From: an uncultured Bacteroides sp.
GTDB taxonomy: Bacteria; Bacteroidota; Bacteroidia; Bacteroidales; Bacteroidaceae
Reading direction: 5' to 3'
DNA: 64,000 bases
NCBI GenBank assembly: GCA_949289265.1
Contig: CASENE010000104.1
Coordinates: forward strand, 32,329-96,328
Shown here: one piece after another, positions 1 to 64,000 of the stretch
Layout: each line of letters begins with the position of its first letter
Position numbering within the stretch: position 1 is the first letter of the stretch
The notes under the pieces: generated by a model
What the model saw: only the letters and a program-made list of their open reading frames with translations
Told to the model about the DNA's origin: nothing
Databases searched by the model: none
Position numbers and translations under genes: made by a program

Positions 1-1385
1 TCTTCCAGCTTGCGCACCAGGCTGGCCTCGGTGTAGCGCGGCGGATGTTGGCTGAAGCGCTCGGTGGCGGTGATTTCGTTGCAGGCCAGTTCTTGTCCCT
101 TCTTCAGCGGGGGCAGCAGGCCCGTCTCGTCGTCGCGCAGGTCGGCGTCGTCGTCCATCGAGTCGCGGTAGACGCGCAGGAAGCCGTCGAACTTCACCAC
201 TTCGCCCGTGGCCACGAACGCCTCGTCCTTCATGCCGTCGATGCCGATGGTCACGGTAGTCTTCTCCAGCACGGCGTCGGCCATCTGCGAGGCGATGGTG
301 CGCTTCCATATCAGTTCGTACAGGCGTTTTTCCTGGTGCGTGCCTTCAATCTTCGGACTGTCCATGTTGGTGGGGCGGATGGCTTCGTGCGCTTCCTGGG
401 CCCCTTTGGTCTTGGTGGCGAAGTGGCGCGTGCAGACGTAGGGCTCGCCCATCAGACGGGTGATGGCCTCGCGGCTGCTGTTCAGGGCAAATTCGGAGAG
501 GTTGACCGAGTCGGTACGCATGTAGGTAATCATTCCGGACTCATACAGCCGCTGGGCCACCATCATGGTCTGCGCCACGGTGAATCCCAGCTTGCGGGCC
601 GCCTCCTGCTGCAGGGTGGAGGTGGTGAACGGCGCCGAAGGACTCTTGCGCAGGGGTTTGGTGCTGATGTCGCCGATGCGGAAGCGGGCCGCGCGGCAAT
701 GCTCCAGGAAGTCCTGCGCCTCGGCCTTGGTCTTGAAGCGGCGGGGCAGTTCGGCCTTCAGTTCGGCCTGCTTGCCGTCGGCGTCGGATGCCAGGAAGAG
801 GGCCGTCACCCGGTAGGCCGCTTCGGTGCGGAAGGCGTTGATTTCGCGTTCGCGCTCCACGATGAGGCGTACGGCTACCGACTGCACGCGTCCGGCGGAG
901 AGGGCCGGCTTCACCTTGCGCCACAACACGGGCGACAGCTCGAAGCCCACGATGCGGTCCAGCACGCGGCGGGCCTGCTGGGCGTCCACCAGATTGAGGT
1001 CGATGCTGCGCGGATGTTCGATGGCGTTGAGGATGGCGCTCTTGGTGATTTCGTGGAAGACGATGCGTTTGGTGTGTTCCGGCTTCAGCTTCAGCACCTC
1101 GTACAGGTGCCAGGCGATGGCCTCTCCCTCGCGGTCTTCATCGGACGCCAGCCACACGGTGTCCGCCTTGGCGGCTTCTTCCTTCAGCTGGCCCACCAGC
1201 GCGCGTTTGTCCGCCGGAATCTCGTATTCGGGTTTGAAGTCGTGGGCGATGTCGATGCTGAACGCCTTCTTCTTCAGGTCGCGGATATGCCCGTAGCTGG
1301 ACATCACCTTGAAGTCCTTCCCCAGGAACTTCTCTATCGTTTTCGCTTTTGCCGGAGACTCGACAATGACAAGGTTTTTCTGCAT
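1..1385 (-). CDS. topA: DNA topoisomerase I, N-terminal part (runs off the left edge)
   Basis: Type IA topoisomerase, which relaxes negative supercoils by passing one strand through a transient single-strand break. About 461 residues are visible. The protein opens with MQKNLVIVESPAKAKT, the canonical TopA start, and the TOPRIM acidic motif DEDREGE lies near residues 82-88. The catalytic tyrosine is Tyr288 in MITYMRTDS, which forms the 5'-phosphotyrosine link. The C-terminal zinc-finger or repeat region is outside the window. The start at 1385 is set by this N-terminal motif. A TACATTTG box, a Bacteroides-type -7 element, lies about 43 bases upstream at 1428-1435. The divergent neighbour is the tricorn-type protease. 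Identification is secure; only the 3' end is unknown. Confidence 0.97.
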   Translation of the reverse strand, partial: MQKNLVIVESPAKAKTIEKFLGKDFKVMSSYGHIRDLKKKAFSIDIAHDFKPEYEIPADKRALVGQLKEEAAKADTVWLASDEDREGEAIAWHLYEVLKLKPEHTKRIVFHEITKSAILNAIEHPRSIDLNLVDAQQARRVLDRIVGFELSPVLWRKVKPALSAGRVQSVAVRLIVEREREINAFRTEAAYRVTALFLASDADGKQAELKAELPRRFKTKAEAQDFLEHCRAARFRIGDISTKPLRKSPSAPFTTSTLQQEAARKLGFTVAQTMMVAQRLYESGMITYMRTDSVNLSEFALNSSREAITRLMGEPYVCTRHFATKTKGAQEAHEAIRPTNMDSPKIEGTHQEKRLYELIWKRTIASQMADAVLEKTTVTIGIDGMKDEAFVATGEVVKFDGFLRVYRDSMDDDADLRDDETGLLPPLKKGQELACNEITATERFSQHPPRYTEASLVRKLE

Positions 1386-1427
1386 AAGTTTCGTTCTTTG
1401 TAGTGGCTTTCCCCACCGAATTTGCGG

Positions 1428-1435
1428 CAAATGTA
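1428..1435 (-). promoter_or_regulatory. Probable -7 box of topA promoter
   Basis: On the minus strand this reads TACATTTG, matching the Bacteroides -7 consensus TAnnTTTG, 43 bases before the topA start. No clear TTTG -33 element lies 19-21 bases further upstream, so the call rests on the -7 box alone. Confidence 0.4.
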
Positions 1436-1692
1436 GGAAAAAAAGCCGCTTGCACCTTATAATAAAGAAAGTTTTCACAAAAAAAGCGTCCCTCCGCTCC
1501 CCTTTGCCCCTCCGCCGCCCCGCGTGTCCGTCTCCTCCGCCCGCCGCTTGTCCGCCGGCGCCGCTCCTTCGCCTCCGTCATATCCTGGCTGCGGCGCGGC
1601 TCCGTCGGGACAGTACCACGGACGCCTCCCGTCCCCGCCGCGAGGCCCTCTTGGCTGAGTCATTGCCTGTCTGAAAAGCCTTCTTCCTTTCT

Positions 1693-1778
1693 AATTAAAG
1701 CCTTTTATCCATTAGATTTAAGCCTTTTTGATGCCTTATTTAAGGCTTAAATCAGGCTTATTTAAGGCTTAAATTAAA
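1693..1778. repeat. AT-rich word-and-complement array (TTTAAGCC / GGCTTAAA)
   Basis: Between the divergent topA and protease genes, imperfect copies of TTTAAGCC on one strand are followed by copies of GGCTTAAA. Two copies of the palindrome-like TTTAAGGCTTAAAT lie at the right end. The stretch could fold back on itself. The rest of 1386-1884 holds no recognisable gene; a short segment near 1821-1838 reappears around 40147 (separate entry). Confidence 0.6.
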
Positions 1779-1820
1779 ACTAGGGAAGGACTTCTATGAG
1801 GAGACGAGAGGACAGATGAG

Positions 1821-1838
1821 CCGCCCTTGTAGCCTTGT
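1821..1838. repeat. Dispersed 18-base word, copy 1
   Basis: CCGCCCTTGTAGCCTTGT here is the exact reverse complement of 40147-40164. Both copies sit in intergenic DNA inside longer purine/pyrimidine-biased stretches of the GACGAGGGAACAAGG type. A related stretch without the exact word lies near 20029-20050. Confidence 0.5.
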
Positions 1839-1884
1839 TCCCTTGTCTCCTCGTCCCCTCTTCTCCTGATAAATCCCCGTTTCG

Positions 1885-1916
1885 TTTGGCATACCGGTTT
1901 ATTCCTCCTAACTTTG
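1885..1916 (+). promoter_or_regulatory. Bacteroides-type promoter of the tricorn-like protease
   Basis: TTTG at 1885-1888 and TAACTTTG at 1909-1916 are separated by 20 bases, matching the sigma-ABfr consensus TTTG-N19/21-TAnnTTTG. The box ends 35 bases before the ATG at 1952. This supports that ATG over the longer upstream reading frame, which would begin upstream of the promoter. Confidence 0.8.
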
Positions 1917-1951
1917 TGGTGCGTAAACTCAAACCTAACACAACATTGGCA

Positions 1952-4900
1952 ATGAAGAAGCAATTCATTTTCTCCCTGCTGGCCCTCAGTGTGGCGGCAG
2001 GAGCACAGGCCGGAGACGACGAGGCGCGACTGCTGCGCTTCCCGGCCACGAACGGGACGGACGTGGTGTTCTCCTACGCCGGCGACCTCTACACGGCCCC
2101 CCTGTCGGGCGGCGAGGCCCGGCGGCTGACGTCGCACGTCGGCTATGAAATCTTCCCGCGTTTCTCGCCCGACGGGCAGACCATCGCCTTTACGGGCGAA
2201 TACGACGGCAACCGCGAGGTCTACGTCATCCCCGCCCGCGGAGGCGAGCCGCGCCGCCTGACCTACACCGGCACCAACGCCCGCGACGACGTGGGCGACC
2301 GCATGGGGCCCAACAACATCGTGATGGCCTGGACGCCGGACGGGCAGGGCGTGGTCTACCGCAACCGCATCAGCGACGGATTCCAGGGACGGCTGTGGAC
2401 GGCACCCCTCGCGGGCGGCATGCCCCAGGCCCTTCCCCTGCCCGAAGGCGGCTTTTGCAGCTATGCGCCGGACGGCAAGCGGCTGGCCTACAACCGCGTG
2501 TTCCGCGAGTTCCGCAACTGGAAGTACTACCGCGGAGGCATGGCCGACGACATCTGGCTCTACGACCCCGAGGCCGGGAAGGTGGAGAACCTGACGGACA
2601 ACGTGGCGCAGGACATCTGTCCGATGTGGATTGGGCAGGACATCTATTTCCTTTCCGACCGCGACAAGACGATGAACCTCTTCGTCTACCACACCGCCAG
2701 CGGGCAGACGGAAAAGGTGACCGACTACACGGACTACGACATCAAGTTTCCCAGCACGGACGGCAAGCAGATTGTGTATGAGCATGCCGGCTACCTCTAC
2801 CGCTTCGACCCGCAGACGCGCCGTGCCGAACAGATACACATCACCCTCAGCGCCGAGAATGTCTACGCCCGCACCGAGCAGAAGCACGTGGCCGACCTGG
2901 TGACCTCCGCAGGCCTCAGTGCCGACGGCAAGCGCCTGGCCGTGACGGCCCGGGGCGAAGTATTCGACGTGCCTGCCGCCAAGGGCGTGACGCGCAACAT
3001 CACCCGCACCCCCGGCGCCAACGAGCGCGGCGCCGACTGGAGTCCCGACGGCAAGTACATTGCCTACATCTCCGACCGCACGGGCGAGACGGAAATCTAC
3101 CTGCAACCCGCCGCGGGCGGCGACCCCATCCAACTGACCACGGGCAGCGACACCTACATCCGCGGCCTCGTGTGGAGCCCGGACAGCAAGGCCCTGCTCT
3201 ACACCGACCGCAAGAACCGCCTGGTCGCCGTGGACGTGGCCTCGAAGGCGAAGACCGTGGTGATGCAGAATCCCGAGCAGGAGTTCTACGACGTGGCTTT
3301 CTCGCCGGACAGCCGTTGGATTACCTACACCAAGCCCGCGAAGAACCAGTTCTCCGTGGTCTACGTCTACAACCTGGATACGAAGAAGGAATACGCCGTG
3401 ACCGAGAAGTGGTACAACTCCTCGTCGCCCGCCTTCAGCACGGACGGCAAGTATCTGGTGTTCGAGTCCGACCGCGATTTCAATCCCATCTACGGACGCC
3501 TGGAGTGGAACCACGTCTATACCCGCATGGGCGGCATCTATCTGGCCCTGCTGACGGACGACACGCCTTCGCCCTTCCTGCCCGCAGACGAGGCGGTGAA
3601 CAGCGATAAGGAACAGCAGCAGGCACCCGAAGCCAAAGACAAGAATAAGAAGAAAGATGTCCGGGCCGAGGCCAAGGCGGTGCAGATAGACCCCGAAGGC
3701 ATCGTGGGCCGCATCGTCAAGCTGCCCCTGCAGGCCGGCAACTACTGGAACCTGTACAGCGACGGGCAGACCGTGTGGTACTATGGCAACGGCGGCACAC
3801 ATGCCTATCAGCTGAAGGAACAGAAGGACGAACTGATTGCCGAGGGTGCCATCATGGCTCCCGTGGACGGCAGCAAGAAGGTGCTCTATATGCGCGGCAA
3901 CTCCCTCTATGTGGGCGAGCAATCCACCCGCAAGGTCGCTTTGGACAACGCGGTCGACCTGAGCGACATGGTGGCCCCGATAGACTATCCGCAGGAGTGG
4001 GCGCAAATCTTCGACGAGGCCTGGCGCGCCTACCGCGACGGCTTCTACCTGGAGAACATGCACGGGGTGGACTGGCAGGCCGTCAAGGAGAAATATGCCG
4101 TGCTGCTGCCCTACGTCAAGACCCGTCTCGACCTGAACTACGTCATCGGCGAGATGATTGCCGAACTGGCTTGCGGCCATGCCTACGTCAACCCGGGCGA
4201 CTACGCCAAGCCCGAACGCATCGACATGGGCCTCTTGGGTGCCGAACTGAGCCGCGACAAGAGTGGCTTCTTCCGCATCGACCGCATCCTGCCCGGCGCG
4301 CCCTATAGCGAGAAACTCCGTTCGCCCCTCACCGAGCCGGGCATGGAGATAAAGGAGGGCGACTACATCACGGCCATCGACGGCGTATTTACGGCCACGG
4401 TGGACAACATCTACCAGCTGCTCGTCGGTAAGGCGGGCGTGCTGACCGAACTGTCCGTCAACACGAAACCATCGGCCGACGGTGCCCGCAAGGTAGTGGT
4501 GAAGCCCACGGACAACGAGTATCCGCTCTATCACTACAACTGGGTGCAGAACAACATCCGCCGCGTGGAGGAAGCCACCCAGGGCCGCGTGGGCTACATC
4601 TACATTCCCGATATGGGTCCCGAAGGACTGAACGAGTTTGCCCGCTACTTCTACCCGCAGCTGGACAAAGAGGCCCTCATCATCGACGACCGTGCCAACG
4701 GCGGCGGCAACGTTTCGCCCATGATTATCGAGCGTCTGCTGCGCAAGCCCTACCGCATGACCATGTCCCGCGTGTCCACCCTGACCGGCACCATCCCCGA
4801 TGCCACGCAATACGGCCCGAAGGTGTTGCTCATCAACAAATACTCCGCTTCGGACGGCGACCTCTTCCCCTGGAGCTTCAAGGCGAACAACCTCGGCACT

Positions 4901-5203
4901 GTCATCGGCACCCGCACGTGGGGCGGCATCGTGGGCATCAGCGGTTCCCTGCCCTACATGGACGGAACGGACATCCGCGTCCCCTTCTTCACCAACTACG
5001 ACGCCAAGACCGGCCAGTGGATGGTGGAGAACCACGGCGTTGATCCCGACATCCTTATCGACAACGACCCCATCCAGGAACAGGCCGGCGTAGACCAGCA
5101 ACTGGAGAAAGCCATCGAAGTCGCCCTCCAGCAGCTGAAAGACCGCAAGCCTCTGCCCGGCGTGCCCGCGCCGCGGACGATGAAGGACTTGGGCGTGGAG
5201 TGA
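1952..5203 (+). CDS. Secreted tricorn-type protease (S41 family, PDZ)
   Basis: About 1,083 residues. Tricorn proteases are large self-compartmentalising peptidases with a six-bladed and a seven-bladed propeller, a PDZ domain and an S41-type catalytic core. Here residues 1-20 form a Sec signal peptide ending AGAQA, so the protein is exported, probably to the periplasm. WD40-like beta-propeller repeats (FSPDGQ, WSPDGKYIAYISD) fill roughly residues 30-600. An acidic/lysine-rich linker follows near 555-580 and a PDZ-like segment near 770-850. The C-terminal core carries His743 in CGHAY and the serines of YSASDGD (Ser965 and Ser967), which fit the tricorn catalytic residues. The start is chosen from the signal peptide and the promoter just upstream. 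It is monocistronic with a strong terminator. The substrate is unknown. Confidence 0.9.
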   Translation: MKKQFIFSLLALSVAAGAQAGDDEARLLRFPATNGTDVVFSYAGDLYTAPLSGGEARRLTSHVGYEIFPRFSPDGQTIAFTGEYDGNREVYVIPARGGEPRRLTYTGTNARDDVGDRMGPNNIVMAWTPDGQGVVYRNRISDGFQGRLWTAPLAGGMPQALPLPEGGFCSYAPDGKRLAYNRVFREFRNWKYYRGGMADDIWLYDPEAGKVENLTDNVAQDICPMWIGQDIYFLSDRDKTMNLFVYHTASGQTEKVTDYTDYDIKFPSTDGKQIVYEHAGYLYRFDPQTRRAEQIHITLSAENVYARTEQKHVADLVTSAGLSADGKRLAVTARGEVFDVPAAKGVTRNITRTPGANERGADWSPDGKYIAYISDRTGETEIYLQPAAGGDPIQLTTGSDTYIRGLVWSPDSKALLYTDRKNRLVAVDVASKAKTVVMQNPEQEFYDVAFSPDSRWITYTKPAKNQFSVVYVYNLDTKKEYAVTEKWYNSSSPAFSTDGKYLVFESDRDFNPIYGRLEWNHVYTRMGGIYLALLTDDTPSPFLPADEAVNSDKEQQQAPEAKDKNKKKDVRAEAKAVQIDPEGIVGRIVKLPLQAGNYWNLYSDGQTVWYYGNGGTHAYQLKEQKDELIAEGAIMAPVDGSKKVLYMRGNSLYVGEQSTRKVALDNAVDLSDMVAPIDYPQEWAQIFDEAWRAYRDGFYLENMHGVDWQAVKEKYAVLLPYVKTRLDLNYVIGEMIAELACGHAYVNPGDYAKPERIDMGLLGAELSRDKSGFFRIDRILPGAPYSEKLRSPLTEPGMEIKEGDYITAIDGVFTATVDNIYQLLVGKAGVLTELSVNTKPSADGARKVVVKPTDNEYPLYHYNWVQNNIRRVEEATQGRVGYIYIPDMGPEGLNEFARYFYPQLDKEALIIDDRANGGGNVSPMIIERLLRKPYRMTMSRVSTLTGTIPDATQYGPKVLLINKYSASDGDLFPWSFKANNLGTVIGTRTWGGIVGISGSLPYMDGTDIRVPFFTNYDAKTGQWMVENHGVDPDILIDNDPIQEQAGVDQQLEKAIEVALQQLKDRKPLPGVPAPRTMKDLGVE

Positions 5204-5225
5204 TTCTCTTAGCAAGGATTGAATA

Positions 5226-5275
5226 AAAAGGGACGCACCTGAAGCACATGAGGTTGTGCAGGTGCGTCCCTTTTT
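5226..5275 (+). terminator. Rho-independent terminator after the protease
   Basis: A perfect stem of about 17 bp, whose core pairs GGGACGCACCTG with CAGGTGCGTCCC, is preceded by an A-run and followed by TTTTT. It ends transcription 22 bases after the protease stop and, because of the A-run, could also work leftward. Confidence 0.9.
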
Positions 5276-5291
5276 ATAATAGGAGTGTGTT

Positions 5292-5374
5292 GTTGCAGCC
5301 TGCAGTCTTTGCAGTTTTGCAGTCTCGGAGTGCCGGAAAAGTGAAATTCCTGCAAGACTGCAGGAACTGCAAAA
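5292..5374. repeat. TGCAGTC word-and-complement array
   Basis: Copies of TTGCAGTC/TTTGCAG in the left half face GACTGCAGG and CTGCAAAA in the right half, with a roughly 20-base spacer. The two halves can pair. The array lies at the junction between GC-rich chromosome and the AT-rich block that starts near 5380. Confidence 0.55.
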
Positions 5375-5668
5375 GGGTCTAATCACAGCCCTAATTCTGT
5401 CGAATACGAACAAAAGGTATCAACAGCGTTATTAAATACTTTCAAAAAGTATCAAAAGCAATATGCAAATAATCCAGAGATGATGCAGCAAGTATTGGCT
5501 GAAACTGTTGATAACCTTAAGAAACAATTATACAAGGGCGAATTGCCTATAGGAAGTGATTCGCACACCATTCACACAGTGTTGAGTATATTTAAAAATA
5601 ATTCAGGCGTTATTTCCAATGCCGCACAAAATATAATGGCACCATTTTTTAAATTAACTACAAGATAA
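5345..5668 (+). pseudogene. C-terminal remnant of a probable polymorphic toxin (AHH nuclease-like tail)
   Basis: The frame is open from 5345 to the stop at 5668 but has no ATG before 5480, and its first codons lie in the repeat array. Clearly protein-like sequence begins around 5380. The segment HSPNSVEYEQKVSTALL followed by LKKQLYKGELPIG resembles the C-terminal end of AHH-type HNH/endonuclease VII toxin domains, which have HPxYN...V...L and then KLxxGELP. The catalytic AHH part is absent, so the fragment should be inactive. The next gene starts one base after the stop and looks like an Imm11-type immunity protein, as expected for a toxin tip and its immunity gene. Base composition is far lower in GC than the flanks. 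Alternative: a small intact gene starting at ATG 5480 (62 residues). The family call is from remembered patterns only. Confidence 0.5.
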
Positions 5669-5669
5669 T

Positions 5670-6203
5670 ATGGAGATCTATCAACTATCATTTGATTATA
5701 GCTATGCATTAGCTGATGTCGTAGAATCGCTTGATGGAGCGGATTCTTTGGAACTTTGCGCTGAAAGACCGGAGCTAATGGATAAGTTTAGATATGGATG
5801 GCTTACTAATGAATCTACGAAGATCCCGGATTTTGTAATCATCATGTCAAATATGTTGGGTTGCAGAACAGAAATTTCTAATGAAGTCAAAAACTTGTTT
5901 TCACATTTAGCTCTAAATCCTATAACGGTTGGAACTGATAACTATGTTTTATTCTCAGAGATAACGACCCTCTCAGATTGCCTCAATCTCAAAAAATCTA
6001 AGATTACGAGATTCTCTAATGGCGATATAATGGATGTGCCAACTCCTGTATTTTTACCAAGTATTTATCCTATTTTATTCAAAGTTAAAGAAATGCCATC
6101 TACCTATTTCTGCACGCAAGAGTTCAAAAACTTGATAGATGCCCACTTATATACAGGTTTGATATTTGAGGGGCGTAAAATTAAATCGAAATCATGGTTT
6201 TAA
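5670..6203 (+). CDS. Probable immunity protein of polymorphic toxin (Imm11/DUF1629-like)
   Basis: 177 residues, no signal peptide or membrane segment, so cytoplasmic. The middle reads YVLFSEITTLSDCLNLKKS and continues with KITRFSNG. The end reads FKNLIDAHLYTGLIFEG. Imm11/DUF1629-type immunity proteins share this plan: a (Y/V)LN...DCLDLEKS..FPDG core and a C-terminal FK.....L.G..F segment. Such proteins bind and block a nuclease toxin encoded just upstream. The spacing here (one base after the stop of the toxin remnant) suggests translational coupling. With the toxin reduced to its tail, the gene may act as an orphan immunity gene against neighbours carrying the whole toxin. The family assignment is moderate; a different Imm clan is possible. 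Confidence 0.55.
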   Translation: MEIYQLSFDYSYALADVVESLDGADSLELCAERPELMDKFRYGWLTNESTKIPDFVIIMSNMLGCRTEISNEVKNLFSHLALNPITVGTDNYVLFSEITTLSDCLNLKKSKITRFSNGDIMDVPTPVFLPSIYPILFKVKEMPSTYFCTQEFKNLIDAHLYTGLIFEGRKIKSKSWF

Positions 6204-6214
6204 AATTTTCTAAT

Positions 6215-6979
6215 ATGGAAGAAAGAGACAACAAAAAACAGATGTCGGGCATTCAACAGAGTGTCGAATGTTCAAAATGTCACAAACAAGTGTCATTAAC
6301 GGATGGAATTCAAAAACCGAATGGTTTTGTATGCAATGAATGCATCAGCAGGAGAAAAAAACAGACTCTGTTAGCTGCTATTGGTGGTGTAGCTGTTGCT
6401 GCGGTCATTATTGCTTGGATATTTTCAGGTAATAGCAAGAGAACCGGAGAAGGCTTTGAAGGAGTCGGAGAAATACAAGATTCCGTATCTCTATCGGTAA
6501 ATACCAATGAAGTAAAGTTTGATTTATCAACAGCAACTGCTGTAAGTTCTCCAGTATCAACACAAACACCAATTTCTAATTTGGCTGATTTCAAAAATGT
6601 ATTTGCTAAAAATGTAGCTGATGCAACTGACAAGAATGCAAAGGACATTATGATCCCATCCGTCAGTCCACTGTTTGAAATTAATACAGATCATTTTATA
6701 AATGATGGGGAAGCATTGGTTCGAGAGTTTGCCGCAGTCTATAATAAGACAAACAAAGAAGCGACCATTCTTGTTGAAGGGTTCACTTGTGACCTCGGTG
6801 GAATTGATTTGAATAACAAACTTTCAGAAGTACGTGCAGAAACAGTAAAGAAGATATTGGTGGCAACCGGTGTCCCTGCCGACAAGATCGAAGTCAAGTG
6901 GTACGGAGAATCCCGCTTCAATGAATTTGAGTATTATAGCAAGAATGAATATCGTCGGGTGATATTATCAATAAAATAA
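6215..6979 (+). CDS. Zinc-ribbon, single-TM, OmpA-domain protein
   Basis: About 254 residues. The N-terminus has two CxxC pairs (CSKCHKQ and CNECISRRKK), a small zinc ribbon predicted to lie in the cytoplasm. A hydrophobic helix of about 20 residues (LLAAIGGVAVAAVIIAWIF) follows, then a low-complexity Ser/Thr linker. The C-terminal OmpA-like domain reads TILVEGFTCDLGG...NKLSEVRAETVKKIL, with the usual Asp/Arg region that binds diaminopimelate in peptidoglycan. The protein would therefore anchor an inner-membrane protein to the cell wall. An upstream ATG at 6194 overlaps the immunity gene by 10 bases and would add seven residues; I prefer 6215 because the extra residues look random. It shares the low GC of the two preceding genes and is probably co-transcribed with them. 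Its link to toxin delivery is inference. Confidence 0.7.
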   Translation: MEERDNKKQMSGIQQSVECSKCHKQVSLTDGIQKPNGFVCNECISRRKKQTLLAAIGGVAVAAVIIAWIFSGNSKRTGEGFEGVGEIQDSVSLSVNTNEVKFDLSTATAVSSPVSTQTPISNLADFKNVFAKNVADATDKNAKDIMIPSVSPLFEINTDHFINDGEALVREFAAVYNKTNKEATILVEGFTCDLGGIDLNNKLSEVRAETVKKILVATGVPADKIEVKWYGESRFNEFEYYSKNEYRRVILSIK

Positions 6980-6986
6980 ATAACAC

Positions 6987-7036
6987 AATTAGCAAACAGG
7001 TAGAATTAAATTCATAATTCTGCCTGTTTGCTAATT
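6987..7036 (+). terminator. Long hairpin after the OmpA-domain gene
   Basis: A 22-bp stem with one G:U-type mismatch and a 6-base loop: AATTAGCAAACAGG pairs with CCTGTTTGCTAATT and the stem continues inward. It begins 7 bases after the stop. It has no long T-run because the insertion sequence starts at the very next base (7037). Confidence 0.75.
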
Positions 7037-8071
7037 AACGTGAGTTCGATATAATTCAAAACAGAGTAAGTTGCCCGTCTTTGACAAAACACAGGTCAAT
7101 GGCGGGCTTCTTTTCAAAGAAACAGTATGCCGCTATGGCAGATAGTGAATTGGCAATGAAGTTATTGAAGGAGCGGTGTCTGGAGTGTTCTATCTGGGCG
7201 ATGTTCTTCAACTCGTCATTGACCGTTTCAATCAAAGCGCGTTTTCTCAGCAGAATTTTGTCCGCTACGCTCATCAGGGAGTTCTTCATGCTGTTCTTCA
7301 CTTTGGTTATCAACTGTATGCCATTAAGGAATAGGTTCTCGAACAGGGCTTGCCCGATATACCCCTTGTCCGCACAGAGTTTTCCCTTTATGTTCTTCAG
7401 GAACTTTGTCTGTTTCAGCGGTTCACGGTCATCCACATTTCCCGGAGTAAACATGAAATTGAGGATTTCACCCTTATCGTTGATGATCAGGTGAAGCTTA
7501 AACCCGAAGAACCATCCCATGGAGCATTTTCCACGTTCGGCGAGACCCTTAAAAGTCTTGTGAATCAATATGCGTTGGTTCCGGCATACACGCAGCGGGG
7601 TGGAATCCACAAAGCTGATACCGGTACAAGTACCCAACAGGACTTCCTTGATGAAGATGGTCAACTGCAACAGGACTTCCTTTTCCAGTTCCACAAAACG
7701 GTTATAGGACACACGTCTGGGAAAGAGATGCGTCAGATGCTTGCATACATATTCTTTGTAGTAATGCTTGAAACATCTGAAGCCTCCCGAGTGGAACAGG
7801 ATTAGGATGACCATGATTTCCGCATCACTCATCCGGTTCGGCTTGTTCCGATGCTTCTGATTCTTGTCTTCAATCATATATTTTTCCTGTGTTTTGGCAA
7901 ATTCCTTGCAAAAATCATCTGCCATACAAAAAAATCTCCGTAACTTTAGCCTCTGAGAACATAGTGGTAATCGCTTAAATGTTATACTTAGACACTATAA
8001 ATTTAATGCTTTTATCGCTATGTTCCTAATTTTCAAACTGATAATTTCAATCTTTATATCGAACTCACGTT
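7037..8071 (-). mobile_element. IS982-family insertion sequence, complete
   Basis: 1,035 bp bounded by perfect 18-bp inverted repeats: AACGTGAGTTCGATATAA at 7037-7054 and its complement at 8054-8071. The flanks carry a likely 3-bp direct repeat ATT (7034-7036 and 8072-8074). One transposase gene fills the element in the leftward direction. Length, single gene and protein family fit IS982. The element looks intact and recently inserted; the left repeat abuts a terminator hairpin. Confidence 0.85.
7056..7925 (-). CDS. IS982-family transposase
   Basis: 289 residues. DDE-type transposase: the first Asp is in SFVDSTPLRVC, the second in GNVDDREP or LCADKGY, and the Glu in ALIETVNDELKN. The conserved family blocks HKTFKGLAERGKCSMGWFFG and FKLHLIINDKGEI are present. 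The N-terminus (NRMSDAEIMVILILFHSGG) matches the family opening. No stop or frameshift is seen, so it should be active. The start at 7925 is the first ATG inside the right end of the element. Confidence 0.9.
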   Translation of the reverse strand: MADDFCKEFAKTQEKYMIEDKNQKHRNKPNRMSDAEIMVILILFHSGGFRCFKHYYKEYVCKHLTHLFPRRVSYNRFVELEKEVLLQLTIFIKEVLLGTCTGISFVDSTPLRVCRNQRILIHKTFKGLAERGKCSMGWFFGFKLHLIINDKGEILNFMFTPGNVDDREPLKQTKFLKNIKGKLCADKGYIGQALFENLFLNGIQLITKVKNSMKNSLMSVADKILLRKRALIETVNDELKNIAQIEHSRHRSFNNFIANSLSAIAAYCFFEKKPAIDLCFVKDGQLTLF

Positions 8072-8125
8072 ATTATAGAATCTGGTGGCAATCCTGCCAC
8101 TTCTCCCGATGGGCAAGAGAAGGAG

Positions 8126-8953
8126 ATGTGGGTTAACTCTATTAATATTGATCTAGATATTCCCATATATCGTTATATGAAATGGGAATACTTACAACAG
8201 TTTTATTCAGAACCCCGACATGAATGGGTATTGGTACGCCCATGTCTATGGCAAGATAAATTTGAGCATTTCATTTTTAAATGTGATAGAGTCCACAGTA
8301 AGCAAATGAATATAGATATTGGAATATCAAACCTTGCGGATCAATATTATGCCCAATGCTGGACCATTATCGAAGAATCGTCTCTTCAATGGCAGGTTAA
8401 TAAGCACCATTCCAACAGTTGTCATGACAATATAAATGATGATAACAATGGTGAAATTTGGGTGAAAGTGAGATCTACACCTCGGAAACTTTTAAAAGCA
8501 ATGTTTTATTCTTCAGACAATCTTGTAGAAAACACCATCAATATAATGACTTATTTTATCGGTAAAGTAGAATATCTAGACAGTAAAGCCATAGAGACGT
8601 TTACAATAACTAATCCTAATCAGATAATGGACCAAAGAGGTTTACAACAAGTATTATTTCTTTTGCAAAAAAGGAGGCCATATCAGCAAGAGCATGAAGT
8701 TCGACTCATCATGCAAGTTGATAGTGAATTTTGTTCTAAATATCAAAGCAATAAAATTGGAAGAAAAATAGACAATTGGTATGATTTGATTGATGAAATA
8801 GTTCTAGACCCATGGGTTACTCAAAAACAAGAGTCTACAGTTAAGTCATATTTATCACTATTAGCCCAACAACAAAATCGCACCCCCATTTATTGTTGGA
8901 AATCTCATTTAAATGATCATCCTCAGTATTTGGTACCTACTTTGGATATTTAA
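8126..8953 (+). CDS. DUF2971-domain protein
   Basis: 275 residues, soluble, no signal peptide. The pattern IYRYM....LQQF......L.RP.LWQDKFE, then YYAQCWTIIEES...W and a late YQQEHEVRLIM, is that of DUF2971 proteins. Their biochemical role is unknown to me; they are frequent in accessory islands. The frame stays open upstream to 8045 inside the insertion sequence, with no alternative ATG, so the gene may have lost its original 5' end or start here. The ATG at 8126 follows AAGGAG directly, too close for a normal ribosome site, but Bacteroidetes rarely need one. No promoter is visible between it and the insertion sequence. GC content is low like the rest of this block. Confidence 0.65.
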   Translation: MWVNSINIDLDIPIYRYMKWEYLQQFYSEPRHEWVLVRPCLWQDKFEHFIFKCDRVHSKQMNIDIGISNLADQYYAQCWTIIEESSLQWQVNKHHSNSCHDNINDDNNGEIWVKVRSTPRKLLKAMFYSSDNLVENTINIMTYFIGKVEYLDSKAIETFTITNPNQIMDQRGLQQVLFLLQKRRPYQQEHEVRLIMQVDSEFCSKYQSNKIGRKIDNWYDLIDEIVLDPWVTQKQESTVKSYLSLLAQQQNRTPIYCWKSHLNDHPQYLVPTLDI

Positions 8954-8987
8954 TATGGGATATTCATGATTTACGGGAACTTTGCGG

Positions 8988-9025
8988 TATCAAATTATAA
9001 AGAGTATTGAATTTACAATTTGATA
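8988..9025. terminator. Weak hairpin between DUF2971 gene and the RNA candidate
   Basis: TATCAAATT at 8988-8996 and AATTTGATA at 9017-9025 form a 9-bp stem with a 20-base AT-rich loop, 34 bases after the DUF2971 stop. It could end either the rightward gene or the leftward RNA candidate. Confidence 0.35.
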
Positions 9026-9045
9026 ATCAGAAAGATATAGAATGT

Positions 9046-9292
9046 TATTCGGCTCAAGTGTGGAGTCCCACTGTCTATCTTGTCTTAGGCTCTGGTAAAA
9101 CCCGAATGTAAATAGACAATATCCCCACACTTGTGAAGTATATGGCTTGAGCTAAGCATATACAGACAAGCGATGAGCGCGATTGCCATACCTTACATTC
9201 ATTTTAAGTTTACCAGACTTCAAGACAAAGGTAAAAGCTACACTTTCATCAATTAACTAGCATGTAAATTTGCCGGCAGACACTTCCGCCTG
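9046..9292 (-). ncRNA. Candidate structured RNA of unknown class (leftward)
   Basis: About 250 bases without a convincing gene but with its own strong promoter at 9299-9329. In transcript direction, CAAGTGTGG pairs with CCACACTTG and, inside that, TGTCTAT with ATAGACA, giving a two-part stem. The roughly 33-base loop of that stem pairs again with an upstream arm through three blocks: GAATGTAA/TTACATTC, TCTGGTAAA/TTTACCAGA and TTGTCTT/AAGACAA. The two sets can form only as a pseudoknot or as alternatives. I see no tmRNA tag or tRNA-like end and no RNase P signature. A 34-codon hydrophobic frame (9189 down to 9085) lies inside and could be chance. Confidence 0.4.
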
Positions 9293-9298
9293 ACACGG

Positions 9299-9329
9299 CA
9301 AAGATACCAACTTTTAATTGAAAAACAAA
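9299..9329 (-). promoter_or_regulatory. Consensus promoter reading leftward into the RNA candidate
   Basis: On the minus strand TTTG (9329-9326), 19 bases, TATCTTTG (9306-9299): a perfect Bacteroides promoter. It points away from the 9357-9704 gene and into 9292-9046, where there is no recognisable gene. TTTGCCG/CGGCAAA (9270-9276 and 9296-9302) forms a dyad overlapping the -7 box, a possible operator or 5' hairpin. Confidence 0.75.
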
Positions 9330-9356
9330 CTCATATAGGGGATATTGTCACATTTT

Positions 9357-9704
9357 TCAGTCCGCAATAAAGTCATACAAATCCGGGTCTTCATACATCA
9401 GGTCATATTCCGTCTGTTCGGCATCCCAGGGGTTGATGCCTTCCTCGCCGTCCATGGTCATGTTGGGGCGGTTCCACAGGTCGTATTCCGTGCGTGTGGG
9501 CTTGGAATGTTCTTCCCGGTGGAGGGGCTTTGCCTTTTCCGGTTGAGAAGGCGTTTCATACACGGTTGTTTCCGGTGGACAAAATGCCGGGGAAGGTTCC
9601 GGCTGTTCATAATCGGAAGAGGTGGGAGGCGTTCTTCTGCAAAGCCCGTAGAGGATGAAGATGGCGACCAGGCAGCCGAGCAATTTGATGGTTCTTGTTT
9701 TCAT
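9357..9704 (-). CDS. Small membrane-anchored or exported protein, unknown function
   Basis: 115 residues. Residues 5-22 (TIKLLGCLVAIFILYGLC) form a hydrophobic signal anchor or signal peptide. The rest is Pro/Glu-rich and acidic, ending EDPDLYDFIAD, probably disordered outside the inner membrane. I recognise no domain. GC content matches the backbone, so it lies outside the AT-rich block. It begins 28 bases after the WYL regulator gene on the same strand and may be co-transcribed with it. Confidence 0.6.
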   Translation of the reverse strand: MKTRTIKLLGCLVAIFILYGLCRRTPPTSSDYEQPEPSPAFCPPETTVYETPSQPEKAKPLHREEHSKPTRTEYDLWNRPNMTMDGEEGINPWDAEQTEYDLMYEDPDLYDFIAD

Positions 9705-9731
9705 TGTTTACATGGATTTAGTCAGGTGATG

Positions 9732-10637
9732 TCAGGAATTCCGTTTTAAGGCATCCGCATAGATTTGCCGTACCCGTTCGCGCAGATGCAGGGGGCGGAG
9801 CACCTCCAGCGAACGGCTGCGCGAAAGCAGCTCCATCACAAAGTCGTTGGTGATGCGCAGGCGCAGGCTGATGCGGAACTCGTCGGGCGTGTCAGCCAGA
9901 ACGGTCTGCGAGTGATGCAAGGGGGCGGATTTAAGAAACTTGCCGTCCAAGGCATCGTAGCGCAACTCGATGTCCTCCACGGGGATGTCGGGCTGATCCC
10001 AGATGCCATAACAATCGCGGAAGAGGCTCTGTACGTTCACCGAAGTGTTGCGGCGGAAGTGCTCGTTGTCCAGCACATGCAGGTGCCGGATGCGGTCTAC
10101 GCCGAAAGTCTTCAGCGTGTCGTTTTCATAAGCTAGCAGATACCAGCGTTGGTTGGACTCTTTCAGAAAGTGGGGGAGGACCTTCTTCTCTGTCACCCGG
10201 TCGTCGTGCCGCACCAGCAGGTACTGGAACACGACGGGGTGCGAATGTTTGATGGCTCCGATGAGTGGGGCCAGCCACTCGCTGTGCAGTGGGCGATGAT
10301 GTTCGGGCAAGACGTACGAAGCCAGCGTGCTGTCGCCTTCCAGCGCGTTCAGCAGGTCGAAGTTCAGCAAGAGTTGCTCGTAGCGTTCCCATTCCTGCTC
10401 ATCTTCTTCCACGATGTGATAGCCCCCTTGCTCGTGTTTGATCCGGATGCCGAACAGGGAGGCAATGTCCTGTATGTCGCGCTGCAGTGTGCGTAGATTG
10501 ACGCCCCCGTAGCCGCGTTCTTCCATGCAGAGCGTGACGTACCGTTCCAATTCTTCCACCGGGATGTGCGAGCGGCTCTCCTTCAGTTTGTTCACGATGA
10601 CCAGCATCCGTTGCAGGCCTTCCAATCGTTTCCCCAT
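9732..10637 (-). CDS. WYL-domain transcriptional regulator
   Basis: About 301 residues from the start at 10637 (MGKRLEGLQRM). A longer frame begins at 10727, but the -7 box at 10671-10678 lies inside that extension, so I use the inner ATG. The N-terminal winged helix-turn-helix is YGGVNLRTLQRDIQDIASLFGI. The WYL domain follows with QRWYLLAYENDTLKTFGVDRIRHL (residues about 185-210), then a WCX-type C-terminal extension. WYL proteins sense nucleic acid or nucleotide ligands, often in DNA damage or phage response. A dyad overlapping its promoter suggests autoregulation. Confidence 0.85.
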   Translation of the reverse strand: MGKRLEGLQRMLVIVNKLKESRSHIPVEELERYVTLCMEERGYGGVNLRTLQRDIQDIASLFGIRIKHEQGGYHIVEEDEQEWERYEQLLLNFDLLNALEGDSTLASYVLPEHHRPLHSEWLAPLIGAIKHSHPVVFQYLLVRHDDRVTEKKVLPHFLKESNQRWYLLAYENDTLKTFGVDRIRHLHVLDNEHFRRNTSVNVQSLFRDCYGIWDQPDIPVEDIELRYDALDGKFLKSAPLHHSQTVLADTPDEFRISLRLRITNDFVMELLSRSRSLEVLRPLHLRERVRQIYADALKRNS

Positions 10638-10670
10638 AACACTCTTTGTTTTATTGATTCTTCTTCGGCA

Positions 10671-10711
10671 CAAAGATACAGGGCACGGGCGACAAAACGT
10701 GTCGTTTGTCG
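10671..10711 (-). promoter_or_regulatory. -7 box and dyad operator candidate of the WYL regulator
   Basis: TATCTTTG on the minus strand (10678-10671) is a consensus -7 box. Just upstream, CGACAAA (10690-10696) and TTTGTCG (10705-10711) form a 7-bp dyad with an 8-base spacer where the -33 element should lie. A bound dimer there would control the promoter. No TTTG element sits at the expected 19-21 base spacing. Confidence 0.5.
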
Positions 10712-10733
10712 TAAAAATGAGTGGCATGAATAC

Positions 10734-10767
10734 AAAAACGCCGGACAGGGGGAACTACCGTCCGGCG
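10734..10767 (-). terminator. Rho-independent terminator of gyrB
   Basis: CGCCGGAC (10739-10746) and GTCCGGCG (10760-10767) form an 8-bp GC-rich stem. On the minus strand it is followed by TTTTTGT. It lies about 50 bases after the gyrB stop. Confidence 0.85.
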
Positions 10768-10815
10768 TGCTTTTGTAAGATGTGAGTGAAGAATGTGCTG
10801 TTCCCCTTTTATCTT

Positions 10816-12810
<1,995 letters not shown>

Positions 12811-12819
12811 TTATCCGTG

Positions 12820-12827
12820 CAAAGATA
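12820..12827 (-). promoter_or_regulatory. -7 box of gyrB
   Basis: TATCTTTG on the minus strand, 31 bases before the gyrB start. No clear TTTG partner at 19-21 bases; T-rich DNA lies there. Confidence 0.55.
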
Positions 12828-12957
12828 CGAAAAAAAGTCGAAAACAGCGGCCTGTCGTTGTGCGAAAACGCTGTTCTGCTGCCAATTTTCAGCTCCTGTC
12901 CAGTCTCTTCCGGTGCCCCCGTTCGGGATAATCTTTTTGGGGGTGGGCAGAAATAGA

Positions 12958-12990
12958 AAGAGGGTGCATCTTTCTCAGATACACCCTCTT
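12958..12990 (-). terminator. Terminator of rpsT
   Basis: AAGAGGGTG (12958-12966) pairs with CACCCTCTT (12982-12990), extended inward by ATC/GAT. It lies 37 bases after the rpsT stop and is followed on the minus strand by a T-rich stretch. Confidence 0.75.
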
Positions 12991-13027
12991 GGGCTTATGG
13001 AGTATTTGTTATTCTTCGATGGTTCGT

Positions 13028-13282
13028 TTAGGCCAGCTTGCTGATGTGGCGAGCCAGCTTCGACTTCAGGTTGTTAGCCTTGTTCTTGTGGATCATGTGC
13101 TTCTTGGCCAACTTGTCCAGCAAGCTGGTTACGCTCGGATACATGGCCACAGCAGCAGCCTTGTCTGTCGTAGCACGAAGTTTTCTGACTGCATTTCTCA
13201 TGGTTTTGCCATAATATCTGTTGTGCAGTCTTCTCTTCTCTTCCTGTCTGATTCTTTTCAGTGATGATTTGTGATTTGCCAT
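13028..13282 (-). CDS. rpsT: 30S ribosomal protein S20
   Basis: 84 residues, very basic. It opens [21 protein letters not shown] and carries the S20 helices with [12 protein letters not shown] and [20 protein letters not shown]20 binds 16S rRNA early in 30S assembly. It lies 38 bases downstream of tRNA-Glu on the same strand, so the two are likely transcribed together from the promoter at 13447-13477. Confidence 0.98.
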
Positions 13283-13320
13283 CTCGACTAATCTGTTTTA
13301 ATTCGTTTATTTTTTATTTG

Positions 13321-13392
13321 TAGCCCCTGGGGGAATCGAACCCCCCTTTCAAGAATGAAAATCTTGCGTCCTAACCGATAGACGAAGGGGCC
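13321..13392 (-). tRNA. tRNA-Glu (anticodon TTC)
   Basis: 72 bases on the minus strand, starting GGCCCCTTCGTCTATCGG. Acceptor arms GGCCCCT/AGGGGCT pair (one G:U), the anticodon loop is TTTTCAT with anticodon TTC, and the T arm is GGGGGTTCGATTCCCCC. The discriminator is A; CCA is not encoded. Directly upstream of rpsT. Confidence 0.97.
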
Positions 13393-13446
13393 GGCCTACA
13401 AGACGTTTCCGTCTCTTGCAAACGCCTTATCTTTCGTTTGCGGGTG

Positions 13447-13477
13447 CAAAGATAGAGCGATTTTTTGAATTGGCAAA
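13447..13477 (-). promoter_or_regulatory. Promoter of tRNA-Glu and rpsT
   Basis: On the minus strand TTTG (13477-13474), 19 bases, TATCTTTG (13454-13447): full consensus match. The tRNA begins about 55 bases downstream. Confidence 0.85.
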
Positions 13478-13577
13478 ACATTTGCAGAAAAAAATGCAAA
13501 CTTTCTGTATTTTCTGCTGTTAGCCCTGTTTTTTCGTCCTGTGAAAGGCCTCTTTTCCTGCCTGAAACAAGTCAAAA

Positions 13578-13917
13578 CCTGTCATCCTGCCCTTCCGCGC
13601 GCAGCTTGGGGAATCCCACTGCTACTTTCTGTTTTCGCAGTGGGATGTCACGGCTGGTGGGTGTGTCAAAATAGATGTTGGTATCCATTTTCCCTCCTCC
13701 CCGGAGGAGGGGTGCCCAACGGGCGGGGTGGTAGGTAAGAAATAAAACCTTATATATAAGTTGACTATATTTCGCTACCACCACCCCCTTCGGGTACTAA
13801 CCCTCTCCGACTTCCCTGTTTTCGGGGGAGAGCAACCTCCCCGGAGAAGGAGAATCTGGTTACCACTATGCGTTTCGGCACACCCTCATGCTCCGTTCGG
13901 AAGGCAAGGATGACAGG
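13578..13917. repeat. Nested palindromic intergenic element enclosing repeat A
   Basis: Outer arms CCTGTCATCCTGCCCTTCCG (13578-13597) and its near-complement at 13898-13917 (two mismatches) enclose a second hairpin, ATCCCACTGC/GCAGTGGGAT (about 13613-13646), and the 229-bp element A. The 13393-13949 gap contains no gene apart from the tRNA/rpsT promoter. Confidence 0.7.
13659..13887. repeat. Palindromic element A, copy 1 (uninterrupted)
   Basis: Starts GGGTGTGTCAAAATAGATG and ends CGTTTCGGCACACCCTC. The left half contains CTCCTCCCCGGAGGAGGGG and GGTGGTAG; the right half contains CTACCACC and CCTCCCCGGAGAAGGAG. It is closely related to 20051-20476. The sequence has the look of a non-autonomous (MITE-like) element; no coding capacity. 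Confidence 0.8.
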
Positions 13918-13949
13918 CCTGCTCTCTCTATATATGGTTTCTCTGCCGG

Positions 13950-16430
13950 TTATTGCTGGTCGGCGCTTACTGTTTCTCCATTTACTTGGATGTTGTCGCT
14001 ACCATAGGTTACCTGTCCCATAAAGGTGGTTTCGCCATCATAAGTAATGGTCACGCCCAACCCTTCGCCTTGATTGGCCCAGGCATAGAGGGCGGGGAAA
14101 TAAGAGGCGTGTTCTCCTGCGGATTCTACCGTGGTGTTTATCAAGTGCAGTTCCGAGGGATATTGATAGGCTGAGCCGGTGCTCTTGTTGCCTACTGTCA
14201 GAGCGGCCACATTCAGCATATTGCCTGTGCCCCAGTTCCGATTGTCAAAATACTTGCTTATGTCTTCGTAGTCGTCGTCTTTATAAGTAAGGGTAATCGT
14301 GCTGTTGCTCACGGTAGCCTTGCCGCCGCGCAGCACCATGCCGTGTGTGTAACCGTCGATGTCGCAGTTGTCTATGGTGACTTCGCACGGGATGTTGATA
14401 AATACCGGGTCGCTTGCGCTGAACTTCGAGTTTTCAAGCGTGATCTTAACATTTTCTCCCACCGGCATGCTTGCGTTGGTAGCCACGCCATAGGCACCGC
14501 AATTCAGTTCGGAATTTCTAACTATGATGGTAACATTGGAAACGCAGTTGGCAGGGCCTATGCCAGTTCCTGTAGTGGTGAGTTTTATGTTATCCAAGGT
14601 TATGGAACTTCCGGCTTTCGCATTCAGAATTGTTGCAACAGGATCAAATTGATTGGCAACAATTTCACCGTTTGCAAAGGTCAGGTTGCCGTTTTCCGGT
14701 ACATTCAGTGTGTTGGCTGTGCCAAACGTGAGTGTCTGTCCGTTCAGGTCAATGGTCGATGTCTTAATGGATGTGAGTGCAGACGGGTCGTTCAGGGTTA
14801 CATCCGCAGCCAGCGTAATCAACTCTTTCCCTGCTTGCAGGGCGTTGCTGATGTCCTCAGCCGATGCGGCCCCTGTGCCTTTCACCACGCAGTACGTTCC
14901 GTTGGGCGTAGGGGTATCGTCGATTTTCACAGAAGAATATCCGTCAGCCACAAAGTTCTTAACCGGATTTTCCGTCGTTGAACTCGAAGGGTCGAAATTG
15001 ACAAAGGTACCGCCATACACATTAATGGCTGCCTGCGAGTTGTCCTTCAGATTCAGTACCCAGTAGCCTCTATTGTTGGCACATGCCGATTCAAACCGGC
15101 CGCCATAGATATTGATGACAGAACTTCCATCTGCATAAATGAGGTCGAGCTGAGCGTTGCCATTATTATACTTTTGGTTGTTGTAGAAATTTCCGCCGTA
15201 GATGTTTACTTTTGAATTGCCGAGGGCATATACGGCCATGCGGTAACCGTCTTCATTTTCTACATTGCTGATGGCTTTCACATCACCGTTTCCTCTGATA
15301 TCCAATGTTGCGCCGTCTTGCACTTGGAATACGGTCGTATTTCCTAAATCTGAACCCGGAGTGTCGGGGATGGAAGTCTCATTGATGATGTCATGCCCAT
15401 TCAGATCAATGCTGACAGAAGCCCCTTTGGCTATGATAAGAGGTTCTGTGATCGTCACATCCTCCGTCAGCGTCACCTTGCCGCCGTTTTGTGCGGCCAG
15501 CAACAGTTCGGCATAGTTATGGTCTGTGGCCTCGAAGTCCGGGTCTATCGTGATGTCGAAGTCCACGCTGCCCGTCAGCAGCGAGCCAAAAATGTTGGTA
15601 CGATAATTGCGCTGCACGGGCACGTTGTCCACGGTCATCGTGCGGTTCAGCTGGCCGTCGTTGTAGGTAAATTCGCAGTTCACCAGCGACTTGTCCGTAG
15701 CCACCAGCAGGTAGTTCAACGCCAGGTAGTCATACTCCTGCCCGTTGGCCGTGAATGTCTCGTCGGGGATGGCGTTCAGCGCGAAGGTCGCTTCGGTGTC
15801 CTCGCCCACCAGGCCGTTCATCAGGTTCAGGTTCTTATAAATCTGCCCCACTTTGACCGAGGTCTGCAGGCTGCCGGTGTTCAGCCCGCTGGCTTGCGCT
15901 TCCGTCAGGTCGTTCGTCCCTATGTTGAGCTGGGCGAAGGGACGCTTCAGGGTGATGTCTTGGTTGACGGCTCCTTTCACCTCCACCGTGGCGTGGGCAT
16001 AGAAGGCGTCGTGCGTCTCGTCGTTGGACTTCATGCCGGAGTAGTCCACGCTCAGCGTCTGCGTGTCGAAGTCCACCGCGTAGGGCGCGTTGGCATCATC
16101 CTTGTCGTAAGCGTCGGCCCAGAACAGGAAGTCGTAACTGCGGCCCGCTGCCAGCCGCAGGCTCAGCGTGGCCTGTCCGTCCACAAAGGTCACCTCGTCT
16201 TCACTCTCTATCAGCGGCGTCTGCGTGCCTTGCGCATACACGGCGTAGGACAGCGTTGTGGCTGTCAGGCCGTCGCCTATCGCCCGGGTCAGCAACCCCT
16301 TGGGCAACTGTGCATTGATTGTCACCATGCTTTCACCGCCGGATACGCCTCCGGCCATCTGCTCGTCTGTGCACGAGGCAGTAGTCAACAGCAGCGCCAG
16401 CGCTGCCATGCTCCATGTTTGTTTTTTCAT
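13950..16430 (-). CDS. Large fimbrillin-like surface lipoprotein with beta-helix C-terminus
   Basis: About 826 residues from MKKQTWSMAALALLLTTASC at 16430; a longer frame from 16487 overlaps the previous gene and is rejected. LTTASC is a lipobox. Residues about 30-310 (VTINAQLPKGLLTRAI..., LAAGRSYDFLFWADAYD, LKRPFAQLNIGTNDL) match the fimbrillin/DUF6562 type found in Bacteroides fimbria-like lipoproteins. Residues about 330-800 consist of short repeating units rich in N, G and V (ISIDLNGH, INIYGGRF, VNIYGGNF), typical of a right-handed beta-helix. Last gene of a three-gene operon with DUF3575 and FimB/Mfa2-like proteins; probably a tip or stalk adhesin exposed outside the cell. Its binding partner is unknown. 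Confidence 0.75.
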   Translation of the reverse strand: MKKQTWSMAALALLLTTASCTDEQMAGGVSGGESMVTINAQLPKGLLTRAIGDGLTATTLSYAVYAQGTQTPLIESEDEVTFVDGQATLSLRLAAGRSYDFLFWADAYDKDDANAPYAVDFDTQTLSVDYSGMKSNDETHDAFYAHATVEVKGAVNQDITLKRPFAQLNIGTNDLTEAQASGLNTGSLQTSVKVGQIYKNLNLMNGLVGEDTEATFALNAIPDETFTANGQEYDYLALNYLLVATDKSLVNCEFTYNDGQLNRTMTVDNVPVQRNYRTNIFGSLLTGSVDFDITIDPDFEATDHNYAELLLAAQNGGKVTLTEDVTITEPLIIAKGASVSIDLNGHDIINETSIPDTPGSDLGNTTVFQVQDGATLDIRGNGDVKAISNVENEDGYRMAVYALGNSKVNIYGGNFYNNQKYNNGNAQLDLIYADGSSVINIYGGRFESACANNRGYWVLNLKDNSQAAINVYGGTFVNFDPSSSTTENPVKNFVADGYSSVKIDDTPTPNGTYCVVKGTGAASAEDISNALQAGKELITLAADVTLNDPSALTSIKTSTIDLNGQTLTFGTANTLNVPENGNLTFANGEIVANQFDPVATILNAKAGSSITLDNIKLTTTGTGIGPANCVSNVTIIVRNSELNCGAYGVATNASMPVGENVKITLENSKFSASDPVFINIPCEVTIDNCDIDGYTHGMVLRGGKATVSNSTITLTYKDDDYEDISKYFDNRNWGTGNMLNVAALTVGNKSTGSAYQYPSELHLINTTVESAGEHASYFPALYAWANQGEGLGVTITYDGETTFMGQVTYGSDNIQVNGETVSADQQ

Positions 16431-16465
16431 AATCTCGTTTTTTATAGCGTTAAACATTCGGATTC

Positions 16466-17512
16466 CTATCTGATTTCCACGTTCCACTCGCCGTCAAATC
16501 CGGGGTCGATGCCCACGCCGCCGGTGGCCTCGGTGGTCAGGAAGGGGCCGCGCACCGTGGTGTATCGGCTGCGCGTCAGGGGCACGTCTATCGGCGGGAT
16601 GGAGGCTATCACCTCGCCCGCCGCGTCGCGGACGTCCAGGGCCACTTGCACCGTCGATTCGGTGCCGTTGACAAACACGTAGTCAAAGCCCAGTTCGGCC
16701 TCCGTGTCGCTCAGACGGCTGATTTTCCCGTCGAACCACACGCCCGTTTGCGCGTCGACAGGCGCGTTGGCAAAGAGGTTGAAAGCCGAGGGCAGGAAGC
16801 CCGTGTAGCGGAAGGTCACCCGGTAGTCGTTCAGGTCGATGGCCTTCGTGTCGTTCCCGTCGGTGTTTCCTGCCCGGGCGGCAGCCGCTTGCCGGGCCAG
16901 CACGCGGGTGAGGAAAACGTCCAGGTCGGTGGTCACGAAATTATAGCGGGCCAGCGGGCGTTCCATCTCCACCGTCGCCTCGTCCGGGCCGTCGGCCGTG
17001 AGGGCGATTTCCTGGGTGCCGCAGAAGGCGTCGCGCAGGTCGTTGTTGCCGGGATGCCCGTCGCCTTGCAGCATGATTTCCTCAAACCGTCCGGTGGCAT
17101 AAAACTTGTCCTCCTGCCCGCCTTCGTCCACATAGTCTGCCCACACCGCCAGGCGGTAGTTGCCCTCGGGCAGTTGCAGGCGGAGGTCGTGGTTCAGGCG
17201 GGTCACGTCGTCCTTTGTCTCCAGCAGCGGGGTATAGTCGTCGTTGTGGAAAACGCCGTTCCCGTCGGACCGGTAGACGCGCAGTTGGTAGCGGACATCG
17301 TAGTCGTCGGGCTGCGTGGAAGCGGCTCTCGACCGCGCGTGCTCCACCACCTGGTGCAGGGGCAGGTCGGTGTGGAAATTCAGGTGCAGCGTCACGTCCG
17401 TCGCCTCCGGCGTTTCTTCGGCCGGGAACTCGTGCACGTCGCAGGCCGCCAGCAGCGCCAGTCCGGCAAGGCCTGCCCAGGCGTTTCTGAGGTATGGGAT
17501 GCGGGTGTTCAT
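16466..17512 (-). CDS. FimB/Mfa2-type fimbrial lipoprotein
   Basis: 348 residues. The signal sequence ends GLALLAACDVHEF, a lipobox with Cys24. The next domain, DVTLHLNFHTDLPLHQ then LPEGNYRLAVWADYVDEGG and MERPLARYNFVTTDLD, follows the plan of Bacteroides fimbrial anchor subunits (FimB/Mfa2) that limit fibre length and hold the fibre to the outer membrane. Its start overlaps the stop of the upstream DUF3575 gene by 4 bases (ATGA), so translation is probably coupled. The downstream lipoprotein begins 35 bases after its stop. The family call is moderate: it could be another DUF6562-like subunit. Confidence 0.65.
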   Translation of the reverse strand: MNTRIPYLRNAWAGLAGLALLAACDVHEFPAEETPEATDVTLHLNFHTDLPLHQVVEHARSRAASTQPDDYDVRYQLRVYRSDGNGVFHNDDYTPLLETKDDVTRLNHDLRLQLPEGNYRLAVWADYVDEGGQEDKFYATGRFEEIMLQGDGHPGNNDLRDAFCGTQEIALTADGPDEATVEMERPLARYNFVTTDLDVFLTRVLARQAAAARAGNTDGNDTKAIDLNDYRVTFRYTGFLPSAFNLFANAPVDAQTGVWFDGKISRLSDTEAELGFDYVFVNGTESTVQVALDVRDAAGEVIASIPPIDVPLTRSRYTTVRGPFLTTEATGGVGIDPGFDGEWNVEIR

Positions 17513-18798
17513 TGTCTGGCCCTCCTCTTCAGGTCGAACCGGTAGGAGAACGACACGTCCACATGGTCGATGCCGATGTACGTGTCGCGCACGGTGGAGT
17601 GGTAGACCCCGCCGGGTCGGTTGTAGAACTTGTCATAATGGGCCCGGTAGGCGCCTGCGCCCACCGAAAACTCCAGCTGGAAACGCCGGTTGCGGCAGAA
17701 GGGCATCCGATAGCCCACGCTGAGCCCGCCGCCCAGGGCCGGGGTGTGGCCGTCGTGGTCTTGGATGCGCCACGGCTGGCTGCCCAAGGCCAGGTTGAAA
17801 GACGTCACGCCGAAATGCACGCCGGCAAAGAAGCGGCGGCGCGTCAGCGGATAGAAGCGCGCTTCGGGCCGCGTGCCCAGCAGGCGGAATTTGGTCCGGG
17901 CCGTGAAGTAGTTGGCGCCCGAATAGAAGACGGGTATGTGCAGGGAAAATTTCGGCGAAAATTCCCATTCCACCGCCGCATTCATCACCAGCATGGCCCA
18001 GCCCACCGCGTTCAGCTTCACGCGGAGGGAGTGCTGCCACGGGTCGGCCGGCGCAGGAATCGTCGTGGCGGGAGTGTTATCCGTGCGGGATGCGGGGCTA
18101 AGGGTGTAGGCCCGGCAGAGGCTGTCTTGCCGGGGTTGAGGGATGTCGGCTGTAGGGGACAGGGTGTCGGCAGGCTGTAGGGGCGACTTCGGGCAGCGGA
18201 CGTGAAGCAGCACGCTGGCGCTGCTGCGCAGGTCGGGAAACAGGTGGCGGCGCATGTAGCGGTACGGCTCTCCGCCGTGCAGGGTCATCAGGGCTTTCTT
18301 GAGCCGGTCTTCGTCCGTCCCGTCGTCCTCGGAGGCATGTTGCGATGCCTTGTCCAGGATTTGCAACACCTCGTCCCGGTGGGGCATGTCCGTGTCCTTC
18401 ACCAGTCGGCGCAATCCGGTCCAGTCCACTCCTTCGGCATATTTCTCTATGGTTGCGGGGGATAGGGAGGTTTGCCGCTGCAGGTAGGCGGCCAGCTCGT
18501 CTGCCCTGTGGCGCGACAATCGTTCGTTGGCATGCCGGTCGCCGTCGGGCGAGGCGCCCGAACGGATGCTGACGCGCACCAGGCAGTCGTCGATCCTTGC
18601 TTGCCGCACAGACTGCAAGAAGTGCTCCAGCTCTGCACCGTTGTTCCGGTAGGCCGGGTCGACGTAGCGATGGCCCGCCCGGTAGAAGATGCTCATCGAG
18701 TCGGCAATGCAGAGGCTCTCGTCGGACGTTGCGGCGGTCTGCGCATGACCCACAACGGCCCACAGCAGGCCCGCCAGCAGTGACAAATATTGTTTCAT
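17509..18798 (-). CDS. DUF3575 outer-membrane protein with OmpA-like N-terminal region
   Basis: 429 residues. Signal peptide ends GHAQ. Residues about 30-120 resemble an OmpA-like fold (SIFYRAGHRYVDPAYRNNGAELEHFL ... RVSIRSGASPDGDRHANERLSRHRADEL). A Pro-rich linker near 215-250 leads to a C-terminal DUF3575 beta-barrel (RVKLNAVGWAMLVMNAAVEWEF, YPLTRRRFFAGVHFG, GGGLSVGYRMPF, VDVSFSYRFDL). DUF3575 proteins head many Bacteroides fimbria-like operons and are thought to help place the fimbriae in the outer membrane. First gene of the operon; promoter at 18971-19002 with a 5' leader of about 165 bases. Confidence 0.8.
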   Translation of the reverse strand: MKQYLSLLAGLLWAVVGHAQTAATSDESLCIADSMSIFYRAGHRYVDPAYRNNGAELEHFLQSVRQARIDDCLVRVSIRSGASPDGDRHANERLSRHRADELAAYLQRQTSLSPATIEKYAEGVDWTGLRRLVKDTDMPHRDEVLQILDKASQHASEDDGTDEDRLKKALMTLHGGEPYRYMRRHLFPDLRSSASVLLHVRCPKSPLQPADTLSPTADIPQPRQDSLCRAYTLSPASRTDNTPATTIPAPADPWQHSLRVKLNAVGWAMLVMNAAVEWEFSPKFSLHIPVFYSGANYFTARTKFRLLGTRPEARFYPLTRRRFFAGVHFGVTSFNLALGSQPWRIQDHDGHTPALGGGLSVGYRMPFCRNRRFQLEFSVGAGAYRAHYDKFYNRPGGVYHSTVRDTYIGIDHVDVSFSYRFDLKRRARQ

Positions 18799-18970
18799 TA
18801 ATACCGTATATTGTGTTCCGTTTGTTTTTGTTGCTTGCGCGTTTTTTTCTTCCCGCGGCCTTTCGGCAGATGTTTTCCCGGCGGCAAAGAGCCTGGCTTC
18901 CCGTTTTCACGGACTTCGTCGATAGGTGCGTTCGGTATGAGATTTAGATTAAAGTATCATTACTTCGTCG

Positions 18971-19002
18971 CAAAAGTATGAAAACAAAATGTTATCGCCA
19001 AA
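18971..19002 (-). promoter_or_regulatory. Promoter of the fimbria-like operon
   Basis: On the minus strand TTTG (19002-18999), 20 bases, TACTTTTG (18978-18971). Both boxes match consensus. The first gene starts 173 bases downstream; that leader has no evident structure. Confidence 0.75.
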
Positions 19003-19147
19003 AAATGCAAATAAAAATGAGCCTCTTTTTTGAAGAAGAAGGCAAAAAGAGGAATATCGGCAGCCATCTTTCACCGGCAGCCCCGTTTGTCCGGCATTTT
19101 CTTTTCGGGGCAGGACGTCCGGCCGGGCCGAAGGCTCTTCATACCCG

Positions 19148-19201
19148 GTTCGTCCCCGGCTCGTCCCAAGTTCGTCCCTGGTTCGTCTCCATGGAGACGA
19201 A
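19148..19201. repeat. GTTCGTC repeat C, copy 1
   Basis: Four imperfect copies of GTTCGTCCC/GCTCGTCCC end in the palindrome TTCGTCTCCATGGAGACGAA. The same element occurs inverted at 37357-37413. It lies between the divergent fimbria operon and recO, in a gap (18799-19283) otherwise empty apart from the promoters. Confidence 0.7.
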
Positions 19202-19253
19202 GAAAAGGCGAACGGGGGACGAGGCTGGAGGGTGTTTTTGTCGGATTTATTTG

Positions 19254-19261
19254 TAATTTTG
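19254..19261 (+). promoter_or_regulatory. -7 box of recO
   Basis: TAATTTTG fits TAnnTTTG, 22 bases before the recO ATG. A TTTG at 19237-19240 is only 13 bases away, too close to be a normal -33 element. Confidence 0.45.
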
Positions 19262-19283
19262 CGGGCAAATCTGTGGGAGAATT

Positions 19284-20015
19284 ATGTGGCAACAAACGCA
19301 AGGCATCGTGCTGCGCACGGTGAAGTATAAGGATACGGCCCTGATGGCTACGGTCTATACCGAGGCGGCGGGGCGGATGTCGTTCCGGGTGCCCGTGGGG
19401 CGCGGCCGACGTTCGGCCATCAAGGCTTCGCTGTTTCAGCCGCTGGCCTTGGTGGAACTGGAGGCCGACTTCCGTCGCACGGCCTCGGTGTGTGCCGTGC
19501 GCGAGGCGCGAGTGTTCCAGCCCTTTTCCACGTTGCCTTTCCATCCGTATAAGTCGGCCATGGCTTTCTTTCTGGCCGAGTTTCTGTATGGCTCGTTGCG
19601 CGAGGAAGCGGAAAACCGTCCGCTCTTTGCCTATCTGTGCCGGGCCATCGTGTGGCTGGACCGTTGTCCGGAAGGGTTCAGCAATTTCCACTTGGTTTTC
19701 CTGATGCGCTTGTCGCGCTTCCTGGGGCTTCAGCCCAACTTGGAGGGATATGAAGAGGGGGATTGTTTCGACTTGCGCGGGGCTTGCTTTACGCGGGTGC
19801 GCCCGTCGGGGCATGGCGACTGGTTGCCTCCGCACGAGGCTGCCAGACTGGTGCGGCTGGTGCGCATGAATTTCGGGACAATGCATCTTTTCCGCCTGAC
19901 CCGCGAGGAGCGGGCGCGCTGCCTGGAGGTCATCCTGGCGTATTACCGGCTGCACTTGCCCGATTTCCGCCTGCCCCAGTCGGTGGAGGTGTTGAAAGAG
20001 TTGTTTGACAGCTGA
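19284..20015 (+). CDS. recO: DNA repair protein RecO
   Basis: 243 residues. RecO loads RecA on SSB-coated single strands with RecR in the RecF pathway. The N-terminal OB fold reads [30 protein letters not shown], followed by [26 protein letters not shown]. The helical C-terminal part contains [14 protein letters not shown] and [19 protein letters not shown]. No four-cysteine zinc motif is present, usual for Bacteroidetes RecO. It starts after a TAATTTTG box and ends just before repeat A copy 2. Confidence 0.92.
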
Positions 20016-20050
20016 CGGTATGGAGTTGACGAGGGAACGAGTGGACGAGA

Positions 20051-20476
20051 GGGTGTGCCGAAATAGATGTTGGTATCCATTTCCCCTCCTCCCCGGAGGA
20101 GGGGTGCCCAACGGGCGGGGTGGTAGGTAAGAAATAAAACCTTATAAGTAGATGTGCAAAATTAGTTGATACTATCTTTAGTAGTAGGAGGGAATTACAG
20201 GTAGTTAAAAGGAGTTATAGGCCGATAGTTGCCCCGGCGATATATAAAAGGTATTGGCATCTAACTCCTTGAGCGAAGCGATAACTCCTTTTAACTCCTT
20301 CTGACTCCTGAATATAGTATAAACTAAATAAGATTGGTTACTTATATAAGCTGACTATACTTCGCTACCACCTCCCCTTCGGGTACTCACCCCCTCCGGC
20401 TCCCCCGTTATCGGGGGAGAGCAACCTCCCCGGAGGAGGAGAATTTGGTTACCACCATGCGTTTCGGCACACCCTC
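20051..20476. repeat. Palindromic element A, copy 2, split by element B
   Basis: The left part (20051-20145) and right part (20341-20476) together match the 229-bp copy at 13659-13887 closely, with ends GGGTGTGCCGAAATAG and TTTCGGCACACCCTC. The interruption of about 195 bp is a copy of element B. The join shows CTTATA on both sides, a possible target duplication. It lies between the convergent ends of recO and yqeY; nothing else is seen in this gap. Confidence 0.85.
20146..20340. repeat. Element B, copy 1 (inserted in element A)
   Basis: Begins AAGTAGATGTGCAAAATTAG and contains a perfect 16-bp inverted pair, AGTTAAAAGGAGTTAT and ATAACTCCTTTTAACT, around a central TTGCCCC...GAGCGAAGCG. It ends near TATAAACTAAATAAGATTGG. 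Related copies lie at 40221-40413 and 62899-63078. No coding capacity. Confidence 0.85.
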
Positions 20477-20496
20477 CTCCTTGTCAACTGTCCTGC

Positions 20497-20946
20497 TTAT
20501 TGCAACAGTTCTTTCACCTTGGCGGAGATGGCGCGGCCTTCGGCCCGTCCGGCCAGTTTCTTGGTGGCGGCGCCCATCACCTTGCCCATGTCTTTGGGAC
20601 CGGTGGCGCCCACCTCGGCGATGATTTCCTTCAGGGCAGCTTCCAGTTCTTCGGATGTCATCTGTTGAGGCAGGTAGGTCTCCATCACTTTCACCTGGGC
20701 CAATTCTTCGTCGGCCAAGTCTTGACGGCCCTGCTGGATGTAGATGTCGGCGGCGTCCTTGCCTTGCTTGGCCAGTTTTTGGATGAGCTTCAGGGCATCG
20801 GCGTCGTTCAGGGTGTCGTTGGCTCCCGGGGCGGTCTTGGCCTCCAGAAATACTTTCTTGATGTTTCTCAAGGTTTCCAGGGCCACTTTGTCCTTGGCCT
20901 TCATGGCAGCCTTGATGTCTTCGCTAACTTTGTCAAATAAATCCAT
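20497..20946 (-). CDS. GatB/YqeY domain protein
   Basis: 149 residues, soluble. It opens MDLFDKVSEDIKAAMKAKDKVALETLRNIKKVF and ends GPKDMGKVMGAATKKLAGRAEGRAISAKVKELL, the YqeY family hallmark. The C-terminal half resembles the tRNA-binding tail domain of GatB, hence a suspected role with tRNA or amidotransferase. It lies 69 bases downstream of ftsZ on the same strand, so it is probably the last gene of the division cluster transcript. Confidence 0.93.
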   Translation of the reverse strand: MDLFDKVSEDIKAAMKAKDKVALETLRNIKKVFLEAKTAPGANDTLNDADALKLIQKLAKQGKDAADIYIQQGRQDLADEELAQVKVMETYLPQQMTSEELEAALKEIIAEVGATGPKDMGKVMGAATKKLAGRAEGRAISAKVKELLQ

Positions 20947-21015
20947 GATGTTTATCTTTTTATGATTGTCCGTTGATTCTTGCTTGTCTTTCTTCGCGCG
21001 GCGTGCGGGCGAAGG

Positions 21016-22314
21016 TCAGAACACGATGAGGCCCTCCTGGCTGGGCTCGTCGGTGGTGTCCGGCTGGTCGGCCTGTGCCGGGCGGGCATCGGCGGCCGAC
21101 TGCTCGCGGATGGCCTTGAGGGCGCTCTTGGAGCGGCGGTAGGTGGGCGAGTTTTCCACCTGGCTCACCACGTCGTCGTTGTCTAGGTCGTCGGCGCCGA
21201 AGAGGAAAATCTGGCGGTGGCGGCCCGGGCGGTATTGGCCGTGCGAGTCTTTGCCATAGTAGTCGTCGCGGCGGGCGGCCAGTTCTTGCTCGCGTTTCTG
21301 CTCCTCCAGGCTGCGTTGCTCGATGCGGTCGTCCATTTCCTTGAGGTGGATGTCCTGGATGCCGAAGCCGGTGGCCAGCAGGGTAATCTTCACCTGTTCG
21401 CCCAGGGAGGGGTCTTCGGCCATGCCGAACTTGGTCTCGAAATCTCGGTTAAACTGGTTCATGAAGTCGCGCACCTCGTCCATTTCGCTCATCATCAGTT
21501 CGTGGTCCGGGCTGTAGGAGATGTTGAGCAGGACTTTTTTCGAGTCGAAGATGTTGTTGTTGTTCAGCAGGGGCGAGTGTTTGGCGTTGTCGATAGCCTT
21601 GCTGACGCGGTTTTCACCTTCGCCATAGCCGGTGCTCATGATGGCCACTCCGCCGTCTTTCATCACCGTCTTCACGTCGTTGAAGTCCAGATTGATGATG
21701 CCGCGCATGGTGATAATCTCGGCGATGCTCTTGGCGGCCACCAGCAGGGTGTCGTTGGCCTTGGCAAAGGCGTTTTTCACCGAAAGGTCGGGATAGATTT
21801 CGCCCAGGCGCTCGTTGTTGATGACCAGCAGGGCATCTACGTTCTTGCTGATTTCTTCCACGCCATCCAAGGCCTGGTCAATCTTGCGGTCGCCTTCCCA
21901 GCGGAAGGGGATGGTGACGATGCCCACGGTGAGGATATCCATCTCTTTGGTGATGCGGGCAATGGTGGGCGCGGCGCCTGTGCCGGTGCCTCCGCCCATG
22001 CCGGCGGTGATGAATACCATCTTGGTGCCGTCGTCCAGCATCTGCTTCACTTCTTCGATGCTTTCTTCGGTGGCTTCCTTGGCTTTGCTGGGGCGGTTGC
22101 CGGCTCCGAGGCCTTCGCGTCCCAGTTGCAGCTTGACGGGCACAGGCGATTCTTCCAGTGCCTTGCGGTCGGTGTTACATACCACGAAGGTTACTTCGTG
22201 GATGCCTTCGCGGTACATGTGGTTGACGGCATTGCCGCCGCCACCGCCCACGCCGATAACCTTGATGATTTTGGGTGAATCGGTGGGGAAGTCAAATTGT
22301 ACTCTGTCGTCCAT
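21016..22314 (-). CDS. ftsZ: Cell division protein FtsZ
   Basis: 432 residues. Tubulin-like GTPase that forms the Z ring at midcell. GTP-binding motifs: GVGGGGGNAVNHM near residue 21 and the tubulin signature GGGTGTGAAP near residue 108; the T7 synergy loop is NLDFNDVKTVM. The GTPase core ends near residue 325. A long charged linker (LEEQKREQELAARRDDYYG...) leads to the C-terminal QADQPDTTDEPSQEGLIVF, which should hold the peptide that binds FtsA. Next gene upstream is ftsA (59-base gap), downstream yqeY. Confidence 0.98.
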   Translation of the reverse strand: MDDRVQFDFPTDSPKIIKVIGVGGGGGNAVNHMYREGIHEVTFVVCNTDRKALEESPVPVKLQLGREGLGAGNRPSKAKEATEESIEEVKQMLDDGTKMVFITAGMGGGTGTGAAPTIARITKEMDILTVGIVTIPFRWEGDRKIDQALDGVEEISKNVDALLVINNERLGEIYPDLSVKNAFAKANDTLLVAAKSIAEIITMRGIINLDFNDVKTVMKDGGVAIMSTGYGEGENRVSKAIDNAKHSPLLNNNNIFDSKKVLLNISYSPDHELMMSEMDEVRDFMNQFNRDFETKFGMAEDPSLGEQVKITLLATGFGIQDIHLKEMDDRIEQRSLEEQKREQELAARRDDYYGKDSHGQYRPGRHRQIFLFGADDLDNDDVVSQVENSPTYRRSKSALKAIREQSAADARPAQADQPDTTDEPSQEGLIVF

Positions 22315-22373
22315 ATAGAGTTTCTTTTTTGCTTGGTTGATACTTGTTTAATTGATGCAGGGAAACGGTCGGG

Positions 22374-23828
22374 TCAGCCTTTGTCGGACATGGTGTCGCT
22401 GTTGTCTCCTTCCAGAATGCCGTCTCTGAGCCTGCCGAAGAGGTCGCTGAAGAAGCCTCCACCTCTCTTGACGCCGTTGTCGTTGTCGGAGTTCTTGCCT
22501 CCGTTCTTGCTTCCTTTCCCAGTAGTCTTGGGCCCTTTTTCGTGTTCCTCTTCCGTGTCGGCGGGAGGGGTCTGCTTCGTTTGTGCGGGCGTTTCGGGGG
22601 CTTCGGCCGGCTGCGGCGGGGTTTCTATGTCCAGTCCCAGTTCGCCTTGGTGGGGCTCGTTGGCAGCCTTGGATTGGGCGGGTTGCGCGCAGTTGTCGTG
22701 CCCGGCGGCCAGCAGTCCCAACAGGGTGTTCTGCCGTCCGTCTTGGGCCAGCTCTTCTTCGTGGCCGAACACGGTTTCTTGTACAAAACGGGCCGTGCGC
22801 ACCTTGTCCGTGCGGCTGACGCTGCGGAACAGGGTTTCCGTCTCGGGCAGGTTGGAGCCGCCTCCGGTGAGCACCACGCCGGCAAAAAGCTCGTTGCCGT
22901 AGCCCGACAGTTGTATCTGGTTCCAGGCGTTGGACAGGATTTCTTCGGCCCGGGCGCCTACAATTTCGTTCAGTTCGCGCAGTTTCACGCTCCGGCCGTC
23001 GTTCAGCAGGCATTGCGTGGGTGCATCTTCGTCTTCGTCCTGGTAGAGGGCGCTGCCGTGACACAGCTTCAGGTTTTCGGCCTCGCTTTCTTCTATCTTG
23101 AGGCAGGTGAGGTCGTGGGTGATGTTGGCCGAGCCCAGGGGCAGCACGCAGAGGTAGCGCAGCAGGTTGTTTTTATAGACCTGCACGGTCGTGGTGTTGG
23201 CACCGAGGTCTACTAGGGCGCACCCGGCGCGCATTTCGTTTTCTGTCAGCACCGCACGGGCCAGCACCAAGGGGGCTACGGGCAGGTCGGCAATTTTGAC
23301 ATTGGCTTTCTCAAAGGCTTGCTCCAGGTTCTTGCGCAACTGATGGCGGGCGATGAGGTTGAGGAAGCGGGCGGTGATGTGGCGTCCGGCTACGCCTACG
23401 GGGTCGGTATAGAGCGTGTTGTCTATCTTATACTCCTGCGGGGCAACGTCGAGCACGCACATGTCGGCCATCGGCAGTTCGCGGTTCTCGTCGCACAACT
23501 GGTCCACGAGGTCGGCGGATATGATGTCTTCCTCGTCCAGCGTGCGGCTGACGCGGTTTTCTGCCGAGCGCAGCGACTGCCCGCTGATGCCGGCATAGAC
23601 CTTGGCAATGGTTTGTCCCAACTGCTCCTCCAGGCTGGCCACGATGTTCTGTATGGCGTGGGCGGCTTTGTCGATGTTGTACACCAGCCCCTTGCGGACG
23701 AAGGCAGAGGAGTCTTCGCACGCATAGGCTTGTACCTGGATGCTTCCGTCGTCTTGCTTCTGTCCGGCTATTCCGGCGATGCGTGACGAGCTTAGCTCGA
23801 TGGCTGCGATAAATTCTGTGGTTGACAT
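22374..23828 (-). CDS. ftsA: Cell division protein FtsA
   Basis: 484 residues. Actin-like ATPase that tethers FtsZ filaments to the membrane. The fold opens with FIAAIELSSSRIAGIAG (phosphate 1 loop); phosphate 2 reads CALVDLGANTTTVQVY; the adenosine loop is VVLTGGGSNLPETETLF. After about residue 375 there is an unusually long Pro/Gln/Glu/Lys-rich, probably disordered linker, then GGGFFSDLFGRLRDGIL, which fits an amphipathic membrane-targeting helix. Longer than the E. coli protein mainly because of this linker. Between ftsQ and ftsZ in the cluster. Confidence 0.96.
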   Translation of the reverse strand: MSTTEFIAAIELSSSRIAGIAGQKQDDGSIQVQAYACEDSSAFVRKGLVYNIDKAAHAIQNIVASLEEQLGQTIAKVYAGISGQSLRSAENRVSRTLDEEDIISADLVDQLCDENRELPMADMCVLDVAPQEYKIDNTLYTDPVGVAGRHITARFLNLIARHQLRKNLEQAFEKANVKIADLPVAPLVLARAVLTENEMRAGCALVDLGANTTTVQVYKNNLLRYLCVLPLGSANITHDLTCLKIEESEAENLKLCHGSALYQDEDEDAPTQCLLNDGRSVKLRELNEIVGARAEEILSNAWNQIQLSGYGNELFAGVVLTGGGSNLPETETLFRSVSRTDKVRTARFVQETVFGHEEELAQDGRQNTLLGLLAAGHDNCAQPAQSKAANEPHQGELGLDIETPPQPAEAPETPAQTKQTPPADTEEEHEKGPKTTGKGSKNGGKNSDNDNGVKRGGGFFSDLFGRLRDGILEGDNSDTMSDKG

Positions 23829-23882
23829 AATGGTTATACTTTTTATTGTTTATCCTTGTTTCTTTGTTTTCCCCTTGGGGAC

Positions 23883-24620
23883 TTACGGGCGCCGGGTGCA
23901 GATGATTTGGTTGTCAAACTCCACGTTGATGCGCGAATATTTGTTCCAGCCCACGCGGTTGAGCGCTTTTTCGTAGAACAGGCGCACGCGCTCCAGCTTG
24001 CGGCGATAATCCTTCAGTTTGCCCAGGTAAATCAGATGGTCGCCCACACGGGGCACCAGTTCGACGGTCTGGTCGGGCAACACGTGTATCTGTTCGGTCT
24101 GTGCCTGCCAGAAAGGGTCGTTCTGCAAGAAGAGTCCGAAGGGATACAACTGCCGGGTGGCAAAGTCGCGGCTGATGTTTCCGGTGGCCACGGCCACATG
24201 GGCCACGCATTTGGCACTGGTGGGCATCATCTTGCCGTGGTTGTCCACGTAGTAGTCGGCTCCGTGGCTGTCCATGACGCGCAGCACGGGGATGCGTTGG
24301 CTCACCTCGACGCAAATCTTGCCGCCGGGGGTCTTGTAGCATTCCACTCCGTCGATGAGCGGGTGCTTGGACAACACTTCCTCCATGGCGCGCGTGTCTG
24401 CCTGGTCCGGGTCATTCCCCACGGGATTCAGGCCGTTCTTGTCCAGCAGGGCGGTCACTTCCTGTTGTGTGATGAAGCCGGCATACACGCTGTCGCGCAC
24501 CAAGAGCTCCAAGGCGGTGCACACCGTCCCGGCAGGCTTGTGGTTGAAGGCGGTGATGGCCAGGAAGAGATAGGCCGCCGCCAGCGCGGTGCAGATACTA
24601 ATCAGAATCTTCTTCAGCAT
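23883..24620 (-). CDS. ftsQ: Cell division protein FtsQ
   Basis: 245 residues. One N-terminal transmembrane helix (ILISICTALAAAYLFLAITAF) and a periplasmic part with a POTRA-type domain (LLVRDSVYAGFITQQEVTALLDKNGL, LSKHPLIDGVECYKTPGGKICVEVSQRIPVLRV) then the beta domain (GADYYVDNHGKMMPTSAKCVAHVAVATGN). FtsQ recruits and restrains the septal synthase through FtsL. The position between murC (19-base gap) and ftsA confirms the call, since FtsQ sequences diverge strongly. Confidence 0.92.
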   Translation of the reverse strand: MLKKILISICTALAAAYLFLAITAFNHKPAGTVCTALELLVRDSVYAGFITQQEVTALLDKNGLNPVGNDPDQADTRAMEEVLSKHPLIDGVECYKTPGGKICVEVSQRIPVLRVMDSHGADYYVDNHGKMMPTSAKCVAHVAVATGNISRDFATRQLYPFGLFLQNDPFWQAQTEQIHVLPDQTVELVPRVGDHLIYLGKLKDYRRKLERVRLFYEKALNRVGWNKYSRINVEFDNQIICTRRP

Positions 24621-24639
24621 GGGTTCTTATCTTAAGGGT

Positions 24640-26022
24640 TTATTTACTCCGGGCTGCAAACTGTCGGGCGATGTCTTCCGCATAGCGGTCTATGTCTCCG
24701 GCACCCAGCAGGATGAGTACGTCCGCATCGGTGTGTTTCAGCAGTTCGGGCACCTCCTCCTTGCGGCACAGGCGTTTCTCGATGTCGGGGCGCAGGCGGT
24801 CGTAGATGAGGCGGCTGCTGACGCCGGGGATGGGCTGCTCGCGGGCCGGGTAGATGTCTGTCAGAATCACGGCATCGGCCAGCGAGAGGCTGTCGGCAAA
24901 CGCTTGGTAGAAGTCGCGCGTGCGGGAGTAGAGGTGCGGCTGGAAGACCACGGTGATTTTCTGTCCCTGATACAACTCGCGCACCGAGCGGATGCTTTGG
25001 GCTATCTCGGCCGGGTGGTGGGCATAATCGCACAAAACAGCTTGAGTAGGCGTTTTCCACTTGAAGTCGAAGCGACGCTCTACGCCTTGGTAGCTCTCCA
25101 TGCCGCGCTTGATTTCGTCGTCGGTCACTCCGTTGAGGTGTGCCAGAGCCATGGCGGCCACGCCGTTTTCGATGTTGATGCTGACAGGCACGCCCAGGCG
25201 GACATCAGAGATACGGGTGTCGGGCGCCACGAAGTCCAGCACGATGTCTCCCCGTCCGATGCGGATGTTTTCGGCATGGAAATCTCCTTCGTCGCGGCTG
25301 TAGGTATAGGTGCGCACGCCGGGTTGTACGTCTGGCTGCAGGGCCAGGCCTTGGTGGACAATCAGTGCCCCGCCCGGCCGGATGAGGGTGGTGTAGTGGC
25401 GGAAGCTGTCCAGATAGGCTTCGTAGGTGCCGTAGATGTCCAGGTGGTCGGGGTCGGTGGCAGTGACGACGCTCATCCACGGCGAGAGCCAATGGAACGA
25501 GCGGTCGAACTCGTCGGCTTCAATCACTGTGTATGGACTGTCTTTGGACAGCAGCAGGTTGGTGCCATAGTTCTGCGAGATGCCTCCTAGGAAGGCGGTG
25601 CAACCGATGTGCGATTGGTGCAGCAGGTGGGCGGTCATGGTGCTGGTGGTGGTTTTCCCGTGGGTGCCTGCCACGCACAGTCCTTTGCTGCTGCGGGTGA
25701 TGAGGCCCAGCACTTGGGCACGTTTGTGTATCTCGAATCCCTGTGTGCGGAACCATGTCAGTTCGGCATGCGTCTGCGGCACGGCAGGGGTATAGACCAC
25801 CAGCGTGCTCTCTTTGCGGCGGCAGTCTGCGGGGATAAGAGCCTCGTCTTCTTCGTAATGGATGCGGGCACCCTCCCGGATGAGGCGTTCGGTCAGTTCG
25901 CTGGCGGTGTGGTCATAACCGGCCACTTGCTTGCCCTGCGACAGGAAGTAGCGGACGAGGGCGCTCATGCCGATGCCTCCGGCACCGATGAAATAGACGG
26001 ATTGTATGTCTTCGAGTTTCAT
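24640..26022 (-). CDS. murC: UDP-N-acetylmuramate--L-alanine ligase
   Basis: 460 residues, cytoplasmic. Adds L-alanine to UDP-MurNAc with ATP. The N-terminal Rossmann domain reads VYFIGAGGIGMSALVRYFL; the ATP P-loop is GTHGKTTTSTM near residue 119; the central domain has EADEFDRSFHWL and DPDHLDIYGT; the C-terminal ligase domain has CDYAHHPAEIAQSI and VVFQPHLYSRT. Its start overlaps the murG stop by 4 bases, so the pair is translationally coupled. Confidence 0.97.
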   Translation of the reverse strand: MKLEDIQSVYFIGAGGIGMSALVRYFLSQGKQVAGYDHTASELTERLIREGARIHYEEDEALIPADCRRKESTLVVYTPAVPQTHAELTWFRTQGFEIHKRAQVLGLITRSSKGLCVAGTHGKTTTSTMTAHLLHQSHIGCTAFLGGISQNYGTNLLLSKDSPYTVIEADEFDRSFHWLSPWMSVVTATDPDHLDIYGTYEAYLDSFRHYTTLIRPGGALIVHQGLALQPDVQPGVRTYTYSRDEGDFHAENIRIGRGDIVLDFVAPDTRISDVRLGVPVSINIENGVAAMALAHLNGVTDDEIKRGMESYQGVERRFDFKWKTPTQAVLCDYAHHPAEIAQSIRSVRELYQGQKITVVFQPHLYSRTRDFYQAFADSLSLADAVILTDIYPAREQPIPGVSSRLIYDRLRPDIEKRLCRKEEVPELLKHTDADVLILLGAGDIDRYAEDIARQFAARSK

Positions 26023-27209
26023 TGTTCGGTCTCCTTTCTTGGAATGAGTTTCAGGGTTTCGCGGGCGATGATGTCGGCCGAGTCGGGCAGGGCCAAGGCG
26101 GCGATGTGACGGCTCAGGCTATGTAGCTTGTCGTCGTCCGTCACGGTTTGCAGGGCAGTGTCCAGCAACAGGGCAGGAGCATCGGCATCTTTCACATAGA
26201 GGGCGGCCTCTTTATGCACCAAGGCCAAGGCGTTTTTGGTCTGATGGTCTTCGGCCACGTTGGGCGAGGGCACCAGAATGACGGGTTTGCCCAGCAGGCA
26301 GAACTCGGAGATGGAGCCGGCGCCTGCACGCGACACCACCAGATCGGCAGCCGCGTAGGCCATGGACATGTCTTTGATGAAGTCGGACACGTAAAGGTTG
26401 GGCAGCGAGGACACATGCACGTTGCGCATCGCTTCGCCCGTAAAGGCGGTGATGGCGGCTTTGACCTCTTCTATATATATCTTGCCGGTCTGCCAGATGA
26501 ACTGTATGTCGGGGTTTCCTTTGATGAGGGACAGACCGGCCTCCAGCGTGCGGTTCAGGGTGCGTGCCCCCAGGCTGCCGCCCAGGATGAGGATGGTCTT
26601 CTTCCGAGACTCCAGGCCGAAGTAGGCCGAGGCTTCCTGGCGGGTGATGTGTGTGTCCCGCAGGTTCTGCCGCACGGGGTTTCCTGTCAAGATAATCTTT
26701 TCGGCAGGGAAGAAGCGTTCCATGCCTTCGTAGGCCACGCAGATTTTCCGCGCCTGACGGGCCAGCAGCTTGTTGGTCACCCCGGCATAAGAGTTTTGTT
26801 CTTGTATCAGCGTGGGAATGTCGGCCGAGGCGCAGGCCTTCAGCATGGGGCCGCTGGCATATCCGCCTACGCCTACGGCCACTTGAGGGCGGAATTCCTT
26901 GATGATGCGCCGTGCCTTGCGTTGGCTGCGCAGCAGTTTGATAAGGACGGACACGTTTTTCCACAGGTGTTGGCGGTCGAATCCGGCTACGGGCAGACCG
27001 ATGATGCGGTAGCCGGCATCGGGCACTCGCTGCATTTCCATGCGTCCTTCGGCTCCCACAAAGAGGATGTCGGCATCGGGACACAGCTTCTTCAGCGCGT
27101 TGGCAATGGAGATGGCCGGAAAGATGTGGCCGCCCGTGCCTCCGCCGCTGATGATGATGCGCGGGGCGTTGTCGGCGGGTTTCTTGTTCAGTATCTTGTT
27201 TGTATCCAT
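26019..27209 (-). CDS. murG: Undecaprenyl-PP-MurNAc-pentapeptide GlcNAc transferase
   Basis: 396 residues. GT-B glycosyltransferase (GT28) that makes lipid II from lipid I on the inner leaflet. N-terminal loop ISGGGTGGHIFPAISIANAL near residue 20; second glycine loop LILGGSLGARTLN; donor-binding block VVSRAGAGSISEFCLLGKP, then PSPNVAEDHQTKNA. A 15-residue N-terminal extension precedes the core, so an internal start is possible but no better ATG is seen. Follows ftsW by 72 bases. Confidence 0.97.
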   Translation of the reverse strand: MDTNKILNKKPADNAPRIIISGGGTGGHIFPAISIANALKKLCPDADILFVGAEGRMEMQRVPDAGYRIIGLPVAGFDRQHLWKNVSVLIKLLRSQRKARRIIKEFRPQVAVGVGGYASGPMLKACASADIPTLIQEQNSYAGVTNKLLARQARKICVAYEGMERFFPAEKIILTGNPVRQNLRDTHITRQEASAYFGLESRKKTILILGGSLGARTLNRTLEAGLSLIKGNPDIQFIWQTGKIYIEEVKAAITAFTGEAMRNVHVSSLPNLYVSDFIKDMSMAYAAADLVVSRAGAGSISEFCLLGKPVILVPSPNVAEDHQTKNALALVHKEAALYVKDADAPALLLDTALQTVTDDDKLHSLSRHIAALALPDSADIIARETLKLIPRKETEQ

Positions 27210-27281
27210 AAGATGTGGTCTGTTCTGGTTGTTTATTGGGTTTATCTGTTCGTTTTACGTCGGGTCGGGCAGCGCGGGGCT

Positions 27282-28589
27282 TCAGGCCAATTCGTCGTCA
27301 TTGTTGAGCGAAGGGGCACTGGGCTCTGCCGGGTTGACGGCCTCGGCGGGCAGCGGTTGCCGGGCTGCGGCGGCTGCCGCTTCTGCCTGTCGCAGCTCTT
27401 CTTGCTGCTGGTTGTAGCGGCTCACGCTGAGTATGATGCTGATGTACACGCAGTTGATGAGGGTGGACGTGCCGCCGCGGCTGATGAGGGGCAGCGGTTG
27501 TCCGGTCACGGGCGCCAGGCCTACGGCCACCATCATGTTGAAGATGGCCTGTGTGACCAATATCAGTCCTACGCCTAAGACCAGGAAGGCGGGGAAGGTT
27601 CGCTCGCAGCGGTTGGCTATGCGCCAGCAGCGGATGAGCAGCCACAGGTAGAGGAAGACGACAAACCCGCCTCCGGCCAGTCCCAGCTCTTCGATGATGA
27701 TGGCAAAGATGAAGTCTGAATACGCCTGGCTCAGGAAGTCGCGTTGCACGGAGTTGCCGGGGCCTTTGCCCAAGAGGCTGCTGGTGGCCACGGCGATGCG
27801 CGCATGGCCCACTTGGCCATTGTTCTTGATGTCGTATTTCGAGGGGGGCACCTCTTCGCTGGAGGCAAAGTTGGCGATGCGCGCCTTGACGGTGGTAAAG
27901 CGGTGGCCCAACGGAATCTGCTCGAGGGTGTCGTCGGGGGTGACAAAGAGAAAGCCCACGAACAGCACGACCACGGCCAGCAGGCTACCGCCCAACTTCA
28001 GCAGTTTGCGTGTCTGTATGCGCCCCACTATCATCATCAGGAAGACCACGCCGAACAGCATGGCGCCCGTGGAGTAGTTCTCCGGGAGGATGAGCAGGCA
28101 GGTGATGCCGGCCACTTTCAGTATCTGCTTGAAGGCTTTGGGCGAGGCGCCCTCTTCGGTTTGCCCGCGGGACAGGTAGTAGGCCGTGGCGATGATGACG
28201 CCCATCTTGGCGAACTCCGACGGCTGGAAGGGAAGGCCCAGGAACTTGACCCACCGGCCTGCCTCGTTGGTCTTCTCGATGACGAGGATGCCCCCCAGGT
28301 GCAAGTTGTCGAAGGCCAGCAGCAGCACCAGGAAGACGCCGGCCACGGGAAGCAGCACACGGGGGAATACCTGGAACCATCGGTAGGGGATGTAGTGGAA
28401 GAAGATGACGATGACCACTCCACCCACCAGGAAACTGGCATGGCGCGTGATGGGAGCCCAGTGGTTGCCCGAGGTGTATATCAGCGTGCTCGAGGCGCTG
28501 AACACTTCGACCACCGAAATCAGACAGAGGCAGAGGAAGATAATCCACACTACCTTGTCGCCCTTGAATATGTTGCGTAATAAATCCAC
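27282..28589 (-). CDS. ftsW: Septal peptidoglycan polymerase FtsW (SEDS family)
   Basis: 435 residues with about ten membrane helices. SEDS glycosyltransferase that polymerises lipid II at the septum with its class B PBP partner. Typical blocks: LPFQPSEFAKMGVIIATAYYL, LLILPENYSTGAMLFGVVFLMM, GHARIAVATSSLLGKGPGNSVQ, and LPLISRGGTSTLINCVYISIILSVSRY near the end. The cytoplasmic tail is Ala/Gln/Glu-rich. Position between murD and murG indicates FtsW rather than RodA. Confidence 0.95.
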   Translation of the reverse strand: MDLLRNIFKGDKVVWIIFLCLCLISVVEVFSASSTLIYTSGNHWAPITRHASFLVGGVVIVIFFHYIPYRWFQVFPRVLLPVAGVFLVLLLAFDNLHLGGILVIEKTNEAGRWVKFLGLPFQPSEFAKMGVIIATAYYLSRGQTEEGASPKAFKQILKVAGITCLLILPENYSTGAMLFGVVFLMMIVGRIQTRKLLKLGGSLLAVVVLFVGFLFVTPDDTLEQIPLGHRFTTVKARIANFASSEEVPPSKYDIKNNGQVGHARIAVATSSLLGKGPGNSVQRDFLSQAYSDFIFAIIIEELGLAGGGFVVFLYLWLLIRCWRIANRCERTFPAFLVLGVGLILVTQAIFNMMVAVGLAPVTGQPLPLISRGGTSTLINCVYISIILSVSRYNQQQEELRQAEAAAAAARQPLPAEAVNPAEPSAPSLNNDDELA

Positions 28590-28656
28590 GTTCTTGCGTA
28601 TTTAGCGGTTAATGGTTGGCGATGCAGGGCCGCCGGGAGCCGTCGGCCGGCTGTCT

Positions 28657-29991
28657 TTACAGTCTCCTGACGCACGCCTTGAACTGGTCTCCGCGGTCTT
28701 CATAGCTCTGGAAGAGGTCGAACGAAGCGCAGCAGGGGCTGAGCAATACGGTGTCTCCCTTCTGTGCCAGGCGGTAGGCAGCCTCTACGGCGTCCTTCAT
28801 GCCCGTCTGCACGTCGGCGGTGGGCAGGCCCAGGGGGTCGAAGGCGGCGTGCAACTTCTCGTTGTGCAGGCCCAGGAAGACGAGGGCGCGGCACTTCTGG
28901 CGCACGAGGTCTTCGATTTCCCGGTAGTCGTTGCCCTTGTCCTTGCCGCCCAGGATGAGCACCACGGGCGACTTCATGCTCTGCAACGCATACCAGCACG
29001 AGTTGACGTTGGTGGCCTTCGAGTCGTTGACGAAGCGGATGCCGCGCACCGAGGCGACGTATTCCAGCCGGTGGGGCACGCCCTTGAAGTCCGACAGCGC
29101 CTGCCGGATGCACTCCTTCCGGATGCCGGCCACGTTGGCCGAGATGCCTGCCGCCAGCGAGTTATACAGGTTGTGCGTCCCCCGCAGCGCCAGTTCCTCC
29201 TGCTCCATGTTGAAGGCTATGGGCTGGTCGATGTGCACCTCGTCGTCCTCCACGTAGGCGATGGCCCCGTCTTCCTTGACGGCCGAGAAGGGGTAGAGGC
29301 GCGCGCGGAGGCCGTGGCGGGCCAGCTCGCGGCGGATGATGGGGTCGTCGTTCCAGAAGATGAAGGCGTCCTCGGGCGTCTGGTTCTGCGTGATGCGGAA
29401 CTTGGCGTCCACGTAGTTCTGCATGCAGTGGTCGTAGCGGTCCAGGTGGTCGGGCGTGATGTTCATCAACACGGCTATGTTGGCACGGAACTCATACATG
29501 TTGTCCAGCTGGAACGAACTGAGCTCGATGACGTAATAGTCGTAGTGCCGCGTGGCCACCTGCAGCGCCAGGCTCTGCCCGATGTTGCCTGCCAGGCCCA
29601 CGTTGAGGCCGGCGCTTCGGAAGATGTGGTAGATGAGCGACGTGGTGGTGGTCTTGCCGTTCGAGCCGGTGACGCAAATCATCGTGGCGTCGGTGTACCG
29701 CCCGGCGAATTCTATCTCCGAGATGACGGGCGTTCCCTGCGCCTTGAGCTTCAGCACCAGCGGGGCGTCGTTGGGGATGCCCGGGCTTTTCACCACCTCG
29801 TCGGCCGCCAGGACGCGCGCCTCCGTGTGCCCGCCCTCTTCCCAGGGGATGGCGTATTGGTCCAGCAGGGCCTTGTACTTGTCCTTGATGGCGCCCTGGT
29901 CGGACACGAACGTGTCCAGACCCTTCACCTGCGCCAGCACGGCCGCGCCCGCGCCGCTCTCGCCGGCGCCCAATATTACGATTCGTTTCAT
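28657..29991 (-). CDS. murD: UDP-N-acetylmuramoylalanine--D-glutamate ligase
   Basis: 444 residues from MKRIVILGAGESGAGAAVLA; a frame seven codons longer exists, but this start gives the standard MurD N-terminus. Adds D-glutamate to UDP-MurNAc-L-Ala. P-loop TGSNGKTTTTSLIYHIF near residue 110; then NITPDHLDRYD, and the C-terminal VNDSKATNVNSCWYAL and LILGGKDKGNDY blocks. 67 bases upstream of ftsW. Unlike its neighbours it is separated from the gene before it (mraY) by a 287-base gap with repeat DNA. Confidence 0.97.
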   Translation of the reverse strand: MKRIVILGAGESGAGAAVLAQVKGLDTFVSDQGAIKDKYKALLDQYAIPWEEGGHTEARVLAADEVVKSPGIPNDAPLVLKLKAQGTPVISEIEFAGRYTDATMICVTGSNGKTTTTSLIYHIFRSAGLNVGLAGNIGQSLALQVATRHYDYYVIELSSFQLDNMYEFRANIAVLMNITPDHLDRYDHCMQNYVDAKFRITQNQTPEDAFIFWNDDPIIRRELARHGLRARLYPFSAVKEDGAIAYVEDDEVHIDQPIAFNMEQEELALRGTHNLYNSLAAGISANVAGIRKECIRQALSDFKGVPHRLEYVASVRGIRFVNDSKATNVNSCWYALQSMKSPVVLILGGKDKGNDYREIEDLVRQKCRALVFLGLHNEKLHAAFDPLGLPTADVQTGMKDAVEAAYRLAQKGDTVLLSPCCASFDLFQSYEDRGDQFKACVRRL

Positions 29992-30079
29992 ATCAGTTAT
30001 TTCTCCTTTCAATTTCGTTTACTTTGTATGATTTCCTTACTCTACTTGTCCAAACATCCTTTCGCCTGCGCGGAAGTGC

Positions 30080-30240
30080 CCTGCAAGGCCTTCCGGTGGG
30101 GATGCTGAAGGGTATCTGTGACTCTTTGCCAAGGGTCACTGTGGGTCGTCCCAGTACCCCACGAGTGACCCCTTCGGGTACCCCACGCGTGAGGTATCGT
30201 CGACACCCACGCGTGCTCTCCCACGGGACTTCTATGTGTA
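30080..30240. repeat. Short-repeat DNA inside the division cluster
   Basis: Contains repeats of CCCACGCGTG and GTACCCCACG (about 30152-30225) with CCCTTCGGG between them. The remaining part of 29992-30278 shows no gene. An 87-codon leftward frame (29993-30256) reads mostly through these repeats (TRGVPEGVTRGVLGRP) and I do not count it as a gene. Confidence 0.5.
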
Positions 30241-30278
30241 TATTGTTTTTACTCATCTTCTATCTCTTTGCCCGTAGC

Positions 30279-31550
30279 TCATCGTATTTTCAGCGTGATG
30301 ATGGTGATGGCCGCCAGCACGATGGTGACTATCCAGAAGCGGACGGTAATCTTGGCTTCGTGGAACACGCGCTCGGGCCGGGGGAACATCACCGTGCATC
30401 CCGCCTCCACCTGCGAGAGGGACGTGCGGAAATGGTCGTGGATGGGCGCGCGCTTGAACATGCGTTGCTTCCGCCCCCGCCGCTTGCCTGCCTTGTAGTA
30501 GGCGCGCTGCAGGATGACGGAAAGGTTCTCCACCAGGAACACGCCGCACAGGATGGGGATGAGCAGCTCCTTGTGTATGATGATGGCCAGCACGGCGATG
30601 ATGCCGCCGATGGTCAGGCTGCCGGTGTCGCCCATGAACACCTGCGCCGGGTATGCGTTGTACCACAAGAAGCCCACCAGCGCCCCCACGAAGGCGCAGA
30701 TGAACACCACCAGCTCTTCCGACCCGGGGATGAACATGATGTTCAGGTAGCCGGCGAACTCGATGTGGCTCGACACGTAGGCCAGGATGCCCAGTGTCAG
30801 TCCGATGATGGCCGAGTTGCCCGCCGCCATTCCGTCCATGCCGTCGTTGAGGTTGGCCCCGTTGCTGACGGCGGTCACCACGAAGATGGTCACCAGCACG
30901 AACAGCACCCATCCGGCCGTCTGCGCGTGTTTGCCCATGAATCCCATGACGTCGTCGGCATAGTCCAGGTTATTGCTTTTCAGGAAGGGGATGGTGGTCT
31001 GCGTGGCTTTGATTTCCTTGGCGGCGTGCACCACCTCGATGCTTCCGTCGGGCTTCTCCACCTCGATGTTCTCGCGGATGACCACCTGGGGGCTGAGGTA
31101 GAGCGTCAGTCCCACGATGAGCCCCAGTCCCACCTGGCCTATGATCTTGAACTTGCCGTGCAGTCCCTCCTTGTCGCGCTTGAATATCTTGATGTAGTCG
31201 TCGGCTCCTCCCAGGGCTCCGAGCCAGACGGTGGTGATGAGCATCAGCAGCATGTAGACGTTGTCCAGCCGTCCCAGCAGGAGGCAGGGGATGAGGATGG
31301 CCACGATGATGATGATGCCGCCCATGGAGGGCACGCCCCGCTTCTCCACTCCGAAAGGGTCGATGCGGGCGTCGCGCTGCGTCTCGGTGATTTGTTTCCG
31401 TTTCAGCAGGTTGATGAAGCGGTCTCCCCAGATGCTCGAGATGAGCAGAGCCAGGATGACGGCCATCAGCGAGCGGAACGAGGTGTAGGCAAACATGCCC
31501 GCGCCGGGGATGTCGTATTGGTCGAGCCAGTTGAATAGGTAGTATAGCAT
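30279..31550 (-). CDS. mraY: Phospho-N-acetylmuramoyl-pentapeptide-transferase
   Basis: 423 residues with about ten membrane helices. Transfers phospho-MurNAc-pentapeptide from UDP to undecaprenyl phosphate, giving lipid I. Family signatures: GVPSMGGIIIIVAILIPCL, GALGGADDYIK (catalytic Asp pair), ANLNDGMDGMAAGNSAI, and VFMGDTGSLTIGG. Longer than the E. coli enzyme (360) because of an insert near residues 180-215 carrying KPDGSIEVVHAAKEIKA, seen in many Bacteroidetes MraY. Between murE and murD. Confidence 0.97.
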   Translation of the reverse strand: MLYYLFNWLDQYDIPGAGMFAYTSFRSLMAVILALLISSIWGDRFINLLKRKQITETQRDARIDPFGVEKRGVPSMGGIIIIVAILIPCLLLGRLDNVYMLLMLITTVWLGALGGADDYIKIFKRDKEGLHGKFKIIGQVGLGLIVGLTLYLSPQVVIRENIEVEKPDGSIEVVHAAKEIKATQTTIPFLKSNNLDYADDVMGFMGKHAQTAGWVLFVLVTIFVVTAVSNGANLNDGMDGMAAGNSAIIGLTLGILAYVSSHIEFAGYLNIMFIPGSEELVVFICAFVGALVGFLWYNAYPAQVFMGDTGSLTIGGIIAVLAIIIHKELLIPILCGVFLVENLSVILQRAYYKAGKRRGRKQRMFKRAPIHDHFRTSLSQVEAGCTVMFPRPERVFHEAKITVRFWIVTIVLAAITIITLKIR

Positions 31551-31555
31551 GTCTT

Positions 31556-31667
31556 TAGCGTTTAGTGGTTAGTTGTTGGCGTTTAGTTGTTAGTGATTAG
31601 TGGTTAGTGCTGAGTGATGAGTGCTCCATACAGGTACTAAGCACTAAACACTAAACGTTAAACGCTT
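31556..31667. repeat. TTAGTG word-and-complement array, copy 1
   Basis: The left half holds repeats of GTTTAGTGGTTAGT and GATTAGTG; the right half holds GCACTAAACACTAAACG and GTTAAACGC. The outer ends AGCGTTTA and TAAACGCT pair. The right end runs into murE, so its last residues (AFNV and the stop) are written in array sequence. A longer array of the same word lies at 57673-57846. Confidence 0.75.
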
Positions 31668-33114
31668 TCCTCACCTCCTCCTTGTCGTCGAAGTGGTGTT
31701 TCACTCCTTTTATCTCTTGATAGTCCTCGTGTCCCTTGCCGGCCACCAGGATGACGTCGCCCTTCTGTGCCAGCATGCAGGCCGTGCGGATGGCCTCGCG
31801 CCGGTCGGCGATGCTCAGGGTCTTCTCCTTGTCCGCTGCGTTCAGTCCGGCCAGCATGTCGTCGATGATGTCCTGCGGCTCCTCCCAACGCGGGTTGTCG
31901 CTGGTGATAATGAGGCGGTCGCTCAGGCGGGCCGCTTCTTTGGCCATCATCGGGCGTTTGCCCTTGTCGCGGTTGCCGCCCGCGCCTACCACGGTGATGA
32001 CCCTTCCGCGTCCCTCCAGCACGCCGTGTATGGCCGTCAGCACGTTGGTCAGCGCGTCCGGCGTATGGGCATAGTCCACGATGGCCGTATAGCCCTTGGG
32101 CGAGCGGATGGCCTCGAAACGTCCTGCCACCGGATAAAGGGTACTGAGCCCAATGAGCACTTCCTGCTCTTTCTGCCCCAACAGGACTGCGGCGCCGAAT
32201 ACGGCCAACAGGTTGTAGGCATTGAACCGTCCGATGAAGTGCACGGCCACCTCCTGTCCGTTGAAGTCCAGCAGCATCCCCTCGAAGTGCGATTCCAGGA
32301 TGCGTCCCTTGAAGTCGCACAGGCTGCGCAAGGAATAGGTGTGTACCTGCGAGCGGGTGTTTTGCACCATCACCATGCCGTTCTTGTCGTCCAGGTTGAC
32401 CAGGCTGAAGGCCTCCTTGGGCATGTCGTCGAAGAACTTCTTCTTGGCCCGTATGTAGTTCTCCACCGTCTTGTGATAGTCCAGATGGTCGCGCGTCAGG
32501 TTGGTAAAGATGCCTCCTGCAAAGCGCAGGCCGCTGATGCGTTTCTGTGCGATGGCATGCGAGCTCACCTCCATGAAGGCATATTGGCAACCTTCATCGG
32601 CCATGCGTCCCAGCAGGCGGTTCAGCGTGATGGGGTCGGGCGTGGTATGTTCGGTGGGGACGGGTTGGTCGTCGATGTAGTTGCAGACGGTAGAAATCAG
32701 GCCCACCTTGTAGCCGAAATAGCGGAACAGCCGGTAGAGCAACGTTGCCGTAGTGGTCTTGCCGTTCGTGCCGGTCACCCCCACCAGTTCCAGTCTGGAG
32801 GTCGGGTCTCCGTAGAACAGCGTGGCGATGCGTCCGGCAGCCTCTTCGCTGTCTTTCACCACCACGTAGGTCACTTCTCCGTCCGGGGCCACGTCTCCTC
32901 CGGCAGGCAACTCCTCGCACACCACGGCGCGTGCCCCCTGCCCGATGGCAGCCGGGATGTAAGCGTGTCCGTCGGCCTGCGTGCCGCGCATGGCCACAAA
33001 CAGGTGGCCTTCCTGCACCTGGCGCGAGTCGATGTCCACGCCTGCTATTTCAATGTCCGTGCTTCCGATGATTTGCACCGGTTGCACCGTCCTTATCAGT
33101 TCTTTCAGCTTCAT
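31651..33114 (-). CDS. murE: UDP-MurNAc-L-Ala-D-Glu--meso-diaminopimelate ligase
   Basis: 487 residues. Adds the third stem-peptide residue. P-loop [15 protein letters not shown] near residue 114; [15 protein letters not shown]-type region [11 protein letters not shown] with the usual lysine segment; C-terminal [16 protein letters not shown]. The specificity motif reads [16 protein letters not shown] marks meso-diaminopimelate enzymes rather than lysine enzymes. The final codons and stop coincide with the TTAGTG array downstream. 69 bases after the PBP gene. Confidence 0.97.
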
Positions 33115-33183
33115 GTCTTCTTTACTATATATAATAGGTATAAGAGAAGGGCAACGTCGTCCGTTCCCTCTCTTGCTTGATAT

Positions 33184-35337
33184 TTATTTCAGTGTCAACG
33201 CGATGGTGCGTCCCTTGACAGCCCGGTTGCCGGCAGGGATAGACTGCCTGCGCACCCGTCCGATGCCGTTCAGCCGCACCTTCAGGCCTTGTTTCTCCAG
33301 CAGGTAGACCGCGTCTTTGGCCCCCATGCCCACCACGTTGGGCACCAGGCCCGCTTGAGGTTCCCGTTCTGTCAACAACACGGCTACCGAATCGGTTTGC
33401 GGCTTGCCCCAGACGTCTTTCCCGTGTCCGGCAGCAAACCGTTCCTCGGTGGGCACCTCCAGTTCGTCCAGCACGGTCATGGCCTCTTGCAGTTCTCCAG
33501 CCTTCACCGCCGGGATAGGATTGGAAGTGCTGTCTATGGCGTTGCGCAGGTCGAAACGAAGGTCTTGGGCATACACCCGCTTGGCGATGTTGCCGAACAC
33601 GCTGCCGGCCATCAATCCGCCCGAAGCCGGCAACCCGGGCTTTTGGATGGAAACGATGCAGCTGTATTTGGGCGCTTCCGAGGGGAAATAGCCGCAGAAG
33701 CTCACCAGGTAGTCCGTCCGTCCCGACTTGTATCCGGCCTTGCCCTTGGAAATCTGGGCCGTGCCCGTCTTGCCCGATACGTCGAACTGGTTGTTGCCGG
33801 CAGGCTTGGCCAATCCGTTTTTCACCACGCTGCGCAAGATGGTGCGTATCTGAGCCAACGTAGTGTCTGAACATATTTTCGGGTTAATCACCTCCGTGGG
33901 ATATTCCTTGACAACCTCGCCTTCCCGCATCAACGCTTTCACGAACTTGGGGCGTACCATCACGCCGTCGTTGGCAATGGCGTTGTAGAACGTCAAGATG
34001 TTCATCGGCGGAATCTGCGATTCATAACCGATACTCATCCACGGCAGGGTGGTCTTGGCAAAATATCGCTCGTCGGGCCCCTTCAGGTTCGGTTTGCCCT
34101 CGCCTTGTATCTGCAGGTGCAGCGGTTGGTCAAGACTCATGCGTTTCAGCCCGTCCACAAACTTCTGCGGGTCGTCGCGATAGTATTTGTCAATAAGGTA
34201 AGACACGCCGATGTTGGATGACACCTCCAGGATGCGCGTTACGTCTATCTGCCCGTATCCTCCTCTGTACCAGTTGTGGTCTCTCATCTTGCTGCCGTGC
34301 ATGTTCATCACGCCGTTGCCCGTGTCCACCAGGGTGTGGGGGGTGATTTTCCCATCCTCCAGCGCCACCATAATCGAGGCCGTCTTAAACGTAGAGCCCG
34401 GTTCCAGCAGGTCGCTGATGGCATTGCTGTTCATCTCGTAATATTGTCCGTCGTTGCCCTTGGTCAGGTTGACGATGGCCTTCACCTCGCCCGTCTTCAC
34501 CTCCATCAGCACAGCCACGCCCACATAGGCATTGATTTCCTCCAGCTTGTCCCGCAGGGCCTTGTCGCAGATGTCTTGCATCCTCACGTCGATGGTCGAC
34601 ACCACGTCGCACCCGTCCACCGGCGGGATGTCCACGATGTCCAGAAAGCGGTCCATCACCTTCTGCCGGTGCGTGATGCCGTTGCGCCCCCGCAACACCG
34701 AGTCAAAAGCCAGCTCAATGCCGTTTCTGGCACCCAGTGCCGTGTCGGCATACAAGCGTCCCAGCGTCTGCGCGGCCAGTTGTCCGAAGGGATGCTTGCG
34801 CTGGTTGTAGTTCTGCGTGTGGAATCCTCCGCGGTTGCTGCTTTGGCGGAAGATGGGCAGCCGCTTCACCTCCTTGTATTGGATGTACGAGATGCGGTTC
34901 GGATAAATCAGCCAGTGGCGGCTCTTCTTCTTCCGTCCCTGCTGCATGTGCCGCTTGAAGTAGGCTACGCTCTTTTCCGGGAAAATGCGGTGCAAGCCCC
35001 GGCAGATGCTGTCCAGGCTGTCTTTCAGGGCTTCGTCGCGTCGTTTCTGGTCTTTGAGGCGGTCTTTCTCCTTTCGTTCGCCGGACATGAAGTCCATGTA
35101 GATGCGGTATTCCGGCAGCGAGCTGGCCATCAGCTTGCCGTCGGACGAAAGGATGTTGCCCCGGTTGGGCCGCACGATGACGTTCTCCTTCACAAAGCGG
35201 TCGGCCACCTCCTGCCAGTATTGGCGTTCGGCAAACATGATGACGGCCGCCTTGACGATGATAAACACCCCCAGCAGCAACATCACCACCACGATGAAGA
35301 AGTAGCGGTTCATGATACTTTTCTTGTTTACTGACAT
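33184..35337 (-). CDS. Septal class B penicillin-binding protein with PASTA domain (FtsI type)
   Basis: 717 residues. One N-terminal membrane helix (YFFIVVVMLLLGVFIIVKAAV), a dimerisation domain (NRGNILSSDGKLMASSLPEYRIY), and the transpeptidase domain with Ser315 in GSTFKT, the SSN motif in EVSSNIGVSYL, and KTG in SGKTGTAQ. The last 70 residues form a PASTA domain (LVPNVVGMGAKDAVYLLEKQGLKVRL), common in Bacteroidetes FtsI but absent from E. coli FtsI. It cross-links septal peptidoglycan as partner of FtsW. Lies between ftsL and murE. ftsI would be the usual symbol, given on position. Confidence 0.95.
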   Translation of the reverse strand: MSVNKKSIMNRYFFIVVVMLLLGVFIIVKAAVIMFAERQYWQEVADRFVKENVIVRPNRGNILSSDGKLMASSLPEYRIYMDFMSGERKEKDRLKDQKRRDEALKDSLDSICRGLHRIFPEKSVAYFKRHMQQGRKKKSRHWLIYPNRISYIQYKEVKRLPIFRQSSNRGGFHTQNYNQRKHPFGQLAAQTLGRLYADTALGARNGIELAFDSVLRGRNGITHRQKVMDRFLDIVDIPPVDGCDVVSTIDVRMQDICDKALRDKLEEINAYVGVAVLMEVKTGEVKAIVNLTKGNDGQYYEMNSNAISDLLEPGSTFKTASIMVALEDGKITPHTLVDTGNGVMNMHGSKMRDHNWYRGGYGQIDVTRILEVSSNIGVSYLIDKYYRDDPQKFVDGLKRMSLDQPLHLQIQGEGKPNLKGPDERYFAKTTLPWMSIGYESQIPPMNILTFYNAIANDGVMVRPKFVKALMREGEVVKEYPTEVINPKICSDTTLAQIRTILRSVVKNGLAKPAGNNQFDVSGKTGTAQISKGKAGYKSGRTDYLVSFCGYFPSEAPKYSCIVSIQKPGLPASGGLMAGSVFGNIAKRVYAQDLRFDLRNAIDSTSNPIPAVKAGELQEAMTVLDELEVPTEERFAAGHGKDVWGKPQTDSVAVLLTEREPQAGLVPNVVGMGAKDAVYLLEKQGLKVRLNGIGRVRRQSIPAGNRAVKGRTIALTLK

Positions 35338-35361
35338 GTGCTTCTCTCCTTTCTTCGTGGG

Positions 35362-35709
35362 TTACTTAATCAGGTAGGGGGGCGTGGTGGCCGTCTGCAA
35401 GTCGCTTTGCCGGCTGGAGATATATTCCTCGATGCGCGACTGGCGGCTGCGTTCCATCAGTTCCGAATTGCGCGTCAGCGCATTGTATTTGATGTCTGTC
35501 AGCTGCTTCTTCAGGTCCTCGATGCGGATCATCTGCTGCTGGCACTCGTAACGGTTGCTGATGTAGAACAGCACCAGCACCATGATGAGCACCAACAGGC
35601 GGGCCTGCCGGCGCACAAACTCGGTGGCCAGGAAGTCGCCTCCGATGATGCGTCCCCACGTCGACCTTCGCGTGCGGGGCTTGCTGTATGTGTCTTTTTC
35701 TTCTTTCAT
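35362..35709 (-). CDS. FtsL-like division protein
   Basis: 115 residues from the ATG at 35709; the open frame extends upstream only through a TTG. A basic cytoplasmic tail (KPRTRRSTWGRIIGG) is followed by one membrane helix (ARLLVLIMVLVLFYISNRY) and a short coiled coil (QQQMIRIEDLKKQLTDIKYNALTRNSELME). This architecture and the place between rsmH and the PBP gene identify FtsL, which links FtsQ to FtsW/FtsI. FtsL sequences are poorly conserved, so position carries most of the weight. Confidence 0.85.
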   Translation of the reverse strand: MKEEKDTYSKPRTRRSTWGRIIGGDFLATEFVRRQARLLVLIMVLVLFYISNRYECQQQMIRIEDLKKQLTDIKYNALTRNSELMERSRQSRIEEYISSRQSDLQTATTPPYLIK

Positions 35710-35723
35710 GTCTGCACGGTTTA

Positions 35724-36662
35724 TCAATCATTCTTTTTCGGAGGCAAGTCTCTCTTCTGCGCAATGCGCAGTTTGGCGCTACGCGAACGCGGGTTGCGGG
35801 CCACCTCGTCGTCGTCCGGCACTATCACCTTGTTGTTTACCGCCTGGAAAGGCGTCTGCACGTTGCCGTAGAAGTCTTTCTCCATCCTGCCTTCCACGTT
35901 GCCCGTCTTCATCAGGTTCTTCACCATCCGGTCTTCCAGCGAGTGATAGGTGATGATGACCAGCCTGCCCCCCGGGCGCAGGGCCTCGGTGGCGGCGTAG
36001 AGCATCTCTTTCAGGGCCTCCATCTCGTGGTTCACCTCGATGCGCAAAGCCTGGAATACGCGGGCCAGTTCCTTCTTCTCGCGTTCCCGCCCGAAGAGGG
36101 GCTTCACGATATCCAGAAAGCCGGCGATGGTGGTCACCGGCGACGCCTGCCGCGCTTTTGCCAGGGCTGCCGCCAGGCGCCGGCTGTTTTTCAGTTCGCC
36201 ATACAGGTAGAACACGTCGGCCAGCCGCTCCTCGTCATAACTGTTCACGACGTCTGCCGCCGTCAGCCCCGCCCGCTTGTTCATGCGCATGTCCAGGACC
36301 CCGTCGAAGCGGAAGGAAAAACCTCGCTCGCTGTCGTCGAAGTGGTGCGACGATACGCCCAGGTCGGCCAGCAGCCCGTCTATCTGCTCCACGCCGTGAT
36401 AGCGCAAGAAGTTGTGCAGGTAGCGGAAATTGCTGCGCACGAAGGTGAACCGCCCGTCGTCCGGGATGTTGCGCTCGGCGTCCTCGTCCTGGTCGAATCC
36501 CAGCAGCCGTCCTTTCGGGCCCAGTCGCGACAGGATTTCGCGCGTATGCCCGCCTCCGCCCAGGGTGACGTCCACATACGTCCCGTCGGGGCGTATGTCC
36601 AGTCCGTCCACGGCAGGCTTCAGCAGCACCGGGATGTGGTATGTCTGTGTCTCTTCTGTCAT
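35724..36662 (-). CDS. rsmH: 16S rRNA (cytosine(1402)-N(4))-methyltransferase
   Basis: 312 residues. Methylates C1402 in the ribosomal P site. N-terminal HIPVLLKPAVDGL and the SAM-binding motif VDVTLGGGGHTREIL are diagnostic; DLGVSSHHFDDSERGFSFRFDGVLDMRM and the C-terminal VITYHSLEDRMVKNLMK blocks follow. The family is formerly MraW. Follows mraZ by 3 bases. Confidence 0.97.
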   Translation of the reverse strand: MTEETQTYHIPVLLKPAVDGLDIRPDGTYVDVTLGGGGHTREILSRLGPKGRLLGFDQDEDAERNIPDDGRFTFVRSNFRYLHNFLRYHGVEQIDGLLADLGVSSHHFDDSERGFSFRFDGVLDMRMNKRAGLTAADVVNSYDEERLADVFYLYGELKNSRRLAAALAKARQASPVTTIAGFLDIVKPLFGREREKKELARVFQALRIEVNHEMEALKEMLYAATEALRPGGRLVIITYHSLEDRMVKNLMKTGNVEGRMEKDFYGNVQTPFQAVNNKVIVPDDDEVARNPRSRSAKLRIAQKRDLPPKKND

Positions 36663-36665
36663 ATT

Positions 36666-37136
36666 TCAATCCTCCTCGTTCCCGTCGGCGGGCGTCCCCA
36701 GAATCTCTTGCAGGGCTTCGCCGAAGGCTTCCGCCTCCATGAAGGGAACTTCCGCCCGCTCCTTGGCCCAGATTTCGATGGTGTCGTCCATGCCGATAAA
36801 GCGCACCTCGCTCCCGATGCCCGCCATCTGCAGGTAGCGCCGGGGGATGAGTATGCGGCCGTTGCCGTCTGGCACCACCACTTCCGCGTCGCTGACAAAC
36901 TGGCGGAAGATGGCTTGCTGGCGCGCATTCCATTTGTTCAGCCGTCGGCGCAGTTCGGTCTGCGTCCGGAACCACACGCTCTCCGGATAGAGCACCAGGC
37001 AATCCTGAAAGACATCTTTACGCAACACCAGCCTCTCTTCGGCCGCAGCCTGCAGCTGCTTCCGGAAGGTGGCCGGGATGAAGACTCTCCCTTTGGCGTC
37101 GGTTTTTGCCTCTATGTTACCCAAGAAACGGTTCAT
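36666..37136 (-). CDS. mraZ: Transcriptional regulator MraZ
   Basis: 156 residues from MNRFLGNIEAKTDAKGRVFIPATFR; the frame extends further upstream to 37208 but across the operator. Two SpoVT/AbrB-like halves each carry the DxxGRxxxP motif (TDAKGRVFIP and PDGNGRILIP). MraZ assembles into a ring and represses the division cluster by binding GTGGGG repeats. Two such repeats lie just upstream (37190-37205). First gene of the cluster. Confidence 0.95.
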   Translation of the reverse strand: MNRFLGNIEAKTDAKGRVFIPATFRKQLQAAAEERLVLRKDVFQDCLVLYPESVWFRTQTELRRRLNKWNARQQAIFRQFVSDAEVVVPDGNGRILIPRRYLQMAGIGSEVRFIGMDDTIEIWAKERAEVPFMEAEAFGEALQEILGTPADGNEED

Positions 37137-37189
37137 TTTTCTGTCTTCTGTTCTCCTTATTATATAAGCGGGGGTAAAAGTACACAATT

Positions 37190-37205
37190 CCCCACAATTC
37201 CCCAC
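37190..37205 (-). promoter_or_regulatory. MraZ operator (two GTGGGG boxes)
   Basis: On the minus strand GTGGGG (37205-37200), AATT, GTGGGG (37195-37190): two MraZ boxes 10 bases apart, one helical turn, ending 54 bases before the mraZ start. Established MraZ sites have this repeat and spacing. The associated -7 region, TACTTTTA near 37175-37182, is one base off TAnnTTTG. Confidence 0.75.
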
Positions 37206-37356
37206 CATATTTGACAGAAAACTTTCAAAGAAGTTTTCAACACCTCGTTGACAACTTATCCGTTTGAAAATGAAGTAGGTGGTAAAAGAATTGGAAAAGC
37301 GCGGATGCCTTCCGCCGGCATGGGAAATCCGCGGCCGGCATGCCCTTGATGCGCCC

Positions 37357-37413
37357 CAAGTTCGTCTCTATGGAGACGAACCAGAGACGAACTTGGGACG
37401 AGCCGGGGACGAA
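37357..37413. repeat. GTTCGTC repeat C, copy 2 (inverted relative to copy 1)
   Basis: Reads as the reverse complement of 19148-19201 with a few changes: palindrome TTCGTCTCTATGGAGACGAA, then GAGACGAACTTGGGACGAGC and GGGGACGAAG. It lies between mraZ (divergent) and the AraC gene's 3' end. The rest of this gap (37206-37460) holds no gene. Confidence 0.7.
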
Positions 37414-37460
37414 GGAGGGACGACGGAGAAGAGGCTTTGCCCGGGGCAGTGGGAGAGGGG

Positions 37461-38327
37461 TCAGTATTTGATGAGCATCTGCTGCATGAAGGTGCGGTAT
37501 TCGCCCGGCGTGCTTCCTTTTTTCTTGCGAAAAATCCTGATAAAATTGGACTGGTTGTTGAAGCCGCAGCTGTAGCAGATTTCGGCGATGGTGGAGGTGG
37601 TGTCGGACAGCATCTGGCAGGCCTTGGCAATGCGCAGGTTGGTGACGTAGTCGATAAAGTTGCAGTTGGTCTTTTTCTTGAAGAAGTGGCTGAAGGCCGA
37701 TTCGGACATGCCCACCAGGTCGGCCGCGTCGGCCAGCTTGATGGGCTCCTCGAAATGGGTCTCGAGGTAGTCGCACACCTTGGCGATGCGTCGGCTCTTG
37801 GAGTTGCGCACGGTGTCCTTGGTGTCATACTGGTTGCTCACCAGGAAACGGTGGTCGGCCACGGAGAGGTCGTAGAGGATGGAGAGGAACTCCAGCACGG
37901 TGTGGAAGCCCTGCATGCGCGTCAGCCGCAGGATTTCGTCTTTGATGCGCAGCTTGGTGGGCAGGGAGAAGTCGATGCCTTTCTGCGCGTCCAGCAGGAG
38001 TTGCTTGATGGGTGCGAAGAGGCGCTTCTCGAGGATGGGGAAGTTGAGCAGCTGGTCGGAAAACTGGATGGTCACCACGTGGTTGCCTTCCACCACGTCG
38101 CCCCTCCAGGCGTGCGGCAGGTTGGGGCCTGTCATAATGAGGTCGGGGCTGTTGAAGTGTTCTTCGGAATCGCCTACGATGCGTTTGCCGCAGGTGTCTA
38201 TCACCAGATTGATTTCGTATTCGGGATGATAGTGCACGGAGTAGTCGAACTTGGCGTTGGGGTGGTCCAGCACGATGAACAGGTCGTCGGCGGCGATGGG
38301 GGTGATTTCTTTTTGTATATCTTTCAT
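37461..38327 (-). CDS. AraC-family regulator, probable activator of the mannan PUL
   Basis: 288 residues from MKDIQKEITPIAADDLFIV; the frame continues upstream but across its own -7 box. The N-terminal cupin-like sensor carries FDYSVHYHPEYEINLVI and PHAWRGDVVEGNHVVTIQF. The C-terminal pair of helix-turn-helix motifs reads IKLADAADLVGMSESAFSHFF and STIAEICYSCGFNNQSNFIRIFRKKKGSTPGEYR. It is divergent from the symporter gene. A shared 18-base word before the symporter and susC is its probable operator. AraC regulators of this type usually sense a mono- or disaccharide; which one is unknown. Confidence 0.88.
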   Translation of the reverse strand: MKDIQKEITPIAADDLFIVLDHPNAKFDYSVHYHPEYEINLVIDTCGKRIVGDSEEHFNSPDLIMTGPNLPHAWRGDVVEGNHVVTIQFSDQLLNFPILEKRLFAPIKQLLLDAQKGIDFSLPTKLRIKDEILRLTRMQGFHTVLEFLSILYDLSVADHRFLVSNQYDTKDTVRNSKSRRIAKVCDYLETHFEEPIKLADAADLVGMSESAFSHFFKKKTNCNFIDYVTNLRIAKACQMLSDTTSTIAEICYSCGFNNQSNFIRIFRKKKGSTPGEYRTFMQQMLIKY

Positions 38328-38390
38328 GGCATATAGGGATGGGTTGGTACATTCGTTCGGGAGATTCTCGCTGGGAGTTTCCTGCGGATG

Positions 38391-38398
38391 CAAAGATA
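38391..38398 (-). promoter_or_regulatory. -7 box of the AraC gene
   Basis: TATCTTTG on the minus strand, 64 bases before the AraC start. The expected -33 position (about 38418-38421) lies beside the operator word at 38424, so binding there could affect this promoter as well. Confidence 0.5.
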
Positions 38399-38423
38399 CG
38401 GAATATATTGAAATGACCATGCA

Positions 38424-38460
38424 CTGTTCAAAAAAGTATAATCAAAAAGTGGGATATGAT
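38424..38460 (+). promoter_or_regulatory. Probable AraC operator, symporter promoter copy
   Basis: CTGTTCAAAAAAGTATAA (38424-38441) is identical to 41575-41592 before susC. A second shared word, ATATGAT, follows at 38454-38460. The first word begins exactly 60 bases before the TATCTTTG box of the symporter promoter, the same distance as before susC. Confidence 0.7.
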
Positions 38461-38483
38461 AAGTCTCTTCGGGGAATCCCTCG

Positions 38484-38491
38484 TATCTTTG
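38484..38491 (+). promoter_or_regulatory. -7 box of the symporter gene
   Basis: TATCTTTG, 19 bases before the ATG at 38511. No TTTG -33 element at normal spacing, as expected for an activator-dependent promoter. Confidence 0.65.
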
Positions 38492-38510
38492 CAGCGTTTA
38501 ATTTAAAATC

Positions 38511-40103
38511 ATGAAAAATATGAGTACCGAAGTTTTTTCCATCAGCGGCCTGGATATTGTGATTGTGGTGGCCTACCTGGCTTTCATCGTCTGGTGGGGC
38601 ATGCGTCACGGCAAAAGTTCCGATTCGCAGTCTTATTTCCTGGCGGGGAGGTCGATGCCCTGGTGGATTGTGGGTTTGTCGTTGTTTGCGGCCAGCATAT
38701 CGAGCACTACGCTGATAGGGCAGTCGGGCGATGCGTATGACACGGGGCTGGCGGTGTTCAACTACAACCTGACCGGCGTGGTGGTGATGGTGTTTTTCGC
38801 CCTGTTCCTGTTGCCTTTGTATATCAAATCGAAGATATTCACCATTCCGGAGTTTCTGGAAAAGCGTTTCGACAGCCGCTCGCGCTATTACTTCTCGTTC
38901 ATCTGCATCGTGGGCAACATCTTCCTGGATGCGGCGGGGGCTTTGTATGCGGCGGCCCTCATCATCAAGCTGGTGGTGCCGGAGGCCGATTTGCAGGTGA
39001 TTATCATTGCGTTTGCCGTCTTTGCGGCTTCTTACACGATACCCGGCGGGTTGTCGTCGGTCATCAATACGGAGCTGATTCAGGCGGTGGTGCTCATCGT
39101 GGGTTCCGTGCTGCTCACCTATTTCTGCTTCCGGCAGGGCGGCGATTACTTTTATGATTTGTATGCCAGCAATGACTTGTCTGTGAAGCTGATACGCCCG
39201 TTGACCGACACGGCTACTCCGTGGCTGGGACTGATAGTGGGCATGCCGGTGTCGGGCATTTATTTCTGGGCGAACAACCAGACGCTGGTGCAGCGGGTGC
39301 TGAGCGCCAAGTCGGTGGACGAGGGGTGCAAGGGCGTCTTGTTTGCCGGTTTCCTGACCATGCTGACGCTGTTCATCATCGCCATTCCGGGGCTCATTGC
39401 CCGCGACCTTTTCCCGGGGTTGGAACGGCCGGACATGGTCTATCCTACCATGGTGATGAGGCTGGTGCCGGTGGGGCTGGTGGGCATCCTGATTGCGGCC
39501 CTGTTGTCGGCCTTGACGTCGGCTTTGAGCGCCATCATGAATTCCACGTCCACTTTGTTCACCATGGATTTTTATGCCAAGTATGACAAGCGGGCCGACT
39601 CGCGGAAGCTGGTGAGGGTGGGCAAGATTACGGCTTGCGTGGTGATGGTGGTTGCGGCGTTGTGGGCGCCCCAGATAGGCAAGTTCGGCTCGTTGCTGAA
39701 GTATTATCAAGAGATGTTGTCCTACATTGCCCCGCCCATTGTGGCTGCCTTCCTGTGGGGCATCTTTAATAGGCGGGTCAATGGCAAGGGCGTTTTCGTG
39801 GGACTGTTGGGCGGTTTGTGCATCGCCATTCTGATGCTGTTTTTCAAGCAGTCGGTCTTTGGCGACTTGCATTTCTTGCTTGTCATTCCCATCCTGCTGG
39901 CGGTCAGCGGTGTGCTGATGTATGTGGCCAGTCTGTTCTATCCTTCGCCCGCTGCCGCCCAGCTGGAGAACACCACGTTTTCGTGGCGGGAGTTCAAGGC
40001 CGATGTCTCGGCGCACAGCCGCCTGCCTTGGTACCAGAACTATTATTATTGGGCCTGCGCGCTGTTGGTGCTGAGCGCGCTTATCTGGGTGGTATTCAGC
40101 TGA
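38511..40103 (+). CDS. Sodium:solute symporter (SGLT type), probable mannoside or mannose transporter
   Basis: 530 residues with about 13-14 membrane helices. SSS family: SGLDIVIVVAYLAFIVWWGMRHGK, YFLAGRSMPWWIVGLSLFAASISS (the sodium-site region), GGLSSVINTELIQAVVLIVGS, FWANNQTLVQRVLSAKS, and ALLSALTSALSAIMNSTSTLFTMDFY. It couples sodium entry to sugar uptake across the inner membrane. In known Bacteroides mannan loci a symporter of this type sits next to a GH130 phosphorylase, which fits here; the substrate is inferred from that context. A repeat-filled gap of 341 bases separates it from GH130. Confidence 0.9.
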   Translation: MKNMSTEVFSISGLDIVIVVAYLAFIVWWGMRHGKSSDSQSYFLAGRSMPWWIVGLSLFAASISSTTLIGQSGDAYDTGLAVFNYNLTGVVVMVFFALFLLPLYIKSKIFTIPEFLEKRFDSRSRYYFSFICIVGNIFLDAAGALYAAALIIKLVVPEADLQVIIIAFAVFAASYTIPGGLSSVINTELIQAVVLIVGSVLLTYFCFRQGGDYFYDLYASNDLSVKLIRPLTDTATPWLGLIVGMPVSGIYFWANNQTLVQRVLSAKSVDEGCKGVLFAGFLTMLTLFIIAIPGLIARDLFPGLERPDMVYPTMVMRLVPVGLVGILIAALLSALTSALSAIMNSTSTLFTMDFYAKYDKRADSRKLVRVGKITACVVMVVAALWAPQIGKFGSLLKYYQEMLSYIAPPIVAAFLWGIFNRRVNGKGVFVGLLGGLCIAILMLFFKQSVFGDLHFLLVIPILLAVSGVLMYVASLFYPSPAAAQLENTTFSWREFKADVSAHSRLPWYQNYYYWACALLVLSALIWVVFS

Positions 40104-40146
40104 AAACGAAATAATTTAGTTGACGAGGGAACAAGTAAGCAAGGAT

Positions 40147-40164
40147 ACAAGGCTACAAGGGCGG
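40147..40164. repeat. Dispersed 18-base word, copy 2
   Basis: ACAAGGCTACAAGGGCGG is the exact complement of 1821-1838. It sits in purine-rich DNA (GACGAGGGAACAAG...) between the symporter gene and element B. Confidence 0.5.
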
Positions 40165-40220
40165 GAACGATTGTCTTTGCAGAACCTTGCAGCTTCGTTA
40201 ACTCGTCTCCTTGTGAACAT

Positions 40221-40413
40221 AAGTAGATGTGCAAATTTGATACTATCTTTAGTAGTAGGAGGGAATTACAGGTAGTTAAAAGGGGTTATAGGCCGATAGT
40301 TGCCCCGCTGATATACAAAAGGTATTGGCTTCTAACTCCTTGAGCGAAGCGATAGCTCCTTTTAACTCCTTCTGATTCCTGAATATAGTATAAACTAAAT
40401 GTGATTGGTTACT
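40221..40413. repeat. Element B, copy 2 (inside the PUL)
   Basis: Begins AAGTAGATGTGCAAATTTG and follows copy 1 closely, including GTTAAAAGGGGTTATAGG and the facing GATAGCTCCTTTTAACTCC, and ends TATAAACTAAATGTGATTGG. It lies 32 bases before GH130, so it either carries the transcript from the symporter gene or separates two units. Confidence 0.85.
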
Positions 40414-40444
40414 TAATTCAAACATAGCATATATAAAGAAGAAT

Positions 40445-41476
40445 ATGAAGTTAACGAAATTTGCGGGGAATCCCATTCTTTCCCCGACTGAGACGAATGA
40501 TTGGGAGTCGTTGGTCACCAGCAATCCCGGTGTGACGTATGACAACGGGGTGTTTTACATGCTTTACAGGGCGGCCGGCAACGACGAGAAACACGTGATT
40601 CGTTTGGGCCTGGCCACCAGCCGGGACGGTTATCATTTCGAGCGCGTTTCGGACAAACCGGCGTTTGGGCCGAGCCTGGACGGGCCGGATGGCGGGTGCG
40701 TGGAAGATCCCAGAATCGTGAAGTATGACGACGAGTTCTACGTGACTTATGCCTATCGCCCTTATGCGCCGGGCCAGTATTGGAAGTTTGCCCACGACGA
40801 GGTGCTGACTCCTTCGTGCGGGACGGATGCCCCCATGGCCGTGCGGAAAAATCTGGGCAATACGGGCCTGGCCGTCACCAAGGACTTCCGCACTTTCCGC
40901 CGGTTGGGACGCCTGACCTCGCCGGTGCTGGACGACCGAGACGTGATTCTGTTTCCGGAAAAGGTGAACGGGCAGTTCGTGATGCTGCACCGCCCCAAGG
41001 AGTTCGTGGGCGAGAAATATGGCGTGAAGTATCCTTCCATCTGGCTGAAGTATTCCGACGACCTGCTGGACTGGGAAGACAAGGAAAGCCATTTGCTGCT
41101 GACCGGTATCGAAGGCTCGTGGGAGGAAAAAATCGGCGGGAGCACTCCGCCGTTGCGCACCGACAAGGGTTGGCTGGTGTTGTATCACGGCGTGGAGCAT
41201 GGCGGCTTGGGGTACTATCGGGTCGGGGCGTTGCTGCTCGATCTGGAGAACCCGTTGCATGTGCTGGCCCGCACGCCGCAGCCCATTCTGGAGCCGGAGG
41301 CCGACTATGAACTGTCGGGGTTCTACAACGGTTGCATCTTCCCTGTGGGGAATGTGGTGGTGGACGGCACTTTGTTTGTGTATTACGGCAGCGCCGACCG
41401 GTATGTGGGCGTAGCCACCTGCGCGCTGGATGAGTTGGTGGGGTATTTGATGTCGGAAGAGTGCAGGGTTGTCTGA
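40445..41476 (+). CDS. GH130 beta-1,4-mannosyl phosphorylase
   Basis: 343 residues, no signal peptide, so cytoplasmic. Five-bladed beta-propeller of GH130, which cleaves a terminal beta-mannosyl link with phosphate and releases mannose 1-phosphate. Diagnostic blocks: GNPILSPTETNDWES, NPGVTYDNGVFYMLYRA, GCVEDPRIVKYDDEFYVTYAY, SPVLDDRDVILFPEKVNG, KIGGSTPPLRTDKGWLVLYHG, and VYYGSADRYVGVATC near the end. Candidate substrates are mannosyl-glucose (GH130_1) or mannobiose/mannooligosaccharides (GH130_2); the sequence alone does not settle which. Works downstream of GH26 and the symporter. Confidence 0.9.
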   Translation: MKLTKFAGNPILSPTETNDWESLVTSNPGVTYDNGVFYMLYRAAGNDEKHVIRLGLATSRDGYHFERVSDKPAFGPSLDGPDGGCVEDPRIVKYDDEFYVTYAYRPYAPGQYWKFAHDEVLTPSCGTDAPMAVRKNLGNTGLAVTKDFRTFRRLGRLTSPVLDDRDVILFPEKVNGQFVMLHRPKEFVGEKYGVKYPSIWLKYSDDLLDWEDKESHLLLTGIEGSWEEKIGGSTPPLRTDKGWLVLYHGVEHGGLGYYRVGALLLDLENPLHVLARTPQPILEPEADYELSGFYNGCIFPVGNVVVDGTLFVYYGSADRYVGVATCALDELVGYLMSEECRVV

Positions 41477-41574
41477 TTGATTCGCGCGTAAGATACGAGG
41501 CCTTTTTATGAACAGGTGCGCAAGGAATGGCGATGGCCGTTCTTGGGGGAGAGTGTATCCGGATATATTCCCAG

Positions 41575-41610
41575 CTGTTCAAAAAAGTATAACCCTTGAA
41601 CAAATATGAT
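41575..41610 (+). promoter_or_regulatory. Probable AraC operator, susC promoter copy
   Basis: CTGTTCAAAAAAGTATAA (41575-41592) and ATATGAT (41604-41610), matching the symporter promoter copy at 38424. The first word starts 60 bases before the -7 box at 41635. Confidence 0.7.
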
Positions 41611-41634
41611 TCATGGCTTTTAGGCCTATTTGTC

Positions 41635-41642
41635 TATTTTTG
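41635..41642 (+). promoter_or_regulatory. -7 box of susC
   Basis: TATTTTTG fits TAnnTTTG. It lies 59 bases before the susC ATG. No TTTG partner at normal spacing. Confidence 0.6.
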
Positions 41643-41701
41643 TCCAATGAAGAACAGAACATTTCGTAATGGATATATTACAACTTTAAAATTTGATAGG
41701 T

Positions 41702-44700
41702 ATGAAAAATGAAAGAAGACAACGATTCCGACTGCTATCAGTTAGGAGTCTTTTGTGGATGTGGATGTTTTGGATGTGTTGCGCTTGGGATGCCTATGCG
41801 CAGCAGGCTGATGTATTGACTGTTTCCGGAACCGTGAGAGATGTGCATGGCGAGCCGTTGGCTGGGACGACCGTGCAGGTAAAGGGTACGAGTCTTGGGG
41901 TGATAGCTGATGTAGATGGGCATTATGTCTTGAAGGGTGTACCAGCCAAGGGAACATTGGTGTTCAGTTATATCGGGATGAAGAATATGGAGGTGCCGAT
42001 GGATGGCCGGACAGAAATCAGTGTGAAGATGGCGGATGACATGCATTTGCTGGATCAGGTGGTTGTGATTGGTTACGGCAGTGTGAAGAAAAGCGACTTG
42101 ACGGGTTCGGTGGCTTCTGTCGAGACGGAGGCGTTGCAGCAGATTCCGGCCAATTCGGTGGACGGACTGTTGCAGGGGCGTGCTGCCGGTTTACAGGTGG
42201 TCAACTCTTCCCAGGATCCGGGCGCCAGTTCCACGGTGCGCATTCGTGGCGGCAGTTCGTTGAGAGGTTCTAATGCTCCGTTGGTGGTGGTGGACGGTTT
42301 CCCTTTGGGCGAAGCCGGTGATTTGAAACAGATTAACCCTGCTGATATCGTGAATATTGAGGTGCTGAAGGACGCTTCGGCTTCGGCTATCTATGGTTCG
42401 CGCGGTGCCAATGGCGTTATCATGATTACCACCAAGCGGGCCAAGACCGGTACCACCACTGTGACGATTCGCCAGCAGATTACGTTGTCTCAATTTGATA
42501 CGGAATTGGATTTGTGGCGTGACCCGGTGCTGATGGCCAGCCTGAACAACGAGTCGCGTATCAATGGCGGACTGGAGCCTCTGTATGTGGGCAAGGTCAA
42601 TTCGACAGGCGTTTACTATCCTTCCATCGAGGAATTGCAGACAACGTGGACAACCAACACGCGGTGGGACGATTTGGTGTTCCGGGGTACGCCGGTGTCT
42701 AACAATACGACTGCCACAATTTCCAGTTCTAACGATAAGACATCGTTCAACTTGAGTGCCAACTACTATACAGACAACGGTGTATATATCAAGGACAGTT
42801 ATCGGAAAGGCGGCTATAACCTGAATGTGGATCATAAGATTTTTGATAATTTCAAGGTGCGTTTCTCCAATATCCTGTCGCGGGGCGTGCGCAACAACAA
42901 TGGCGGTTTGGCTTACTGGAGAAATCCCATTTTCCCGGTGTATGACGAGAATGGCGACTACTATCTGTCCAATGCCAGCGATTACAGCCATCCTGTGGCC
43001 ATTACCAACCTGAAGAAAGATGTGAGCAAGACGTTGGATGTGCTCTCGTCGGTGGCTTTGGAGTGGCAGCTGTTTCCTTTCCTGAAGTTGACCAGCCAGT
43101 TGAACTATAAGTTCGGGAAGTCGACAGGCGATCAATATTATCCGAAAAAATATACGGAAGCAGGTACGTTTAACAACGGACAAGCCCAAATCAGCAATTG
43201 GGAAGGACAGAACTTAGTGTCGGAGACCTTCGTCAATTTCGAGAAGACGTTTCAGGAGAAGCACAACCTGGGCATCATGGCCGGTTATTCGTATGAGTTT
43301 TATAACGAGCGTAGCTCTTCGTTAATAGCGATGGATTTTGTGAACGAGTCGTTGGGCAATGAGAACATGGCGGCCGGTAATCCGGAGAAGAATGAGGTGT
43401 CCAATGGGTATTCTCAGAACAAGTTGGTGTCTGGCATGTTCCGACTGAACTATGTGTATGACAATAAATATCTGGTGACTTTGACGGCTCGTGCCGACGG
43501 TTCTTCCAAGTTTGGTAGCAACAACAAATGGGCCATGTTCCCGTCGGGGGCTGTGAGCTGGAAGGCACATGAAGAGGAGTTCATCAAACGGCTGAACGTA
43601 TTTGACGAACTGAAATTCCGCCTGAGCTATGGTATCTCCGGCAACCAGGGTATCAGTCCCTATCAGACCTTGAGCCGTTATGGCACAGACCAATATTATA
43701 ATGACGGAAGTTGGGTGACTACGATAGGCCCTGGTTATGTGTCAGGCTGGACGGGCGAAGGCGGCATATACAGGGTGTGGAGCGGCATTCCCAATCCGGA
43801 TTTGAGGTGGGAGACGACTGCCCAGTTGGACTTCGGTATCGACATGGCGTTCTTCAACCGCCGGTTGAGGGTTTCACTTGACTATTATGACAAACAGACG
43901 AAGGATTTGCTGCGTGAGCGCAATCTGGCCCTGTCGTCCGGTTATGACAAGATGTGGGTGAATGACGGCGAGATACAGAACCGGGGCTTTGAACTGACGC
44001 TGGATGCGGATATCATCAGTACCCGCGATTGGCAGTTGAGCGGTACGTTCATTTACTCTATGAACCGGAATAAGATCAAGGATTTGGGCAATACATTAGA
44101 GTCCGGGCTGATAACTGATCCCATGACGGGCATGCTTTTTGAATATTCGGGCAACAGTGTGGAGCAATATCGTGATTATACCAATATCTTGGCCATCGGC
44201 CAGCCGGTGAATGTGTTCTATGGCTACAAGGTGGACGGCATCGTGCAGACGTTGAACGAAGGTATCGACGCAGGACTTACGGGCGATTATGCGCAGCCAG
44301 GCGAGTTCAAGTATGTGGATTTGAACAAAGACGGTACCATCTCGGAGGCAGACAAGACTATCATTGGCGACCCCAATCCGGACTTTATGGCGAGTCTGAA
44401 TCTGAACTTGGCATGGAAGAACTTGGATGTCAGCGTATTCTTGAATGGAGTCTTCGGGCAGGATGTGCTGAACACGAAGGCATTCGGTGAGCCCAGCAAT
44501 TCTCCTTTCCGCTGGACGCCGGACAACCGCACCAACAAGTATCCGAGCCTGCGCGACGGTCGTCAGGTAAGGATTTCGGACTGGTGGATTGAAGACGGTT
44601 CTTTCTTGCGCATCCAGAACCTGAATGTGGGCTATACGTTTAATTTGCCCAAGAAATCGTTCCTTTCCAAGGTGAGGCTGTATGTGAATGCCAGCAACCT

Positions 44701-44815
44701 GTTTACGTTCACCAAGTTCAAGGGCTATGACCCGGAGGTGGGGTTGAATGGAGTTTACAGCGGCGGATATCCCCGGTTGCGCAAATATACGTTTGGACTT
44801 GATTTAACCTTCTAA
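41702..44815 (+). CDS. SusC-family TonB-dependent outer-membrane transporter
   Basis: About 1,037 residues. The ATG at 41702 is used; a TTG nine bases earlier is less likely. Signal peptide ends CAWDAYAQQA. A carboxypeptidase-like domain (SGTVRDVHGEPLAGTTVQVKGTS) is followed by the plug, which opens VVVIGYGSVKKSDLTGSVASV and has VRIRGGSSLRGSNAPLVVVDG and ASASAIYGSRGANGVIMITTK. The 22-strand barrel ends KYTFGLDLTF. Imports oligosaccharides captured with SusD, using TonB energy; mannan fragments by context. Followed by susD after 14 bases. Confidence 0.96.
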   Translation: MKNERRQRFRLLSVRSLLWMWMFWMCCAWDAYAQQADVLTVSGTVRDVHGEPLAGTTVQVKGTSLGVIADVDGHYVLKGVPAKGTLVFSYIGMKNMEVPMDGRTEISVKMADDMHLLDQVVVIGYGSVKKSDLTGSVASVETEALQQIPANSVDGLLQGRAAGLQVVNSSQDPGASSTVRIRGGSSLRGSNAPLVVVDGFPLGEAGDLKQINPADIVNIEVLKDASASAIYGSRGANGVIMITTKRAKTGTTTVTIRQQITLSQFDTELDLWRDPVLMASLNNESRINGGLEPLYVGKVNSTGVYYPSIEELQTTWTTNTRWDDLVFRGTPVSNNTTATISSSNDKTSFNLSANYYTDNGVYIKDSYRKGGYNLNVDHKIFDNFKVRFSNILSRGVRNNNGGLAYWRNPIFPVYDENGDYYLSNASDYSHPVAITNLKKDVSKTLDVLSSVALEWQLFPFLKLTSQLNYKFGKSTGDQYYPKKYTEAGTFNNGQAQISNWEGQNLVSETFVNFEKTFQEKHNLGIMAGYSYEFYNERSSSLIAMDFVNESLGNENMAAGNPEKNEVSNGYSQNKLVSGMFRLNYVYDNKYLVTLTARADGSSKFGSNNKWAMFPSGAVSWKAHEEEFIKRLNVFDELKFRLSYGISGNQGISPYQTLSRYGTDQYYNDGSWVTTIGPGYVSGWTGEGGIYRVWSGIPNPDLRWETTAQLDFGIDMAFFNRRLRVSLDYYDKQTKDLLRERNLALSSGYDKMWVNDGEIQNRGFELTLDADIISTRDWQLSGTFIYSMNRNKIKDLGNTLESGLITDPMTGMLFEYSGNSVEQYRDYTNILAIGQPVNVFYGYKVDGIVQTLNEGIDAGLTGDYAQPGEFKYVDLNKDGTISEADKTIIGDPNPDFMASLNLNLAWKNLDVSVFLNGVFGQDVLNTKAFGEPSNSPFRWTPDNRTNKYPSLRDGRQVRISDWWIEDGSFLRIQNLNVGYTFNLPKKSFLSKVRLYVNASNLFTFTKFKGYDPEVGLNGVYSGGYPRLRKYTFGLDLTF

Positions 44816-44829
44816 CAAATGAATATAGT

Positions 44830-46335
44830 ATGAAAAAGCATTTCTTTAAGACTTTGATACTGGGAAGTCTGGTGCTGGCTTCCTGCGATTTGAACGAGAC
44901 TCCTTACGGTTTCTATTCGGAGAGCAATTTCTTCAAGACCTCTGCCGATGCCGAGGCAGCCGTGATGTACGCCTATGGGACGTTGAATTATATCGAATAT
45001 TCCAGAACCGTTTTCTTCTTGGGTGACATGCCTACGGAAAGCATAACGACGAAGTCGGATGCCAGTGCCGATAATCAAGACCTCGATATGTGGCGGGTGG
45101 ACAACTTTGCCAGGAACAGTTCGCTGGAGAATTTCTTTAAATACGCTTTCATCGGGGTGAACCGAGCCAATGCGGTGATTAAGAACCTGACCCATTCGGA
45201 CATCGAAGGGGCGGATAGGAACCAGTTCCTGGGCGAGGCCTATTTCTTGCGTGCCTGGAACTATTTCAACTTGGTTCGCAATTTTGGTTTGGTGCCCTTG
45301 CACAGCACGGTGGTGGAGACCTTAGACCAGACCTCCACGCCGTTGGCCTCCAATTTGGATGTATTGTATGACCTGATTCTGTCCGATTGCCGCATGGCCG
45401 TTGATTTGCTGCCGGTGTATGACACTCCGAGGACAGGACGTGCCGACAAGGTGGCAGCACAGTCGTTGGCAGCCAAGGCTTATCTGTATGTGGCTTCTGC
45501 CAAGGAACATGGGGTACCCCTGTATGAAGACATGGAACGCGACATCACGGAGATGTATGACAGCGCGGCTTATTATGCCAACGAGGTGATTACGAAACAG
45601 CAGGTCTATGGCTTCGAGGACAATCTGTTGACCATTTATGACGTAGACCAGCCGCATGGGAAGGAACACATCTTCATGATGGGCATGGATCGTTCCGGTT
45701 CTACGGAAGGACAATATTCCAAGATATCCAAGATGTTCATCCCTTATATCGACGGGGCTACCTTGTATCTGAAACAAGGCGATACCGATGAATACATCCC
45801 CACGCACGATGGATGGGGAGAGTACAGGACTACGATTCCTTTCTACGACAGCTTTGACGGAAACGATAAGCGGAAGACGCAACTGATAGTGGATAAGATT
45901 TATGATGAAAACGGAGTGCTGAAAGGCGAGTATCCCGGCACAGTTCCTTATCCGTTCTGCCGGAAATATATCGACCCGCATTTTGAGGGCGACAAGACCA
46001 GCACACGTCCTTTCCTGATTCGTTTCTCGGATGTGGCATTGATATACGCGGAAGCAGCGGGTCCTACGGCCGAGTCTTATGCGCTGGTCAATTATATTCG
46101 TGAACGTGCCGGTTTGGGCGACTTGGATCCTAACCTGGATGAGGCCGGTTTCCGCGAGGCTGTGTTGCAGGAACGCACGTTTGAGCTGGCTTTTGAGGGC
46201 GATCACATGTATGACCTGCGTCGCTGGAACCGCATCCTTACGATTCCTGAAACTGCGGGGTTGAGTGAAGAGCAGGTTACGTTTTACCCGATACCGCAGT
46301 CAGAGATTAATTTGAATGGAAGTTTGAGACCTTAA
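44830..46335 (+). CDS. SusD-family glycan-binding lipoprotein
   Basis: 501 residues. The signal sequence ends LVLASCDLN with a lipobox cysteine at residue 19. Typical SusD blocks: FFKTSADAEAAVMYAYGTL, FIGVNRANAVIKNL, LGEAYFLRAWNYFNLVRNFG, KVAAQSLAAKAYLYVA (TPR helices), and the late VLQERTFELAFEGDHMYDLRRWN followed by YPIPQSEINLN. It forms the lid over SusC and binds the incoming glycan at the cell surface. 15 bases before the next lipoprotein gene. Confidence 0.96.
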   Translation: MKKHFFKTLILGSLVLASCDLNETPYGFYSESNFFKTSADAEAAVMYAYGTLNYIEYSRTVFFLGDMPTESITTKSDASADNQDLDMWRVDNFARNSSLENFFKYAFIGVNRANAVIKNLTHSDIEGADRNQFLGEAYFLRAWNYFNLVRNFGLVPLHSTVVETLDQTSTPLASNLDVLYDLILSDCRMAVDLLPVYDTPRTGRADKVAAQSLAAKAYLYVASAKEHGVPLYEDMERDITEMYDSAAYYANEVITKQQVYGFEDNLLTIYDVDQPHGKEHIFMMGMDRSGSTEGQYSKISKMFIPYIDGATLYLKQGDTDEYIPTHDGWGEYRTTIPFYDSFDGNDKRKTQLIVDKIYDENGVLKGEYPGTVPYPFCRKYIDPHFEGDKTSTRPFLIRFSDVALIYAEAAGPTAESYALVNYIRERAGLGDLDPNLDEAGFREAVLQERTFELAFEGDHMYDLRRWNRILTIPETAGLSEEQVTFYPIPQSEINLNGSLRP

Positions 46336-46350
46336 ATAAAAAATTCGCTT

Positions 46351-47313
46351 ATGAAACATTTTTTGAAATATGTAGGAATCGCTTGTCTTGTCTTGACACA
46401 GACAGGTTGCGTGAAAGACTTGCAGGACGATGTGAATGCCGGCGGATGGAACCATGAGCGCAGCATCACTGGTATTACGTTCGAGAACCAGGTGGGAACG
46501 GCGATTATCGAGGAAGTCAGCGATACGGAAGGCATTGTTGAAGTAACCATTAATATGACTGCTGTGCCGGATCTGTCGGCAGTGAAGGTCAGCAAACTGG
46601 AGTTGTCTTATCAGGCTACGGCGTCGGTTGAGCCGGGTGATGTGCTGAACTTCGAGAACGAGTCGAAGAGTGCCTCCATCGTGGTGACGGCCACGACAGG
46701 CGAGCAGCGCGAATACGTGGTGACAGTATCCGAGTTTATGGAAGACTTGGTGGGTACGTATGACGTGACCGGACTAATGGTGTATGCCGGGACAGGACCC
46801 GAATATGGCGGCGCAGCAGTCATGGCGTTGAGCGACAAGCCTTGGTGTTGGTCGGAAACGTATGGGCCGCAGGCGGAATGCGACAACGTGCTGACGTTTA
46901 CGATGACCGATATTTCCGCAGAGGGTAATACGAACGGTATCTGTGTGAACGATGCCGGGGCCGACGGGAAATATGCCGATTTCTTGTTCTTGGGAAGTGG
47001 CAACATGGAGAATCCGGGTGTTGACGTGGATTTGCGTCATTTCTATCGTCAGATACCTGAAGGAGAGAGCACCTGGGTCAGGGACTATGCGGCCAATACC
47101 ATTACCTTCACCGACCAAGACGGGCGGCGGACAACGGCTTCCTTGCAATCGGCCGGTACCGAAGACCTGGGCAACGGCTTGAGCATGACGATTGGCGATC
47201 AGGCTTTCTCGTTTGCGTTGAGTGGGACGGACGATTGGACGAATATTTACAGTGACTATGACAAGTTCGTCAAGAACCCGCGCCGATTGTGGGTATTGTT
47301 GACCAAGCGTTGA
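46351..47313 (+). CDS. Surface lipoprotein in SusE position (probable glycan-binding protein)
   Basis: 320 residues. Likely lipoprotein (CLVLTQTGCVKD, Cys20). Residues about 30-130 resemble a bacterial Ig-like domain with a repeating VTATTGEQREYVVTVSEF ending, as in DUF5018/IPT-like proteins. The C-terminal part (WCWSETYGPQAECDNVLTFTMT, GADGKYADFLFLGSGN) has several Trp and Tyr residues suitable for sugar binding. Genes at this place in Sus-like operons usually encode surface glycan-binding proteins. I do not recognise a named family. Within the susCD operon, 31 bases before the next gene. Confidence 0.6.
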   Translation: MKHFLKYVGIACLVLTQTGCVKDLQDDVNAGGWNHERSITGITFENQVGTAIIEEVSDTEGIVEVTINMTAVPDLSAVKVSKLELSYQATASVEPGDVLNFENESKSASIVVTATTGEQREYVVTVSEFMEDLVGTYDVTGLMVYAGTGPEYGGAAVMALSDKPWCWSETYGPQAECDNVLTFTMTDISAEGNTNGICVNDAGADGKYADFLFLGSGNMENPGVDVDLRHFYRQIPEGESTWVRDYAANTITFTDQDGRRTTASLQSAGTEDLGNGLSMTIGDQAFSFALSGTDDWTNIYSDYDKFVKNPRRLWVLLTKR

Positions 47314-47344
47314 CGGATATAAGGGATAAAAGAGTATTTTTCTT

Positions 47345-48832
47345 ATGAAGACCAATAGTTTATTAATCGTGATGGTGGCATTGCTCGTGGCGGCTTGCGG
47401 CAGGCAGCAGACACTCGAAGTGACCGTTTCGCCCGAGGTTGTTCACGAAGATTATCTGGGCAACGGGGTGGAATGGGATCCGTATGACGAGGCGGAGTCC
47501 TGGGGCTGTGCCGTGTCGGAAGAAGACTGGCAGAAGCTCTTCCGGCGGCTGGACATCATGAGGCCGCAGTATGTGCGCTGCATGATAAACAGTCCTTACC
47601 GTTATTACGACCCGACGACGGGCCGGTATGACAAGACGCGCAATTTCGCATCCATTGCCCGGTTGCTGCGTTATTGTACCGAGCGCGGCATAACGGTGGT
47701 GTATGGCGAATACAACCCGCCGACGTGGGAGATGAAAGACGATTCCCGCTGGGTGGATATGGCCGTGGACTACTTGAATTTTCTGGTGAATGAGTCCGGT
47801 TTCTCGTGCATCAAGTATTTTGTGATATTCAACGAGCCCGACGGCGACTGGGCATCGACAAACGGGGATTACGAATTGTGGAAGGACATGCTGTTGCAGT
47901 TCCATCGGAAGATGAGCGAATATCCCGGGTTGACGGACAAGGTAAAATTGGCTGGGCCGGATGTCGTGGCGAACTACAAAAATGCGGCTTCGCCTTACGA
48001 TGCCGAAGGTTGGGTGCGGCAATGCGCCACGGAGTTGGATTCGCTGATAGGTATTTATGACATCCATGCCTATCCGGGACAGCACGAAGTGCGTAGCGGC
48101 TCATATGCAGACATTTTGGCGCGGCACAAACAGTGGGTACCTGCTGGCAAGAACATTATCCTGGGCGAGGCTGGCTACAAGTACCGCCAAGCCGCAGATT
48201 CGCTGTTGCAGGCCGAATATGACCGACGGGTGGAAGGACATCCCTTTACCCGGGGAAGCGACTGCAACATGCTGGTATATGACTATTTCTATGGACTGGA
48301 CATGCCTCTGTTGGCCATGGAGGTCATGAATGCAGGCTATGCCGGACTGGCTGCCTGGATGTTGGACGATGCCATGCACAGCAACGGTGATTCGGGCCGG
48401 GCGGAAGACGTGAAAATCTGGGGCATGTGGAACATTCTGGGGGAAGAGGTATTTGGAAAAACTGCTGAAGAGGAAGTGCGCCCCTGGTTTTACACATGGT
48501 CGCTGATGTGCCGTTATTTCCCCGGTGGGACGGATGTCTTGCGGTCGATTGTCCCCAATAGGGCGGAGCACCAAGTGTATGCTGTGGCTGGCCGTCATGA
48601 CGGGCAACTGTCTGTAGCGCTGGTGAATGTGGGCGACACGGATTGTCCCTTGCGCTTGCGTCTGCCTTCGGCCATGCCGGATGCCCGCCTGTATGTGTAC
48701 GAAGAGAACCAACTGTCCGCTGATTCTTGCGGGGCACCCCTTCCGGTGCGGGAGGACATGCAACTGCAAGACTCTTACGAGACGGTATTGAAGGCTCATT
48801 CTTTCCAATTATTAACCAACTTAAAAGACTGA
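47345..48832 (+). CDS. Exported clan-A-like glycoside hydrolase, family not assigned
   Basis: 495 residues. Lipobox LLVAACGRQ. A (beta/alpha)8-type domain follows with EYNPPTWEM and FVIFNEPDGDW, where Glu164 in NEP is the expected acid/base. Glu275 in NIILGEAGYKY, about 111 residues later, fits the nucleophile at the end of strand 7. DIHAYPG between them matches the clan. The last 90 residues (QVYAVAGRHDGQLSVALVNVGDTDCPLRLRLP) form a small beta-sandwich as in GH39/GH30/GH5-like enzymes. I cannot place it in one family. It sits between the SusE-position lipoprotein and GH26, so it probably attacks mannan or a side chain. Confidence 0.65.
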   Translation: MKTNSLLIVMVALLVAACGRQQTLEVTVSPEVVHEDYLGNGVEWDPYDEAESWGCAVSEEDWQKLFRRLDIMRPQYVRCMINSPYRYYDPTTGRYDKTRNFASIARLLRYCTERGITVVYGEYNPPTWEMKDDSRWVDMAVDYLNFLVNESGFSCIKYFVIFNEPDGDWASTNGDYELWKDMLLQFHRKMSEYPGLTDKVKLAGPDVVANYKNAASPYDAEGWVRQCATELDSLIGIYDIHAYPGQHEVRSGSYADILARHKQWVPAGKNIILGEAGYKYRQAADSLLQAEYDRRVEGHPFTRGSDCNMLVYDYFYGLDMPLLAMEVMNAGYAGLAAWMLDDAMHSNGDSGRAEDVKIWGMWNILGEEVFGKTAEEEVRPWFYTWSLMCRYFPGGTDVLRSIVPNRAEHQVYAVAGRHDGQLSVALVNVGDTDCPLRLRLPSAMPDARLYVYEENQLSADSCGAPLPVREDMQLQDSYETVLKAHSFQLLTNLKD

Positions 48833-48840
48833 TTGTTTTT

Positions 48841-50079
48841 ATGACTAAGATTCATTTCCCCCTGTTTAACGAAGGCCGCTCAAAGATAAAGTGGCTGTTT
48901 CTGATGATGTGTTTCCAATCCGTGGCATGTTTGTCTTGCTCGGACGACGTTGCCGGTGAAGGTCCCGGAGGTGGCAACCCTCCTGCCGGAGAGACGGTAA
49001 GGCTGACATTGGCTGACAAGCAGGCTACCGCCGAAACCAAGGCTTTGTATGCCAATCTGTGGGGTGTGCAGCAAGACGGTACCTTTATGTTCGGTCACCA
49101 TGACGACTTGTTTTATGGTCGTAAGTGGTATAATGTGCCTGGTGAGTCGGACACGAAAGATGTGTGCGGCGACTATCCGGCTGTGTTTAGCTTGGATTTT
49201 GCGGAAATCATGGACGACCGGGCTGAAACGGAGGCGTCGCGCGAGGCTAACGAGGCTCGCAAACGTTGCATCCTGGATGCCCGCCGCCGGGGAGAGGTCA
49301 TCACGGCTTGTTGTCACTTGAATAATCCGCTGACGGGCGGCGATTCGTGGGATAACTCGCGGGCCGACGTGGTAAGTCAGATTCTGCAAGAAGGCACCGA
49401 GGTACGTCGCAAGTTCACCTCTTGGCTGGACCGTTTGGCTGATTTTGCCCATGGGCTGACTGATGACCAAGGTAACCCCATCCCCGTCATTTTCCGTCCC
49501 TTCCATGAGCATACACAAACCTGGTCGTGGTGGGGAGCAAGTTGCACCACCGAGCAGGAGTTTATCGGTCTGTGGCAGTTCACGGTGGAATACCTGCGCG
49601 ATGTGAAGGGCGTTCATCAGTTTATCTATGCTATCTCCCCGCAGATGGACACGAAGAAAACCGAAGAAGATTTCCTGTTCCGCTGGCCGGGAGATGACTA
49701 CGTGGATTTTATCGGTATGGACTGCTATCATGGACTGAATCCGGAGGTATTCTCGGTCAATCTGCGTACCATTGCTGCCTTGTCGGCCAAGAAGATGAAG
49801 CCTTGCGGCGTGACGGAGACAGGCGTGGAGAGCTTCACGGACCGTGACTACTGGAGCCGTCAGATACTTGAACCGGCCACCGGGCGGAAAGTGAGCATGA
49901 TTGTGATGTGGCGTAACAAGTATGTGGGTGGTAATGAATCCGACAAGCATTACTTCTCGGTTTTCAAGGGCCATCCCTCAGAGGGTGATTTCGTCCGTTT
50001 CTACGAGAGTCCACTTACTCTATTCAGTGCAGACTTGCCAGAAATGTATGCGCCTTGTGAACATATCGTAGTTGAGTAA
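48841..50079 (+). CDS. GH26 endo-beta-1,4-mannanase, probable surface lipoprotein
   Basis: 412 residues from the ATG at 48841; a longer frame from 48727 overlaps the previous gene. A hydrophobic N-terminus ends near VACLSCSDD, a plausible lipobox, followed by a Gly/Pro linker. GH26 hallmarks: GTFMFGHHDDLFYGRKW, ITACCHLNNPLTGGDSWD, RPFHEHTQTWSWWGA with acid/base Glu223, and KPCGVTETGVE with nucleophile Glu326. Hydrolyses mannan backbone, either as an endo-enzyme or releasing mannobiose. Last intact gene of the PUL operon; a hairpin follows at 50129-50197. Confidence 0.92.
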   Translation: MTKIHFPLFNEGRSKIKWLFLMMCFQSVACLSCSDDVAGEGPGGGNPPAGETVRLTLADKQATAETKALYANLWGVQQDGTFMFGHHDDLFYGRKWYNVPGESDTKDVCGDYPAVFSLDFAEIMDDRAETEASREANEARKRCILDARRRGEVITACCHLNNPLTGGDSWDNSRADVVSQILQEGTEVRRKFTSWLDRLADFAHGLTDDQGNPIPVIFRPFHEHTQTWSWWGASCTTEQEFIGLWQFTVEYLRDVKGVHQFIYAISPQMDTKKTEEDFLFRWPGDDYVDFIGMDCYHGLNPEVFSVNLRTIAALSAKKMKPCGVTETGVESFTDRDYWSRQILEPATGRKVSMIVMWRNKYVGGNESDKHYFSVFKGHPSEGDFVRFYESPLTLFSADLPEMYAPCEHIVVE

Positions 50080-50128
50080 GAGGCAAAAAATATGTTTTTC
50101 CGATAGAGAAGACGCCAGAGGAGAGAGG

Positions 50129-50197
50129 AAATGCGGGTTGGGAAGGAACCGTTCGGTACATATCAAGGTAACGGAGGTTCCTGCCTGTCCCGCATTT
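50129..50197 (+). terminator. Two-part stem-loop after GH26
   Basis: AAATGCGGG (50129-50137) pairs with CCCGCATTT (50189-50197), and inside it AGGAACC pairs with GGTTCCT. It lies about 50 bases after the GH26 stop and probably ends the PUL transcript; it overlaps the start of the esterase remnant. Confidence 0.6.
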
Positions 50198-50417
50198 ATT
50201 GGACGAGCCGTCGCAGATTAACCGGCAACTGGAGTTGCTGTGGGTTAGTTGCGGGACGAAAGATACTCGTTATCAAGGCCATTTGAACCTTGTGGATTAC
50301 CTTCGTTCGGAGGGTGTGGAGTTGACCTTTGATGAGGCTCCTTGGGGGCACGAGTGGCAATTCTGGCGGTTGCAACTGGCTGCATTTGCACAAAAGCTGT
50401 TTTTCCAAACCCGATAG
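50172..50417 (+). pseudogene. C-terminal remnant of an esterase
   Basis: Open from 50172 to the stop at 50417 without an ATG; only about 75 residues. LNRQLELLWVSCGTKD-type sequence followed by YQGHLNLVDYLRSEGVELTF and PWGHEWQFWRLQLAAFAQKLF is the C-terminal end of Bacteroides CE1-like (esterase D superfamily) enzymes, including the catalytic His of GHEW. The nucleophile half is missing. Acetyl or feruloyl esterases are common in mannan loci, so this looks like a lost PUL member. Confidence 0.7.
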
Positions 50418-50738
50418 CACCTCGTGAGAAGTGCGGTTCATGGAGGAAGAGGGTATGCCATGCGTTTTTGCAGGGTGTATTCTCTTCCTTTGTTTGTTTA
50501 GCTTGTTGTAATTTTGTTCAGCCTCCTTTGCGCGAGTTCGGAATAAGAAACATTGGTGATCTTGTCATTGTTTTGTATGTTTGGGGGCATTGATAAGGAA
50601 GGTATTAGGCACAGAAACCGTCCGGGATGGATGTCCGAAAGCGATATAATGACTTCCTGCTTGGCAGGGGCAAACATGGACAATAGGGATGCTACTGAAT
50701 GGTTTGCTGCCAAATTGCCGAATTTTGAAAAATATTGC
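50418..50738. other. Intergenic stretch without recognised features
   Basis: About 320 bases between the esterase remnant and the next promoter. Short frames only; I see no RNA or repeat in it. Confidence 0.5.
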
Positions 50739-50746
50739 TACCTTTG
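50739..50746 (+). promoter_or_regulatory. -7 box of the DUF3592 / M48 operon
   Basis: TACCTTTG fits TAnnTTTG, 38 bases before the ATG at 50785. A TTTG at 50724-50727 is only 11 bases away, so no proper -33 element is seen. Confidence 0.5.
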
Positions 50747-50784
50747 TCCTTGCAAAACAGATTAGGATATGGAAGGTTACGAAC

Positions 50785-51258
50785 ATGTCCCCCGGTGGAA
50801 TAACAAACAAACCTATGAAGGCTTCGCATAAGATTTCTATCCTGGCACTGTGGTTGGTCGGCCTTTGTCTGCTGGCGGCCGGTGTCTGTGGCTTCTGCTC
50901 GCTGGCCGATGCGGCCGACGAATATCTGTGCACGACGGGCACTGTGGAGGAGGTGGCTCATAAGCACGTCTACAAGTATCGGAAAAGGCGGACGGAGTTC
51001 GACGTGAGCATCCGTTACTCCACTACTCTTTACGGCGACATGTATGCCTCGCTGGACTATTACGTGCCATTCCTGCTGGACGAGGGCGACAAGGTGCGTG
51101 TGCTCTACAATCCCCGCCTGCCCCGCGAGTTTCGTCTGCCCGGCCCCGAGAGCTTGCTCTATGGGAGTTTGCTCGGCTTGGGGACACTGCTGCTGGGCGG
51201 GGGCGCGGCGGTCTGTGCGCGGCGGAGGCGTAGGGCGGACGTCAGGAATGAAGGCTGA
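50785..51258 (+). CDS. DUF3592-type membrane protein
   Basis: About 157 residues from 50785 (MSPGGITNK); a second ATG at 50815 (MKASHKISI) is equally plausible, and frames further upstream cross the -7 box. Two membrane helices (SILALWLVGLCLLAAGVCGFC and LLYGSLLGLGTLLLGGGAAVC) flank an extracytoplasmic domain with GTVEEVAHKHVYKYRKRR...YVPFLLDEGDKVRVLYNPRLP. The GxxV.VLYNPxxP block is typical of DUF3592. Function unknown. The M48 protease gene follows after 29 bases, so the two may act together. Confidence 0.65.
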   Translation: MSPGGITNKPMKASHKISILALWLVGLCLLAAGVCGFCSLADAADEYLCTTGTVEEVAHKHVYKYRKRRTEFDVSIRYSTTLYGDMYASLDYYVPFLLDEGDKVRVLYNPRLPREFRLPGPESLLYGSLLGLGTLLLGGGAAVCARRRRRADVRNEG

Positions 51259-51287
51259 AGAATTTTTATGTTTTACCCCTAAAATAT

Positions 51288-52112
51288 ATGAGAATGAAGA
51301 ATGCATTATGCAGGGCAGCCCTGGTGCTGCTATGTCTGGCGGGAAGCATTCCTGCTATGGCGCAATTCAATTGGAAGAAGGCTGTGAGCGGTGTGGCCAA
51401 GGCTGCCAAGGCGGTGACGCTGACGGACGAACAGATGGCTGAGTATGTGAAGGAGTACATCGACTGGATGGATGCGCACAATCCCGTGTGTGCCGATGAC
51501 GACCCTTATGCCGTCCGTTTGAATCGGTTGACCGAGGGCTTGACCGATGCCGATGGTATTCCCTTGAACTTTAAAGTCTATTACGTTACGGACGTAAACG
51601 CTTTTGCCTGTGCCGACGGCAGCGTGCGCGTGTTCTCTTCGTTGATGGACATCATGACGGACGAGGAATTGCTGGGAGTGATCGGGCACGAAGTGGGACA
51701 TGTGGCCCATCGGGATTCAAAGAAAGGGTTTCGTACGGCCTTGCTGACGTCGGCCCTGAAGGATGGCATCGCCTCGCAGGGCGGGAAGGCGTCGGCACTG
51801 ACCGACTCGCAATTGGGCGAGTTGAGCGAGGCGCTGGTCAACGCGCGCTATTCGCAGAAGCAGGAGCGGGATGCCGACGACTATGGCTATGAGTTCCTGA
51901 AGAAGGCGGGCAAGAATCCGTGGGCCATGGCACTGGTTTTCCAGCGACTGAAGGAACTGCAGGGCGGGCAACAAGGCAGCAAGCTGAACCAACTATTCTC
52001 CACCCATCCCGATTTGGACGCGCGCATCGAGCGCATGTCCGAGCGTGCCACGGAGGAGGGCATTGAGAAACCGGCAAACGAGAGAGCGGTTGATGCCTCC
52101 TCTGCCGAATAG
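51288..52112 (+). CDS. M48-family metalloprotease
   Basis: 274 residues with a signal peptide ending SIPAMAQF, so periplasmic or lipid-free exported. Zinc site: H134-E135-x2-H138 in GHEVGHVAHRDS, and the third ligand Glu in YSQKQERDADDYGYEF. SVRVFSSLMDIM and FSTHPDLDARIERM are conserved M48 blocks. Related proteins (BepA, LoiP) degrade misfolded outer-membrane proteins. Convergent with the sigma-factor gene, 18 bases away. Confidence 0.92.
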   Translation: MRMKNALCRAALVLLCLAGSIPAMAQFNWKKAVSGVAKAAKAVTLTDEQMAEYVKEYIDWMDAHNPVCADDDPYAVRLNRLTEGLTDADGIPLNFKVYYVTDVNAFACADGSVRVFSSLMDIMTDEELLGVIGHEVGHVAHRDSKKGFRTALLTSALKDGIASQGGKASALTDSQLGELSEALVNARYSQKQERDADDYGYEFLKKAGKNPWAMALVFQRLKELQGGQQGSKLNQLFSTHPDLDARIERMSERATEEGIEKPANERAVDASSAE

Positions 52113-52130
52113 CAGCCGGGCGTTGCTCCG

Positions 52131-52634
52131 TCAGCGGAAGTCCTTCAGTTCGCGCTGAAGCCTTTGGCGGGTAAAGAAGATGCGGCTCTTCACCGTGCCC
52201 AGGGGGAGCCCCATCTTCTCGGCTATTTCGCGGTACTTGAATCCGGCGATGTGCATGGAGAAGGGGATGCGGTATTCCTTGGGCAGGGCGTTGACAATGC
52301 GGTGCATGGCCTTCAGGTCGTAGGCCCTTTCGGTGCTCTCGAACGTCGTGTCGTGCGGCAGGTTCAGGTGGTAGTGGTTGTCGGTCACGTCGATGAAAGT
52401 CTGCTCGCGGATGATGCGGCGGTAGTTGTTGATGAAGATGTTGCGCATGATGGTGTATATCCAGCCCTTGAAGTTGGTCTGTGGCTCATACTTCTCTTCG
52501 TTGTCCAAAGCCTTGAGCGAAGTCTCCTGAAGCAAGTCGTTGGCTTCCTCCGGGTCGGCTGTCAGTTTGTAGGCAAAGCGCAGAAGTTCGTCCTGCACGC
52601 CCACCAGTTCTTGGGTAAATGTCACACTGTTCAT
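52131..52634 (-). CDS. ECF RNA polymerase sigma factor
   Basis: 167 residues. Region 2 reads ELLRFAYKLTADPEEANDLLQETSLKALDNEEKYEPQTNFKGWIYTIMRNIFINNYRR, with the DLLQET motif that binds the beta' clamp. Region 4 has ALPKEYRIPFSMHIAGFKYREIAEKMGLPLGTVKSRIFFTRQRL, a -35-binding helix-turn-helix. No anti-sigma gene lies next to it, and it lacks the C-terminal extension of PUL-type sigmas, so a general stress role is more likely than glycan control. Confidence 0.93.
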   Translation of the reverse strand: MNSVTFTQELVGVQDELLRFAYKLTADPEEANDLLQETSLKALDNEEKYEPQTNFKGWIYTIMRNIFINNYRRIIREQTFIDVTDNHYHLNLPHDTTFESTERAYDLKAMHRIVNALPKEYRIPFSMHIAGFKYREIAEKMGLPLGTVKSRIFFTRQRLQRELKDFR

Positions 52635-52888
52635 ACTTTTCTTCTTTTTGCAGGTTTAGGCCGGCCCGTTGTCGCGGGCCTTTTTCATGGTTATACGGTT
52701 CTTTCTGCAAGTTTACGAAATTTTTTCGGGATAAGCACGCTGCGGGGCAACAAATTTGCGGCAAGGGAACGAAAAAAGCGGCGAACCTTTTTGTTGCACA
52801 TTCTCCGGGCTTTTGCGCAATATGGCAGGCAAAAAACGGCACCGGGCAGAGAATGCGTGCTTTTTGTAAGAGAAAGTCGGCGTAATCC

Positions 52889-52920
52889 TTGCAATTAATT
52901 AAAAAGATACGCTAATTTTG
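52889..52920 (+). promoter_or_regulatory. Promoter of the acyltransferase pair
   Basis: CTTG (52888-52891), 21 bases, TAATTTTG (52913-52920): the -7 box matches, the -33 element is one base off. The ATG follows 21 bases later. The rest of 52635-52887 shows no gene or repeat. Confidence 0.6.
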
Positions 52921-52941
52921 CGCAGTTAATTTGAACACAGC

Positions 52942-53763
52942 ATGGCTGACGACTCTTTATTCCTGATAGACATCGACAAGGTGTTGCGCGAGAAGGCGCC
53001 GGACAAGGCCCGGTATATTCCCCGCTTTGTGGTGTCGTACCTCAAACGCATCGTGCACCAGGACGAACTGAACGACTTCCTGCGCGGCGCGCAAGACAAG
53101 GTGGGGGTGGACTTCCTCAAGGCCAGCCTCGACTTCCTGGATGCCAAGCTGGTGGTGAAGGGGCGCGAGAACTTGCCCGAAGGCGGGCTCTACACCTTTG
53201 TTTCCAACCATCCTTTGGGCGGACAAGACGGACTGGCGTTGGGCTACGTGCTGGGCACTCACTACGGCGGTAAAATCAAGTACATGGTCAACGACCTGCT
53301 GATGAACCTCCACGGCCTGGCCCCTCTGTGCATCCCTATCAATAAGACTGGCAAGCAGGCCAAGGATTTCCCCCGCCTGGTGGAAGAAGCCTTCTCGTCG
53401 GACAACCAGTTGCTGATGTTTCCCGCAGGTTTGTGTTCGCGTCGGCAGCACGGGGTCATCCGGGACTTGGAGTGGAAGAAAGCTTTCGTTGTGAAGAGCG
53501 TGCAGCACCACCGCGACGTCGTGCCCATACACTTCGACGGGCGTAATTCTGACTTCTTCTATCGCCTGGCCAACCTGTGCAAGGCCTTGGGGCTGAAGGT
53601 GAACATCGCCATGCTCTACCTGGCCGACGAGATGCTGAAGAACCGCCACAAGACCTTCACCATCACCATCGGGCGGCCCATTCCTTGGCAGACCTTCGAC
53701 CGCTCGAAGACGCCCCTGCAGTGGGCACAATATGTTAAGGACATCGTCTACAAACTGAATTGA
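52942..53763 (+). CDS. glsA: PlsC-type acyltransferase, probable glycine-lipid O-acyltransferase
   Basis: 273 residues. Catalytic motif HPLGGQD (a variant of the HX4D acyltransferase motif) within LYTFVSNHPLGGQDGLALGY; the substrate block is QLLMFPAGLCSRRQHGVIRDLEWKKAF. In B. thetaiotaomicron a PlsC-like GlsA adds the second, ester-linked fatty acid to N-acyl-glycine, and its gene neighbours the N-acyltransferase GlsB. The same gene pair and order are found here: the next gene is an OlsB-like N-acyltransferase 14 bases away. The symbol rests on this pairing. Confidence 0.75.
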   Translation: MADDSLFLIDIDKVLREKAPDKARYIPRFVVSYLKRIVHQDELNDFLRGAQDKVGVDFLKASLDFLDAKLVVKGRENLPEGGLYTFVSNHPLGGQDGLALGYVLGTHYGGKIKYMVNDLLMNLHGLAPLCIPINKTGKQAKDFPRLVEEAFSSDNQLLMFPAGLCSRRQHGVIRDLEWKKAFVVKSVQHHRDVVPIHFDGRNSDFFYRLANLCKALGLKVNIAMLYLADEMLKNRHKTFTITIGRPIPWQTFDRSKTPLQWAQYVKDIVYKLN

Positions 53764-53777
53764 CACAAAACAACCAT

Positions 53778-54737
53778 ATGGAAGAGATTATCGCACCCGT
53801 AAGCAAGCAGCTGTTGAAGGCCGAACTGACCGAGGACAAGCGACTGCGCATGACCAACCGCAGCCACAACCAGATATACATCGTCACCGCGCACGATGCT
53901 CCCAATGTCATGCAGGAGATTGGGCGCCTGCGCGAGATTGCCTTCCGCGCCGCAGGCGGAGGAACGGGCAAGGCTGTGGACATCGACGAGTTCGACACCA
54001 TGGAGCATCCCTACAAGCAGCTTATCGTGTGGAACCCCGAGGCCGAGGAGATACTGGGCGGATACCGCTACATCCTGGGCACCGACGTGCAGTTTGAACC
54101 TAACGGGCAGCCCCGTCTGGCCACTGCGCACATGTTTCACTTCTCCGACCGCTTCTTGCGCGACTATCTTCCCACGACCATCGAACTGGCACGTTCCTTC
54201 GTCACCCTCGAATACCAGCGCACCCGCATCGACAACAAGGGCCTTTTCGCGCTGGACAACCTGTGGGACGGCCTGGGCGCCCTGACCGTCGTCATGCCCG
54301 AAGTGCGCTACTTCTTTGGCAAAGTCACCATGTATCCCAGCTACTCGCGCCGCGGCCGCGACATGATACTCTATTTCCTGCGCAAGCACTTCGGCGACCG
54401 CGAGGGCCTCGTCACCCCCATACATCCCTTGTTGCTGGAGACCGACGAGCGCGAACTGCAACAACTGTTCTGCCGCGATACCTTCAAGGAAGACTACCGC
54501 ATACTCAACACCGAGGTACGTCGTCTGGGTTATAACATCCCTCCCCTGGTCAACGCCTACATGAGTCTCAGTCCCACCATGCGTATGTTCGGCACCGCCA
54601 TCAACCCCGAGTTCGGCAACGTCGAGGAGACTGGCATTCTTATCGCCGTGGACGAGATACTGGTGGAGAAACGCATGCGCCACATCCAGTCCTACATCGA
54701 GAACGAGGCGCGGCATGAGGGTCCCAAGGCCTTCTGA
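53778..54737 (+). CDS. glsB: OlsB-like N-acyltransferase, probable glycine-lipid synthase
   Basis: 319 residues from the ATG at 53778; the frame's earlier TTG at 53760 overlaps the previous gene. GNAT-type fold of the ornithine-lipid/hemolysin (Acetyltransf_5) family: IGRLREIAFRAAGGGTGKAVDIDEFD, YKQLIVWNPEAEEILGGYRYILG, ELARSFVTLEYQR, and FFGKVTMYPSYSRRGRDMILYFL. It would join a 3-hydroxy fatty acid from acyl-ACP to glycine, the first step of glycine lipids that help Bacteroides survive stress. Convergent with the efflux operon across palindrome E. Confidence 0.75.
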   Translation: MEEIIAPVSKQLLKAELTEDKRLRMTNRSHNQIYIVTAHDAPNVMQEIGRLREIAFRAAGGGTGKAVDIDEFDTMEHPYKQLIVWNPEAEEILGGYRYILGTDVQFEPNGQPRLATAHMFHFSDRFLRDYLPTTIELARSFVTLEYQRTRIDNKGLFALDNLWDGLGALTVVMPEVRYFFGKVTMYPSYSRRGRDMILYFLRKHFGDREGLVTPIHPLLLETDERELQQLFCRDTFKEDYRILNTEVRRLGYNIPPLVNAYMSLSPTMRMFGTAINPEFGNVEETGILIAVDEILVEKRMRHIQSYIENEARHEGPKAF

Positions 54738-54789
54738 GTCCCGTTTCTTCCCTCATCTCATTCTTGTCTCTTCTCTCTTTGGGCATGGA

Positions 54790-54930
54790 GGTGTGTCAAA
54801 ACTCTCTGAATGCTTCTTTTAGGCGCGGATTACGCGGACTCACGGATTAAGCTTACTAAATCCCGTTATTCCGCGAAATCCGCGCCTAATATATAACATT
54901 TTGAAAGCGTTCATGGTTTTTTGACACACC
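54790..54930. repeat. Palindromic element E, also a likely bidirectional terminator
   Basis: Ends GGTGTGTCAAAA (54790-54801) and TTTTGACACACC (54919-54930) pair perfectly. Inside, AGGCGCGGATTACGCGG pairs with CCGCGAAATCCGCGCCT with one mismatch. It lies between two convergent genes. Its end GTGTGTCAAAA is the same as the left end of element A copy 1. Confidence 0.8.
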
Positions 54931-54988
54931 CACATGTTTGATACCACCAGTACCAGTATAGGTGTGGAGATGCCAAGGGGGCCGGGGC

Positions 54989-56599
54989 TTATACCATGTC
55001 CTCGCCCATGTGGATGACAGGCACGCGCACAGTCTTGTGGAAGGGGATGAAGCGCGAGACAATGGCTATCAGCAGCGTCACCACCACCAGCCAGCCCAGG
55101 ATGTGCTTCAAGGCCAGCAATGTGCTCTGCTGTTGCAACGTGGTATAGAGCGTGTTGGTGGCCAGTTGCATGGCCTCGTCGATGCCATGGCCCGAGGCCA
55201 GGTTGGAGGCCAGGGTAGAGTCGTAGCGTTGGGCGGCCAAGGGGTCTACGTGGGTGACGGTCTCGCTCAGTTGCACCAGATAACGCTGCTGCAGGCGGTA
55301 GAGCCAGTTGCTGTAGAGGGCCGAGGCCAGCACGGGCGCCAGCACGGCGCGGAAGGTGATGAGAAAGAAGGCGTTGCTGAGCATGTACTTCGGCTGTATG
55401 TCCTCCACCACGAAGAGGCCGAAGGCGATGAGCAGCACCATCATGCCCAGCCCGCGGAAGAAGAGGGGGAGGTAGAGCATCTCGTAGGTGCTGTCCGGCG
55501 AGATGGTGAAGTAGAGCATGGCGAAGAACACCACGAAGCAGGCCATGCCCCCCGCGATGAGGAAACGGAAACGCCACCGCTGCCAGCGGAACCACCAGAA
55601 GCAGATGAAGGCGCCCAGCATGTAGCCCGGCAAGAGCCAGACGTAGAGCGTGTAGGTGTGCGTGTTGTCCACGTGCAGGATGCTGGTCATGTACGACGTG
55701 AGCAGGCTGGTGCTGGTGCTGAAGAGCATGACGAGCACCATGTACAGGTAGCCCAGCATTGCTTTCCACTGCCACAGGGGCTTCAGGCTGACGTAGGGGC
55801 GGGGAGCCCGCAACTGCTCCCACAGGAACAGGCCGATGAGCAGGGGCCCCACGACGATGTAGACGCATATCTTGGCCGAAGCCATCCAGTCCAGTATCTT
55901 GCCGTAGGTGATGACGTAGACCACCATGAGGAGGCCGGTGGAGATGATGAGCATCTCGCGCGCATGCAGCTCCTTGAGGGGCACGCCCCGCGAGGGGCGG
56001 TCGTGGCGGAAAAAGGCGATGACGGCCAGGATGCTCACGATGAGCATCATCATCATGAAGTAGTACATGTATTTCCAGTCGTAGTGATAGGCCAGCAGGG
56101 CGGTGATGACCATCGAGGCCTGTCCGCCGCCGAACACCAGGGGGTAGAAGTAGGCATAGAACTCGCTGCGCACGTCAGCCGGGCTGAAGATGAGTTTGAT
56201 GCGGCGGATGCACCACAGCATCAGGAAGCCTTTGAGGAAGCCGATGAGGAAGCTGAAGGTAATCATCAGGTCGGTGCTGGCAGAGCGGGCGCACATCCAG
56301 CTGAGGAGGAACTGCAGGGTGAGGTCTACCAGGAGGAAGGACTTGCTGGAGAAGTTGTCCAGCACCTTGGGCACGATGGGGTAGGCCACGGCCATGCCCG
56401 CAGCGGCGGCGTAGAAGCCGATGGTGATGTCTTCGGTATAGGCGCCCAGCGTGTTGCTCACCTCCACCATGCTGCCGGTGTACGTGCCGTTGAGCATGGT
56501 GACGGGCAGCAGGATGAGGAACAGGACGGTCACGCCCACTCCGTGCGGCAGCCCCCGGCGCAGGGGCAGGTCCAGCGCTTTCCACAGTTCTGCCTTCAT
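54989..56599 (-). CDS. MFS multidrug transporter (EmrB/DHA2 type)
   Basis: 536 residues with about 14 membrane helices, starting MKAELWKALDLPLRRG. The open frame extends far upstream in another gene's shadow; this ATG overlaps the stop of the HlyD gene by 4 bases (ATGA), which fixes the start. Blocks: VGVTVLFLILLPVTMLNGTYTGSM, GFYAAAAGMAVAYPIVPKVLD, FLLPGYMLGAFICF-like helix pairs. The final helix precedes KTVRVPVIHMGED. Inner-membrane pump of a tripartite system with the HlyD and TolC proteins upstream. Substrate unknown. Confidence 0.9.
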   Translation of the reverse strand: MKAELWKALDLPLRRGLPHGVGVTVLFLILLPVTMLNGTYTGSMVEVSNTLGAYTEDITIGFYAAAAGMAVAYPIVPKVLDNFSSKSFLLVDLTLQFLLSWMCARSASTDLMITFSFLIGFLKGFLMLWCIRRIKLIFSPADVRSEFYAYFYPLVFGGGQASMVITALLAYHYDWKYMYYFMMMMLIVSILAVIAFFRHDRPSRGVPLKELHAREMLIISTGLLMVVYVITYGKILDWMASAKICVYIVVGPLLIGLFLWEQLRAPRPYVSLKPLWQWKAMLGYLYMVLVMLFSTSTSLLTSYMTSILHVDNTHTYTLYVWLLPGYMLGAFICFWWFRWQRWRFRFLIAGGMACFVVFFAMLYFTISPDSTYEMLYLPLFFRGLGMMVLLIAFGLFVVEDIQPKYMLSNAFFLITFRAVLAPVLASALYSNWLYRLQQRYLVQLSETVTHVDPLAAQRYDSTLASNLASGHGIDEAMQLATNTLYTTLQQQSTLLALKHILGWLVVVTLLIAIVSRFIPFHKTVRVPVIHMGEDMV

Positions 56600-57666
56600 C
56601 GCCTCAGTGCCTCCGTCACCACCATCATGCCGGCGCGCAGTTGCTGCCAGTCGTCTGTGGACACGCTGTCGAACTCGATGCGCACGGGGATGCGCTGCTG
56701 CACCTTGACGAAGTTGCCTGCCGAGTTGTCCGTGGGCACCAGCGAGTATTTGGAGCCCGTGGCCTCGGAGATGGCGCTGACGTGGCCTGTGAACACCTTG
56801 CCCGGTATGCCGTCCACCTTGATGCGCACCTTCTGTCCGATGCGTATGTTGGCTATCTGCGTTTCGCGGTAGTTGGCCGTCACCCACTTGTCGGTCTGGC
56901 GCACCAGGTAGGACAGTGTCTGCCCGGCGGACACGTATTGCCCGGTCTCCAGCGTGCGGCGTCCCATGTATCCGTCGTAGGGGGCGGTGACCACGGTGTA
57001 CGACAGGTTGAGGTCGGCCATGTCCAACGCGGCTTGGGCCCGCAGGATGGCTGCCTGCGCGTTGACCTGCCGCTTGCTGGTCTCGGTGTATTGGGAGAGG
57101 GCGCTGTCTTTCTGCCGCAGCAGGGCTTCGTAGCGTGCCTGGGCAGCCTCGTAGGTGGCCTTGGCTTGCTCGTATTGCTGCTGGGGGACGGACTCTTCCT
57201 GCAAGAGGCGCTCGTAGCGGTGGAAATCCTGCTCGGCCTGCCACAGCTTGGCCTTGGCCTCGGCGATGTTGGCCTCTTGTTCGGCCACGCGTATCTGCGA
57301 CGACTCGATGTTGCTGTGCAGCACGTCTTCCGACCCCTGCGCGTCCAGCAGGGCGGCGCGGGCCTCCTTCTGGCGGATGCGGTATTCGCGGTCGTCCAGC
57401 ACCACGAGCGTGTCGCCCCGGTGTACGAACTGGTGTTCGGTGAAGCGTATCTCGCGCACGTAGCCTGCCACACGCACGTTGACGGGAGACACGTATTGGT
57501 CCACGAAGGCGTCGTTGGTTATCTCGTAGTTGACGTAGCGCCAGAAGTAGTTGACTGTCCATATCAGGCCCGAGCCCGCGATGAGCAGGCACACGGTGTT
57601 GAGGATGATGTTGCGCCGCTTGCGCTTCTTCAGGCGGCGGTAGCGCATTTCGAGTGTAGTGGTCAT
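56596..57666 (-). CDS. HlyD/EmrA-family membrane fusion protein
   Basis: 356 residues. A basic N-terminus (RYRRLKKRKRRN) precedes one membrane helix (IILNTVCLLIAGSGLIWTV). Then come the lipoyl half (NDAFVDQYVSPVNVRVAGYVREIRFTEHQFVHRGDTLVVLDDREY), a long alpha-helical hairpin (residues about 100-210, Ala/Glu/Gln-rich), the second lipoyl half (LSYTVVTAPYDGYMGRRTLETGQYV), and a beta-barrel domain (IRIGQKVRIKVDGIPGKVFTGHVSAI). It bridges the pump and TolC. Separated from the upstream tolC-type gene by the 57673-57846 array. Confidence 0.93.
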   Translation of the reverse strand: MTTTLEMRYRRLKKRKRRNIILNTVCLLIAGSGLIWTVNYFWRYVNYEITNDAFVDQYVSPVNVRVAGYVREIRFTEHQFVHRGDTLVVLDDREYRIRQKEARAALLDAQGSEDVLHSNIESSQIRVAEQEANIAEAKAKLWQAEQDFHRYERLLQEESVPQQQYEQAKATYEAAQARYEALLRQKDSALSQYTETSKRQVNAQAAILRAQAALDMADLNLSYTVVTAPYDGYMGRRTLETGQYVSAGQTLSYLVRQTDKWVTANYRETQIANIRIGQKVRIKVDGIPGKVFTGHVSAISEATGSKYSLVPTDNSAGNFVKVQQRIPVRIEFDSVSTDDWQQLRAGMMVVTEALRR

Positions 57667-57672
57667 TATATG

Positions 57673-57846
57673 TAGTAGTGATTAGTGGTTAGTGGTTAGT
57701 GATTAGTGGTTAGTGATTAGTGGTTAATGGTTAGTGATTAGTGTTTTTAGTGATTAGTGGTTAATTAGTGCTTAGTACCTGCGGGCAGTTGATTATTAAT
57801 CACTAACCGCTAATCACTAAACACTAATCGCTAAACCCTAACCGCT
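57673..57846. repeat. TTAGTG word-and-complement array, copy 2
   Basis: About nine imperfect copies of the octamer GATTAGTG/GGTTAGTG in the left part, a short unique centre (GTACCTGCGGGCAG), then about six copies of the complement (CACTAATC, CACTAACC, CGCTAAAC) in the right part. It would fold into a long hairpin between two genes of one operon. Same word as 31556-31667. Confidence 0.8.
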
Positions 57847-57848
57847 CA

Positions 57849-59168
57849 TTACAGTTTCCCCGCCGCGCGCAGCAGCTCGTAGTAGGTGTATATCACCTGC
57901 GTGCGTGCCGTGGTCAGTTGCAGTTCGGCGTTGAGGCGCAGGTTGTCGGCATCTAGCAGGTCGGTCAGGATGGCCAGCTGGTTGAGGTAGCGGTTGCGCA
58001 TGATGCGGTAGTTCTCTTCGGCCTGCTTTACGGACAGCTTCAGGGCGTCCACCCGTTCCACGGCTTCCTGGTGGCGCAGGTAGGCGTTGTTGACGGTCAT
58101 GCGTATTTCCTGCCGTTTCAGCTCTTCGGCGTTGCGGCGCAGTTCCACGGCCTGGCGGGCTTCGTTGAGGCGGTGCTTGTTGCGGTAGAGCGACGAGAGC
58201 GAGTAGGAGAGCGACAGGCCCAGGTTCCACGTATTGTTGTAGAGGTCGTCCATGGTGCGCGAGACGGGGCGTGCCAGCGTGTTCGAGGCATAGAGCGACA
58301 GGCGCGGGCGGTTGTCGGCACGCACCAGGCGGACGTCGTTCTGCGCCAGCTCGGTCTGCTTCTTCAGCAGCAGCATGGCGGGGTCGGCGGCATAGGCCTG
58401 GCGGATGTAGTCGTCGCACGGTTCGGGGGTGAGGACGCGTTGCAGCAGCGTGGTGTCCGGACAGAGCAGCAGTTCTTCGTCCAGCCCCAGCAGGATGTCC
58501 AGCTGGCGGGACACGAGACTGATGTCGTTTTCCGTCTGGCGCAGCGACAGGCGGTTGTCCGTCAGCTGCATCTCGCTGCGCAGCACGTCGTTGTTGGTGA
58601 TGAGTCCCTCGCGCTTCATGCGCCGGATGTCCACCAGGCGGCGTTCGGACTCGTCGATGTTGCGCTTTAGCACCAGGTGCTGCTTGTAGAGGCTGAAGAG
58701 GTTGAGGTATTGCTGCAGCAGCGACAGCTTGAGGTCGGCGCGGTCGGTGGCGCTTTGCAGCCCGGCGACGTGCTTTTGCAGGTCGGCCTGCCGGATGGCG
58801 TATTTCAGCCGTCCGCCTTCGTAGAGTGGTTGGGTGAAGTCGATGGCATAGTTCTGCGACCAGTCCGGCGTCTCGGGGCGGATGGGGTCGGACAGCCCCC
58901 GCTGCCAGACCACGGGTTGTCCCACCACGGCGCCGCGCAGTCCCACTTCGATGTCGGGCAACAGGTTCTTGCGGGCGGTCTGCGCGCGTTCGCCGGCCAT
59001 GCGCTCCTGCAATCGGTCGGCCTCCAGCTGCAAGCTGTGTTCCATGCCCCATTCGAAGAGTTGTTCTACGCTGAGCTCCAGCGAGTCTGCCTGCGCCTGT
59101 GCCATGAGGGGGAAGCACAGCATCAGCAGGCCGATCCATCGGGTTCGTTGGGTGTGTTTCTTAGCCAT
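57849..59168 (-). CDS. TolC-family outer-membrane efflux protein
   Basis: 439 residues from MAKKHTQRTRW at 59168; upstream codons in frame lie across the promoter. Signal peptide ends PLMAQAQ. Two repeats each give strands and long helices: LSVEQLFEWGMEHSLQLEADRLQ ... AIDFTQPLYEGGRLKYAIRQAD, and later LVRADNRPRLSLYASNTLARPV ... NLGLSLSYSLSSLYRNKHRLNEARQAVE. It forms the trimeric exit duct. First gene of the efflux operon with a full consensus promoter at 59242-59273. Confidence 0.93.
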   Translation of the reverse strand: MAKKHTQRTRWIGLLMLCFPLMAQAQADSLELSVEQLFEWGMEHSLQLEADRLQERMAGERAQTARKNLLPDIEVGLRGAVVGQPVVWQRGLSDPIRPETPDWSQNYAIDFTQPLYEGGRLKYAIRQADLQKHVAGLQSATDRADLKLSLLQQYLNLFSLYKQHLVLKRNIDESERRLVDIRRMKREGLITNNDVLRSEMQLTDNRLSLRQTENDISLVSRQLDILLGLDEELLLCPDTTLLQRVLTPEPCDDYIRQAYAADPAMLLLKKQTELAQNDVRLVRADNRPRLSLYASNTLARPVSRTMDDLYNNTWNLGLSLSYSLSSLYRNKHRLNEARQAVELRRNAEELKRQEIRMTVNNAYLRHQEAVERVDALKLSVKQAEENYRIMRNRYLNQLAILTDLLDADNLRLNAELQLTTARTQVIYTYYELLRAAGKL

Positions 59169-59241
59169 ATCCTTGTCATTATCCTGTTTCCCCGCGAGGA
59201 GCGCGCGTTCGCATACGCCGGAATCCACCTCTCCGGGGCTA

Positions 59242-59273
59242 CAAAGTTAAGGATTTTTGGGTGGACGGGCAAA
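59242..59273 (-). promoter_or_regulatory. Promoter of the efflux operon
   Basis: On the minus strand TTTG (59273-59270), 20 bases, TAACTTTG (59249-59242): both elements match consensus. The TolC-type gene starts 74 bases downstream. Confidence 0.85.
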
Positions 59274-59330
59274 TTTTTAACAATCGCCTCCTGGCCTTGG
59301 GCTGCTTCGGGCGGGCGTCCCGGCGTCCGT

Positions 59331-59440
59331 TTTCCGGCATTCCAACCCCCGTTTGCTGGCATTATAGTCCCCGCTTCCTGGCGTAGTAGTCCCCGGTCGC
59401 TGGCATAATAGTCCCCGGTCGCTGGGATTATAATGCCCGG
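59331..59440. repeat. 22-bp tandem repeat, five units
   Basis: Units begin at 59353, 59375, 59397 and 59419, each exactly 22 bp; the third is TCGCTGGCATAATAGTCCCC followed by GG. A degenerate unit precedes them at 59331. It lies in the 394-base gap between the divergent efflux operon and comF; the remaining DNA there shows only the efflux promoter. Confidence 0.75.
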
Positions 59441-59562
59441 TCGGGCGGCTTTTTTAGGCAGGACGGGGCGTGTCTTTTGCCCGAATTGTCGTATCTTAGC
59501 ACCCGCATGGCCGTCCTTCCCCCGCGGGAGGCGACGGCCGTGGGCAACTGATGGGATAGATT

Positions 59563-60285
59563 ATGGAGAAGGGAAGCAAGATGTGGACGTGTTGCAGGCG
59601 TTGGTGGGTGTCGTTCTTCCGCCTGCTGGTGCCCCGGTGTTGCGCCGTGTGCGGCCGCAGCCTGGACGACGGGGAAGAAATCCTCTGCCTCCGTTGCGAC
59701 ATGGACATGCCCCGCACGAACTATCACCTCTGGCCGGACAATCCCCTGGAGCGTTCCCTTTGGGGGAAGATGCCGTTGGGGCGAGCCTCCGCCTACTTCT
59801 TTTACCACCGCAAGGACGGCTACGCCCACCTGGTCCATCTCCTGAAGTATGGCGGACGGAAGGACTTGTGCGAAGCTGTCGGGCGGAAAATGGCTGCCGA
59901 GCTCTCGGCCACCGATTTCTTCCGGGGGATAGACCTGCTGTTGCCCGTCCCGCTTCATCCCAATAAACAGCGGCGCAGGGGCTATAACCAGAGCGAGTGT
60001 ATCGCGCGCGGCATTTCGGCGGTGACGGGCATTCCGCTGGATACGTCCCTGCTGAGGCGCGACAAGGACACCGAATCTCAGACCCGCAAGCATGTGCTCC
60101 AGCGGCAGGAGAATGTGGCGGGCATCTTCTCCTTGCGCTCTCCCGGGCCGTTGGCGGGGAAGCATGTCTTGATTATAGACGACGTGTTCACCACCGGCTC
60201 CACGGTCACGGCCTGTGCCGACGCCCTGTGCGAGGTGGAGGGCCTGACGGTGAGCGTGCTCACCCTGTCTTGTGCCGGCCACTGA
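59563..60285 (+). CDS. comF: ComF-family phosphoribosyltransferase-like protein
   Basis: 240 residues. An N-terminal zinc-finger-like segment with two Cys pairs (CCAVCGRSLDDGEEILCLRC) is followed by LERSLWGKMPLGRASAYFFYHRKDGYAHLVHLLKYGG and LLLPVPLHPNKQRRRGYNQSE. The PRPP loop reads VLIIDDVFTTGSTVTACA. ComF proteins are needed for uptake of single-stranded DNA in competent bacteria; their role in Bacteroidetes is unproven. An alternative start six codons in (MWTCC) is possible. Confidence 0.9.
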   Translation: MEKGSKMWTCCRRWWVSFFRLLVPRCCAVCGRSLDDGEEILCLRCDMDMPRTNYHLWPDNPLERSLWGKMPLGRASAYFFYHRKDGYAHLVHLLKYGGRKDLCEAVGRKMAAELSATDFFRGIDLLLPVPLHPNKQRRRGYNQSECIARGISAVTGIPLDTSLLRRDKDTESQTRKHVLQRQENVAGIFSLRSPGPLAGKHVLIIDDVFTTGSTVTACADALCEVEGLTVSVLTLSCAGH

Positions 60286-60338
60286 GGGGCGGGCGGGAGG
60301 ATATCCTTCAAAACCGGGCCTTCGCCTGCGGGGCGATT

Positions 60339-62670
60339 TCAGTCCGCCCGTCGCAGCAGTTTCTGGTTGCCGCTCCGGCTCTTGAAGTTCGTCTTCACCG
60401 CATTGAACGTATAGCGTACCGTCAGGTTCGCGCCTCGGGTGTCATACCGGTTCCGTCGCCAATAGCTTGTGTCCCCGTAATTGTTTTCCCACCAGGGGGT
60501 CACTCCTTTGGCAAACAAATCCTGTCCCTCCACAGCCACATACAACTTGTCCTTGCAGAACTTTCCGGATATGCCCACGTTCGTGTTCAGCGAATACCCG
60601 ATTTTCTGCGTGCCGTCCCGCCAGGGCGGTATAGTAGGTGTTGGCATACACTTCGAAATGCTTGCAGAATCCATAGCTGACGTAGATGCCCAGCGAGGTA
60701 TGGTAGTTTTGGTAAGAGGTTATCTTCCCTAAGTACGGGTATTTGATGTATGCTCCCGTGAAGTATCCGAAGGCCGACAGATACAGCGTCTTGTGCGACA
60801 GCGCATATTCCAGCCCTACGTCCCACTCCTGCGAATGGTCGATGTTTTCCGGTCGTTCCACCAGGATGTTGGGATTCTCTTCCCCATGCCCGTAGACAGA
60901 CACGATGGGATTTTTTCGGTAATAATAATTCGCCCGTAAGGTCAGTGCCGCCCAGTTGGCCGTGAACGAGAACGTATTGGTAAACGTAGGTTCCAGCAAC
61001 GGGTTGCCTGTCCAGTAGTGCAGCGAGTCTTCATAGTTCACTATCGGGCTCAACTGGCTGAACGACGGCCGGCCGATGGTGCGGCGGTAGCTGAGGCTGT
61101 AGTTAGCCCGGTCGTTGGGCGTATAGCTGATACGTGCATTGGGGAAGAAGTCCGAATACGTCTTTCGCAAGGTGGTCAGTTCGCCGCCTTCGGTCGCTTT
61201 CGTGCGCGTGTAGTCATACTCATAGCGCAGTCCCAGCGTCAACCCCACCTTGCCCCAGGTCTGTTGATACGTCCAGTAAGCCGCCAGCCATTTGTTTTGT
61301 CGGTTCAGGTGTTGAAGGCCCTCGTCGATGCGCGTGCCCGAATGATTTTGGGTATAGCCCGCTTCCACGCCTATCCTTTCCGCATCCTTGCCGGCCAGCC
61401 GGAAAGAATAATCTCCGTTGAAGGTATAAATGTCATAGTCGCTGTAGTTCAGCGTAGGCGTCAGATACGTCTGTGCAGTCGTCAGATTCCTCTCTTCCAC
61501 TTCTTTCGCAGTCTCATTGTGCCGGGTGGCGTAGTCTGCAATCAGTGTCAGTGCTGAATGTTCGTTGCGGTTCCATACATAACTGGCCGACACGCTGTGC
61601 GACTTTTCCTCTTCTGTTCCGTCCGATGCTTCTTTCTTGCGGGTCTGCCGTCCGTTGTTGTCCAGCAGCAGGTCGTGGCTGGTGTAAGTATCCGCATTCC
61701 TGAAGTTGCCCGAATATTGCACCCCCAGCGTATGCTTGGGCGAGAACGTAAAGTTCAGGCCGCCGAACACGGTGTACCGGTTTGATTCCGCCCCGAAACC
61801 GCCGTCCGAACTGTTGCGGAACACATCGTTTTCGCTATGCCGGATGACTGTCTCGTAAGCGTCATACGAGCGGTTCTCCACCCGGTTGTAGCTGAACGAC
61901 AAGTTGCCCGACACGATGCCGCTTTTGCCCGTCAGGTTGATGCGCGGATTCTCTGCATATCGTCTTCGCAGCGTGAACGAGTTTGTCACGCTGGCCCCCA
62001 GAAAATCTTTCAGTTGTTTCTTCAGGTGGATGATTACCACCGCCTGCGTCCCGTTCTTGTAGCGCGCGTCCGGTTCGCGGATAATCTCTATGCTGTTCAC
62101 GTCGGTCGACGACAGCACTTCCAGTTCCGACTGGTCTTTCACCTGCCTTTCGTTGATGTAGACAAGCGGGCTTCCGGCTCCTGCCACCCGGATGTTGCCC
62201 ATACCGTCCACCATCACTCCCGGCGTCCATTTCAGCATGTTCTTCAGGTTGCCTGCATCCCCGATGTGCGTGCCCTGCACATTGCGGATGGTATAGTTGG
62301 GCCCATCCTTCACTATCTCGTTCTTTTTGGCCCGCACCACAACCTCCTGCAACTGGAAGTTCCGCCGGTAGAGCGTCACCTCGCCCACGTCGTTGCGTCC
62401 CGGTTGCAAGGTTTTTCGCACCACTGCCGGCTCGTATCCGTCGGCCGAGAAGTTCAATACAGCCTCCCCCGTCGAGTCTACGGCAAACTCAAAGTCCGGT
62501 TCATAAAAACTGCCCGTGATGTTCTTCAGCGAGTCGTGTGCATACCTCATCTCGATGCGGAAAATCATTTCCTCGTTGTCTGCCGAAACCACTCTTCCGG
62601 CCACCTTGTTTTGAGCGACTGCCTGCAGTGCCAGTCCGCAAAATGCGATGATAAGACCGATGTTCTTCAT
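60339..62670 (-). pseudogene. Outer-membrane beta-barrel receptor (TonB-dependent type), frameshifted near the 3' end
   Basis: About 777 residues if repaired. Signal peptide ends LALQAVAQ. A carboxypeptidase-like domain (AGRVVSADNEEMIFRIEM) is followed by a plug (QEVVVRAKKNEIVKDG, GAGSPLVYINERQVKDQSELEVLSSTDVNSIEII) and a long barrel (NARISYTPNDRANYSLSYRRTIGRPSFSQLSPIVNYEDSLHY), as in the outer_membrane_beta-barrel_3 family. Near 60617-60619 the frame shifts: YANTYYTALA continues in the next frame as DGTQKIGYSLNTNVGISGKF and ends LLRRAD at 60339. One extra G in a GGG run explains it. The unshifted frame instead runs on to 60442 with nonsense sequence. Loss of about 90 residues would remove the last strands. 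It could be a sequencing error. Confidence 0.8.
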
Positions 62671-62706
62671 GTTTATTAGTTTTTGATAGATTTCCTGCTT
62701 ATTCCT

Positions 62707-62724
62707 ATGCTAAAAACGTGCCAA
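62707..62724 (-). promoter_or_regulatory. Sigma-54 (RpoN) promoter of the beta-barrel receptor
   Basis: The minus strand reads TTGGCACGTTTTTAGCAT. GG (-24) and GC (-12) are separated by exactly 10 bases; the match to TTGGCACN5TTGCT is high, with one change in the -12 part. The start codon lies 37 bases downstream of the element. No sigma-ABfr box competes here. Confidence 0.75.
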
Positions 62725-62778
62725 AACAGCTATCTATCAGATATACAACAAACAAGAGGATACAGCCCCCAAAGAGTG

Positions 62779-62816
62779 TGTCTAATAATTAGACAGCAGT
62801 GTCCAATAATTAGACA
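62779..62816 (-). promoter_or_regulatory. Two 17-bp dyads, probable enhancer-binding sites
   Basis: TGTCTAATAATTAGACA (62779-62795) and TGTCCAATAATTAGACA (62800-62816). Centres are 21 bases apart, two helical turns. They lie about 65-86 bases upstream of the -24 element, the normal place for an NtrC-type activator. Confidence 0.75.
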
Positions 62817-62844
62817 CTTCGCCTTCCCGATGTATCTGCCATAT

Positions 62845-62880
62845 AAGTAGATGTTCATAATTAGTTTATATCATATAGAT
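62845..62880. repeat. Element B, left-end fragment
   Basis: AAGTAGATGTTCATAATTAG matches the first part of element B with a few changes and then diverges. It lies about 18 bases before the full copy 3. Confidence 0.5.
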
Positions 62881-62898
62881 TTGATACCTTTGCCTTAT

Positions 62899-63078
62899 AA
62901 GTAGATGCGCAAAATTAATTGATACTATCTTTAGAAGTGACAGTGAGTTACAGGAAGTTAGAAGAAATGATGAACCAATAGCTGCCCCGGCGATATACAT
63001 AAAGGCATTGGCTTCTGACTTCTGGAGCGAAGCGAAAACTCCTTCTAACTTCTTTTGACTCTTTCTGACTCCTGGAAG
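62899..63078. repeat. Element B, copy 3 (diverged)
   Basis: Begins AAGTAGATGCGCAAAATTAA; keeps TTGATACTATCTTTAG, CTGCCCCGGCGATATACA and TGGAGCGAAGCGAAAACTCC. Its arms read GAAGTTAGAAG and CTTCTAACTTC, so the stem is preserved by paired changes relative to copies 1 and 2. The right end lacks the TATAAACTAAAT tail. Confidence 0.8.
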
Positions 63079-63101
63079 CGCAGGAGCATGCACGTCAGAA
63101 A

Positions 63102-63148
63102 AAGCGGGAGAGCCTCCTGCCCTTTCCCGGCATTCCGCTCTCCCGCTT
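63102..63148 (-). terminator. Terminator of the DUF6266 gene
   Basis: AAGCGGGAGAG (63102-63112) pairs with CTCTCCCGCTT (63138-63148). On the minus strand it is followed by TTTTTCTG. Confidence 0.85.
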
Positions 63149-63167
63149 CTTCATGCAGGTTCACTGC

Positions 63168-63860
63168 TTATCCCAATGGCGTTTCGCCACTGCCGCCTCC
63201 CGTTCCGGTACCGCCACCGGGTTGTTGGGTGCTGGCTTCATTTTGCAGGCACGTGCTGTTCGACACTTCCCGACCGTCCGCGCTGCAAAAACTCAGGTAG
63301 ACAGCCAGCGCATCTTCGGCCCATGCCGTCGGCAAAGTCAGTTCGGCCGTGCCGTCAGCCCGTGTGCCCGCCTGTGTGTCATACACTGCCTCGCCTTTGT
63401 CCTTGTCATACGCCAGCACCATCGCCACGTCATCAGCCTTTGCACTTCCCACGCCGCTGTTGTCTGTCCAGCTGAAAGTCGCCTTTCCGCCTTCCACCGT
63501 CACGTCGGCGTCCGCTGCCTTGGTCAGCGGCCCCTTGCTCAACAATGCTTTCTGGAAGTTTACGGTCGCGCCGGCCTCGCAGCCCTCCACGGCATTTTTC
63601 AGCACCTCCGACATAGCCGCGCTGAAAGTCGACTGGCCCGCTCCGCAGTTCCTGTAGCCGATGCGCAAGTACGGCGTCACCGTTTTCAGGAAATCCATGG
63701 CGGCAGCAAACCGCTTTCTTTGGCACTGCTGTTTTTCCGTGTTGGCATCCGCATAACTGTTCGCCAGCGAACGCATGTAGCTGATGGAGTTCCACGTGCT
63801 TCCTACCACGGTTCCCACTTTTCCCGAGAAACCTCCCAGGATACCTTTCTTGATAATTCC
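63168..63860 (-). pseudogene. DUF6266 protein gene lacking its start
   Basis: About 231 codons. The first sense residues, IIKKGILGGFSGKVGTVVGS, match the DUF6266 N-terminus (normally M, one or two residues, then IxKGILGGFxGKxG). Upstream of ATT at 63857 come only two codons and a stop, and no ATG. A GTG at 63818 would remove the conserved opening. The C-terminal part ends Gly/Thr-rich. The missing start coincides with the edge of the transposase-bearing element to the right, so the element most likely cut off the start codon and promoter. Confidence 0.7.
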
Positions 63861-63910
63861 GGATCAGCGGATAATCCCGGTTGGCGGTAGAAATTCTCAA
63901 GAATATTGAG

Positions 63911-63918
63911 TAGCTTTG
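63911..63918 (+). promoter_or_regulatory. -7 box of the transposase gene
   Basis: TAGCTTTG fits TAnnTTTG, 4 bases before the ATG, so the message would be almost leaderless. Confidence 0.4.
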
Positions 63919-63922
63919 CGGC

Positions 63923-64000
63923 ATGAAAGCAGACGACCTCCTCAGAGCCATCCTCCCGGATGTGCTGATAGACAATTTCGACGTGGTGAACTTCGAGAAA
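63923..64000 (+). CDS. ISAon1-type transposase N-terminal protein, first 26 codons
   Basis: MKADDLLRAILPDVLIDNFD followed by VVNFEK resembles the opening of ISAon1-family transposase N-terminal region proteins of Bacteroidetes (M..xLLxLILPxxLxxNFDLV). The gene continues beyond the right edge. The assignment rests on 26 residues. Confidence 0.5.
   Translation, partial: MKADDLLRAILPDVLIDNFDVVNFEK

Follow-up and report, generated by a model that had tools for sequence, protein, structure and literature searches.

The NtrC/glnA system is a sigma-54 two-component system with an NtrC-family regulator (receiver, AAA+ and Fis HTH domains) and tandem upstream activator sites. The locus described here resembles it in the domain order of the candidate regulator, encoded on contig C69 of the same genome, in the −24/−12 promoter and in the paired dyads, which are two helical turns apart and within the usual upstream range, but differs in the predicted targets, MacB-type efflux operons and an outer-membrane receptor, and in the regulator motif, GAFTDA instead of GAFTGA. 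The dyad, TGTC-N9-GACA with an AT-rich core, presumably also differs from the NtrC site. The duplicated MacB/FtsX-type permeases ADOP/DarB share the MacB_PCD and FtsX domains with a permease encoded next to the second site of this genome (contig C56), but the latter remains below the cut-offs of TIGR03434 (186.5 of 622.3 bits) and NF038008 (54.6 of 700 bits). Sigma-54 control of COG0577 permeases has been predicted in Bacteroidia, and sigma-54 dependence is stated for the B. thetaiotaomicron proteins GrpE and GroES, in the accessible text of PMC12316311. The kind of target, FtsX-like or antimicrobial-peptide-type ABC permeases, is the same as here; however, that portion of the paper names no activator site, cognate regulator or receptor target for the COG0577 permeases. 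The accessible portions of PMC3162934 and PMC10434189 have no bearing on the module. Among the literature matches listed, which cover few subscription papers, no study gives a sigma-54 activator with its DNA site and targets in Bacteroidales.

The window, that is, the whole stretch of 64,000 nucleotides that was analysed, is located on contig C104 of a 3.03-Mb genome (108 contigs, 93% complete) and contains the following features:

62800–62816, no strand assigned: distal 17-bp dyad TGTCCAATAATTAGACA, exact match, member of a conserved tandem pair; presumed activator site
62779–62795, no strand assigned: proximal 17-bp dyad TGTCTAATAATTAGACA, exact match, member of the same conserved pair; presumed activator site
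62725–62778, minus strand: 54-bp spacer between dyads and promoter, conserved in length
62708–62724, minus strand: putative −24/−12 sigma-54 promoter element TTGGCACGTTTTTAGCA (TTGGCAC-N5-TAGCA), conserved in position
60442–62670, minus strand: predicted receptor of the TonB-dependent type (PF14905), 742 codons open, with homology in frame ending at residue 682
60339–60674, minus strand: overlapping frame, the last 100 residues of which match the C-terminus of receptor homologues

These coordinates agree with the preliminary description, which had placed a TTGGCAC-N5-TAGCAT element of exact GG-N10-GC geometry 37 bases before the receptor start and two 17-bp dyads, 21 bp apart from centre to centre, about 65–86 bases further upstream. 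In TTGGCACGTTTTTAGCA, the GG (62722–62721) and the GC (62710–62709) are separated by ten bases within a TGGCAC/TTGCW-like context in which TAGCA replaces TTGCA, 37 bases lie between the element and the receptor ATG at 62670, and the distance from the GG up to the dyad centres (62787 and 62808) is 65 and 86 bases, respectively. A transcript start would be expected near 62697. The dyad pattern is found twice in the window but never in 100 shuffles, and a chance origin of the dyads was rejected on this ground. The pattern of TTGGCACGTTTTTAGCA has one exact match in the window, and because 7 of 100 shuffles reach this count with at least one match, the −24/−12 match alone is poor evidence and within chance; its combination with the dyads is beyond chance. 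Allowing one mismatch, TGGCACN5TTGCW is matched 8 times in the window versus 3.1 expected. A sigma-70-like match (9/12) at 62784–62757, overlapping the proximal dyad region, counts against the sigma-54 reading. A terminator or a simple repeat was rejected as the identity of the dyads, given that the predicted stems are short and the distance to the promoter is fixed across genomes. Just past the dyads, an imperfect direct repeat, ATAAGTAGATG...CA.AATTA, is present at approximately 62842–62864 and 62896–62918, and a DUF6266 (PF19781) gene (63168–63818, minus strand) points at the dyads; position 64000 is the last of the contig.

A search of the entire genome for the dyads beside RpoN promoters and for NtrC-family genes, both suggested in the preliminary description, showed that dyad pairs and promoters coincide at two places. 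Exact dyad pairs are present in the window and at C56:22136–22173, the runner-up being a single dyad site with two mismatches, and the two exact matches to TTGGCACN5TNGCA fall at the same two places. Chance pairing of dyads and promoter can be rejected from this coincidence together with the fixed distance across genomes. The promoter on contig C56 faces a MacB_PCD/FtsX permease gene, after which come genes for an ABC ATPase and another permease, suggesting that this site drives a MacB/FtsX-type ABC efflux operon. A single RpoN (C43:10080–10553, PF04552) is encoded in the genome, along with five clear sigma-54 activators, one of which is cut by a contig end, and three weak matches.

When as many as three mismatches were allowed, the tandem dyad pattern was found at 18 places in 16 of 301 genomes of the family, including G074 and G055, which were below the initial score cut-off and were admitted after inspection; the reversed pattern, used as a control, gave 0 in every row. 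TGGCA is located 53–55 bp from the dyads in all 18 of these dyad-selected places, and in three of them the GC of the −12 element is replaced by GT. A second collection, gathered with a stricter, exact dyad pattern, comprises 29 stretches, all of which we take to belong to Bacteroidales taxa. In this collection, GGCA is found 52–55 bp from the nearer dyad in 27 stretches, a count that takes in L206 (promoter on the lower-ranked strand) and L203 (third dyad), and TGGCA in 26, the promoter of L211 reading AGGCA; the 18-place and 29-stretch counts are not independent, because several genomes are common to both. Three tandem dyads in 21-bp steps precede the promoter at L203:7769–7827, the spacer of L199 is exceptional among the 29 stretches in its length of 62 bp, and L213:6629–6666 from Mediterranea massiliensis, with tandem dyads but no promoter at the usual distance, is perhaps a decayed site. 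Named isolates that carry the module include Bacteroides ndongoniae (Marseille-P3108) and Caecibacteroides pullorum (AN421), both of which appear to encode the C69-type regulator as well. The preserved promoter distance at dyad-selected sites and the presence of RpoN support the original proposal that a sigma-54 promoter with paired dyads precedes the receptor gene.

At E ≤ 0.01, a sequence-only profile built from the 18 dyad-selected sites, R1, has matches in 235 of the 398 genomes of the family; among the matches listed, which are not necessarily full-length, the best one reaches E ≤ 1e-9 in 125 of the 398. Among 247 genomes of the order, R1 has matches at E ≤ 1e-7 in 19, of which 15 come from 12 other families. 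Ten R1 matches reaching the promoter end of the model are found in G653, a genome from another family (loci L234–L241), representing a far larger regulon. Closer comparison drew on a non-random sample of loci, 60 with strong or multiple matches and another 15 taken from the order. Across 114 distinct sites, the two dyads are separated by four bases in 83, by five in 28 and by another number in 3; the spacer to the promoter is 52–55 bp in 82 of the 83 four-base sites and 62 bp in one. Many sites share a TGATNATCAG-like stretch within the spacer (alignment A1, columns ~74–85), which is perhaps the site of a bending protein; it fits poorly to what we take to be the IHF consensus.

The usual targets of the module appear to be efflux operons: 101 of the 114 sites precede efflux-type genes, 5 precede receptor-like genes and 8 are unassigned. 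By similarity, the first gene encodes an FtsX permease at 60 sites, an outer-membrane efflux protein at 30, an ABC ATPase at 10 and HlyD at one. PF14905 was confirmed in three of the five receptor-like first genes (OMP_b-brl_3 kind), namely, the window gene and two genes of G291. Among the receptor-like genes, one is a frame of 115 codons with 70% identity over 91 residues to a G291 receptor, and that of L169, with 21.7% identity and carboxypeptidase-regulatory-like domains, gave no match to PF14905 in the profile search. The four sites of G291 (L084, L085, L123 and L124) lie before the two PF14905 receptors, a short receptor-like frame and an efflux protein that adjoins the regulator. As for the eight unassigned sites, no suitable gene is present in the stretch at L134, L195 and L203, DUF3836 genes follow at L173 and L237, a gene for a PF00144 protein at L238 and a permease-like fragment at L201. 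The remaining site, L199:1230–3228 from a Bacteroidales MAG, precedes genes for a 66-residue peptide, which scores 21.3 of 25 bits against TIGR04149, that is, below the cut-off, and for a radical-SAM maturase which passes TIGR04148.

No sigma-54 activator is listed on contig C104, in line with the initial remark that the window lacks an NtrC-type activator gene, and the regulator should therefore be encoded elsewhere; comparison of neighbourhoods points to contig C69, which is distinct from the contigs of both sites (C104 and C56) and carries the following pair:

L049:7677–9032: sensor kinase (PF02518) gene, adjoining the response regulator gene
L049:9029–10384: response regulator gene, with receiver (PF00072), sigma-54 AAA+ (PF00158) and Fis HTH (PF02954) domains

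The response regulator thus unites the domains of an NtrC-type regulator in a single protein, and a kinase is paired with it. Frames of at least 150 codons around 77 of 78 sites (the window being left out), drawn from strong and multi-site matches and hence not random, were compared with the five activators of this genome and the C69 kinase, the only regulators scored systematically. A sigma-54 activator is found in 40 of the 77 neighbourhoods, a lower bound, because contig ends cut many stretches, and 37 show none. All 40 are closest to the C69 regulator, with 57–81% identity compared to 38–50% for the other activators of the genome; each of the 40 genes lies upstream of the site and is divergently oriented, with a frame matching the C69 kinase alongside in 39 cases.

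The distribution of sites across genomes conforms to this assignment. At cut-offs of E ≤ 1e-9 for the site and E ≤ 1e-130 for the C69-type regulator, the latter also letting in a second activator type (~55–57% identical), 122 of the 398 family genomes have both, 3 have the site only (G032, G210 and G544), 23 have the regulator without a strong site and 250 have neither; the genomes with one of the two count against the assignment. In the genus, the respective numbers are 58, 1, 1 and 35, so that the regulator is encoded in 58 of 59 site-bearing genomes versus 1 of 36 others. For C58, the sole control activator compared, the corresponding counts of both, site only, activator only and neither are 58, 1, 21 and 15 for the genus; for the family, they are 76, 49, 56 and 217. 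Hence, C58 is associated with the sites too, but far less sharply than the C69 type; p-values carry little weight here, because the genomes are related rather than independent. Overall, the regulator of the module is probably the C69-type two-component regulator.

The receptor gene is less straightforward. Its product matches the beta-barrel profiles PF14905 (153.2 bits, cut-off 27) and PF00593 (42 bits, cut-off 27), but no plug domain (PF07715) was detected at E ≤ 0.001, and it is for this reason that we do not claim a classical TonB-dependent receptor. The gene is frame-broken near 60624 and does not continue as one frame through the C-terminal strands: identity to homologues is 59% up to residue 682 and 74% over the last 100 residues, which are encoded in the other frame. 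Because of this break, a working receptor product is uncertain. At E ≤ 1e-130, homologues are found in five other genomes among the 158 of the genus, with identities of 58–61% (G177, G074 and G367) and 37% (G804 and G307); a further homologue, in G344, is in pieces and appears at a looser cut-off. The relatives in G367 and G074 adjoin radical-SAM/SPASM-type maturases, of which that of G074 passes the SPASM domain and PF04055 models, while neither reaches the named NCBIfam maturase models. The G367 neighbourhood also encodes an ABC exporter with a C39 peptidase and a LanC-like protein slightly below the Pfam cut-off. No maturase-type neighbours were seen for the receptors of G177, G307 and G804 among the frames listed, most of them without profile search. 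The maturase and exporter neighbours hint at peptide ligands for the receptor.

Conservation of the promoter together with the receptor within the genus was rejected, as all five homologues lack the module: R1 gave no match at E ≤ 1 in the flanking sequences retrieved, which for G074 and G804 extend ~1.5 kb upstream. Instead, the receptor promoter looks like a copy of the efflux promoter that has diverged. Spacer identity between the two sites of this genome is 75%, compared to 42–57% for each of them against 14 other scored sites, and 300 shuffles give no more than 61%. Similar spacer identity is reached by close relatives elsewhere (92% for G249/G293 and 73% for G062/G080), as shared descent predicts. 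The similarity between the two promoters spans from approximately ten bases above the dyads down to the start codons. The spacer of the G330 efflux promoter (L200) is more similar to that of the efflux promoter of this genome (0.69) than to that of the receptor promoter (0.59), the pair from this genome scoring 0.62 in the nine-sequence alignment that contains L200; this fits copying from the efflux operon to the receptor, perhaps not very recently. A misassembled copy of the C56 promoter is unlikely, since the spacers differ at a quarter of positions and a different gene lies downstream. The end of contig C104, which bears on misassembly, coincides with that of the window. The most plausible reading is that the receptor, possibly inactive, was recruited in this lineage through promoter duplication.

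Given the parts and their spacing, the co-occurrence with one regulator type and the likeness of the two promoters, we consider it likely that the module is an NtrC-type two-component sigma-54 switch which recurs in Bacteroidales, usually controls efflux, and was joined by the receptor through a promoter copy. The C69 kinase would phosphorylate the adjoining response regulator, dimers of which would bind both dyads, located ~90 and ~111 bp upstream of the start with two helical turns between them, and assemble into an active ring. Looping across the 54-bp spacer would bring the ring to the RpoN polymerase at the −24/−12 element, and ATP hydrolysis by the ring would open the promoter. The usual target of the C69 system would be the MacB/FtsX-type ABC efflux operon, represented on contig C56, and a copy of its promoter, ~165 bp long, would have landed before the receptor gene, bringing it into the regulon.

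The sigma-54 elements might be real but served by another of the five clear activators, with the C69 type merely travelling with efflux operons. The number of candidates, the 37 neighbourhoods devoid of an activator and the association of C58 with the sites in the genus are in its favour, but every site-adjoining activator is of the C69 type, and in genus genomes lacking the site the C69 type is nearly absent (1 of 36) whereas the control, the sole one tested, is present in 21 of 36, which renders this explanation improbable. Even lower is the probability that the dyads are the target of some unrelated dimeric regulator that works on another promoter, the −24/−12 match being accidental. Many regulator families presumably suit dyads of such size, a sigma-70-like match is close by and the −24/−12 match alone is within chance; nevertheless, the promoter is kept at 52–55 bp in nearly all dyad-selected sites, and these cluster with one activator type, as judged from the activators and kinase that were systematically scored.

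Compatible with the two-component switch proposed above, and unlikely but deserving serious weight, is the possibility that the switch works at the efflux operon while the window copy, standing before a decayed receptor gene, is now functionless. The broken frame near residue 682 and the rarity of receptor homologues in the genus speak for it, but the window dyads and promoter are intact, and in a genome of 108 contigs an error of assembly or sequencing could account for the broken frame.

The two-component switch offers a regulator, a DNA site and targets for Bacteroidales sigma-54 together, as one testable unit, and the receptor is a candidate natural case of a gene joining an enhancer-dependent regulon through promoter duplication. 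Judging from the efflux targets, the switch may respond to peptides or drugs. A bolder reading, quite tentative and in our view rather unlikely, is that of a dedicated NtrC-type envelope response of Bacteroidales to peptide antibiotics, with a regulon that grows by copying of an operator–promoter cassette. If so, the regulator and its tandem operator would switch on MacB-type efflux, the cassette would have been copied before surface or peptide genes, such as the receptor gene or the precursor and maturase genes of L199, and the peptides handled by the receptor would be of the class that the pump expels.
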